From Fusobacterium perfoetens (GTDB lineage: Bacteria; Fusobacteriota; Fusobacteriia; Fusobacteriales; Fusobacteriaceae): DNA of 38,244 nucleotides. A program made the translations under genes and the position numbers. Within the stretch, counting starts at the first letter, position 1. Every line of letters begins with the position of its first letter. Shown here one piece after another: positions 1-38,244 of this stretch. The notes beneath the pieces were generated by a model. The model had not been told where the DNA came from. It was given only the letters and a program-made list of their open reading frames with translations, and searched no databases. The stretch is taken from positions 1 through 38,244 of the forward strand of contig NZ_JADYUD010000018.1 of the NCBI RefSeq assembly GCF_021531595.1. Direction: 5' to 3'.

Positions 1-13
1 ATTGTTCGTTTCA

Positions 14-58
14 CTAAAAATGACAAACTCACTTCGTTCAGACAGTGTCATTTTTTAG
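14..58. repeat. Hairpin-forming inverted repeat, possible bidirectional terminator
   Basis: Arm 14-25 (ctaaaaatgaca) is complementary to 46-58 (tgtcattttttag), apart from one extra T, with a 20-nt loop. The A-run and T-run in the arms give U-rich tails on both strands, as in a bidirectional terminator. The loop word aactcactt recurs at 64-72, suggesting a small dispersed intergenic repeat. It could end the minus-strand transcript that starts at the YhcH gene. Function is inferred from structure only. Confidence 0.5.
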
Positions 59-153
59 CGTTCAACTCACTTCATAAATCACAAAAATATTTTCAATATT
101 CTAAAATTTTATTTTTATAAATTAGAGAATGCAACAGCCTATTTTTTATATGT

Positions 154-612
154 TTATTTAATTTTAACTTTAAATACAGCTTTCTTAATTTCCATAGGGC
201 CGTTTTCTCCATGTATAAGAGGCATATGAGGTTCTTCAGGGAATAAAATAATAAATGTATCTTCATTTAAGTCAAAAAGATGGTCAACAGATCCTTCATA
301 TTTTTCAAAGTCAGTTTCTCTGTTCCATGGGCTTGTTCTTATAACATTTGAACGGGAAGTATAACCTATTTTTTCTTCTCCTTTTATAACTATTTGGATA
401 TCTATATATTTTTTATGTCCTTCAAAAAATCTCTCTTCTATAGGCTGTGTTGTAACAGTTTGGCAGTTAAAGAAAAGATTATCTCCATCTATTTCATTTT
501 TTCCAGAAACACCATTTTTATAAACTCCACTTTCTATACACTCAATAGCTTTATCAAGATTTTCTGAAATTCCTTTATAAAATTTTAATTCTCTTAATTC
601 TCCATATATCAT
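154..612 (-). CDS. YhcH/YjgK/YiaL family protein (DUF386)
   Basis: This 152-residue protein has the length and pattern of the YhcH/YjgK/YiaL family. These are cytoplasmic cupin-fold proteins linked to sugar catabolism, including sialic acid and 2,3-diketo-L-gulonate operons, and are sometimes called beta-galactosidase subunit beta. Visible family features are the central FFEGHKKYIDIQIVIKG block (about residues 63-79) and the later FPEEPHMPLI block with its histidine, both near the expected metal/ligand pocket. The start has an upstream aaggag SD. It is a single gene with its own promoter (655-683), and no sugar transporter or kinase lies in view, so the substrate cannot be named. Family assignment is confident; precise role is not. 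Confidence 0.88.
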   Translation of the reverse strand: MIYGELRELKFYKGISENLDKAIECIESGVYKNGVSGKNEIDGDNLFFNCQTVTTQPIEERFFEGHKKYIDIQIVIKGEEKIGYTSRSNVIRTSPWNRETDFEKYEGSVDHLFDLNEDTFIILFPEEPHMPLIHGENGPMEIKKAVFKVKIK

Positions 613-642
613 TTTATTGCTCCTTGTATTAATGAATTTACT

Positions 643-683
643 TATCTTAAAATTAAGATATTACATTTGTGAGCTTTTGTCAA
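643..683 (-). promoter_or_regulatory. Promoter of the YhcH-family gene with an operator-like dyad
   Basis: On the minus strand TTGACA (678-683) is followed by 17 nt and TATCTT (655-660). A dyad TATCTTA-aaat-TAAGATA (643-660) covers the -10 box and the expected start site, where a repressor could act. The promoter is strong by consensus; the operator role is inferred. Confidence 0.65.
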
Positions 684-758
684 GAAAATAGAAAAATAAC
701 ATAAAAACTGTTTTTAAACTTTACAAAAAATATTTAAATAAAAAGAAAAGTTTATATA

Positions 759-787
759 TTGAAAATTATAAAGGTAAGGGATATAAT
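759..787 (+). promoter_or_regulatory. Sigma70-type promoter for the membrane-protein gene at 864
   Basis: TTGAAA (759-764), a 17-nt spacer and an exact TATAAT (782-787) lie 76 bp before the start at 864. The spacing is ideal and the -10 box is consensus. Confidence 0.65.
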
Positions 788-863
788 TGTTTTAGAGGCA
801 GAATTATATAAAAACTGAAAAATAAAGATAAACTATATTAAGTTATGATTATGGAGAATTTAA

Positions 864-1301
864 ATGACAGAATTAGAGTTAGATTTATTATTAGTTATAG
901 CAGAGTTAGTTCGTATAAAAGTTTTTATTTTTATTTTACTGTTGTCCTTTTTTATTTTATACAAAAAGAAATTTAAAAAAACAGTAAAATTAATATTTGG
1001 TTTGTATTTAGTTTTGTTTTTTGCATTTTTTACAATTAATACATACGGAAGTGACTTAATAACTTTAGTTTTTTTAAAGAAAAAGTTAACTCCCGAATCT
1101 TTTACTGTCTTTAAAAAAGATATCTCTTTAAAAAAAGATTTAAAAGATAAAATACTTATGTCCTATGCTCTTTCTCATGAAATAAAATACATAATAAAAA
1201 GCTTAGAGGAAGAATATGATGAAGTTCAGGAAGAATTAAAAAATCTTAAGGATATTGAAAGAAATTTTATTCCTCATAATGAGACAGCAGAAATAATATA
1301 G
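864..1301 (+). CDS. Hypothetical membrane protein with a C-terminal coiled coil
   Basis: I do not recognise a family for this 145-residue protein. Two hydrophobic stretches (about residues 18-33 and 43-58) are separated by a lysine-rich turn, predicting two membrane helices with a short basic loop. The C-terminal half is charged; residues about 112-135 (SLEEEYDEVQEELKNLKDIE) look like a coiled coil. A GGAG SD sits 8 nt before the ATG and the promoter at 759-787 fits. The layout resembles small membrane-anchored scaffold or holin-like proteins, but nothing is diagnostic. No clear terminator follows directly; a weak hairpin lies at 1494-1521. It is real by its start signals, with unknown function. 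Confidence 0.6.
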   Translation: MTELELDLLLVIAELVRIKVFIFILLLSFFILYKKKFKKTVKLIFGLYLVLFFAFFTINTYGSDLITLVFLKKKLTPESFTVFKKDISLKKDLKDKILMSYALSHEIKYIIKSLEEEYDEVQEELKNLKDIERNFIPHNETAEII

Positions 1302-1373
1302 CGTGCCCTTTATATATATTTATTTATGATTTTATTAGTATGATTATTATTAGTATGATCTTTGGTATGAAAA

Positions 1374-1486
1374 TTTTTCATGGGGGGCATGAAATTTTTT
1401 CATTATCCCCTTGAAGATTTTTCATGGGGTAAGGTTATAAACATTTTTTCTTCAGTATTTTTCATGATTTTCTTAAAATTTTTCAT
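1374..1486 (+). repeat. Array of five TTTTTCAT words
   Basis: Exact TTTTTCAT begins at 1374, 1396, 1418, 1458 and 1479, with intervals 22, 22, 40 and 21 bp. Most intervals are close to two helical turns, placing the words on one face of the DNA. Several copies are flanked by G- or C-runs (gggggg after the first, cccc after the second, gggg after the third). This fits a cooperative protein-binding array, but low-complexity AT-rich sequence can produce some of it by chance. Confidence 0.45.
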
Positions 1487-1691
1487 TTTAGTATCTCCTT
1501 ATATAGAAAATATAAAGGAGAAATTTTTGCTATAAGAAATCTATGCAAGAGGATTATATAAAATAATTCTTAAAAAGTCAAATGAGAAAATTATAAAAAT
1601 TTAAAATATCTTTTTTAATTATGAAAACATATGAAAATAAAGGTATTTGGAATATGTAAGAAAATATATAAAATTTTTTTGAAAAATGGTG

Positions 1692-1720
1692 TTGACAATT
1701 AAAGGGGATGGGACTATAAT
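1692..1720 (+). promoter_or_regulatory. Perfect consensus sigma70 promoter
   Basis: TTGACA at 1692-1697, exactly 17 nt, then TATAAT at 1715-1720. Transcription should begin near 1727 and run through the 14-codon ORF to the terminator at 1788-1826. It is the only strong promoter found upstream of the autotransporter gene. Confidence 0.75.
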
Positions 1721-1740
1721 CAGGACAAGAGCATTGAAAT

Positions 1741-1785
1741 ATGATTAAAGAATTTATAAAAAAAAGTATAAAAAATTATAACTAG
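1741..1785 (+). CDS. Candidate 14-codon leader or micro-ORF
   Basis: The ORF encodes MIKEFIKKSIKNYN and ends 2 nt before a strong terminator stem. It starts about 14 nt after the predicted start site of the promoter at 1692-1720. The SD is weak (aagag). The peptide is basic and could form a short amphipathic helix (I2, F5, I6, I10). It may be a leader peptide controlling read-through into the autotransporter, or the transcript may be a small RNA in which the ORF is accidental. Confidence 0.3.
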   Translation: MIKEFIKKSIKNYN

Positions 1786-1787
1786 TT

Positions 1788-1826
1788 AAACAGTCTAAAA
1801 TCCCCTAAATTAGACTGTTTTTTTAT
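1788..1826 (+). terminator. Intrinsic terminator after the micro-ORF
   Basis: An 11-bp perfect stem, aaacagtctaa (1788-1798) with ttagactgttt (1810-1820), closes an 11-nt loop and runs into a T-tract. With the promoter at 1692 it defines a transcript of about 100 nt. Confidence 0.75.
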
Positions 1827-1933
1827 TACTCTTAGATTTAAAAATAATAAAAAAACAGCCCGATTTATAAAAATAAAGAATGTTTAAAAAATTATAAATT
1901 ATTATACAGTTTTTGATGATGAAGGAAGAAATC

Positions 1934-2099
1934 TTAAGAAGGGGAGATTTCTATGGGAAGAAAGCTGTGTAATAATTTTATAACTTAGTCTTTATTATAT
2001 TTTAAGAAGGGGAGATTTCTATGGGAAGAAAGCTGTGTAATAATTTTATAACTTAGTCTTTATTATATTTTAAGAAGGGGAGATTTCTATGGGAAGAAA
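1934..2099 (+). repeat. 68-bp tandem duplication of SD and start region
   Basis: Units 1934-2001 and 2002-2069 are identical, and the first 30 bp of a third copy (2070-2099) form the real SD and first codons of the autotransporter gene. Each complete unit carries the SD aaggggag, an ATG (1953, 2021) and an 11-codon ORF, MGRKLCNNFIT, ending in TAG (1988, 2056). The period of 68 is not a multiple of three, so copies cannot fuse in frame. Ribosomes would meet two equally good starts before the true one at 2089. Confidence 0.95.
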
Positions 2100-5000
2100 C
2101 TATGCAGAAAATTCATTAAAAAAATTTCTTAAAAGAAAAGTAAAAATTACAATGGGGGTTGTGGTTTCATTTTTAATTACAGGGGCAGTGGCTTTTGGTG
2201 CTGAACCTCAAGAACCTACCATTAATGCAGATGGAGCATATATTCCATATAACAAATGGACTCAGGGAATAGGAAAAACTGAGGAGATTTTAAAAGATGA
2301 TATTATTTGGAATGGACAGGAAATTTTAAAAGCAGATGATGTAAATAATTTATCAAAATATATGGGAGAAGAAACAAAAAAAATTATTAAAAGTTCATCT
2401 CTTTTATGGAAAAATTCTGTAAATGCAGGAAATTCTGGAAATAATTATACTATTTCAGGAGAATTATTTGGAGATAATGGAAATTATTCAGCAGGTTTAT
2501 CTTATACAGGAGACAATATAATCAAAGCAGGAGAAACAAGAAGTGAATTTTCTTTAGAAAGAGTTTTTGTGAATAAAACAGAAATATATTATGCTGCTCA
2601 AGTTGCAAGAGATAATGAAACAGCAGTGAATAAAGGAATTATAACAGGAGGTAAACCATCAGGATTTACAGAGCCTACGGATGGTACTGCTTATGGAATA
2701 GGACAATATGCAGAGGGAGTAAATGCTAAAGTTTATAACTATGGAGTAATAAGCACATCTAATAATAATGGTCAAAGAGCAAGAGAGGGTGGAGAAGCTT
2801 ATAACTACGGTATAATTATAGGAAATATAAGTCAAGGACAAAATATTGTTGATTCATTTGGATATAACTATGGAATTATTGCTAACAATGGACAAAGAGG
2901 ACAGGCAGCAAACGGGATAGAAAGTTTTGTATATAATTATGGAGTTATAGCAAATAATAATCATATAGGACAATATGGAAATAATTTAATAAACTATGGA
3001 ATAATAAAAAATAATGGTAATGATGGACAATATGGAAATTTAAATGATACTAAAATATATAATTATGGTACTATAGCTAATAAAGGAGAATTAGGTCAAT
3101 ATATAGATTTTGGAACACATAATAATTATGGAGAAGCATATAATTATGGAATAATAGCTAATGAGGGCAAAAAAGGACAGGCTTTTATTTCAAATAAAAA
3201 TCAAGGAAAAATATATAATTATGGTATTATAGCTAATAAGGGAGATAAAGGACAAGAGCTAGGAGATAATGCAGGGGGAGCAATATCTGATGGAGTAAAA
3301 AGCTATAATTATGGAATTATTGCTAACACAGGTGGACTTGGAATTTTTACAGATGATGCAGGAGAATCTTTTAACTATGGTATAGTTGCAAATAAAGGAC
3401 AGTATTCTGTAGGAGGAACAGGAAGAATACATAATAATGGAATAGTAATAAATAATGATGACTCTTTTGCTAATATAGGAGATAAAGGAGAAAGCAAAAA
3501 TGTAAAAAATAATGGTGTTGTTATTTTAAAAAATACTGGAACAGGTTTTAAAGAAGCTTATAAACAACACAATAACGGAATAGAAATAAATGCTAAAGAT
3601 GAAAATAATATAACAATTTCAGAAATAGGAAAAAATATGCTTGTTGCTACTAATCAAAGTGATAATACAGTAACAGCAGATAAGAAATTTACAGGAGGAA
3701 TTTTAGCAGAAAATACAAACTTATTTGTTGACAGATATACAAAAGGTAAATTAACTGAAACAGTAACTCTTGATAATAAAACTTTAGCAGGAAATCATAT
3801 TACAACTGTTGTTGGAAAAGATGATAAAACTGATAAAGTTGTAATAAGCACAAAAGATGATTTAACTCTTACTGATTCTTCTATAGTTGGATATTTTGAA
3901 AAAGATGGAACTCTTTTAAATGTAAATGGAGATTTAACTCTTTCTGGAAATTCAGTTATTAATGCAATAGCAGGAAATGAATATACAGGATATAAAGGAA
4001 ACGCTCTTAATAATGTTGTTGCTGTAAAACTTAGCGATAATGGAACTTTAACAATAGAAGAAAATTCAAAAGTTCTTGGAGCAGTAAAAGGAAACGGAAC
4101 TCTTGTATATGAAAATATAGACGATGAATTTTATTCAAATACTCAAGAAGTTGACAGTGCAGTTATAAAAACAACAGCAGGAAAAACAACTGATATTACT
4201 CTTGCTAATTTAACTTTAAAAGACAGTGGTACAGGTGTTAATAATGCAGGAAAACTTATAATTGATAACCAATCAGATAAAGAATTAGAAGGAAAAGAAG
4301 TTTCTACAACTATTACTCTTGCTAATAATATTAATATTGAAAAAGGTATTGATGGAAGCAGTTCTAAACATGGAATTGAATTAATTCTTGGAGATGGACA
4401 AACTTCTTCTGATAATACAATAAGTGTTGATAGTATTACTCTTGGTACAGAAAGTGATATTTTAACAATAAATAATGCTCTTAAAGAAGTTGGAGTAATT
4501 GATGGAAAAGATGGAGACGATATTGTAAATCTTAAAAACTTAACAGGAACACATGATACTTTTGATTATCAACTAAAAAATATTGAAACTCTTGATTTAA
4601 ATAATCAAACTTGGAAAATAGGAGCAAAGGCAGATATAAGTTTTGATAATGGAATAACAAAAGCAGGAGAAAAAACAACTATCCAAAATGGTACTTTAAT
4701 GGGAGAACTTAAAGGAACTGTTGAAACAGGTGTAGATTTTGTAAATAATGAAGCTGTAAATAAAGTTATTGGAAATTCAACTTTTGGAGATAATGCTAAA
4801 TTCCAAATTGGTATTGGAAAAGATATGGAACTTGTTGCAGGAGGAGAATACGATATAGCTGATACTACAGTTAATAATTTAAAAGATAATGTAGGAGAAA
4901 AAAATATAACAGCTTCTGCAATATTTACAAAAGCAACTGAACAAGGAAAAGATATCAGAGTAAAATCTACAAAAGAAATGAATATTGATGAAAGATATTC

Positions 5001-5991
5001 AGGAATCTATGAAGAAATGCTTGAAAATGCTTCTTCAAACAGTGAAATCTTAAATGTTTTAAATAGTACTGATGTTTCATCTATTGCAAATGCAATTAAT
5101 GAAAAAGGTGCTTTAGGAGATACTCTTGCAACTACAGGATACAAAATTACAAGAGATATTTCTAACTCATTTATGAGTGCTGTAAATGAATGGGGTAAAA
5201 AAGCAAATAAAGGTGAATGGCTTGCTAATGCAAAATATATAAATTCTGATGTTGAATATGACGGAGCAAACAAAGTTAAAGGATATGACAGCGATATTAA
5301 ATCAATGGTTGGTATGATTGAATACGGTGTATCTGATAATACATCTTTAGGAATTGCTCTTGGAGGAGGAGACACAGAAATTGATGTTAAAGATGCAGGA
5401 ACTCTTAAAGGAGATAACTACTATATAGGAGCTTATGCAAAACATTCTGTAAATGGATTTGATTTAACAGGAAACTTAGGATATACAATAAGTGATTTAG
5501 AAGTAAATGGAAAAGGAAGTGCTGATTCTTCTGCAATAACTTTAGGAGGATATATTAAAAGAGATATAGCTCTTACAGAAACAGTAAGACTTGAACCAAA
5601 CTTATCATTTACTTATGACTATATTATGCAGGATAATGCAGAAGGAAACGGAGTAAAAGTAGATAATAAAGATGTCCATGTATTTGAAGCAGGTGCAGGA
5701 ATGAACATAGTAAAAGGATTTAACTTTGAAAAAGGAGTTCTTGAACTTGAAGCAGGAGTAAAATACTCAATGGCTGATGTAAACAGAAATGAAGAAACTG
5801 TAATATCTGTTTACGGAATAGATGATATTAATTTAGGAAATCCTGAAGTAGATAAAACAAGAGGAACTGCTCATGTAGGATTTGACTATGAACATGAAAC
5901 AGGTTTCGGAGTAAATGGAAAATATGAAATGATGTGGAGTGATTCTGGAGACGACTCAAGATTAACAGCAGGAATCTCTTACAGATTTTAA
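2089..5991 (+). CDS. Autotransporter (type Va secretion) with NYG-repeat passenger
   Basis: This 1300-residue surface protein begins with an extended basic leader and a signal-peptide core (KRKVKITMGVVVSFLITG, cleavage probably after AFG near residue 38). Residues about 213-430 hold around ten copies of a motif close to YGIIANxGxxGQ, spaced roughly 20-30 residues apart, then degenerate NGIVI copies to about 500. This is the pattern of a beta-helical passenger. Residues about 600-1000 are further Thr/Asn/Gly-rich passenger. The last 255 or so (from WLANAKYINSD) match the 12-strand autotransporter barrel and end in ISYRF, with the terminal Phe needed for outer-membrane assembly. No protease triad or RGD site is evident, so adhesin is the default guess. 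The start follows an aaggggag SD that is duplicated upstream. Confidence 0.9.
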   Translation: MGRNYAENSLKKFLKRKVKITMGVVVSFLITGAVAFGAEPQEPTINADGAYIPYNKWTQGIGKTEEILKDDIIWNGQEILKADDVNNLSKYMGEETKKIIKSSSLLWKNSVNAGNSGNNYTISGELFGDNGNYSAGLSYTGDNIIKAGETRSEFSLERVFVNKTEIYYAAQVARDNETAVNKGIITGGKPSGFTEPTDGTAYGIGQYAEGVNAKVYNYGVISTSNNNGQRAREGGEAYNYGIIIGNISQGQNIVDSFGYNYGIIANNGQRGQAANGIESFVYNYGVIANNNHIGQYGNNLINYGIIKNNGNDGQYGNLNDTKIYNYGTIANKGELGQYIDFGTHNNYGEAYNYGIIANEGKKGQAFISNKNQGKIYNYGIIANKGDKGQELGDNAGGAISDGVKSYNYGIIANTGGLGIFTDDAGESFNYGIVANKGQYSVGGTGRIHNNGIVINNDDSFANIGDKGESKNVKNNGVVILKNTGTGFKEAYKQHNNGIEINAKDENNITISEIGKNMLVATNQSDNTVTADKKFTGGILAENTNLFVDRYTKGKLTETVTLDNKTLAGNHITTVVGKDDKTDKVVISTKDDLTLTDSSIVGYFEKDGTLLNVNGDLTLSGNSVINAIAGNEYTGYKGNALNNVVAVKLSDNGTLTIEENSKVLGAVKGNGTLVYENIDDEFYSNTQEVDSAVIKTTAGKTTDITLANLTLKDSGTGVNNAGKLIIDNQSDKELEGKEVSTTITLANNINIEKGIDGSSSKHGIELILGDGQTSSDNTISVDSITLGTESDILTINNALKEVGVIDGKDGDDIVNLKNLTGTHDTFDYQLKNIETLDLNNQTWKIGAKADISFDNGITKAGEKTTIQNGTLMGELKGTVETGVDFVNNEAVNKVIGNSTFGDNAKFQIGIGKDMELVAGGEYDIADTTVNNLKDNVGEKNITASAIFTKATEQGKDIRVKSTKEMNIDERYSGIYEEMLENASSNSEILNVLNSTDVSSIANAINEKGALGDTLATTGYKITRDISNSFMSAVNEWGKKANKGEWLANAKYINSDVEYDGANKVKGYDSDIKSMVGMIEYGVSDNTSLGIALGGGDTEIDVKDAGTLKGDNYYIGAYAKHSVNGFDLTGNLGYTISDLEVNGKGSADSSAITLGGYIKRDIALTETVRLEPNLSFTYDYIMQDNAEGNGVKVDNKDVHVFEAGAGMNIVKGFNFEKGVLELEAGVKYSMADVNRNEETVISVYGIDDINLGNPEVDKTRGTAHVGFDYEHETGFGVNGKYEMMWSDSGDDSRLTAGISYRF

Positions 5992-6038
5992 TAAATAAAA
6001 TCTTAATTAAATAAGCACCCAAATAAAATCCTTAATAA

Positions 6039-6086
6039 AAACAGAACTCAGCTTTGGTGTTAAAACCGAGGCTGAGTTTTGTTTTT
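6039..6086. terminator. Bidirectional terminator between convergent genes
   Basis: A 14-bp stem with three G-T wobbles (6045-6058 with 6065-6078) has the core aactcagc/gctgagtt and a T-rich tail. It separates the autotransporter gene from the convergent outer-membrane gene. The same core recurs in the nrdB terminator. Confidence 0.8.
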
Positions 6087-6104
6087 GTATATGAGACAAT
6101 TAAA

Positions 6105-6983
6105 CTAGAATGTGTATGTCCATCCTAAGTAAAATTCACCGTAGTATTTTCCGTCATCTTCTCCACCGTCAATATAGCTGTCTCCGTGTCCTTTAGTGTC
6201 AAATTTATACATATCATATTGATAGTATCCATCAAGAGATAAGCTTTCTGTAACAGCATAATTTGCTGATAAAACGAAGATATGAGAATTAGGACTAGCT
6301 TCTGTCCATTTTCCTTCTGCTTTATTTTCATCATATTTTACATCTGTATCAAATTGCCATCTATATTCTAATCCAAGAGCTAATTTTTCTCCTTCATAGA
6401 TTGGAAGAGAAGCTCTTAATTGTTGTCTGTAATCATGTTTAAATCCATCATTTTCTGTATTTACAGCTAGTCTTCCAACTTCAATATAATATCCTAAAGT
6501 TACAGGTCCTATTGTATAGTTAAATGGCTGAGCTTCAAAGTAGTAGTTGTCTCCAACTTCAGAATCTCCATTTGTAGAATAATATGCTGCATCAATCCAA
6601 CCTGAGAATGCTCCATACTCATATTTTGTTCTTAAATAATATCCGTCAATATCTGATTCTTGTCTCCATCTGAAACCTAGAGAGAAGTTTTCATAATTTT
6701 TCCAAACATCAAAATCAATTCTATGTGCTGCAGAATGTATTCCATCATCAGTATCCATAGACCATGTTTTTCTTGCAAAAACATCAAAAGACCAATCTTT
6801 ATATTCTAAACCAACAGAGTTTCCAAAATGAACTTCTTGTCCAATGTTTTCTCCTCCAGAAGTGTTGTCAATCTCTAGTGATTGCCCTACATATGTTACT
6901 GCAAGTGATGGAGCTTCCTCTTTTGCATAAGCTGATCCTGAAATTGCAGCTAATGCTCCCAATAAAAGTGCTAATTTTTTCAT
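6105..6983 (-). CDS. Outer-membrane beta-barrel protein (porin-like)
   Basis: The protein starts with a clear signal peptide (MKKLALLLGALAAISGSAYA, cleaved before KEEAP). Its mature part has alternating hydrophobic and aromatic-rich strands separated by Asp/Gly turns, and ends in GWTYTF with a terminal Phe, the outer-membrane assembly signal. At 292 residues it resembles small monomeric channels such as the KdgM/OmpG type, though I cannot assign a family firmly. I place the start at 6983: an aggggg SD lies 8 nt upstream, whereas the longer in-frame ATG at 7049 adds 22 non-signal residues and lies within the promoter. It is transcribed alone, convergent to the autotransporter gene. Confidence 0.78.
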   Translation of the reverse strand: MKKLALLLGALAAISGSAYAKEEAPSLAVTYVGQSLEIDNTSGGENIGQEVHFGNSVGLEYKDWSFDVFARKTWSMDTDDGIHSAAHRIDFDVWKNYENFSLGFRWRQESDIDGYYLRTKYEYGAFSGWIDAAYYSTNGDSEVGDNYYFEAQPFNYTIGPVTLGYYIEVGRLAVNTENDGFKHDYRQQLRASLPIYEGEKLALGLEYRWQFDTDVKYDENKAEGKWTEASPNSHIFVLSANYAVTESLSLDGYYQYDMYKFDTKGHGDSYIDGGEDDGKYYGEFYLGWTYTF

Positions 6984-7008
6984 AAAATTCCCCCTATAAA
7001 AATTTATG

Positions 7009-7068
7009 CTGATATGTTTATCAGTTTTTAGATATTTATGTTTTATCATATTTTATTTTGTTTGTCAA
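7009..7068 (-). promoter_or_regulatory. Promoter and 5' UTR dyad of the outer-membrane protein gene
   Basis: On the minus strand TTGACA (7063-7068), 17 nt and TAAAAC (7040-7045) form a plausible promoter. Downstream, in the untranslated leader, a perfect 6-bp dyad CTGATA-TATCAG (7009-7024) may form a small hairpin. Confidence 0.5.
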
Positions 7069-7121
7069 AATATTTTATTTAGAAATATTAAAAAGTATAG
7101 AAATTAACTGTAAAATAAAAG

Positions 7122-7160
7122 AAAACTCAGCCTTAATATAAAAATATAAAACTGAGTTTT
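7122..7160 (-). terminator. Terminator of the nrd operon
   Basis: Stem aaaactcag (7122-7130) with ctgagtttt (7152-7160), just downstream of the nrdB stop on the minus strand. Its T-rich flanks suit termination. Confidence 0.7.
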
Positions 7161-7173
7161 GTTATTTATTATT

Positions 7174-8235
7174 TTAGAATTCGTCCCAACCTTCAACAGA
7201 AGAACTCATGTTATAGCTTGTAACAGTACCTTCAAAGAAATTTGCTTTAACATTTCCTTCTCCTTCAGTATCAGCAAATTTTTCAAGATGTTTGTAAGGA
7301 TTTTTTTCAAAACCTTCATACACAGGTTTTAAACCAATAGCTTTAAGTCTTTCATTAGCAAGCCATTTTGTATATTTTTCAGTTGAAATTTCAGTAATTC
7401 CTAGAATGTTATTTCCTATTATATGATTTGTCCAGTTAATTTCCTGTTCAACAGCTTTTTTAAACATATCATATATAGTGCCATCATTAAAGAAATTTGG
7501 ATTTTCTTTTCTTATCTCTTTGATGATTTGTTGGAAAAGAACAACATGAGAAAGTTCATCTCTGTTTATAAGTCTTATAATATCAGATGTTCCCATCATT
7601 CTGTTCCTGCTTGCAAGAAGATAGAAGAAATTAAATCCATTATAGAAGTATAAAGATTCTAAAAGATAATCTGCAATAATTACTTTTGCAAAGTTTTCAT
7701 CACTTTGAATATTTAAGAAATTTTGATAAATTTCTGCAATATATTTGTTTCTTTCAAAAAGGACTTTATCATCTCTCCATTTATCATAGATAGAATTTCT
7801 TGTTTCTTTTGAAAGAATAGATTCTATTATATATTGATATGACTGAGAGTGCACAGCTTCCTGAAATGTCTGTATAGACAGAACAAGATTAATTTCAGGG
7901 GCAGTAATATAATCAGATACATTTGGAATATTATTTGTCTGAATACTGTCCAGAAAGATTAGGAAAGAAAGTATTCCATCATAGGCTTTTTTTTCATAAT
8001 CAGTTAAGTTTTCATAATCATTTTTATCTTGTGTTAAATCTATTTTTTCAGGAATCCAGAAATTTCCCATCATAGTTCTGTAAAGATGGTTTGCCCATTG
8101 ATACTTTACATTGTTAAGATTAAAGATATTTGTGCTGTCTCCTTTTATGATTTTTCTTTCTGTAAGAGAATCATCTCCCAGAGGATTAAAAAGTTTTTTT
8201 CTATCCACTGCAGCTTTCACACTCCTCTTTATCAT
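7174..8235 (-). CDS. nrdB: Ribonucleoside-diphosphate reductase, beta subunit (class I)
   Basis: This is the radical-generating small subunit of class I ribonucleotide reductase, which supplies the tyrosyl radical used by NrdA to make dNDPs. With numbering from the first ATG, the di-metal ligands are D96, E126, H129, E193, E227 and H230. The radical tyrosine is Y133, in EAVHSQSY, aligning with E. coli Y122. All are present, so it should be active. The longest frame (353 aa) overlaps nrdA by 35 nt. A GTG at codon 10 (position 8208) follows an aggag SD by 13 nt and would shorten the overlap to 8 nt, giving coupled translation. I consider that start equally likely. Confidence 0.93.
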   Translation of the reverse strand: MIKRSVKAAVDRKKLFNPLGDDSLTERKIIKGDSTNIFNLNNVKYQWANHLYRTMMGNFWIPEKIDLTQDKNDYENLTDYEKKAYDGILSFLIFLDSIQTNNIPNVSDYITAPEINLVLSIQTFQEAVHSQSYQYIIESILSKETRNSIYDKWRDDKVLFERNKYIAEIYQNFLNIQSDENFAKVIIADYLLESLYFYNGFNFFYLLASRNRMMGTSDIIRLINRDELSHVVLFQQIIKEIRKENPNFFNDGTIYDMFKKAVEQEINWTNHIIGNNILGITEISTEKYTKWLANERLKAIGLKPVYEGFEKNPYKHLEKFADTEGEGNVKANFFEGTVTSYNMSSSVEGWDEF

Positions 8236-10447
8236 TCATTATATTTGTATTTTTTTGTATAGTTCTTATGTAGTAAACAGATTTGCACCCTTCTTTCCAT
8301 GCAGTCATAAGAGTATTATATATATCTTTGGCTTTTATATTTTTGTTAAGGTCAAAGATAAGTTCCATAGAGACTCCCTGTGTAGTCCATTTTCCTATTC
8401 TTGACATAACTTTTACATAAAATTCAGGATTTACATTTTTAAACTCAGGATAAAACCATGATCTGTCCTTTAAATATTTTACAACTCTCGGAACTGCTCC
8501 TTTTTGATTTTTTTCAATAAAAAATCTTGAGAAAGCAGGATTTACAGAAGCACATGCTCCCATAAGAAGAGAGGTAGAAGTATTTGGTGCAACAGCAGTA
8601 AGTTCCCCATTACGCATTCCATATTTTTTTACAAGATCAAAAACTTCATTCCATTTTTCAGAGAATTTTGAGTTATTTATATACCATTCTCTGTTTTTTT
8701 GGAAGAAGATTCCCTTATCCCAGTCTGAATTTTTAAATAATGGGTATGTTCCTCTTTCTTTAGCAAGAAGAGCAGATGATTTTATTGCATAAAGAGCAAT
8801 TTCTTCAAAAAGCTCATCTATATCATTAAGGGATTCTTCATATATCATAAATTCTCTTGCAAGATAGTCTGCAAGTCCCATAGTTCCTGTACCAATGGCT
8901 CTGTATAAAAAGTTATGTCTGTCAGATTCTTTAACAGGAGTTTTTGTTAAATCTATTGTATTATCAAGAATTCTTACAGCAGTATCAATAATATCTGGAA
9001 GTTCTTCTCTTAAAATCTCAGCAAGATTCATTGAAACAAGGTTACATGTATGAACTTCTCCTAAATCAACTGTTCTTACACCTTTATTTTCTATATTTTC
9101 TTCTCTAAAGTTTTTACTAGGAGAAAAATTAGAAAAACTTTCCATGCAAAGATTCCCGTTTCCTATCATTCCAGTATGTCTATTATGATTTACAAGATTA
9201 GCTCTGTCTTTAAAGAAAAGATAAGGCATACCAGTTTCAATCTGCACTTTCATTATTTCTTTAAACAGTTCTCTTGCTTTAATAACTTTTTTTAGTTCAA
9301 GGGAATTATCTTGTTCAATAAGAGAATATATTTTTTCAAATTCTTCTCCATAAAGTTCACATAATTCCACATTATATTTTTTACGAATTTCAAAAGGATC
9401 TACAAGAGTCCATGAAAGATTATTTTCAACTCTTTTCATAAAAAGATCTGAAATTACAACCTGAGGGTATATATCATAGGCTTTCCCCCTTTGGTCTCCG
9501 TTTTCAGTTTGAAGTTCAAGGAATGTTTCTATATCAAGATGCCATGAATCAAGAGCAACAGTAACTGCTCCTGCTCTTCTTCCCTGCTGGTTTACAGCAA
9601 CAGCTGTATCGTTTATTATTTTTATCCAAGGAACAACACCTCCACTGGCATTGTAATATCCATTTACCATTGAGTTTTTAGCCCTTATTCTTGATATATT
9701 AAGTCCTGCTCCTCCTCCATTTTTACTTATTTTGGCAATAGTATCTATATTGTAGAATATAGATTCAATGTTGTCGTCCATAGCAGTAATAAAACATGAA
9801 GAAAGATTTCCTTTTGGAATCCTTAAATTTGCAAGGATAGGAGTTGCAAGAGATATCTTCTTTAGTGAAAGAGCATTGTAGAATCTTTTTGCTACTTCAA
9901 CTTTATTTTTTTCATTTAATGCAAGAAGCATGGAAATACACATAAAAACTTCCTGAGGAAGTTCATATATTTTTCCTTCATGCTTTAAAAGATATCTGTT
10001 GACAAACATATTTGCCCCAGCATAGTCATACATCATATCTCTTGAAGTATCAACTGCTTTTTCAAGTTCCTTTATATCTTCTTCTGTATATTCAAGAAGC
10101 CTTTTATCATATATTCCTTTTTCTGTTAAAAGAGTTATTGTTTTATATAAATTTCCATATGAAAAACCTCTTTTGTGGAAAACTTCTCTTTCTGTTTCCA
10201 TCATAAGAAGGCGTCCTGCTGCATAAGTCCAGTCACTTTCCTCAAAGCTTGTCATAGCAACAGCTTGATTTATAAGAGACTCCTGAATTTTTTTAGTAGT
10301 TATATTCTCTTGGTATATTGAATCTATACAGCTTTCAAGTTCAATCATATTTACTTCAAGTCCTTCACAGGCTCTTGTAAGTTTTTCTCTTATTTTTGTT
10401 ATATCAAGATCTTCTTTTATCCCAGCTCTATTTATAACTTGTCTCAT
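8201..10447 (-). CDS. nrdA: Ribonucleoside-diphosphate reductase, alpha subunit (class Ia-like)
   Basis: The catalytic subunit has 748 residues. An N-terminal ATP-cone (about residues 1-90) marks the allosterically ATP/dATP-controlled form. The redox cysteines C218 and C468, the radical site N432-C434-E436 (in GNLCMES), the C-terminal tyrosine pair Y725-Y726 and the mobile C743/C746 pair (CESC) that receives electrons are all present. It lies 1 nt after nrdH and overlaps nrdB, so the three form one operon. The family and activity are well supported. Pairing an ATP-cone NrdA with an NrdH-type redoxin and no NrdI differs from the usual class Ib nrdHIEF order. Confidence 0.95.
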   Translation of the reverse strand: MRQVINRAGIKEDLDITKIREKLTRACEGLEVNMIELESCIDSIYQENITTKKIQESLINQAVAMTSFEESDWTYAAGRLLMMETEREVFHKRGFSYGNLYKTITLLTEKGIYDKRLLEYTEEDIKELEKAVDTSRDMMYDYAGANMFVNRYLLKHEGKIYELPQEVFMCISMLLALNEKNKVEVAKRFYNALSLKKISLATPILANLRIPKGNLSSCFITAMDDNIESIFYNIDTIAKISKNGGGAGLNISRIRAKNSMVNGYYNASGGVVPWIKIINDTAVAVNQQGRRAGAVTVALDSWHLDIETFLELQTENGDQRGKAYDIYPQVVISDLFMKRVENNLSWTLVDPFEIRKKYNVELCELYGEEFEKIYSLIEQDNSLELKKVIKARELFKEIMKVQIETGMPYLFFKDRANLVNHNRHTGMIGNGNLCMESFSNFSPSKNFREENIENKGVRTVDLGEVHTCNLVSMNLAEILREELPDIIDTAVRILDNTIDLTKTPVKESDRHNFLYRAIGTGTMGLADYLAREFMIYEESLNDIDELFEEIALYAIKSSALLAKERGTYPLFKNSDWDKGIFFQKNREWYINNSKFSEKWNEVFDLVKKYGMRNGELTAVAPNTSTSLLMGACASVNPAFSRFFIEKNQKGAVPRVVKYLKDRSWFYPEFKNVNPEFYVKVMSRIGKWTTQGVSMELIFDLNKNIKAKDIYNTLMTAWKEGCKSVYYIRTIQKNTNIMNDKEECESCSG

Positions 10448-10448
10448 T

Positions 10449-10652
10449 TTATAAAACCTCTAGGAATTTTTCCATTGGGTAAAATTCACCATCTTTTTCA
10501 ACTACAGGTGCACTCATTATTCTTGCTTTGCTTGCAGCTGTCATAAGAGCTTTTAAATCTTGAGTATATTCAAATTCAATTCCTTCTCTTTCTAAAGTTC
10601 TTTTTAAAGTTTCACATCTGCTGCAGTTTTCTTTTCCATATATTTTTATCAT
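10449..10652 (-). CDS. nrdH: Glutaredoxin-like NrdH redoxin
   Basis: A 67-residue thioredoxin-fold redoxin with the CxxC active site CSRC near residues 9-12 and the cis-Pro region SAPVV typical of NrdH/glutaredoxins. As first gene of the nrd operon it probably reduces the C-terminal cysteines of NrdA. I place the start at 10652, where MIKIYGKENC follows a GGAGG SD by 8 nt. A longer frame from 10673 would begin before that SD. It could be fed by glutathione (GshAB is encoded nearby) or by thioredoxin reductase; the sequence does not decide. Confidence 0.88.
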   Translation of the reverse strand: MIKIYGKENCSRCETLKRTLEREGIEFEYTQDLKALMTAASKARIMSAPVVEKDGEFYPMEKFLEVL

Positions 10653-10669
10653 ATCTATCCCTCCATGAA

Positions 10670-10717
10670 ACACAATATATTGTGTTATAAATAATTTTTG
10701 TTCACTATATCTTGGAA
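10670..10717 (-). promoter_or_regulatory. Tandem NrdR boxes upstream of nrdHAB
   Basis: Box 1, acacaatatattgtgt (10670-10685), is a perfect 16-bp palindrome matching the NrdR consensus. Box 2 (10702-10717) has the core CTATATCTTG, matching 9 of 10 core positions. They start 32 bp apart, about three helical turns, the usual NrdR spacing. Box 1 ends 17 bp before the nrdH start, fitting repression by NrdR at high dATP/ATP. Confidence 0.88.
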
Positions 10718-10909
10718 TATTATTACATAAATTTTTCTGTTTTTCAACTGTTTTCTTTTGATTTTTTCCTCAACAAATGGGGAATAGAAAGCAACAATAA
10801 TACTTATTTAGTATTATAACGGAATAAAAAAACTTTATATTTTCTAATTTATAAAAAAAATATTTTCATGAGATAAAATTTTATTTTTATAGATTTGCAA
10901 CATTATATA

Positions 10910-10960
10910 AAAACCCTGCATTGAAAATTAATAAAATTATTTTTCATCAGCAGGGTAATT
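10910..10960 (-). terminator. Terminator of malQ
   Basis: Stem ccctgc...ttgaaaa with ttttcat..gcaggg (10914-10928 with 10940-10955), followed on the minus strand by a T-run. It lies just past the malQ stop. Confidence 0.75.
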
Positions 10961-10970
10961 TTCTTTTAAG

Positions 10971-12476
10971 TTATTTTCTTCTGTATATATCGTTTAGATT
11001 TTTAATCCACTCTTTGTCAATTTGATTTAATGAATCTTCAGTTATACGGAAAGCCCAGTTTCCATTTGCAATTCCCGGCTGATTCATTTTTGTATCACTT
11101 CCAAAACCACATAAATCTTGAATAGGAACGATTGTAAGCTGAGCAGTGCTTTGCCATAATGTTCTTATAACAGAACGGCAAGATTCACTGTAATATCCAC
11201 CCATTCCCCAATCTTTTCCAGTGAAGTTACAATAATCAAGAGCAGTTTTTCTGTTTTCAGGTGTTGCTTCCCAAAGCCAACCTAAGATTGTATTATTATC
11301 ATGAGTTCCAGTATAAGCAATGACATTTTTTTCATAATTATGAGGAAGATGAATGCTGTCTCTGTCTCCAATAAAGGCAAATTGGATAACTCTCATTCCA
11401 GGAAGTTTTGTTTCTTTTAAAAGATTTACAACATCTTCATCAATATCTCCTAAATCTTCTGCTATGATTTGTGAGTTATTAAATTTTTTCATTACCACAT
11501 TAAAGAAATCCATTCCAGGCCCTTTTATCCAACTTCCACTTTTAGCAGTTTCAGCTTTAGCAGGAACAGCCCAGTAAGCAGAGAATCCTCTGAAGTGGTC
11601 TATTCTTACCATATCAAAGATTAAAAGAGAATTTTCTATTCTTTTAAGCCACCAACTATAATTTTGTTTTTTCATTAAGTCCCAGTTATAAAGAGGATTT
11701 CCCCACATTTGTCCCTCTTCTGAAAAATAATCAGGAGGAACACCTGCAACAAGTCTTGGACTTCCATCTTCTGAAAGGTCAAAAAGCTCACGATTTGCCC
11801 ATACATCAGCACTTTCAAGGGATACATATATAGGCATATCTCCTATAAGCTTTATTCCATTTTTATTTATTTCATTTTTAATTTTTTCCCACTGAGAATA
11901 AAATTCATATTGCATAAATTCATGGAAAAGAACTTCTTTTTCATATTCTTTAAAAGCTTTTTCCACAGCTTCTTTTTTATGAAATTTAAGTTCTTCATCT
12001 TCCCATAAATACCAATCAGTATCATTATTTTTTTCTCTTAAAGTCATATAAAGAGCAAAATCTGGAAGCCAGAAACTATTTTTTTCAGCAAATTCTGTGA
12101 TTTTTTCTTTTTCTTCTGTGCTTATTCTTTCATATGCAAGATAAAGAGTTTTATATCTGTTTTTATTAATATATTCAAAGTCTACAAAATATGGATTTTC
12201 ATATTCACTTTTTTTTAGTTCTTCTTCTGTTAAAAGTCCTTTTTCTGCAAGGGAAGGAAGATCTATAAAAAGAGGATTTCCTGCAAATGCTGAAAAGCTT
12301 TTATAAGGGGAATTACATTTATCTGTTGTGCCGAATGGAAGAGTCTGCCACCAGCTAAAACCAGCTTCTTTTAAAAATTTAGAAAAATTTACTGCTTCTT
12401 TTCCAAAACTTCCTATTCCATATTTTCCAGGAAGAGAGGAAATATGAAGCAGAACACCTCCAGAACGATTTATCAT
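10971..12476 (-). CDS. malQ: 4-alpha-glucanotransferase (amylomaltase)
   Basis: This 501-residue GH77 enzyme transfers alpha-1,4-glucan segments between maltodextrins in the cytoplasm. The catalytic residues are visible: nucleophile D293 (in RIDHFRG), acid/base E340 (in IAEDLG) and D393 (in GTHDNNT). Length and motif order match bacterial MalQ of the short type. It is monocistronic, with its own promoter (12522-12550) and terminator, and no maltodextrin phosphorylase or transporter is adjacent. A role in maltodextrin or glycogen turnover is expected. Confidence 0.95.
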   Translation of the reverse strand: MINRSGGVLLHISSLPGKYGIGSFGKEAVNFSKFLKEAGFSWWQTLPFGTTDKCNSPYKSFSAFAGNPLFIDLPSLAEKGLLTEEELKKSEYENPYFVDFEYINKNRYKTLYLAYERISTEEKEKITEFAEKNSFWLPDFALYMTLREKNNDTDWYLWEDEELKFHKKEAVEKAFKEYEKEVLFHEFMQYEFYSQWEKIKNEINKNGIKLIGDMPIYVSLESADVWANRELFDLSEDGSPRLVAGVPPDYFSEEGQMWGNPLYNWDLMKKQNYSWWLKRIENSLLIFDMVRIDHFRGFSAYWAVPAKAETAKSGSWIKGPGMDFFNVVMKKFNNSQIIAEDLGDIDEDVVNLLKETKLPGMRVIQFAFIGDRDSIHLPHNYEKNVIAYTGTHDNNTILGWLWEATPENRKTALDYCNFTGKDWGMGGYYSESCRSVIRTLWQSTAQLTIVPIQDLCGFGSDTKMNQPGIANGNWAFRITEDSLNQIDKEWIKNLNDIYRRK

Positions 12477-12521
12477 AACAATCAGCCTTTCTTTCTTATG
12501 TTTTAATTTATTTATATTTAT

Positions 12522-12550
12522 AATATAACAAATTAAAAAGTATTAAGCAA
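12522..12550 (-). promoter_or_regulatory. Promoter of malQ
   Basis: On the minus strand TTGCTT (12545-12550), 17 nt and TATATT (12522-12527), about 45 bp before the malQ start. Moderate match. Confidence 0.5.
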
Positions 12551-12600
12551 TAAAAAGTTAAAATTAACAATACGGCAGTAATGTGAAAAATAAAAAGAGT

Positions 12601-12640
12601 ACAAGAGAGATGTGAATAATATATTTCGCATTTCTCTTGT
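12601..12640. repeat. 40-bp inverted repeat upstream of the MarR-type gene
   Basis: Arms of 16 bp (12601-12616 and 12625-12640) pair with only two G-T wobbles around a short loop. It lies 13 bp upstream of the -35 box of the MarR-type gene, so it could be an operator. On the minus strand it is followed by a T-rich tail and could also act as a terminator. Confidence 0.6.
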
Positions 12641-12653
12641 ATATAAAAAAAGA

Positions 12654-12682
12654 TTGACAAACTTTGAATAAGAATTTATAAT
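12654..12682 (+). promoter_or_regulatory. Perfect consensus promoter for the MarR-type gene
   Basis: TTGACA (12654-12659), 17 nt, TATAAT (12677-12682), 33 bp before the start codon. Such a strong promoter on a regulator gene suggests autorepression. Confidence 0.75.
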
Positions 12683-12715
12683 TGTCCGCAAATGAGTAAG
12701 AGGATGTGAGATTTT

Positions 12716-13150
12716 ATGAAAAATAATGATATAGGATTTTATATAAGAAAACTTAATAACCATATTGAAAAATACAGCCATTCTCTTTATAGCAGAAAAG
12801 ATACAAATGAATGTTCTCTTTCTAATTTATGGGTAATAGATTATGTAAGTGAAAATTCAGATATAGATATATATCAAAAAGATGTAGAGGCAGAATTTTC
12901 AATAAATCGTGCCACTGCTTCTAAAATGCTTTCACTTATGGAGGAAAAGAAATTCATTTCCCGTATTTCTTCTTCAGAAGATGGAAGAAAGAAAAAAATA
13001 AAAATTCTTCCTGAAGGGGAAAAGTTAAGAGGAATATGTGCTTCATTGAAAAAAGAGATGGAGCAGGAGCTTACTTCTCCTTTAAGCAAAGAAGAAATAG
13101 AAATACTAAGAAATCTTTTAAGAAAAATGATAAAACATTTTGAAGATTAA
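12716..13150 (+). CDS. MarR family transcriptional regulator
   Basis: A 144-residue winged-helix protein of MarR type: dimerisation helices at both ends, a recognition helix around residues 58-78 (EFSINRATASKMLSLMEEKKF) and a wing with the characteristic SSEDGRKKKIKI near residues 85-97. It lies directly upstream of a MATE exporter on the same strand, the usual setting for a MarR protein controlling drug export. The exporter has its own upstream region after a terminator, so control would be through an operator rather than read-through. The ligand cannot be predicted. Confidence 0.88.
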   Translation: MKNNDIGFYIRKLNNHIEKYSHSLYSRKDTNECSLSNLWVIDYVSENSDIDIYQKDVEAEFSINRATASKMLSLMEEKKFISRISSSEDGRKKKIKILPEGEKLRGICASLKKEMEQELTSPLSKEEIEILRNLLRKMIKHFED

Positions 13151-13151
13151 A

Positions 13152-13190
13152 GAAGAGAGCTGTTGCTTTGTGCAGAGCTCTTTTTTATAT
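13152..13190 (+). terminator. Terminator after the MarR-type gene
   Basis: Stem agagct (13156-13161) with agctct (13176-13181), followed by a T6 run. Short stem but well placed. Confidence 0.6.
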
Positions 13191-13316
13191 TAAAAATAAA
13201 AAAATTCACATTAGACTTGTATATATTTTTTTACGCTTTTGTCTTGTATTCTTTTTTTTATGAATATTTTGTATAATTTAAATAGGTAAAAAGTAAAATT
13301 TTTAGGGTGAGGGCAG

Positions 13317-14636
13317 ATGAAGAAGTTTAATGATATGACTAAAGAGCCTATAAAAAAGACTCTAATACTTTTGGCTCTTCCTATTATGGGAGCATCTTTT
13401 TTTCAGCTTGCTTATGGAATAGTTGATATGCTTTGGATAGGAAAGTTAGGGAGCAGGGCTGTGGCTGCAGTTGGTTCGGCAGCATTTTTTATAAATCTTG
13501 GCTTTGGTCTTAATACAATAATAGTAACTGGAGCAGGAATAAAAGTAGCACACAGACTTGGAGCTAAAAAATACCAGGAAGCAGATGAATTTATAAATAC
13601 GGGATTTATGATGAATATATCTCTGTTTCTTATTTATTTTACTTTTCTTTTTCTCTTTAGGAATATGATAGTTAGGTATTTTAATTTTAATGATACTGGT
13701 GTTGAAAACATGGCAAAGCAGTATCTTATGATAACAGGTATAGGAACACTTTTTAAGTTTTCAAACTTTATGTTTGTAAGTATTTTTAATAGTTTTGGTG
13801 ATAGTAAAACACCTTTTAAGATAAACTGTATAGGTGTTATAATGAATATATTTCTTGATCCTATATTTATTTTTGTCTTTAATATGGGAGTATTCGGAGC
13901 AGGACTTGCCACTATGTTCTGTGAGGGAATAAATACTTCTCTTTTTTATATATATTCAAAAAAATATTTTACTATAAAAAGGCAGAAAAAATACAGCATA
14001 GAAAAAATAAAGGATATATTCTTTCTTGGATTTCCAAATGGAATTCAGAGAGTACTTTTTACAACAATATCTATTGTTCTTGCTAGAATGGTTGCAAGCT
14101 GGGGAGCATCAGCAATTGCAGCACAGAAAATAGCACTTCAGATAGAAGCAGTATCTTACCTTACAATAGGAGGGCTTCAGGGAGCAGTAGCCTCTTTCAT
14201 AGGACAAAATTATGGGGCTCAGAGAGGTGACAGAATAGAAGAGGGATACAAGGTTTCAATGAAGCTTTCAGCAGGACTTGGTATTATAACAACTCTTATT
14301 TTTGTAATTTTTGCAGAGCCACTTATGAAAATATTTATTGATGACGAAAAAACACTGGAAATAGGAATGAATTATTTAAGAATTGTAGGACTTTCTCAAG
14401 TGTTTATGTGTCTTGAAATTGTAAATAGTGGAGCATATAGTGGAATAGGAAAACCTAAAATAGCTTCAATGATAGGAATAATTTTTACATCTTTAAGAAT
14501 ACCTACAGCTTTTATTCTTACAAAAATATTTGGAATAAATGGGGTATGGCTGACAATATCAGGTACAACAGTAGTAAAAGGTTTATTGTCAACATATCTT
14601 TTCTCAAAAGAAAGAAAATATAATTTTAGGAGGTAA
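13317..14636 (+). CDS. MATE family efflux transporter
   Basis: A 439-residue inner-membrane exporter with about 12 hydrophobic segments in two similar halves, each starting with a MATE-like LALPIMGASFFQLAYG / FLGFPNGIQRV region. MATE proteins export cationic drugs or metabolites using Na+ or H+ gradients. It starts after gagggcag at 13317 and ends 1 nt before gshAB, whose SD (aggagg) forms its last codons, so the two genes are translationally coupled. The pairing raises the possibility that the exporter handles a glutathione-related or oxidant-linked substrate, but MATE specificity cannot be read from sequence. Confidence 0.92.
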   Translation: MKKFNDMTKEPIKKTLILLALPIMGASFFQLAYGIVDMLWIGKLGSRAVAAVGSAAFFINLGFGLNTIIVTGAGIKVAHRLGAKKYQEADEFINTGFMMNISLFLIYFTFLFLFRNMIVRYFNFNDTGVENMAKQYLMITGIGTLFKFSNFMFVSIFNSFGDSKTPFKINCIGVIMNIFLDPIFIFVFNMGVFGAGLATMFCEGINTSLFYIYSKKYFTIKRQKKYSIEKIKDIFFLGFPNGIQRVLFTTISIVLARMVASWGASAIAAQKIALQIEAVSYLTIGGLQGAVASFIGQNYGAQRGDRIEEGYKVSMKLSAGLGIITTLIFVIFAEPLMKIFIDDEKTLEIGMNYLRIVGLSQVFMCLEIVNSGAYSGIGKPKIASMIGIIFTSLRIPTAFILTKIFGINGVWLTISGTTVVKGLLSTYLFSKERKYNFRR

Positions 14637-14637
14637 C

Positions 14638-16968
14638 ATGATAAATAAAAATATAGTGCCAATGATAAAAGAGTTTAACCTTGTAGACGAAGTACAGAAG
14701 GGGAATTTCGGCCTTGAAAAAGAAAATCTTAGAGTAGACCAAAATGGGCATTTAGCTCTTACACCACATCCTGCTGTATTTGGAGATAAAAAGAAAAATC
14801 CTTATATAACAGTTGATTTTTCTGAAAGTCAGGTTGAAATGATAACACCATCTTTTAAAAAAGTAAAAGATGCTTATTATTTTATGGAGAATCTTCATGA
14901 TATAGTGACAGAAAATTTAGATGAAGAATATTTATGGCCTCAGAGTCTTCCTCCTGTAATTCCAGAAGAAGATAAAATTCCTGTGGCACAGTTTCAGCAG
15001 GATAAAGCAAGTGAAGAATACAGAGATAACCTTGCTAAAAAATATGGTAAATATCTTCAGCTTCTTTCAGGAATACACTATAATTTTTCTTTTGATACAG
15101 ATTTTTTAAAAGAATTTTATGAGAAGTTAAATAAGGGAGAAAGCTATAAAGAATTTAAAAATAATCTTTATATGAAGGTTGCAAGAAACTATATGAAACA
15201 CAGCTGGCTTCTTGTTTATCTTTTAGGAGCAAGTGGAGTGGTTCACAAGTCTTATAATCCAAATTGTATTGCAAAGCTTCAGACTTTTGATAAAGATTTA
15301 TATTATTTTGAAAATGGAATTTCTTTCAGAAATAGTATTTGTGGATATAGAAATAAAAAAGAACTTTATGTGTCACACAATTCTCTTGAAGAATACATAG
15401 GAGATTTAAAAAAATATATTGCAGAGGGAACAATTCAAGGGGCAAGAGAATATTACAGTTCACTTAGACTTAAATCAAAAGATGCAAGTGATCTTTTAGG
15501 TTCACTTGAAAAAGATGGTATAGAATATCTTGAAGTAAGAAGCATAGATTTAAATCCTTTTGCAAGAATTGGAATAGAACTTGAAGATATGGAATTTATT
15601 CATCTTTTCCTTATGCATATGCTTCTTAAAGGGGAATGTTCATTTACAAAAGAAGATTATCTTGCAGCAAAAGAAAATGAAAAAATGCTTGCAACACACG
15701 GTCTTGATAAAGAATTTACTTTAACAGGAGTATGTGGAGGTACATTTAAAGTAACAGATCTTGTTATTGCAATCTTTAATGAAATGATAACAAACTTTAA
15801 AGAACTTGGAATTTATGATGAGCATATGGAAAAAATATTTGAATTCCAGTTTAAAAAAGTTTACGATGTTAAAAACCTTTATTTAAATAGATTATTAGAA
15901 GCTGTAAAATCTGAAGGATATATTGATTTTCATCTTCATGTAGCAGAAAAATCTTTAGAATATACAAAGAAAAACAGCTTTAGTCTAAAAAATTATGAAG
16001 ACATGGAACTTTCTACTCAAATTCTTATAAGAGATGCTATAAAAAGAGGGGTAAAATTTGAGATAGCAGACAGAACAGAAAACTTTATTTCCCTTTCAAA
16101 AAATGGAAAGAAAGAATATGTAAAACAAGCTACTAAAACTTCAAAAGATTCATATATAAGCATGCTTATTATGGAAAACAAAGTTGTTTCTAAGAAAGTT
16201 TTAAGTGAACATGGAATTAAAGTTCCTGATGGAAGCAATTATGACAGTATAAAAGAAGCAGAAAAGGACTTTAAAAAATTTGAAGGTAAGAAGATTGTAG
16301 TAAAACCAAAATCTACAAACTTTGGACTTGGAATTTCTATATTCCAAAATGGTTTCACTGAAGAAGAATATAAAAAAGCATTGGAAATAGCATTCTCTGA
16401 AGATAAATCTGTTCTTGTTGAAGAGTTTATTACAGGAAGAGAGTTTAGATTCCTAGTTATAGGAAATGAAGTTGCAGGAATATTACACAGAGTTCCTGCC
16501 AATGTAACAGGAGATGGAAAACTTACTATAAGAGAATTAGTTGAGATAAAGAATAAAAGTTATTTAAGAGGAACACATTATGAAAAACCTCTTCAAAAAA
16601 TAAAACTTGGAGAAATAGAAGAACTTCTTCTTGCTAATCAAGGAAAAGATTTTGATTATATTCCAGCAAAAGATGAAACAGTGTATTTAAGAGAAAATTC
16701 TAATATCAGTACAGGAGGGGATAGTATAGACTTTACAGATGAAATCCCTGAAGTATATAAAGAAATAGCAATAAGAGCAGCAAAAAGTGCTGATGTTACT
16801 TTCTGTGGTGTTGATATTATGATAGATGATATAACTAAAGAAAATCCAGAAGGAAACTATGCAGTTATAGAAATAAACTTTAACCCTGCTATTCATATTC
16901 ACTGTTATCCAGCAGTTGGAAAAAACAGAAAAATTGGAGATAAAATTCTTGATGTTTTAGGATTCTAA
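14638..16968 (+). CDS. gshAB: Bifunctional glutamate-cysteine ligase/glutathione synthetase
   Basis: This 776-residue fusion carries out both steps of glutathione synthesis. The N-terminal half (about 1-460) is a GshA-type ligase, with FGLEKENLRV near the start and the glutamate/cysteine pocket. The C-terminal half (about 490-776) is an ATP-grasp domain replacing classical GshB, with KKIVVKPKSTNFGLGI, EEFITGREFRFLVIG and the late Mg2+ site EINFNPAIH. Length matches GshAB/GshF of other bacteria. The start is fixed by an aggagg SD 4 nt upstream. It is the second gene of a MATE-gshAB operon and ends at a strong terminator. Confidence 0.96.
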   Translation: MINKNIVPMIKEFNLVDEVQKGNFGLEKENLRVDQNGHLALTPHPAVFGDKKKNPYITVDFSESQVEMITPSFKKVKDAYYFMENLHDIVTENLDEEYLWPQSLPPVIPEEDKIPVAQFQQDKASEEYRDNLAKKYGKYLQLLSGIHYNFSFDTDFLKEFYEKLNKGESYKEFKNNLYMKVARNYMKHSWLLVYLLGASGVVHKSYNPNCIAKLQTFDKDLYYFENGISFRNSICGYRNKKELYVSHNSLEEYIGDLKKYIAEGTIQGAREYYSSLRLKSKDASDLLGSLEKDGIEYLEVRSIDLNPFARIGIELEDMEFIHLFLMHMLLKGECSFTKEDYLAAKENEKMLATHGLDKEFTLTGVCGGTFKVTDLVIAIFNEMITNFKELGIYDEHMEKIFEFQFKKVYDVKNLYLNRLLEAVKSEGYIDFHLHVAEKSLEYTKKNSFSLKNYEDMELSTQILIRDAIKRGVKFEIADRTENFISLSKNGKKEYVKQATKTSKDSYISMLIMENKVVSKKVLSEHGIKVPDGSNYDSIKEAEKDFKKFEGKKIVVKPKSTNFGLGISIFQNGFTEEEYKKALEIAFSEDKSVLVEEFITGREFRFLVIGNEVAGILHRVPANVTGDGKLTIRELVEIKNKSYLRGTHYEKPLQKIKLGEIEELLLANQGKDFDYIPAKDETVYLRENSNISTGGDSIDFTDEIPEVYKEIAIRAAKSADVTFCGVDIMIDDITKENPEGNYAVIEINFNPAIHIHCYPAVGKNRKIGDKILDVLGF

Positions 16969-16976
16969 AATAAATA

Positions 16977-17030
16977 AAAAGAGGCTGTTGTATTTTTATA
17001 AATTTGCAATAGTCTCTTTTATTTTTTGAT
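16977..17030 (+). terminator. Terminator of the MATE-gshAB operon
   Basis: Stem aaagaggctgttg... with ...caatagtctcttt, held by several G-T wobbles, followed by T-rich sequence. It belongs to a recurring GCTGTTGCA-type terminator family in this window. Confidence 0.75.
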
Positions 17031-17059
17031 ATTATTTAAATAAAAAAATTTTTAAAAAA

Positions 17060-17102
17060 TTAGCACTCATCGCTTGACATTGCTAACAGAAAGATATATA
17101 AT
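17060..17102 (+). promoter_or_regulatory. Heat-shock promoter with a CIRCE-like HrcA operator
   Basis: The left arm ttagcactc (17060-17068) is a perfect CIRCE half. After exactly 9 nt the right arm cattgctaa (17078-17086) matches gagtgctaa at 7 of 9. It overlaps an exact TTGACA (17074-17079), 17-nt spacer, TATAAT (17097-17102). HrcA bound there would block RNA polymerase until heat stress. The right-arm mismatches fall where the -35 box must be kept. Confidence 0.75.
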
Positions 17103-17179
17103 AATCTTGTAAATAAGGAAAAGGATGTTGGGATAAACAGAAAAACAAATATAATGTATATCAAAAGGAGATGGTGTAT

Positions 17180-17605
17180 ATGTTTATGCCAAGTATTTTT
17201 AATAAAGGATTTATAGATGATGTTTTTGATGATGATTTCTTTGTGGATTCAAAAAGCAGAAAAGCAATAGGAAATACAGATATCAAAGAACTGGAAGATA
17301 AATATGAATTAGAAGTTGAACTTCCTGGATTTACAAAAGAAGATATAAAAGCTGAAGTAAATAATGGATATCTTGTAATAAGTGCTGCTCATAATGAAAA
17401 CAAAGAAGAAAAAAATTCAGAAGGAAGATATATAAGAAAGGAAAGATATACAGGACAATGTATGAGAAGCTTCTATGTAGGAAATCATCTTAACGAAGAA
17501 GATATCAAAGCTAAATTTGAAAATGGTATCTTAAAATTAGAAGTTTCTAAAAAAGAAGCTCAACCTAAAGTAGAAGAAAAGAAATATATTCAAATAGAAG
17601 GATAA
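17180..17605 (+). CDS. Hsp20 family small heat-shock protein
   Basis: A 141-residue alpha-crystallin-type chaperone. The alpha-crystallin domain spans about residues 35-130, with the LEVELPGFTKEDIKAEV strand pair, the conserved AxFENGILKLEV motif and a short C-terminal tail. Such proteins hold unfolding proteins for refolding by DnaK/ClpB. The start is placed at 17180, 9 nt after an aggag SD; an in-frame ATG at 17171 overlaps that spacing and is too close to the SD. The upstream CIRCE-like element implies HrcA control. Transcribed alone. Confidence 0.93.
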   Translation: MFMPSIFNKGFIDDVFDDDFFVDSKSRKAIGNTDIKELEDKYELEVELPGFTKEDIKAEVNNGYLVISAAHNENKEEKNSEGRYIRKERYTGQCMRSFYVGNHLNEEDIKAKFENGILKLEVSKKEAQPKVEEKKYIQIEG

Positions 17606-17620
17606 AACAAAATAGTATAT

Positions 17621-17654
17621 AAGAAGATTAAAAAAATATAAAAAATCTTCTTTT
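17621..17654 (+). terminator. Terminator of the hsp20 gene
   Basis: Stem aagaagatt (17621-17629) with aatcttctt (17644-17652) and a short T-run. Moderate strength. Confidence 0.6.
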
Positions 17655-17748
17655 AGAAAAAATTACATATATATAATATAGAATAAAGATATAAAAGCTA
17701 TATTATACAAAATAGAAATAAAAGGATATACTTATCAATAATAATTTT

Positions 17749-17918
17749 AGATAGAGGTGCAGATGACAAAAGTAGCTTTGTTGAGTGGCGGTCATGTTGA
17801 GACAAAGTGAAAGGGGAATTTGCCGAAATGGAAATTTTAACCGAAAAAAATTTCTATTGGCGATATAAATAATATTTATATTGCTGTCATTGAAAATATT
17901 TTCAATGGAGTGCTATCT
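17749..17918 (+). ncRNA. Lysine riboswitch (L box) aptamer
   Basis: The helix P1 is formed by agatag (17749-17754) and ctatct (17913-17918). Between them lie the conserved L-box blocks in order: agaggtgc, agta, aaaggggaa, tgccgaa, ttgg, ctgtcattg and gagtgctatct. This is the Rfam lysine-riboswitch pattern of five helices around one junction. Lysine binding should stabilise P1 and leave the downstream terminator free to form. Without lysine, tctgtgaa (from 17916) can pair with ttcatcacag to disrupt the terminator. Confidence 0.92.
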
Positions 17919-17964
17919 GTGAAAGATAATTTTAAATTTATTTGTAAGTATATTTGAAAATTTC

Positions 17965-18002
17965 ATCACAGTTTAGTAGAACCTAAACTGTGATTTTTTT
18001 TA
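17965..18002 (+). terminator. Riboswitch expression-platform terminator
   Basis: A perfect 12-bp stem, atcacagtttag (17965-17976) with ctaaactgtgat (17983-17994), followed by eight T. It ends 12 nt before the start codon, with the SD aaggagg after it. Confidence 0.88.
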
Positions 18003-18014
18003 TAAGGAGGAAAG

Positions 18015-19355
18015 ATGAGATTAGTAATTAACAACGGGCTTATAATTGATCCTAAAAACAAAATTTTTACACAATTAAATATTGCTGTAGAAGATGGAAA
18101 GGTAAAGGAATTATCAAAGGAAACTTTAAAAGGAGATTGTGAAATAGATGCTGCTGGGCTTTGTGTTACTCCAGGATTTGTAGATATACATATGCATGAA
18201 GATCCAATTGTAGATGATAAAATAAAATTAAATATTTTTAATAGAATGTTAAAGATGGGTGTTACAACAGTTATTGGAGGAAACTGTGGGATAGGAACTA
18301 ATGATCCAAAAAGATACTTTGAACTTTTAAATGAAGGAAATCCTGTAAATTGTGGACTTCTTCTTCCTCATTCAATACTTAGAGAATATATTGGAGCAAA
18401 AGACAGATATGAAAGCTTAGAGCCTGATGATATAGAAAAAATGTATCAGTATGGTAAAAAATTAATGAAAGAAAATAAATTTTTTGGTGTTAGTTTTGGA
18501 ATAAGATATGTTCCTGGAATGGATTTTAATGAGCTTATAAATATTGCAAAACTTGGAGCGGGAAAGGTTGTTGCAGCTCATATAAGAGATGATGCAGAAA
18601 ATGTTTATGGTGCTGTAGAAGAATTTCTTGAAATAGGAGATTATATAAAAACTCATCTTCAAGTTTCTCATATAGGAAGCATGGGTGGTTTTGGACAGAT
18701 AGATAAAGTTTTTCAAATTATAGATGAAAAAAGAGCTAAGGGAATAGATGTATCTTGTGATTGCTATCCATATTCAGCATTTAGTACTAAAATAGGTGAA
18801 ACAACTTTTGATGAAGGATTTATAGAAAGATATAATACAGGATATGAAAGCCTTGAAGTTATGGAAGGAGAATTTAAAGGAAAAAGATGTACAGAAGAAA
18901 TGTTCTTTAAAATAAGAAAAGAACATCCAGAGACAATGATGGTAGGACATCTTATGAATTCTGAAGATATAGAAAAAGCCCTTTTAAATCCAAATACAGT
19001 TGTAGCAAGTGATGGTATTCTTGGAATAAATGGAGACGGACACCCAAGAGCTGCTGGAAGTTTCCCAAGATTTTTAGCAAAATATGTAAGAGATAAAAAA
19101 TTAATGTCTTTATATGAAGGAATTGAAAAAATTACTTATGCACCTGCAAAATTATATAAGATTAACAAAGGTGGACTTTCAATAGGTGATGATGGAGATA
19201 TTACAATATTTTCTTTAGAAGAATTAGAAGATATGGCAACTTTTGCAGAAAATGGACTTTCTCCTAAAGGAATAAAATATGTAATTATTAATGGAGAAAT
19301 AGCAGTTAAAAATGATGAAATTATAAATGGAAAATTAGGAACAGCATTAAGATAA
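18015..19355 (+). CDS. N-acyl-D-amino-acid deacylase-like amidohydrolase
   Basis: A 446-residue TIM-barrel amidohydrolase closest in pattern to D-aminoacylase. Visible metal and catalytic residues are H59 and H61 (in DIHMHED), C91 (in GGNCGIG, the cysteine bridging ligand of D-aminoacylases), H189, H219 (in QVSHIGS), H312 (in VGHLMN) and D333 (in ASDGI). The family hydrolyses N-acyl-D-amino acids or related N-acyl compounds. It is the first gene behind a lysine riboswitch, followed 15 nt later by an NhaC-type transporter. I infer that it releases lysine, or feeds lysine supply, from an N-acylated or D-lysine derivative. Family is secure; substrate is inference. Confidence 0.87.
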   Translation: MRLVINNGLIIDPKNKIFTQLNIAVEDGKVKELSKETLKGDCEIDAAGLCVTPGFVDIHMHEDPIVDDKIKLNIFNRMLKMGVTTVIGGNCGIGTNDPKRYFELLNEGNPVNCGLLLPHSILREYIGAKDRYESLEPDDIEKMYQYGKKLMKENKFFGVSFGIRYVPGMDFNELINIAKLGAGKVVAAHIRDDAENVYGAVEEFLEIGDYIKTHLQVSHIGSMGGFGQIDKVFQIIDEKRAKGIDVSCDCYPYSAFSTKIGETTFDEGFIERYNTGYESLEVMEGEFKGKRCTEEMFFKIRKEHPETMMVGHLMNSEDIEKALLNPNTVVASDGILGINGDGHPRAAGSFPRFLAKYVRDKKLMSLYEGIEKITYAPAKLYKINKGGLSIGDDGDITIFSLEELEDMATFAENGLSPKGIKYVIINGEIAVKNDEIINGKLGTALR

Positions 19356-19370
19356 CATCAGGGAGGAAAT

Positions 19371-20741
19371 ATGGAATTAGGATTTATATCAGTTATAGCA
19401 CCAGTTGTTACTATTGGGCTTGCTTTAATAACAAAAAATGTTTTTTTATCTTTATTAATAGGAGTTTTTCTAGGAAAATTTATTTTAAGTGGATATAACT
19501 TAATTGGTGGAGTAGACGCTACACTTTATTCTTTAGTAGATCAGTTTAAAAGCAGTTCAAATACAATAGTAATATTTTCAATTATAATGCTTGGAGGACT
19601 TATAAAATTAATTGAAGATAATGGTGGAGTAAGTGGATTTGTAAATTATCTTACTAAAAAAAGTGGAATAATAAAAACTAAAAGAGGAGCTAATTTTTTT
19701 ACATGGCTTATAGGAGTTTTAGTTTTTACTTCAGGAACAGTAAGCTGTTTAGTAACAGGAGCTGTATCAAGACCTTTAAATGATGCAATGGGTGTTGCTC
19801 CTGAAAAATCAGCATATATAGTTCATACAACATCAACTCCAGTATGTGTTCTTCTTCCATTAAGTGGCTGGGGAGCTTTTATGATAGGATTACTGCAAGG
19901 TTCTGGAGTAGAAAATGCTCCTGAAATTTTAGTAAGAAGTATATATCTTAACTTTTATTGTATGATAGCAGTTGTTGGAACTTTCTTTTTAATATTACTG
20001 CAAAAAGATTTTGGGCCAATGAAAGAAGCTGTTATAAATTTCAAAGGTGTAGAAGCAATAAATAATGAAAATGTAAAAATAGATGGAAAAATGAGTGTAC
20101 TTCTTTTACCTCTTCTTACAATGATAGGAACAATTCTTACAGTTCTTTTTATAACAGGAAAAGGAGATATGATAAAAGGAGATGGATACAAGGCAATTCT
20201 TTGGGGAATCTTTTTAGCTATTTTTGTTGTAGTGACTATTTTAAAAATTTATAAAATAAGAGATATAAAAGATTCTTTAGATACTTTCTTTAAAGGTGCT
20301 GGTGGAACATTATCAATGGCAACAGTTCTTTTATTTGCTTTTGCAATGGGAGGAACAGTAAAAGATTTAGGTACAGGATTATATCTTGCAGAAATTTTTT
20401 CTAAGCTTTTAAATCCTGCTTTACTTCCTACAATAATTTTTATTATTGCATGCCTTATTTCTTTTACGACAGGTACTTCAATGGGAACAATGGCAGTTAC
20501 AATGAGCCTTGCAATTCCTATGGCATTAAGAATGAATGTTGATATTGCACTTACTGCAGCAGCTGTTTTTGGAGGAAGTATATTTGGAGACCATTCTTCT
20601 CCTATATCAGATACAAGTATTCTTTCTTGTTCAACTACAGGATGCAATATCATAAAACATGTTAAAACACAAATGCCTTATACTCTTACATTTGCAGTTA
20701 TAACTATAATTTTGTATCTTGTTTTAGGATTTATAATGTAA
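19371..20741 (+). CDS. NhaC-family Na+/H+ antiporter-like transporter, probable lysine transporter
   Basis: A 456-residue integral membrane protein with about 11-12 helices and the NhaC-superfamily signatures FTSGTVSCLVTGAVSRPLND and FGGSIFGDHSSPISDTSILS. NhaC-like proteins behind lysine riboswitches have been proposed as lysine transporters (often called LysW), so amino-acid/Na+ exchange is more likely than pH homeostasis here. It follows the deacylase by 15 nt with its own ggagg SD, under the same riboswitch. It may import the acylated or D-form substrate used by the deacylase, or lysine itself. Genome tools will probably label it simply NhaC. Confidence 0.85.
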   Translation: MELGFISVIAPVVTIGLALITKNVFLSLLIGVFLGKFILSGYNLIGGVDATLYSLVDQFKSSSNTIVIFSIIMLGGLIKLIEDNGGVSGFVNYLTKKSGIIKTKRGANFFTWLIGVLVFTSGTVSCLVTGAVSRPLNDAMGVAPEKSAYIVHTTSTPVCVLLPLSGWGAFMIGLLQGSGVENAPEILVRSIYLNFYCMIAVVGTFFLILLQKDFGPMKEAVINFKGVEAINNENVKIDGKMSVLLLPLLTMIGTILTVLFITGKGDMIKGDGYKAILWGIFLAIFVVVTILKIYKIRDIKDSLDTFFKGAGGTLSMATVLLFAFAMGGTVKDLGTGLYLAEIFSKLLNPALLPTIIFIIACLISFTTGTSMGTMAVTMSLAIPMALRMNVDIALTAAAVFGGSIFGDHSSPISDTSILSCSTTGCNIIKHVKTQMPYTLTFAVITIILYLVLGFIM

Positions 20742-20801
20742 ATAAATTTTTTTGATTATTTTATGGTGCTCTAAAACTTTTATAAGGGACGGGGAGAGGA
20801 A

Positions 20802-21491
20802 ATGTTTGCTATATTTCTTAATGGATTTGCTATATGTTTAGGTGGATTTCTTGGATATTTTTTTAAAAATCATAGTTCTTTAAAATTAAGTAGAGCTATT
20901 ATTATTGTTATGGGATTTCAAATTTTTGCAATGGGAATAAAAGATGCTATTCATTATGAAAATGGAATGTTGAATGTTATTTATTTGGTAATTGGTACTG
21001 TTATTGGAGAGATAGTTGATATTGACAAAAAATTAAAATCTATGGCTTTATTTTTTCAAAATAAATTTGCAAAAAATAGTCATGGCTTTGTAAACGGCTT
21101 TATTACTGCTACTCTTATTTTTTGTATAGGTTCAATGGCTGTTATAGGCCCTTTGAAAATTGCACTTGAAAAAGACAGCAGTATCATATATATAAAAGCA
21201 ATCTTAGATGGAATTATGGCAATGTTTCTTGCTTCAACTTATGGTTTAGGAGTTTTATTCTCAGCAATTATAGTTATAATTTATCAAGGAGGGATTTTCT
21301 TACTTGCAGAAATTTTAAAAACAGCAACAGATCCTCATGTATTAAATCAGCTTTCATCAATAGGAGGAGTTCTTTTGACAGGGCTTGCATTTACTTTTAT
21401 TTTTGAAAAAACTGATATAAAAATAAGTAATATGCTTCCTGCAATGCTTATTCCTGTTTTAGTAGCTATTATAAAAAATATTTTTGTATAA
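20802..21491 (+). CDS. DUF554 family membrane protein (YdfK/YqgA-like)
   Basis: A 229-residue membrane protein with about seven hydrophobic helices and the DUF554 features GTVIGEIVDIDKKLK and FCIGSMAVIGPLK. Function of the family is not established; transport is suspected. It lies 60 nt after the NhaC-type gene on the same strand with no terminator between, so it is probably the third gene of the riboswitch operon, though a separate promoter cannot be excluded. The SD is ggggagagg before 20802. Confidence 0.85.
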   Translation: MFAIFLNGFAICLGGFLGYFFKNHSSLKLSRAIIIVMGFQIFAMGIKDAIHYENGMLNVIYLVIGTVIGEIVDIDKKLKSMALFFQNKFAKNSHGFVNGFITATLIFCIGSMAVIGPLKIALEKDSSIIYIKAILDGIMAMFLASTYGLGVLFSAIIVIIYQGGIFLLAEILKTATDPHVLNQLSSIGGVLLTGLAFTFIFEKTDIKISNMLPAMLIPVLVAIIKNIFV

Positions 21492-21577
21492 AAATTTTGA
21501 GAAAATTTTATAGAAAATACGAATATACTTTAATATATTAAGCAAAAAGTTGCTATAAAAATTACATTTCCTTTTTC

Positions 21578-21606
21578 TTTACAACTTTATATAAATGTGT
21601 TATCAT
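21578..21606 (+). promoter_or_regulatory. Promoter of the antiterminator gene
   Basis: TTTACA (21578-21583), 17 nt, TATCAT (21601-21606). It sits 116 bp before the GTG start. I found no antiterminator RNA site in this leader. Confidence 0.55.
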
Positions 21607-21721
21607 TTATGAAGCGAATATTTGGAAAAAAGAGATGTTGTTTTTAAATTTTATTTTTTCTTAAAAAGTACAAAATGTTTAATATTAAAAATAGAGAGAA
21701 AATAAAAGATAGGGGGGCTTT

Positions 21722-22558
21722 GTGCGTGTATTAAAGATTTTAAATAATAATGCCTTTATTTCCCAAGATGAGAATAATGAAGAAATTGTTGTTATGGGAA
21801 GAGGAATCGGATTTCAGAGAAAAGTGAATGATGAAATTCAAATGTCCGAAGGAATGAAAATTTTTTCCAATAAAGATAATGGGTTAAATGAAAAATTAAA
21901 AGAAGTTATCTCAAATATTCCAGAAAATTATATTGAAATAACAGAGAAAATTGTAAATATTTTAAAAGAAAAATATAATAAAGAATTACATAATATTATT
22001 TATGTTTCTCTTACAGAGCATATTCATAGTGCTGTAGAAAGATTTAAAAATGGAATAGAAATAAAAAATCCTTTGCTTAATGAAATAAAGCGTCTTTATA
22101 AAGATGAATATGATGTTTCTTTAGAAGCTTTAGAAATTATAAGAAAAGAATTAGGAATTGCTTTTACAAAAGATGAAGCAGGATATATAACAAACCATAT
22201 TATAAATGCTCAGCTTGATGGAAGCATGAATAATACAGCAGAAATAACAAGAATAGCACAAAAAATCTTAAATATAATAGAATATAATATGCTTATAACT
22301 ATAAATGAAGAAACAATGTCATATTATAGAATAGTAACACATTTAAAATTTTTAGCATTAAGAATGATTAATGGAACAGTAAACGATGAAGATGATGATC
22401 TTTTTGAAATGTTAAAAGTTAAATATCCTAAGTGCTATAAATGTGTTTCAATAATAAATGAATTTAGTAAAACAAATTATGATTATGAACTAACAAATGC
22501 AGAACAAATGTATTTGATAATATATATTCAAAGATTATGTAAAGAATCAACTAAATAA
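21722..22558 (+). CDS. LicT/BglG-family transcriptional antiterminator
   Basis: A 278-residue regulator with an N-terminal RNA-binding CAT domain (about 1-55, with NNNAFI and VVMGRGIGFQ) and two PTS regulation domains. PRD1 has H100 and H159. PRD2 has H207, but the position of LicT H269 is Tyr268 (LIIYIQRL instead of LTIHIERV), so one HPr/EII phosphorylation site is missing. The start is a GTG after a gggggg SD; the N-terminus aligns with LicT there. It precedes a beta-glucoside PTS gene whose leader carries a matching RNA target (22598-22642), so it should activate that gene when beta-glucosides are present. Confidence 0.93.
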   Translation: MRVLKILNNNAFISQDENNEEIVVMGRGIGFQRKVNDEIQMSEGMKIFSNKDNGLNEKLKEVISNIPENYIEITEKIVNILKEKYNKELHNIIYVSLTEHIHSAVERFKNGIEIKNPLLNEIKRLYKDEYDVSLEALEIIRKELGIAFTKDEAGYITNHIINAQLDGSMNNTAEITRIAQKILNIIEYNMLITINEETMSYYRIVTHLKFLALRMINGTVNDEDDDLFEMLKVKYPKCYKCVSIINEFSKTNYDYELTNAEQMYLIIYIQRLCKESTK

Positions 22559-22597
22559 AACACAGTAATATAGACGAAAGTCATATTAAATATATTT

Positions 22598-22642
22598 GGA
22601 TTGTAACTATATTGTGATGGCCACACAGATATAGGCAAAACC
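22598..22642 (+). promoter_or_regulatory. Long ribonucleic antiterminator (RAT) site
   Basis: The 45-nt element begins GGATTGTAAC and ends AGGCAAAACC, matching both ends of the classic 29-nt LicT/BglG target. The middle is longer: ctatat-tgtg pairs with caca-g-atatag, giving an extended upper stem around atggcca. Its last three bases are also the left arm of the hairpin over the PTS SD (22640-22668), so binding here and closing that hairpin exclude each other. Confidence 0.82.
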
Positions 22643-22668
22643 TTTAAAAAAAATATTTTTTTGGAGGT
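22640..22668 (+). promoter_or_regulatory. Hairpin sequestering the ribosome-binding site of the PTS gene
   Basis: A 13-bp stem (22640-22652 with 22656-22668), mostly A-T with two G-T pairs, places the SD ggagg (22663-22667) in its right arm. No T-tract follows the hairpin, so it is not a standard terminator. Confidence 0.5.
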
Positions 22669-22675
22669 AAAATAT

Positions 22676-24115
22676 ATGGATTATGCTGTTTTAGCAAAAA
22701 AGATTTTAGAAAAAATTGGTGGAAAGGAAAATGTTAATAGTGTTGTACATTGTATGACAAGATTGCGTTTTGACTTAAAAGACAATTCTTTAGTTGATGA
22801 CGAAGGATTAAAGAGAGTAAGAGGAATAGTAGGAACTATTCAAAAACCTGAGCAGTATCAAGTAATCATAGGAAATGAAGTAGGATATGTTTACAAGGAA
22901 TTATGTAAAGAAGGAAACTTTAAAGCTGTTTCTTCTGAAAAAAGTGGAGTAAAAAATAAGAAAAAGATGAATATAGTTTCTATGTTAATGGATATTATAT
23001 CATCTGTAATGGCTCCTGTAATTCCTGCAATTATTGGAGCAGCAATGATAAAAGTGCTGCTTACAATATTAACAATGTCTGGTTTATTAGATAGTGCAAG
23101 TCAAACTTATGCTGTTTTAAATGTAATAGGTGATGGAGCATTTTTCTTTATGCCTGTGCTTATAGCAATGTCAGCAGCTAATAAATTTGGAACAAATGCT
23201 TATTATGCAGCAAGTATGGCTCTTGTAATTTTACACCCTTCTTTTATTCAAATGTTAAATACAGTAAAAGAAACAGGGGAAAAGCTTTACTTTATAGGTT
23301 TACCAATTACTCCAGCAAATTATGCTTATTCTGTAATTCCAATAATTTTAGGAGTATGGTCTCTTTCTTATGTAGAAAGATTTGTAGATAAAATTACTCC
23401 TGCAATTACAAAGAACTTTTTAAAACCAATGCTTGTAATGGTAATAGCTCTTCCGATAACAATGATAGTATTAGGACCTTTAGGAGCTATATTAGGAGAT
23501 ATACTATCTCTTATAATTTATAAAATTTATGATATATTTGGTTTCTTTGCAGTAGGAATGATAGGAGGATTATATCCTTTCTTTGTTATGGCTGGAATGC
23601 ACCATGCTTTTACACCTATAAAATTAGGAGTATTAGCAACAGTTGGATATGAGACTTTTATTTGTATAGGTGAATTATGTGCTAATTTGGCTCAAGGTGG
23701 AGCTGCATTAGCAGTTGCTGTAAAAACTAAAGATAAAGATTTTAAACAATTAGCAGGATCATCTGCTTTCTCTGCAATAGTAGCAGGAATTACAGAACCT
23801 GCTCTTTATGGTGTAAACTTAAGACTAAAAAGACCTATGATAGGTGTATGTGCTGGTGGAATAGTAGGAGGACTTTTTGGTGGGTTTATGCAAATGAAAT
23901 GCTTTGGAGTTGCAACACCTTCTTTAGTAACAGTTGTACAATATATAGAACAAAACAGAGCTTCAAGTCTTTTCATTGCTTTAGGAGCAATGTTAGTGGC
24001 AGTAACAGTATCTTTTGTAGTTACTTATGTTGCTGGATTTGAAGATGTATCTTATGAAGATGCAGAAGAAGAACTTTTAAAAAGGGCTGAAGAGAAACAT
24101 AAAATAAGCAAATAG
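22676..24115 (+). CDS. Beta-glucoside PTS transporter EIIBC
   Basis: A 479-residue PTS permease. The EIIB domain (about 1-85) carries the phosphocysteine C26 in VVHCMTRLRF. The EIIC domain (about 100-460) has the ten-helix glucose/beta-glucoside pattern, including the GMHHAFTPIKLG and GITEPALYGVNL loops. The C-terminal EIIA domain found in BglF-like proteins of about 610 residues is absent, so phosphate must come from a separate EIIA. The ATG at 22676 lies 8 nt after ggagg; a TTG at 22661 is within the SD region and is rejected. It is followed 58 nt later by its cytoplasmic glycosidase. Confidence 0.92.
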   Translation: MDYAVLAKKILEKIGGKENVNSVVHCMTRLRFDLKDNSLVDDEGLKRVRGIVGTIQKPEQYQVIIGNEVGYVYKELCKEGNFKAVSSEKSGVKNKKKMNIVSMLMDIISSVMAPVIPAIIGAAMIKVLLTILTMSGLLDSASQTYAVLNVIGDGAFFFMPVLIAMSAANKFGTNAYYAASMALVILHPSFIQMLNTVKETGEKLYFIGLPITPANYAYSVIPIILGVWSLSYVERFVDKITPAITKNFLKPMLVMVIALPITMIVLGPLGAILGDILSLIIYKIYDIFGFFAVGMIGGLYPFFVMAGMHHAFTPIKLGVLATVGYETFICIGELCANLAQGGAALAVAVKTKDKDFKQLAGSSAFSAIVAGITEPALYGVNLRLKRPMIGVCAGGIVGGLFGGFMQMKCFGVATPSLVTVVQYIEQNRASSLFIALGAMLVAVTVSFVVTYVAGFEDVSYEDAEEELLKRAEEKHKISK

Positions 24116-24173
24116 ACTTTTTAAAGTATTTTGTTATATTGTTACAATTAAAAAATAAAGAGGTGTAAAACTT

Positions 24174-25616
24174 ATGAATAAATATAAATTTCCTGAGAAT
24201 TTTTTATGGGGAAGTGCATCAGCTGCTTATCAAATAGAAGGAGCATATAATATTGATGGAAAAGGAATGTCTAACTGGGATAAATTTGTAAGAATTCCAG
24301 GAAAAACATTTAAAGGAACGACAGGAGATATAGCTGTAGACCATTATCATCGTTATAAAGAAGATATTGCTTTAATGGCTGAAATGGGTTTAAAAACATA
24401 TAGATTTTCAATAGCATGGACAAGAATATATCCTCAAGGAAAAGGAGAAGTTAATCAAAAAGGACTAGAGTTTTATGAAAGTATAATAGATGAATGTCTA
24501 AAATATGGAATAGAACCTATGGTTACAATATATCACTGGGACTTACCTCAAGCTTTAGTAGAAGAGTATAATGGTTTTGAAAGCAGAAAAATTATAGACG
24601 ACTTTTTAAATTATGCAGAAACATTATTTAGGGCTTTTGGAAATAAAGTAAAATATTGGATAACTTTAAATGAACAAAATATATTTACATCATTAGGTTG
24701 GTTAACAGCACAACACCCACCTGGAAAGTTTGATGATGGAAAAATGTTTTATCAAGTAAATCATAATGCTTTTTTAGCACATGCAAAAACAGTTTTATCT
24801 TATCGTAAAATGGGATTTACTGGAAAAATAGGAGCAAGTTTTGCATATACTCCAAGTTATCCATTAGATTGTAATCCTATAAATATTATGTCAAAAGTAA
24901 ATTACGATGATTTAAAAAATTTCTGGTGGCTTGATATGTATGCTTATGGAGAATATCCAAGAGCAGCAATGAAATATCTTGAGAAAAAAGGAATAGCTCC
25001 AGTTTTTTATGAAGATGATGCTGAAATTTTAAAAGCTGCAGCTAAAGAAATAAGTTTTATGGGAGTAAATTATTATCAAAGTTGCGTATGTGAATACAAT
25101 CCTTTAGATGGAGTAACTCCTTATGGAACTATGAATACGACAGGAATTAAAGGTTCAGGGCAAATCACTGGAATTCCTGGGGTATATAAAAATCCTCAAA
25201 ATAAATTTTTAAAAACGACAGATTGGGATTGGACAATAGATCCTGTTGGATTAAAATATTTATGCAGAGAAATAACAAGCAGATATAGACTTCCTATTAT
25301 TATTTCAGAAAATGGTTTAGGAGCTTTTGATAAACAAGAAGATGATAAATCAATACATGATATATACAGAATAGAGTATATAAAAGAGCATTTAAAATCT
25401 TTGGCAGAAGCAATAGATGAAGGCTGTGAAGTTCTTGCTTATTGCACATGGTCTTTTACAGATCTTCTTAGTTGGCTGAATGGATATCAAAAGCGTTATG
25501 GATTTGTATATGTAGATAGAAATGAAGAGACAGGTTCATTAAATAGATATAAAAAAGATAGTTTTTATTGGTATAAAAAAATAATAGAAACTAATGGGGA
25601 ATTTTTAGAAAAATAG
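24174..25616 (+). CDS. 6-phospho-beta-glucosidase (GH1)
   Basis: This 480-residue GH1 enzyme hydrolyses 6-phospho-beta-glucosides delivered by the PTS, giving glucose-6-phosphate and the aglycone. The acid/base is E167 (TLNEQN) and the nucleophile is E379 (ISENGLG). The KRYGFVYVDR block near the C-terminus is the usual phosphate-recognition region. It is the last gene of the antiterminator/PTS/glycosidase unit and is followed by a strong terminator. Cellobiose, arbutin and salicin are typical family substrates; which one is used cannot be told. Confidence 0.94.
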   Translation: MNKYKFPENFLWGSASAAYQIEGAYNIDGKGMSNWDKFVRIPGKTFKGTTGDIAVDHYHRYKEDIALMAEMGLKTYRFSIAWTRIYPQGKGEVNQKGLEFYESIIDECLKYGIEPMVTIYHWDLPQALVEEYNGFESRKIIDDFLNYAETLFRAFGNKVKYWITLNEQNIFTSLGWLTAQHPPGKFDDGKMFYQVNHNAFLAHAKTVLSYRKMGFTGKIGASFAYTPSYPLDCNPINIMSKVNYDDLKNFWWLDMYAYGEYPRAAMKYLEKKGIAPVFYEDDAEILKAAAKEISFMGVNYYQSCVCEYNPLDGVTPYGTMNTTGIKGSGQITGIPGVYKNPQNKFLKTTDWDWTIDPVGLKYLCREITSRYRLPIIISENGLGAFDKQEDDKSIHDIYRIEYIKEHLKSLAEAIDEGCEVLAYCTWSFTDLLSWLNGYQKRYGFVYVDRNEETGSLNRYKKDSFYWYKKIIETNGEFLEK

Positions 25617-25622
25617 AATAAC

Positions 25623-25670
25623 AAGGAACTGCTGCAAATTTATAGATTTGCAACAGTTCCTTATTTTTTT
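25623..25670 (+). terminator. Terminator of the beta-glucoside operon
   Basis: A 17-bp stem with one mismatch (aaggaactgctgcaaat with atttgcaacagttcctt), followed by ttattttttt. Member of the GCTGTTGCA-type family. Confidence 0.85.
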
Positions 25671-25753
25671 AACAGAAATATAAAAAATGCTAATTTCATT
25701 TTATAGAAAAATATTTCAAATTAAATATAATATAAGGTTTTTTAAGAAAAAAA

Positions 25754-25818
25754 GTGCAGACAAAATCTTAAAATTTTTATAAGAAGATTGTCCAAGATTT
25801 TATCTGTACTTTTCTACC
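25754..25818 (-). terminator. Long hairpin terminator of the YheO-type regulator gene
   Basis: Arms agtgcagacaaaatctt and aagattttatctgtact pair over 17 bp with one wobble and one mismatch around a loop of about 26 nt, flanked by A- and T-runs. It lies after the regulator's stop. Confidence 0.65.
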
Positions 25819-25839
25819 TAACTAAAGGTTATAATCAGA

Positions 25840-26469
25840 CTATTCTTTTTCTTCGTTTTCAAAAGCTTTTAGATAATTGTAAATAGTGTATCTTGAAACA
25901 TGCATTTTTTTAGCAACAGTTTGTATACCTTTTTTTAGAGAGAATCCACCATTATCTTTAAGATATCTCACAAGAGTCATTCTGTCTTCTTTGTTCATAA
26001 GAGCAACAGGTTTCCCTACCATTTTCATTCCTTCAAGGAATATATCGTCTATAATTTTTTCAGAAGGATTTCCAATTACAGCTTTTTCAACTTCTATTCC
26101 TGTTTTTACAAGATTGCTTAAAACGCTTTCAGCAAGAGAAAGTTTTGTGAAGTCGTAGTTTATTCCAAAAGCATAGTGATAATTTTTATCTTTAAAATGA
26201 ACTGTTGTTGATTTTATAAGTCTTCCTTCATGAGTTTTACACAAACAGTTGTAAAAATCCCTTCCTTCTATGGCTTCTTCCATATTGTATATTCCAAGAA
26301 GATTCAGTTTATCTCCTTTTTTTCTTCCAGTAACATGACCATTATACACAGCAGTTACTATACCTTTCTTTTTTAAGTCATGAATTATAACCTCACAGTC
26401 AGGGCCAAACATAGAGGAAATCCCTTCAGCAAGGCTTGTTAAAAAATTAAGTATTTCTTTTCCATTCAT
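25840..26469 (-). CDS. YheO-type PAS/helix-turn-helix transcriptional regulator
   Basis: A 209-residue regulator of the YheO/DauR type: an N-terminal PAS-like sensor domain (about 10-115, with FGPDCEVIIHDL) and a C-terminal helix-turn-helix (about 145-205, with GIQTVAKKMHVSRYTIYNYLK). Family members include DauR, a repressor of D-arginine catabolism; the ligand here is unknown. The start at 26469 follows an aggagg SD by 6 nt; a longer frame to 26502 has no SD. It is divergent from the metallochaperone gene, and a shared dyad lies between them. Confidence 0.85.
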   Translation of the reverse strand: MNGKEILNFLTSLAEGISSMFGPDCEVIIHDLKKKGIVTAVYNGHVTGRKKGDKLNLLGIYNMEEAIEGRDFYNCLCKTHEGRLIKSTTVHFKDKNYHYAFGINYDFTKLSLAESVLSNLVKTGIEVEKAVIGNPSEKIIDDIFLEGMKMVGKPVALMNKEDRMTLVRYLKDNGGFSLKKGIQTVAKKMHVSRYTIYNYLKAFENEEKE

Positions 26470-26555
26470 GGTATGCCTCCTAAATACTTTATCCAATTTC
26501 ATGATACAATTTTTAAATTTTTTTGTCTACATTTCTACAAAAAATTTTTAAAATT

Positions 26556-26621
26556 TTGTAAGAAAATCTTCATTAAAATACTTCGTTTTTTCTTACAATT
26601 TATTTATTTTTGTGATAATAT
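26556..26621. promoter_or_regulatory. Divergent promoter region with an 11-bp inverted repeat
   Basis: ttgtaagaaaa (26556-26566) is exactly complementary to ttttcttacaa (26588-26598). The right arm overlaps the -35 box TTACAA of the plus-strand promoter (TTACAA-17-TAATAT, 26593-26621). On the minus strand the regulator has TAGACA-17-TATCAT close by. This is a plausible operator for the divergent regulator or for a metal sensor. Confidence 0.55.
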
Positions 26622-26668
26622 AAAAATAAGCAGAAATATATTTTTATATTTTAAGGAGGTTTAAAATT

Positions 26669-26878
26669 ATGAAAAAAATATTAACAATAGAAGGAATGAT
26701 GTGTGGACATTGTGTGGCACATGTAGAAAAAGCTTTAAAAAATATTGATGGTGTAGAGGAAGTAAAAGTAAGTCTAGAAAATAAAACAGCAGAAGTTGCT
26801 ATGAATAAGGATATAACTGATGAGGTTTTTAAAAATGTTATATCTGAAGAAGGGTATGAGGTAGTTTCTATAAAATAA
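26669..26878 (+). CDS. HMA-domain metallochaperone (CopZ-like)
   Basis: A 69-residue single HMA domain with the metal-binding motif GMMCGHC (C12 and C15). Small free HMA proteins carry Cu(I), or sometimes Zn, to P-type ATPases or regulators. No ATPase gene is adjacent, so the metal is not settled; copper is the default. The SD aaggagg is strong. Transcribed alone between a divergent regulator gene and a bidirectional terminator. Confidence 0.88.
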   Translation: MKKILTIEGMMCGHCVAHVEKALKNIDGVEEVKVSLENKTAEVAMNKDITDEVFKNVISEEGYEVVSIK

Positions 26879-26883
26879 TAAAT

Positions 26884-26922
26884 TAAAAGTTGCTGTATCT
26901 TAGATACAGCAACTTTTTTGTA
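26884..26922. terminator. Bidirectional terminator between the HMA gene and fucO
   Basis: A perfect 15-bp stem (aaaagttgctgtatc with gatacagcaactttt) around a TTA loop, with A- and T-runs giving termination on both strands. Confidence 0.9.
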
Positions 26923-26926
26923 TTGT

Positions 26927-28078
26927 TTATTTCATTAATTTTCTATAAAGTTCAGCAATTTCTTCAACATTTGTATCTCTTGGATTTCCAGGACGGCAAG
27001 CATCAGCATATGCAGATTCAGCAAGAGCCTGAATATCTTCTTCTTTAACTATTCCTACAAGATTAGGAGCAATTCCTACATCTGCAGATAATTTTTTAAC
27101 AGCTTCTACAGCAGCTTTTCTGTATTCTTCCTGTGACATATTATCTACATTTTTAACTCCCATAGCTCTTGCAATTTCTCTATATTTTTCCCCAGTGAAA
27201 GGAGCGTTATATTCCATTACAGTAGGAAGAATAATAGCATTTGCAACTCCATGAGGTGTATCATAGAAAGCACCTAAAGGGTGAGCCATTGAGTGAACTA
27301 TTCCAAGTCCTACATTTGAGAATCCCATTCCTGCTACATATTGTCCAAGAGCCATTCCTTCTCTACCTTCAGGAGTGTTTTCTACAGCTCCACGAAGAGA
27401 TTTAGCAATTATTTCTATAGCTTTTAAGTGGAACATATCAGAAAGTTCCCATGCTCCAAGAGTTATATATCCTTCTATAGCATGTGTTAAAGCATCCATA
27501 CCAGTTGCTGCAGTAAGTCCTTTAGGCATAGAAGACATCATATCAGGATCAACAACTGCAATAAGTGGAATATCATGAGGATCAACACAAACAAATTTTC
27601 TGTTTCTTTCAACATCTGTTATTACATAGTTTATTGTTACTTCAGCTGCTGTTCCAGCAGTTGTAGGAACTGCAATAGTAGGAACTGCAGGATTTTTAGT
27701 AGGTGCTACTCCTTCAAGACTTCTTACATCTGCAAATTCAGGATTTGTTATAATAATTCCTATTGCTTTAGCAGTGTCAATTGAAGATCCTCCTCCAATA
27801 GCTATAATATAATCAGCTCCAGAGTTTTTAAAAGCTTCAACTCCTGTTTGTACATTTTCTATTGTAGGATTTGGTTTTATATCAGAATATAATTCATAAT
27901 CAAGATTATTTTTTTCTAATAAATCTGTAACTTTTTTTGTAACATTAAATTTTATAAGATCAGGATCTGAGCATACAAAAGCTTTTTTAAATCCCCTTGA
28001 TATAGCTTCTGTAATTATATTTTCTATTGCTCCTTTTCCATGATATGAAATACCGTTTAATACAAATCTGTTTGCCAT
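26927..28078 (-). CDS. fucO: Iron-dependent alcohol dehydrogenase, lactaldehyde reductase (FucO-like)
   Basis: A 383-residue group III Fe-dependent alcohol dehydrogenase that closely follows E. coli FucO, with shared blocks such as NPEFADVRSLEG, AGTAAEVTINYVITD and KFVCVDPHDIP. Iron ligands are D195, H199, H262 and H276; the NAD-binding GGGS is at about 95-98. FucO reduces L-lactaldehyde to 1,2-propanediol and can act on related aldehydes. No fucose or rhamnose genes are adjacent, so a general aldehyde/redox role is possible. The start follows an aggggg SD. Confidence 0.92.
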   Translation of the reverse strand: MANRFVLNGISYHGKGAIENIITEAISRGFKKAFVCSDPDLIKFNVTKKVTDLLEKNNLDYELYSDIKPNPTIENVQTGVEAFKNSGADYIIAIGGGSSIDTAKAIGIIITNPEFADVRSLEGVAPTKNPAVPTIAVPTTAGTAAEVTINYVITDVERNRKFVCVDPHDIPLIAVVDPDMMSSMPKGLTAATGMDALTHAIEGYITLGAWELSDMFHLKAIEIIAKSLRGAVENTPEGREGMALGQYVAGMGFSNVGLGIVHSMAHPLGAFYDTPHGVANAIILPTVMEYNAPFTGEKYREIARAMGVKNVDNMSQEEYRKAAVEAVKKLSADVGIAPNLVGIVKEEDIQALAESAYADACRPGNPRDTNVEEIAELYRKLMK

Positions 28079-28152
28079 TTTAACCCCCTGAATAATTTTT
28101 TATAAAAGCTTCTAATCTGTTTTTAAATTTAAATATCAGCTTTTCATAATAG

Positions 28153-28180
28153 ATTATAGCATATTAAGGAAAAAATTCAA
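28153..28180 (-). promoter_or_regulatory. Promoter of fucO
   Basis: On the minus strand TTGAAT (28175-28180), 16 nt and TATAAT (28153-28158), about 75 bp before the start. Confidence 0.55.
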
Positions 28181-28268
28181 AAAAATATACATATCAAATA
28201 AAAAACGAATTATTTTAACTTAAATTATACAAATATCACAAAATATTTTTATAAAAAATATGATTTAT

Positions 28269-28297
28269 TTGCCTCATTTTTTCCATATTGCTATAAT
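28269..28297 (+). promoter_or_regulatory. Promoter of the lipoprotein-MocR pair
   Basis: TTGCCT (28269-28274), 17 nt, TATAAT (28292-28297), 33 bp before the start codon. Confidence 0.6.
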
Positions 28298-28330
28298 ACA
28301 ATTATAGAAAATCTTAAAAAGGAGTTTCAC

Positions 28331-29044
28331 ATGAAAAAAATAAAAAATTTAAATAATATGATATATATTTTATTACTTGGAATCTTTTTTATTTTAAGTG
28401 GTTGTACATCTTACAGACACTCAATACAAGTAAGTTCATACAGTGCAAATGTGCTAGCAGGAAACAGATATTATCTAGAGGTATCAGAAAATAAATTAAA
28501 AGATAAAAATCTTATTCTTCAGATACAAGAATTTGAAAAATATATTGATATAGTTCTTCAACAAAAAGGTTATGTAAAGTCAAAGAATCTTAAAAATGCA
28601 GATCAGTTAATTATATTTGATTATGATATTTCAGAGCCTCAGATACACACCTATTCTTATGATGAACCTGTGTGGGATACAGTTCTTCGCCCTTACACTA
28701 GATACAGAAAAGTAGATGGAAGATATTATCCTTATACATATTGGGATAGAGATTATGAATTAATTGGCTACAGAACAAAAATCCGTACAAAAACTCTTTA
28801 TACTAAAAACATTTCTATTACATCATTTAGTAAAACTAAAAATAAAAGTTTTTGGCAAGTAAATGGAAGCATGACTGACACAAGCAGTGATTTAAGATAT
28901 TCGTTTCCATTTCTTGTGAAAGGAATAAGCAGTTACATAGGAACAGACAGTGGACAAGTTATAAATATAACAATTCCAGATGATGATTTAGATGTGGAAA
29001 TGATGAGAAGAGAGGGAGTAAATACAAGCACTCTTGCAAAATAA
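28331..29044 (+). CDS. Hypothetical lipoprotein
   Basis: A 237-residue protein with a lipoprotein signal peptide ending in the lipobox LSGC (lipidated C25). The mature part has a helix-strand segment (FEKYIDIVLQQKGYVKS...) like periplasmic DUF4136-type domains, then a Tyr/Arg-rich stretch (about 110-150) and beta-strands to the end. I cannot assign a function. It is followed 22 nt later by a MocR-type regulator, so the two are probably co-transcribed, an odd pairing without obvious meaning. SD aaggag at 28318. Confidence 0.72.
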   Translation: MKKIKNLNNMIYILLLGIFFILSGCTSYRHSIQVSSYSANVLAGNRYYLEVSENKLKDKNLILQIQEFEKYIDIVLQQKGYVKSKNLKNADQLIIFDYDISEPQIHTYSYDEPVWDTVLRPYTRYRKVDGRYYPYTYWDRDYELIGYRTKIRTKTLYTKNISITSFSKTKNKSFWQVNGSMTDTSSDLRYSFPFLVKGISSYIGTDSGQVINITIPDDDLDVEMMRREGVNTSTLAK

Positions 29045-29066
29045 TTTTAAACTTTGGGAGACAGTG

Positions 29067-30458
29067 ATGGAGAAATCTATAAAAATAAAAAAAATTGGTA
29101 AAATATATCTTCAGATTTATTCTCAGATAAAAGAGAGAATAGAAAAAGATAAATTAAAAGGAAAACTAGTTCCTGTAAGAAAAATGGCAGAAGAACTTGG
29201 AGTAAGCCCGTCAACAGTTGCAAAAGCATATGATGAGCTTGAAAAAAATGGTTATGTAATAAAAAAAGAGGGAAGTGGAGTTTATGTTAAATTCCAAAAA
29301 AAGAAAAATGTTTATTTAGAAGATCATATGGAAAGTGAAACCTTTAGATACGGTTATTTTAACCCTGAATTTAATATTGATTTTGCTTCAGCAACACCTA
29401 ATGAAACAATTCTTCCTATGGAGAGTCTGAAAAGAGCAATAAATTTTGTTCTTGACAGAGACAGGGAATCAGCATTTCTTTATGAAGATCCTCAAGGATA
29501 TTATTATCTTCGTAAAACTATTTCAGAAAAACTTAAGAAAGAAGAAAATATAGATGTTGATATAAACAGCATACAGATTGTTTCAGGAGCTCAGCAGGGA
29601 ATAGATATTATTTCACAGGCTTTTTTATATCCAAATGACATAGTAGTTGTGGAAGATCCTACCTATAGAGGAGCAAGGGAAAGTTTTAAAAAAGCTGGTT
29701 GTAGAATAATGGAAATTTCAATGCAGAATGATGGATTTTCATTAAAAGATCTTGAAAAAATTCTTCGTCGTCAAAAAATAAAATTATTTTATACAATGAC
29801 AAATTTTCATAATCCAACAGGTGTATCTACAGGAGATGAAAAAAAGAAAAAACTTTTAGAATTAGCTGAAAGATTTGATTTCTATATTCTTGAAGATGAT
29901 GGATTGTCAAATCTTTATTTTACAGGGGGAAAACCTTCATCTTTAAAAAGTATGGATAAAGATGGGAGAGTAATTTATATTAAAAGTTATTCTAAAATTT
30001 TTATGCCAGGATTTCGTCTTGGATATATTACAGTTCCTGAGCCAATGCTTAATACTGTTTTAACAAGAAAATTTTCAGGGGATATTTATCATTCTGGATT
30101 AAATCAGAGGGCTTTTCAGTTTCTTCTTGAGAACGGAGACTGGGATCTTCATATGGAAAAAGCTAGAAGAATTTTTAAAGAAAAACAAAAATTAATGTAT
30201 AAGTGTCTTAAAAAAATTAAAAATATTACTTTTAAGAGACCAAAAGGTGGACTTTGTTTTTGGGTAAAACTTCCTGAAAATATTTCAAGCAAGGCTGTGT
30301 ATGTAAATATGCTTTCTCATGGAGTGGGAATTCTTCCAGGAGTTGTTTTTTCAGAAAATAATGATAACTACATAAGAATAAGTTTTGCTCAGTGTGAAGA
30401 AAAAGATATAGAAGAGGGAGTTAAAATACTTGCCTGTGCTATTGATAAATTAAAATAA
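29067..30458 (+). CDS. MocR-type GntR/aminotransferase-fold transcriptional regulator
   Basis: A 463-residue protein with an N-terminal GntR winged helix (about 10-75, with LVPVRKMAEELGVSPSTVAKAYDEL) and a C-terminal fold-I aminotransferase-like domain. The PLP lysine lies in SYSKIFMPGFRLGY. MocR proteins use PLP or PLP adducts as ligands, for example PdxR, GabR and TauR. The ATG at 29067 follows a gggag SD; an upstream in-frame TTG overlapping the lipoprotein gene is rejected. It is convergent with a PLP-dependent decarboxylase gene, a possible target, but no operator was identified. Confidence 0.9.
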   Translation: MEKSIKIKKIGKIYLQIYSQIKERIEKDKLKGKLVPVRKMAEELGVSPSTVAKAYDELEKNGYVIKKEGSGVYVKFQKKKNVYLEDHMESETFRYGYFNPEFNIDFASATPNETILPMESLKRAINFVLDRDRESAFLYEDPQGYYYLRKTISEKLKKEENIDVDINSIQIVSGAQQGIDIISQAFLYPNDIVVVEDPTYRGARESFKKAGCRIMEISMQNDGFSLKDLEKILRRQKIKLFYTMTNFHNPTGVSTGDEKKKKLLELAERFDFYILEDDGLSNLYFTGGKPSSLKSMDKDGRVIYIKSYSKIFMPGFRLGYITVPEPMLNTVLTRKFSGDIYHSGLNQRAFQFLLENGDWDLHMEKARRIFKEKQKLMYKCLKKIKNITFKRPKGGLCFWVKLPENISSKAVYVNMLSHGVGILPGVVFSENNDNYIRISFAQCEEKDIEEGVKILACAIDKLK

Positions 30459-30461
30459 TTA

Positions 30462-30503
30462 AAGTGGCTGTTGCAAATCTATAAAAATGCAACAGCCATT
30501 TTC
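30462..30503. terminator. Terminator between the MocR-type and decarboxylase genes
   Basis: An 11-bp perfect stem tggctgttgca (30465-30475) with tgcaacagcca (30488-30498). It serves both convergent genes and is the clearest member of the GCTGTTGCA family. Confidence 0.85.
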
Positions 30504-30533
30504 TCTGTAACTATTAATAAATTAAATTTTTGG

Positions 30534-31748
30534 TTAAATTAAAATTTTTCCATTTTGACACCAAAAAATTTCAAGAGGTTTTTTCTGTGAAGAAAATTGC
30601 ATTGGGGATAAAACAGAAGCATAAGCACCTGCATTTGAAATTATTAATATATCATCATATTCTAATTGTGGTAAAATAACATCTTCAGCTATAACATCTG
30701 TTGCTGTACAAAGATTTCCAACAATAGTTACTTTTTCACAAAGATTGCTATTTTTTAATGTAGAAATTTCAAAAGCATCTATTTTAGTAAATAGAGGTTC
30801 TTTTGCAACAGGCTCTTCATCTTTTGTATAACTAGAAACTAATTTAGCAATAGATGGACGGAAAAATCCATTTAATGTATTTTTAACTATGATATATGTT
30901 TTTCCATAAGATATTTTTTTGTCTAATACTTTTGTAACATATACACCGTTATTTCCTACGAGATATCTTCCTGTTTCTATTATGAATTTAATATTTGGGT
31001 AATCTTTTTTAAAATTTTTAATTGCCTTTTCTGTTCTTTCTCCTAAATACTTAATATCTAAAGATTTATCGCTTTTAGAATAAGGAATTCCTATTCCAGA
31101 TCCCATATTGATATATTCTAAGTTTACATTATTAAATGTAGATAATTTTTTTGCCATTTTCATAATATTATTATAATATTTTTCCAACAAAGAAGCTTCA
31201 AGTTCTTGACTTCTTAAGTGAACATGAATTCCACAGATTGATATTTTTGAAGTCTTATATTTTTGTAAATATTCATAAATCTGTTCTTCATCTATTCCAA
31301 ATTTAGAAGAACTTCCGACTTCTCCATTAAAAGAGAAAGAAGGATTAATACGAACTCCTATTTTAATAATGTAATCTTTTTTTTCAGCAATAGCTTCAAT
31401 TTTTTTTATTTCATTAAAACTATCAGCAATTAGTATTGCATTATCAATAGAATTTTCAATATCTTCTGTGGTCTTTCCAGGAGCTGAGTAAAAAATTTCT
31501 TCTTTTTTTAGTCCATGTTTTTCAGCTAAAAGTACTTCTCCTAAACTAGCAGCATCTGCTCCAATTCCAGAATTAAAAATTGATTTTAAAATATGCTCAT
31601 TTGAATTGCATTTTACTGAATATAAAAATTTGACACTTGGAAAAGAATTTTTTAAATTTTCTATTTGAGAAAGTATACCTTTTTCTGAATATAGATAAAA
31701 ATTATCATATTTTTTTGAAATATCAGATACTATATTGTTCCAGTCCAT
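30534..31748 (-). CDS. Fold-III PLP-dependent decarboxylase (ornithine/diaminopimelate decarboxylase family)
   Basis: A 404-residue enzyme of the alanine-racemase-fold decarboxylase group. The PLP lysine is K46 (in LYSVKCNSN). Other signs are the HVH barrel motif, the MGSGIG phosphate-binding region, the EXGRYLV block, a CTATD motif near the C-terminus (family CxxxD) and NAGAY. These enzymes decarboxylate basic amino acids such as diaminopimelate, ornithine and arginine, or their conjugates. It lacks the close LysA sequence signatures, so I do not name it lysA; polyamine or special-metabolite synthesis is equally possible. It has its own extended -10 promoter (about 31832) and is on the same strand as the creatininase and solute-binding genes. 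Confidence 0.8.
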   Translation of the reverse strand: MDWNNIVSDISKKYDNFYLYSEKGILSQIENLKNSFPSVKFLYSVKCNSNEHILKSIFNSGIGADAASLGEVLLAEKHGLKKEEIFYSAPGKTTEDIENSIDNAILIADSFNEIKKIEAIAEKKDYIIKIGVRINPSFSFNGEVGSSSKFGIDEEQIYEYLQKYKTSKISICGIHVHLRSQELEASLLEKYYNNIMKMAKKLSTFNNVNLEYINMGSGIGIPYSKSDKSLDIKYLGERTEKAIKNFKKDYPNIKFIIETGRYLVGNNGVYVTKVLDKKISYGKTYIIVKNTLNGFFRPSIAKLVSSYTKDEEPVAKEPLFTKIDAFEISTLKNSNLCEKVTIVGNLCTATDVIAEDVILPQLEYDDILIISNAGAYASVLSPMQFSSQKKPLEIFWCQNGKILI

Positions 31749-31831
31749 ATATGCAACTCCTTTTTTATAATTTGTTGAGAAAATATATTTTTGAAATCAT
31801 ATTTAAAGTAGGTTTATATTTAAGTAATATT

Positions 31832-31840
31832 ATTATACCA
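31832..31840 (-). promoter_or_regulatory. Extended -10 promoter of the decarboxylase gene
   Basis: TGGTATAAT on the minus strand (31832-31840) is an extended -10 box; the -35 region is poor. It lies in the 154-bp gap upstream of the decarboxylase gene. Confidence 0.45.
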
Positions 31841-31902
31841 TAAAAGATCATTTTCTATAAAATTATAATAATTTTAAAATGAAAATTTTATATTATTTTT
31901 TA

Positions 31903-32652
31903 TTAATTAATTTTTTTAAATTCTTTAATAAAGTCAATTAGATAATTTGTAACATCATCTAACATTTGTTTTCCAAATTCTGCACTTGACTCAGACGGAT
32001 CTAAATTTCCTACCCATCCATCACTTACTATTTCTTTTACATTTTTTAAGATTTTTATACTTCCGTTTTTAAAGTTAGCATTAATGGAATCAGAAAATTT
32101 TATATTTTCTGAAATATGTTTCATTTCTTGTTTTTTTAATAAGTTTAATTTTACACTGCTTTCTTTTATGGCCATAACAGCACTGGTTTCCTGTTTATCT
32201 CCATGTCCACCACTATATATTGGATTTAAGTCTCCTGCAAGTCTCCACCAGTCAACTACAATAATATCCATATTTTCAGATAATATTGTTCCTGCATCTT
32301 CTATAGCTGCTGTATTTCCCCCATGTCCATTTATAATGATAAGTTTTTTAGCTCCGTCATTTTTTATTGTTTCTATTATTTTATAGATGATGTTAAAAAG
32401 TGTTTCATATCCTATATCAAAAGAACCTGGGAAACCTTTGTGATAAGGGCATACTCCATATGGAATAGCAGGCAAAGAAATTACATTTTCTATATTTTCT
32501 ATCTGCTCACAAAGATATTTTGGAATAACATAATCTGTTCCTAAAGTACTATGAGAACCATGTTGTTCTATACTTCCTATTGGCAAAACAAATATTGGAC
32601 TATTTTTTATTTGTTCTTCTAATTCTTTCCATGTTAGATCTTCTATTTTCAT
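31903..32652 (-). CDS. Creatininase family amidohydrolase
   Basis: A 249-residue creatininase-fold metal hydrolase. Likely metal ligands are E29 and H31 (in IGSIEQHGSH), D40, H110 (in NGHGGN) and E155 (in HGDKQETS, the family HAGExETS block). The family opens cyclic or formylated amides: creatinine, FAPy-type pyrimidines, and the mycofactocin peptide via MftE. True creatininase function is unlikely to be decidable here. The start at 32652 follows an aggag SD; an in-frame ATG at 32673 would overlap the preceding gene. It lies 10 nt after the solute-binding gene, so the two form an operon. Confidence 0.87.
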   Translation of the reverse strand: MKIEDLTWKELEEQIKNSPIFVLPIGSIEQHGSHSTLGTDYVIPKYLCEQIENIENVISLPAIPYGVCPYHKGFPGSFDIGYETLFNIIYKIIETIKNDGAKKLIIINGHGGNTAAIEDAGTILSENMDIIVVDWWRLAGDLNPIYSGGHGDKQETSAVMAIKESSVKLNLLKKQEMKHISENIKFSDSINANFKNGSIKILKNVKEIVSDGWVGNLDPSESSAEFGKQMLDDVTNYLIDFIKEFKKIN

Positions 32653-32662
32653 AATTTTTCTC

Positions 32663-33397
32663 CTATTCTCCAAAATATTTATTTATTAATTGATCAAGTT
32701 CTCCAGAATTTTTCATTTTTTGTATTTCTATATTTACTTTTTCTATTAATTCATCTTGTCCTTTAGGAAAAACAATAGCAATTCCTTTACTTTCATTATC
32801 TTCAACTCTTCCAATTTCATATAATTTAGGATTATTTCCTAAATATTCATTTTTAACTTCTCCAGAAATAATGATCGCATCAATTTTTTGAGAGTTTAAA
32901 TCCATTATCGCTCCAGTAAAAGAATTATAAAGGACTACATTGGCTCCTTCTATATTTTTAGCAAGAGTTTCTTGAAGTGTTCCTAATTGAACTCCTATTC
33001 TCTTATTTTTTAAGTCTTCAACTGTAGCTATAGGATTAGATTTATTTGCAATGGCAATCTGTCTTCCAACATAATATTTATCACTAAAATCTACAAATTT
33101 TTTTCTTTCATCTGTAGGTGTAAGTCCTGTTAGTACATCAACTTTTCCTGTTTCAAGTGCTGGAATTAATCCTTCAAAACTCATATTTGTATATTCAACC
33201 TTATAACCTAAATTTTCAAAGATTTTAAAGACAACATCAATGGAAAAACCTGTCACTTTATTTCCTTCTAAATATTCATAGGGCTTGTATTCTGCATTTC
33301 CACCTATTTTTATAACTTTTTCGTCTGATTTAGAATTACCACATCCACCTAAAAACATTCCTAATAAAATTGTTAAAACAAGCAAAAACTTTTTCAT
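32663..33397 (-). CDS. Family-3 solute-binding lipoprotein (amino-acid ABC type)
   Basis: A 244-residue periplasmic binding protein anchored by a lipobox (FLGGC, C19). The mature part is a family-3 binding fold with GNAEYKPYEY, NMSFEGLIPALETGKVDVLTGLTPTDERKK and IGVQLGTLQE. Such proteins bind polar or cyclic amino acids for ABC importers. No cognate permease or ATPase of that type is in the window, so it would need partners elsewhere. It is first in the operon with the creatininase gene, behind a leader-peptide attenuator (33424-33628). Confidence 0.9.
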   Translation of the reverse strand: MKKFLLVLTILLGMFLGGCGNSKSDEKVIKIGGNAEYKPYEYLEGNKVTGFSIDVVFKIFENLGYKVEYTNMSFEGLIPALETGKVDVLTGLTPTDERKKFVDFSDKYYVGRQIAIANKSNPIATVEDLKNKRIGVQLGTLQETLAKNIEGANVVLYNSFTGAIMDLNSQKIDAIIISGEVKNEYLGNNPKLYEIGRVEDNESKGIAIVFPKGQDELIEKVNIEIQKMKNSGELDQLINKYFGE

Positions 33398-33423
33398 AAA
33401 CTTTCCTCCTAATAAATTTTTAT

Positions 33424-33452
33424 AAAAAAATACCAGCCTTATAGACTGGTAT
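33424..33452 (-). terminator. Attenuator terminator upstream of the solute-binding gene
   Basis: On the minus strand the stem ataccag/ctggtat is followed by seven T, lying between the leader ORF and the gene at 33397. An upstream ggtat (plus atacc at 33471-33475) could pair with atacc of the stem as an antiterminator. Confidence 0.8.
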
Positions 33453-33498
33453 GGGTTACAAATATAAAAAATACCTATATTAAAATTAAAATAGACTT

Positions 33499-33570
33499 TT
33501 ATTTGAACATACTTTCTCTAAGGAAACTAAAGTTATATATTAAATTTTGTAATTTAAATTTCCTTAGCAT
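33499..33570 (-). CDS. Leader peptide ORF (23 codons)
   Basis: The ORF encodes MLRKFKLQNL...FLRESMFK with a ggagg SD exactly 7 nt before the ATG, unusually good for a chance ORF. It starts about 23 nt after the predicted transcription start and is followed by the attenuator terminator. Four Leu, four Phe and five Lys/Arg among 23 residues could sense charged-tRNA supply, or the peptide may stall the ribosome with a ligand. An inverted repeat ctaaggaaa/tttccttag spans most of the ORF RNA, so translation would change its folding. Confidence 0.6.
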   Translation of the reverse strand: MLRKFKLQNLIYNFSFLRESMFK

Positions 33571-33599
33571 TTTCTGTCCTCCGTTTAATAATTTTCATA

Positions 33600-33628
33600 A
33601 TTATATTACTTTCTTTTTTAGAAGTCAA
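33600..33628 (-). promoter_or_regulatory. Promoter of the leader/solute-binding/creatininase operon
   Basis: On the minus strand TTGACT (33623-33628), 17 nt, and an exact TATAAT (33600-33605). It lies 30 nt before the leader ORF. Confidence 0.75.
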
Positions 33629-33649
33629 TATTTATTTTTAATAATTTTT

Positions 33650-33678
33650 TTCAAATAATTAAGCTTTTATGATATAAT
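33650..33678 (+). promoter_or_regulatory. Promoter of the ABC importer operon
   Basis: TTCAAA (33650-33655), 17 nt, TATAAT (33673-33678), about 95 bp before the start codon. Confidence 0.5.
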
Positions 33679-33772
33679 ATTTGAGATAATTTGGTAAAAT
33701 ACTCACTTGTTTGAAAAAATGTGAGAAATTTACAATATAATTAAAAATATTATAAATTATGAGGAAAGGCAG

Positions 33773-34555
33773 GTGAGCTCGTTTAAAACGAGGAAAACTT
33801 TGAAAAATGATTTTTGTTTAAAAATAAGCAATATGGAAAAGACTTACAAAAATATGGCAGGGCAAAAAACAATAGCTCTTCAAAACATTAATTTAGAGGT
33901 GAAAGAGGGAGAATTCATTTCAATTATTGGACCTTCAGGTTGTGGAAAATCTACAATGCTAAAAATAGTAAGTGGATTAGATAATCCTACAGGAGGAAAA
34001 ATAGAGTTTAATGAAAATTTTGATTTAAATCAATATATAGGATTTGTATTTCAAGATTCTGTACTTCTTCCTTGGAAAAATGTGTATGATAATGCTGTTT
34101 TTCCATTAGAAATAAAAAAGATAAAGACAAAGGAAAATCTTGAAAAATTAGAAAAATTATTAGCTATGGCAGGATTATCAGATTTTAAAAACTCTCTTCC
34201 AAGAGAACTTTCAGGAGGAATGAGACAAAGAGTTTCAATAGTAAGATCTCTTTCTTATGATCCTAAGCTTTTATTAATGGACGAACCTTTTGGAGCATTA
34301 GATGCTTTAACTAGAGATTCATTAAATATAGAATTATTAAAAATATGGGAACAAACAAAGAAAACAATATTATTTGTAACTCATAGTATAGATGAAGCAG
34401 TATTCTTATCAAGCAAGGTAATAGTAATGTCACCTAGACCAGGAAGAATAAAAGAAGTATTAGATATTGATTTAGAATATCCTAGAACAGTTGAAATAAG
34501 AAATAACCCTAAATTTGTAGAATATACTAAATATTTAAGAGAGGTGTTAGAATAA
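33773..34555 (+). CDS. ABC transporter ATPase (NitT/TauT type)
   Basis: A 260-residue ATPase with Walker A GPSGCGKST (about 53-61), Q-loop, signature LSGGMRQRVSIVRSL, Walker B LLMDEPFGALDALT and the switch His in FVTHSIDEAV. It belongs to the SsuB/TauB/NrtD subgroup and powers the two permeases that follow. The start is GTG at 33773 after gaggaaagg. It ends 2 nt before the first permease gene, showing tight coupling. Confidence 0.92.
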   Translation: MSSFKTRKTLKNDFCLKISNMEKTYKNMAGQKTIALQNINLEVKEGEFISIIGPSGCGKSTMLKIVSGLDNPTGGKIEFNENFDLNQYIGFVFQDSVLLPWKNVYDNAVFPLEIKKIKTKENLEKLEKLLAMAGLSDFKNSLPRELSGGMRQRVSIVRSLSYDPKLLLMDEPFGALDALTRDSLNIELLKIWEQTKKTILFVTHSIDEAVFLSSKVIVMSPRPGRIKEVLDIDLEYPRTVEIRNNPKFVEYTKYLREVLE

Positions 34556-34557
34556 TT

Positions 34558-35346
34558 ATGAAAAAGAAAATCAAAAAATTATTTGAAGGATTTTCTGAAT
34601 ATTTTATCTCTATTGCTGTATTTCTAATAATTTGGGGAATATATGTTAAAGTTAGTGGTGTGGCTGAATATATAGTGCCTTCTCCAATAAAAGTTTTAAA
34701 AAAATTATTTGAAATTATTGTAGAAGGGCAAATATGGGAGCATTTTTTTGCTACTTCAATTATAATTTTTGTGGGATATTTTATAGGTGTATTCCTAGGA
34801 GTATTCTTTGGATATATTATAGAGAAATGTGAGATTTTAAAAGATATGTTAATGCCATATTTAATATTTTTTCAGACAGCACCTAAGATTGCTTTAGTAC
34901 CATTATTTGTTATCTGGTTTGGACTAGGGCTTACATCTAAGCTAGTTTTAATTGTATCAATGGTATTTTTCCCTGTTATGGTTGCTACAATGGTTGGAAT
35001 AAATTCAGTACCAAAAGATATGAGAAATTTAATGAAAATATTAAATGGTAGTAAATTACAAGTTCTTTTTAAAATAGAGCTTCCTCATTCAATGCCGATG
35101 ATTTTTTCTGGACTAAAAATAGGAATGGTTCAAGCAATTATTGGAGCTATAGTTGCTGAATGGATATCTGGAAAAGTAGGATTAGGTTATGTCTTAATAT
35201 TTGCTTCTTCTACTTTTGATACGACTTTATTAATTGCTGGAATATTCTTTACGATTATAGTTGGAATATTTTATTATGAAGTTGTAAATATTTTAGAAAA
35301 GAGAATTCTTTATTGGCATGAGTCACAAAGAGTAGAAAAGGAGTAA
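34558..35346 (+). CDS. ABC transporter permease 1 (NitT/TauT type)
   Basis: A 262-residue permease with about six helices and the coupling (EAA) loop ELPHSMPMIFSGLKIG. It is clearly paralogous to the second permease at 37170-37925, with shared QTAPKI(A/S)L(V/A)PLF and LMKILN blocks. The SsuC/TauC family usually works as homodimers; here two different subunits probably form a heterodimer. It ends 2 nt before the phosphorylase gene. Confidence 0.9.
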   Translation: MKKKIKKLFEGFSEYFISIAVFLIIWGIYVKVSGVAEYIVPSPIKVLKKLFEIIVEGQIWEHFFATSIIIFVGYFIGVFLGVFFGYIIEKCEILKDMLMPYLIFFQTAPKIALVPLFVIWFGLGLTSKLVLIVSMVFFPVMVATMVGINSVPKDMRNLMKILNGSKLQVLFKIELPHSMPMIFSGLKIGMVQAIIGAIVAEWISGKVGLGYVLIFASSTFDTTLLIAGIFFTIIVGIFYYEVVNILEKRILYWHESQRVEKE

Positions 35347-35348
35347 GA

Positions 35349-36128
35349 ATGTATATAAAAGCAGATAAACCTGTTTATGAAGAGGGAACAGCCCATTTAA
35401 GATGTAAAGCAGATAAAATTTCAGAAATTGTTTTTTTACCAGGGGATCATGCAAGAGTTGAAATGTTCAAAGAATTATTAGAAGATTATGAAATAGTTTC
35501 TTTTAATAGAGAATTTAAAGTTGGAACTGGAAAATATAATGGAGTACCTATAACAATATGTTCTACTGGAATAGGAGGTCCTTCAACAGAAATAGCAGTA
35601 ACAGAATTAATTGAGCTAGGAGCAAAATATCTTATTAGAATAGGTGGCTGTGGAGCTATAAAGGAAGATATAAAATGTGGCGAATTTATTATTAATACAG
35701 CTTCTGTAAGAATGGGTGGAAGTTCTAGATTTTATGCTATGCCAGAATATCCAGCAGTAGCAGATTTTGATTTAGTAATGTGCCTTAAAGAAGCAAGTGA
35801 AAAGCAAGGTATAAAATGTCATTTAGGAATAGGAGCTTCAATAGGTTCATTTTATAGAGGGCAAGGAAGAAATCCTCTTTCAAAAGAAGATAAACATTAT
35901 CAAGATTTATATGAAGAGTTGATTAGATTAAATGTAATGAATCTTGAAATGGAAGCAGAAACAATATTTACTCTTTCTTCAATATACGGAGTAAAAGCAG
36001 CAAGTATATGTGTAGTTCATTGTAATAGAATAACAAATGAATGGTTGGTGGAATATGGAGATCCACAATTAAATATGTGTAAAACAGCTTTAGAAGCAGC
36101 AAAAATATTATATAGTAAAACAAAATAA
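35349..36128 (+). CDS. Nucleoside phosphorylase (uridine phosphorylase family)
   Basis: A 259-residue enzyme of the PNP/UDP phosphorylase family. FLPGDHARV (phosphate site), STGIGGPSTEIAVTELIELGAKYLIRIGGCGAI, and LEMEAETIFTLSSIYGVKAASIC (ribose/base site) follow the uridine-phosphorylase pattern. It splits a nucleoside with phosphate into base and (deoxy)ribose-1-phosphate in the cytoplasm. Lying inside an ABC importer operon, with 2 nt before it and 19 nt after, it is probably the first catabolic step for the imported compound. Pyrimidine nucleosides are the best guess; modified nucleosides are possible. Confidence 0.9.
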   Translation: MYIKADKPVYEEGTAHLRCKADKISEIVFLPGDHARVEMFKELLEDYEIVSFNREFKVGTGKYNGVPITICSTGIGGPSTEIAVTELIELGAKYLIRIGGCGAIKEDIKCGEFIINTASVRMGGSSRFYAMPEYPAVADFDLVMCLKEASEKQGIKCHLGIGASIGSFYRGQGRNPLSKEDKHYQDLYEELIRLNVMNLEMEAETIFTLSSIYGVKAASICVVHCNRITNEWLVEYGDPQLNMCKTALEAAKILYSKTK

Positions 36129-36147
36129 GAGAAAGGGAGAAGAGAAA

Positions 36148-37155
36148 ATGAAAAAATTTTTTATGGTAATGTTTTCAGTAATGATCTTAGGTTTATTTAG
36201 TGGTTGTGGAGAGAAAAAAGAGAATACTTCTGTTAAAAAAGATGAAATTCAAAAAGTATCAATTCAAATTGATGGAGCAGCAGTTCCATATTATGCTCCA
36301 CTTTATATAGCTAAAGAAAAAGGATATTTTAAAGAACAAGGTTTAGATGTTGAATTTTATTATGCAGCTGCAGCAGAAATTGTAAAAAATGTAGCTACAG
36401 GAAATGTACAATTTGGATTTCCTAATGCAGATTCTGTAATTCTTGCTAAGTCACAAGGAATACCAGTTAAAGTTATAAATACAACTTATCAAAATGGATT
36501 AGGAGCACTTATTTTTCAAAAATCTTCAGGAATAAAAGAGCCAAAAGATTTAAAAGGGAAAAAGATAGGAGTAACTAGTTTTGGTAGTCCTAATTATATT
36601 CAATTACAAGTTATGTTAGAAAAAGCAGGAATGACAATACAAGATGTAAAAGTTGAAATAATAGGAACAGGAGCTATTGTAAATGCTTTAGTGAGTGGAC
36701 AAGTAGATGCAATAATGTTCTCTATGCTTAGAACTATTGAATTAAAAAATCAAGGTGTAGATGTAGCTGAGATTCGTTCTGATGAATTCCTTCCTTCACA
36801 TGGAAATGTACTTATAGTAGGAGATAAATATTTAGCTGAAAATAAAGATATAGTTAATAAATTTAATGCCGGTTTAAATAAAGGTATTCAATATATCGTT
36901 GATGGAAATGCAAAAGAAGCTGTTGAAATGTCTGTTGAAAAATATGCACCAAGCTTTAAAGGAAGAGAAGAAATTGTTACAACTATATTAAATGAAGTAT
37001 TTATTCCATATTTATGGCAGAGTGAAAATACTAAAAAGAATGGTCTAGGATATTCAGATTTAGACAAATGGGATAATTCAATTAAAGTTTTAAAAGAGTA
37101 TGGAGTAATAGAAAAAGAAGTAAATGCCAAAGATTTAATTGGAAATATAAAATAA
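36148..37155 (+). CDS. NMT1/THI5-like ABC substrate-binding lipoprotein
   Basis: A 335-residue binding lipoprotein with lipobox LFSGC (C20) and a mature NMT1/THI5-like fold: PYYAPLYIAKEKGYFKEQGLDVEF, KKIGVTSFGSPNYIQLQ and GTGAIVNALVSGQVDAIMFS. Relatives bind sulfonates, nitrate, thiamine pyrimidine precursors or riboflavin. Combined with the adjacent nucleoside phosphorylase gene, a nucleoside or pyrimidine-like ligand is more likely than a sulfonate here, but this is inference. The SD gaaagggaga is strong. Confidence 0.88.
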   Translation: MKKFFMVMFSVMILGLFSGCGEKKENTSVKKDEIQKVSIQIDGAAVPYYAPLYIAKEKGYFKEQGLDVEFYYAAAAEIVKNVATGNVQFGFPNADSVILAKSQGIPVKVINTTYQNGLGALIFQKSSGIKEPKDLKGKKIGVTSFGSPNYIQLQVMLEKAGMTIQDVKVEIIGTGAIVNALVSGQVDAIMFSMLRTIELKNQGVDVAEIRSDEFLPSHGNVLIVGDKYLAENKDIVNKFNAGLNKGIQYIVDGNAKEAVEMSVEKYAPSFKGREEIVTTILNEVFIPYLWQSENTKKNGLGYSDLDKWDNSIKVLKEYGVIEKEVNAKDLIGNIK

Positions 37156-37169
37156 TGTAGGAGAAAAAA

Positions 37170-37925
37170 ATGTCAAAAGAAAGAAGAAAAGTTTTACTAC
37201 CACTTTTATTTTTTCCAATAATTATAATACTTTGGAAAGTTTATATAGCATTTTTTAATGTGCCAAGCTATTTATTGCCTCAGCCAGAAGATCTTTTATC
37301 AACTATAATAGATTTACTATTTAAAGGAGATATGCTTTATCATATTTATATTACTTTAAAAGAAGTATTTATTGGTGTTATAATAGGAATATTCAGTGGG
37401 CTTGTGGTAGGATATATAGTGGCTAAATCTAGATATATTGAAAAATTAATAATGCCATTTGTTCTAATAATTCAAACAGCACCTAAGATTTCTTTAGCAC
37501 CATTATTTATTTTATGGTTTGGTTTAGGTCTAGAATCTAAGATAGCATTAGTTATATTAGTAGTTTTATTTCCAGTGATGGTTAATGAAATAGTTGCAAT
37601 TAGAAGTATTGATAAAAATATGTATAACCTTATGAAGATTTTAAATAGTACTTCTTTTCAAAAATTTTATCATATAGAATTGCCATACTCTTTAGAAGCT
37701 ATTCTTTCTGGAATAAAGGTAGCTGTTACTCAGGCTATAACAGGAGCTGTTATAGGAGAAATGATAGGAGCAAAAGCAGGACTAGGATATTTATTAATTT
37801 TAGGTAATGAAACTTATGATATTAAATTAGTACTAAGTTCAATTTTTGTTTTAAGTATTATAGGGTTACTTTTATATATAATTGCAGAAAAAATTGAAAA
37901 GAAATTTTTAACTTGGAGAATATAA
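37170..37925 (+). CDS. ABC transporter permease 2 (NitT/TauT type)
   Basis: A 251-residue permease with about six helices, coupling loop ELPYSLEAILSGIKVA and the QTAPKISLAPLF block. It is a paralogue of permease 1 and the last gene of the five-gene operon. It follows the binding-protein gene by 14 nt with a taggag SD. A terminator follows at 37941-37988. Confidence 0.9.
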   Translation: MSKERRKVLLPLLFFPIIIILWKVYIAFFNVPSYLLPQPEDLLSTIIDLLFKGDMLYHIYITLKEVFIGVIIGIFSGLVVGYIVAKSRYIEKLIMPFVLIIQTAPKISLAPLFILWFGLGLESKIALVILVVLFPVMVNEIVAIRSIDKNMYNLMKILNSTSFQKFYHIELPYSLEAILSGIKVAVTQAITGAVIGEMIGAKAGLGYLLILGNETYDIKLVLSSIFVLSIIGLLLYIIAEKIEKKFLTWRI

Positions 37926-37940
37926 ATATTTTAATAGAAA

Positions 37941-37988
37941 TGGGCAAGAAGCGTTCACTTTTCCTGTGGGCGATAATTGCCTTTTTTT
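37941..37988 (+). terminator. Terminator of the ABC importer operon
   Basis: A two-part stem (ggcaa/ttgcc outside; gttcac with gtgggc inside, using wobbles) followed by a T7 run. Well placed 16 nt after the stop. Confidence 0.75.
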
Positions 37989-38092
37989 ATTATTTAGAAA
38001 TCAACAAAATAGGGAAAAATTATATAAAAATATGTTCTGTAATACTATTTTTAAGTTTTAAAATAGTACTAAAATAGCTAAAATAAAAAATA

Positions 38093-38121
38093 TTGACAAA
38101 TAAAAAGTAATAATATATAAT
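38093..38121 (+). promoter_or_regulatory. Perfect consensus promoter with flanking dyads
   Basis: TTGACA (38093-38098), 17 nt, TATAAT (38116-38121). An inverted repeat tactatttt/aaaatagta (38043-38068) lies upstream, and the perfect palindrome aatcatatgatt (38128-38139) covers the expected start site. Confidence 0.7.
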
Positions 38122-38184
38122 TAGTTAAATCATATGATTGTCAGACAGCAGGATAGCAAAACAAATTTTTTCCAGGAGGGGTTT

Positions 38185-38244
38185 ATGAATATTTTATTAG
38201 TTGTACTTACTGTAGCGTTAATATTCTGTATAGCAAAATTAATT
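38185..38244 (+). CDS. Membrane protein gene, cut by the window end
   Basis: The ATG at 38185 follows a strong aggagggg SD and opens a frame of 20 codons (MNILLVVLTV...), all hydrophobic apart from the single Asn and Lys, to the window edge. The N-terminus looks like the first helix of an inner-membrane transporter. No family can be named from 20 residues. Confidence 0.6.
   Translation, partial: MNILLVVLTVALIFCIAKLI

Follow-up and report, generated by a model that had tools for sequence, protein, structure and literature searches.

Lysine riboswitches (L boxes) are mostly understood as regulating the synthesis, transport or fermentation of lysine, and the locus analyzed here raises the question of why one of them should head the gene of a D-aminoacylase-like hydrolase. 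The locus belongs to a 38,244-nucleotide stretch of Fusobacterium perfoetens DNA (hereafter the window) and comprises the riboswitch, an amidohydrolase (AMH), an NhaC-superfamily transporter and a DUF554 membrane protein. We favour a reading in which AMH and NhaC form a lysine-repressed cassette for the salvage of lysine or diaminopimelate (DAP), and give it a probability of about 50%.

The aptamer occupies positions 17744–17923 of the forward strand and matches the RF00168 model over its full length (1–182; cmscan, 128.7 bits with a gathering cut-off of 30, E 2e-34), this being the sole Rfam match across the entire window. Its core columns are conserved and common to 16 other L boxes, and it outscores all other L boxes in the 98 Fusobacteriota genomes searched. 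The AMH open reading frame (18015–19355, forward strand) follows at a distance of 92 bases, and an intrinsic terminator hairpin (17965–17994, forward strand; 12 pairs, a 6-nt loop, then a T tract; computed at about -14 kcal/mol) lies between the two as the lone terminator-like site within 17100–21760. The 3' arm of P1, CTATCTGTGA (17913–17922, forward strand), is part of the ligand-bound P1 (computed duplex, -7.3 kcal/mol) and also of a predicted antiterminator whose other strand is the terminator 5' arm (computed duplex, -12.1 kcal/mol); by computation, P1 and the terminator/antiterminator hairpins are mutually exclusive. This terminator/antiterminator pair behind the aptamer predicts an OFF switch, with the genes on when lysine is scarce, and we infer that the RNA responds to lysine. 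Both the lysine riboswitch of the preliminary description and its expectation that expression rises at low lysine are thus upheld, the latter as a prediction from the expression platform. The genome carries four L boxes; for a given gene, the chance of having any of them on its own strand and at most 500 bp upstream is roughly estimated at 5e-4.

The first controlled gene encodes a 446-aa metal-dependent amidohydrolase (PF07969/PF01979) of the D-aminoacylase fold, in which all six metal and catalytic residues (H59, H61, C91, H189, H219 and D333) are present, in agreement with the earlier claim of an amidohydrolase with intact metal ligands. The predicted structure (AF2, pLDDT 95.0) has as its top Foldseek matches exclusively members of the D-aminoacylase/subtype V amidohydrolase group, and its nearest solved proteins are D-aminoacylases, an N-acyl-D-Glu deacylase and OngB. 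When compared with AfDam (1m7j), BbDam (3gip) and OngB (TM 0.84–0.88), AMH has a like subtype V Cys/His/His site and catalytic Asp and keeps the conserved Tyr, Ser and Arg that anchor the substrate, whereas identity in the structure alignments is only 22–26%, the protein is shorter (446 versus 480–489 aa) and the loops after the metal Cys are missing. Two pocket positions also differ. G221 aligns with the substrate-carboxylate lysine of AfDam (Lys252), which is replaced by Gly in each of the 41 aligned AMHs, and R164 occupies the position of AfDam F191 and is Arg or Lys in all 41. The carboxylate lysine is reported to be strictly conserved throughout the three known groups, OngB being a GlcNAc1A deacetylase (PMC12017989). 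UacY, a D-aminoacylase homologue of uric acid degradation, resembles AMH as an anaerobe enzyme of this fold given a new substrate; it reportedly keeps the D-aminoacyl-binding residues of 3GIQ (PMC12507026), unlike AMH, in which the lysine is not kept. Against the NCBIfam amidohydrolase model NF006560 (PRK09061), AMH scores 235.6 bits, below the cut-off of 340. Judged from its sequence, AMH is a distinct subfamily marked by the invariant Gly and the pocket Arg/Lys; it would act as a hydrolase, and acyl-lysines are no likelier as its substrates than acidic compounds such as DAP or D-Glu.

The NhaC gene (19371–20741, forward strand; 456 aa) belongs to the superfamily named in the preliminary description (Na_H_antiporter, PF03553, 148.8 bits), which includes proposed lysine carriers (PMC5584792). 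It is not, however, closest to the LysW-type proteins known behind L boxes: identity to the genome's own LysW-type NhaC (G000:C4), which sits under a separate riboswitch of its own, is about 32%, compared to 46–56% for AMH-adjacent NhaCs of other phyla. No close relative was found among the genus mates, whose NhaCs are 31–34% identical, and across 14 related genomes no NhaC exceeds 40%. A profile of AMH-linked NhaCs had no match among solved structures. The function of LysW-type NhaC is itself given as unknown, lysine transport not being established (PMC11477304). On alignment evidence, the window NhaC is a partner of the hydrolase rather than simply the lysine transporter, and it would presumably act as an importer of the compound that AMH cleaves. 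Not every L-box NhaC should, with caution, be called a lysine importer.

The survey of genomes for amidohydrolase genes behind L boxes that had been suggested earlier did recover a conserved linkage outside the window, in Fusobacteriota, Synergistaceae and L180/L233, contrary to the lack of linkage that would have spoken against the preliminary description. As a motif search gave misses and false positives at neighbour loci, a covariance model and Rfam were used instead; a first cmscan result of relatives without an L box was overturned with longer stretches, the initial loci being too short to reach past lysA. Four genus mates (G001, G002, G003 and G005) have the order riboswitch–lysA–AMH, and AMH immediately follows an L box in Synergistaceae (L153/L210 and L209) and also at L180/L233 (Rfam-confirmed), the direct arrangement being found in two Synergistaceae genomes and one other. 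In the 50-genome set, two direct placements compare with 0.008 expected under a rough model. D-aminoacylase-fold enzymes are thereby encountered behind L boxes in Fusobacteriota, in Synergistota and in a clostridial-type lineage, and the number of separated lineages that acquired or retained the link is at least three. In the lysA-linked AMHs of the genus mates two metal ligands are gone (H59D and C91S), which counts against the salvage reading in that these proteins may not carry out the same reaction.

The gene company of AMH also recurs. NhaC follows AMH in 28 of 80 loci and is a close relative of the window NhaC, the window AMH and NhaC each being 46–58% identical to their counterparts in such pairs. 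LysA above the TIGR01048 cut-off adjoins AMH in several lineages, DapF directly precedes AMH–NhaC at L168 and L171, and the order M20–aminotransferase A–AMH occurs at L169, L186 and L207. In a conserved-group test on the AMH tree, the NhaC and LysA neighbours were clustered with about four changes each, so that neither arrangement is a single event. To our knowledge, the Bacillus dpp-ykf operon contains neither AMH nor LysA. That operon serves murein-peptide catabolism (YkfC, PMC2954226) and shares its kinds of genes (for a peptide ABC transporter, an enolase-type epimerase, an NlpC/P60 protein and an M55 D-aminopeptidase) with the L134 cluster, in which LysA, AMH and a Beta-lactamase2 protein are also found (L138 additionally has an S66 LD-carboxypeptidase and an M19 dipeptidase), whereas the window locus has AMH and NhaC only.

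These observations are consistent with a model in which, in the absence of lysine, the P1 3' arm would pair with the terminator 5' arm and transcription would reach AMH and NhaC, and in which lysine would favour P1 and the terminator would halt transcription. The NhaC-type carrier would import a small amide-bearing compound from peptidoglycan turnover or food peptides, and cytoplasmic AMH would use its Cys/His/His metal site and catalytic Asp to cleave the amide adjoining a D-configured amino acid. The substrate is probably DAP- or murein-derived, and the product would enter the lysine pool most likely via DAP and LysA. We only tentatively extend this to a broader statement, that AMH is a new functional subfamily cleaving the amide at the D centre of murein-derived compounds (for instance one that attaches D-alanyl or another acyl group to D-Glu or to the D centre of meso-DAP) and feeding DAP to LysA, and that L boxes control a dedicated salvage of cell-wall-derived lysine in several phyla. 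The DAP–lysine route is encoded in the genome, so salvage would be auxiliary and not required: another L box heads lysC-asd-dapA-dapB-dapH-aminotransferase, and lysA, dapF and M20 candidates are also present, one of the latter adjoining this dap operon.

Three other explanations have to be weighed. AMH could be a general nutritional hydrolase of N-acyl-D-amino acids or D-peptides, its L box serving in a few lineages as a signal of amino-acid hunger or reflecting an insertion behind an L box that formerly drove another lysine gene. In its favour, and against the salvage reading, an L box is lacking in the vicinity of roughly nine in ten of the AMH loci sampled. A DAP gene is absent from most of them, so that AMH may have a more general role in D-amino acid metabolism, and its loci carry varied transporters (NhaC, APC, YfcC and peptide ABC) and sigma-54-type regulators. 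The recurrence of the L-box link in separated lineages and the excess of lysA/dapF neighbours over a rough expectation argue against this explanation, which we regard as rather doubtful.

The preliminary description had favoured a salvage in which acetylated or D-lysine derivatives enter through NhaC and AMH, as an N-acyl-D-lysine or N-acyl-lysine deacylase, frees lysine directly. Lysine control, the D-aminoacylase fold and the proposed lysine carriers within the NhaC superfamily (PMC5584792) all agree with it; R164 and the invariant Gly at the carboxylate Lys, however, do not favour a cationic side chain, and the neighbours of AMH are DAP and murein genes, with no recurring lysine racemase or lysine-specific gene among them. 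A salvage role tied to lysine and peptidoglycan is supported; the acyl-lysine substrate is unlikely. Least probable of all, and by our estimate a very long shot, is a biosynthetic step such as a substitute N-acetyl-DAP deacetylase. The L box–lysA–AMH operons and the DapF and aminotransferase A neighbours would fit such a step, yet M20 deacetylase candidates exist in the genome, the M20 beside aminotransferase A directly before AMH elsewhere indicates that the step is already filled, and the natural substrate has an LL centre rather than a D centre. Replacement of the M20 enzyme was dropped as the first choice on account of these M20 genes.

L boxes are known upstream of lysW/nhaC, lysP, yvsH and dap genes (reviewed in PMC5584792), and the window shares with them the aptamer family, the transcription-termination OFF design and a regulated NhaC-superfamily gene, but differs in that the gene heading its unit encodes a D-aminoacylase-fold hydrolase and its NhaC falls in a clade apart from that of the genome's own L-box NhaC. 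The dap operons behind L boxes in Thermotogales end with an 'amidohydrolase' whose family is not given in the text (PMC5584792). In C. difficile, an L box precedes yfcC and an M20D amidohydrolase (PMC11477304), and by analogy the two units, in each of which an L box governs a transporter and an amide hydrolase, probably embody the same physiological idea, although the M20D fold is unrelated to AMH and the transporter is YfcC. By its ligand, the L box ahead of AMH hints at the role of an enzyme subfamily without assigned function and of the transporter clade travelling with it, and its recurrence points to an unstudied recovery of lysine, or of its cell-wall precursor, when lysine is short. If the DAP/murein reading is true, peptidoglycan recycling would be connected to lysine supply under riboswitch control.

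The suggestion that DUF554 belongs to the same route was not sustained. No homologue was found at any other AMH locus, genus mates encode DUF554 elsewhere in the genome, and membership in the salvage route was rejected for want of a conserved linkage. The gene itself (20802–21491, forward strand; PF04474, 207.8 bits against a cut-off of 25.1) lies, like NhaC, on the same strand as AMH with no terminator separating it from NhaC, and by position is probably co-transcribed with AMH–NhaC.

A full-length lysine riboswitch (L box, RF00168; 17744-17923), the sole Rfam match within the window, lies directly upstream of AMH, a 446-aa amidohydrolase of D-aminoacylase fold (18015-19355, forward strand), and the NhaC transporter gene that follows it (19371-20741). 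The 3' arm of its P1 stem (17913-17922) has two possible partners: the 5' arm of P1 itself, and the 5' arm of a strong terminator (17965-17994, followed by a T tract). P1 (-7.3 kcal/mol) and the antiterminator duplex formed by the second pairing (-12.1 kcal/mol) exclude each other, and folding of a transcript ending at the terminator 5' arm yielded the antiterminator. The platform is thus of the standard OFF design, in which lysine is predicted to stabilise P1, free the terminator and lower expression. This direction of control agrees with the preliminary description, whose riboswitch, hydrolase with intact metal site and transporter gene were likewise confirmed.

In four genus mates (G001, G002, G003 and G005), an AMH homologue (56-59% identity) is located directly 3' of lysA in the order nrdD-lysA-AMH-nrdG, with a lysine riboswitch immediately upstream of lysA, so that every AMH-bearing genus member found has AMH under an L box, in two arrangements. 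A collection scan recovered 80 further AMH loci, mainly from Clostridia, plus Negativicutes, Synergistaceae and Marinifilum, the majority of AMH loci being without an L box. Using our own covariance model and Rfam, an L box was detected directly upstream of AMH-NhaC in a Synergistaceae locus (L153), as in the window, directly upstream of AMH and a following S58 peptidase-peptide ABC unit in L180, and just 3' of AMH in L164. Direct placements amount to two in 50 genomes, compared with 0.008 expected under a rough model, and a second Synergistaceae genome with an L box before AMH (L209) emerged from a family-wide search. Terminators of the same kind follow the L boxes of the genus-mate lysA-AMH operons and of L153. 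The L164 element (9460-9627) overlaps the start annotated for an S58-peptidase-like gene, which precedes a peptide ABC transporter, an arrangement that would place peptide uptake under L-box control. L boxes upstream of NhaC genes have been published, as has a C. difficile L box before yfcC with an M20D hydrolase (PMC5584792, PMC11477304); no description of one before a D-aminoacylase-fold enzyme was found in the literature searched, chiefly open-access papers.

An NhaC homologue follows AMH at 28 of the 80 loci; the NhaC cluster also holds two opposite-strand genes outside this count (L191 and L198), resembling the LysW-type class of L-box-controlled NhaC. The window NhaC falls in the AMH-following set (46-56% identity), compared with 34% to the best genus-mate NhaC and 40% to a related genus, and AMH-NhaC therefore looks like a conserved pair, which, judging from these identities, appears to predate, or to have been transferred into, the window's lineage. 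To call the transporter an established lysine carrier is unwarranted, and the DUF554 gene (20802-21491), suggested in the preliminary description as a possible member of the route, is best left out.

The AMH model (AlphaFold2, 41-row alignment; pLDDT 95.0) found as its best nine PDB matches (Foldseek) exclusively D-aminoacylases, N-acyl-D-Glu deacylase or the GlcNAc1A deacetylase OngB (TM 0.84-0.88, 22-26% identity), and all metal and catalytic residues are intact, while the score against the nearest NCBIfam model is below cut-off (235.6 of 340 bits). K252 of the characterised D-aminoacylase AfDam (1m7j), which binds the substrate carboxylate, is described as strictly conserved (PMC12017989), whereas its counterpart is Gly in 41/41 AMH homologues; the side-chain pocket residue F191 is replaced by Arg or Lys in all 41. 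By alignment, both replacements separate AMH from the three characterised groups. The other anchors, Y192, Y283, S289 and R377, align with Y165, Y251, S257 and R345 of AMH. This basic residue in the pocket may contact a second carboxylate of the substrate or stand in for the missing lysine. The lysA-linked AMHs of genus mates (L035 1069-2409, L037 8635-9975, L038 8272-9612, L039 9434-10774) have DxH in place of HxH and Ser in place of the bridging Cys, and so lack two of the metal ligands, but keep the remaining site, which may reflect altered metal use or altered function.

Alongside the computed riboswitch, platform, fold, metal site, AMH-NhaC pairing and recurrent lysine/DAP (diaminopimelate) linkage, we infer a lysine response, transport, catalysis and a substrate that would make the unit a lysine-repressed salvage cassette (probability about 0.5): NhaC would import the substrate, AMH would hydrolyse it at a D-configured amino acid, and the product would join DAP/lysine metabolism. 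LysA neighbours AMH at seven loci (5/5 tested exceed the TIGR01048 cut-off), DapF lies directly upstream of AMH-NhaC at two (L168, L171), and M20 and aminotransferase A genes lie beside AMH at three (L169, L186, L207). Murein-peptide genes occur at L134, L138 and L136 (enolase-type epimerase, NlpC/P60, M55 D-aminopeptidase, S66 LD-carboxypeptidase, M19 dipeptidase, peptide ABC transporters). Because of these neighbours, DAP- or murein-derived amides are preferred over acyl-lysine. Salvage with a peptidoglycan source, as suggested in the preliminary description, is kept as the leading reading, with acidic DAP/D-Glu amides placed ahead of acyl-lysine; direct release of lysine from acyl-lysine by AMH is unlikely. 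Somewhat less unlikely is a general D-amino-acid hydrolase that came under the L box in some lineages; in its favour is the lack of an L box at most AMH loci, against it the recurrent lysine/DAP linkage. Very improbable is a biosynthetic deacetylase; seven M20 proteins are encoded in the window's genome, one adjoining the dap operon.

That genome (2.06 Mb, 36 contigs) contains four L boxes, including those upstream of lysC-asd-dapA-dapB-dapH-aminotransferase A (L041), an ArcD/NhaC-like transporter (L042) and a 537-aa NhaC (L043); lysA and dapF, side by side on contig C2, have no L box. Lysine synthesis is thus possible on paper, and the proposed salvage cassette would be an additional supply. 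At L042 (3829-8858), genes for an aminotransferase-like and a 574-aa protein follow the transporter on the same strand.

At another Fusobacteriaceae locus (L109, 1501-3000), an L box directly precedes an SpmA/SpmB-like pair, 58-66% identical to the pair 3' of AMH in L138 (9428-10584) and possibly a lysine- or DAP-related transporter. Elsewhere in the window, 30534-31748 encodes a LysA-like PLP decarboxylase distinct from lysA (best match TIGR03099, with a score under the cut-off); next to it are amino-acid ABC genes and a gene for a protein of the creatininase family. The bifunctional glutathione synthase GshAB (14638-16968; 988.8 bits, cut-off 425) has an Hsp20 gene downstream, and 2089-5991 encodes a 1300-aa autotransporter with a C-terminal beta domain.
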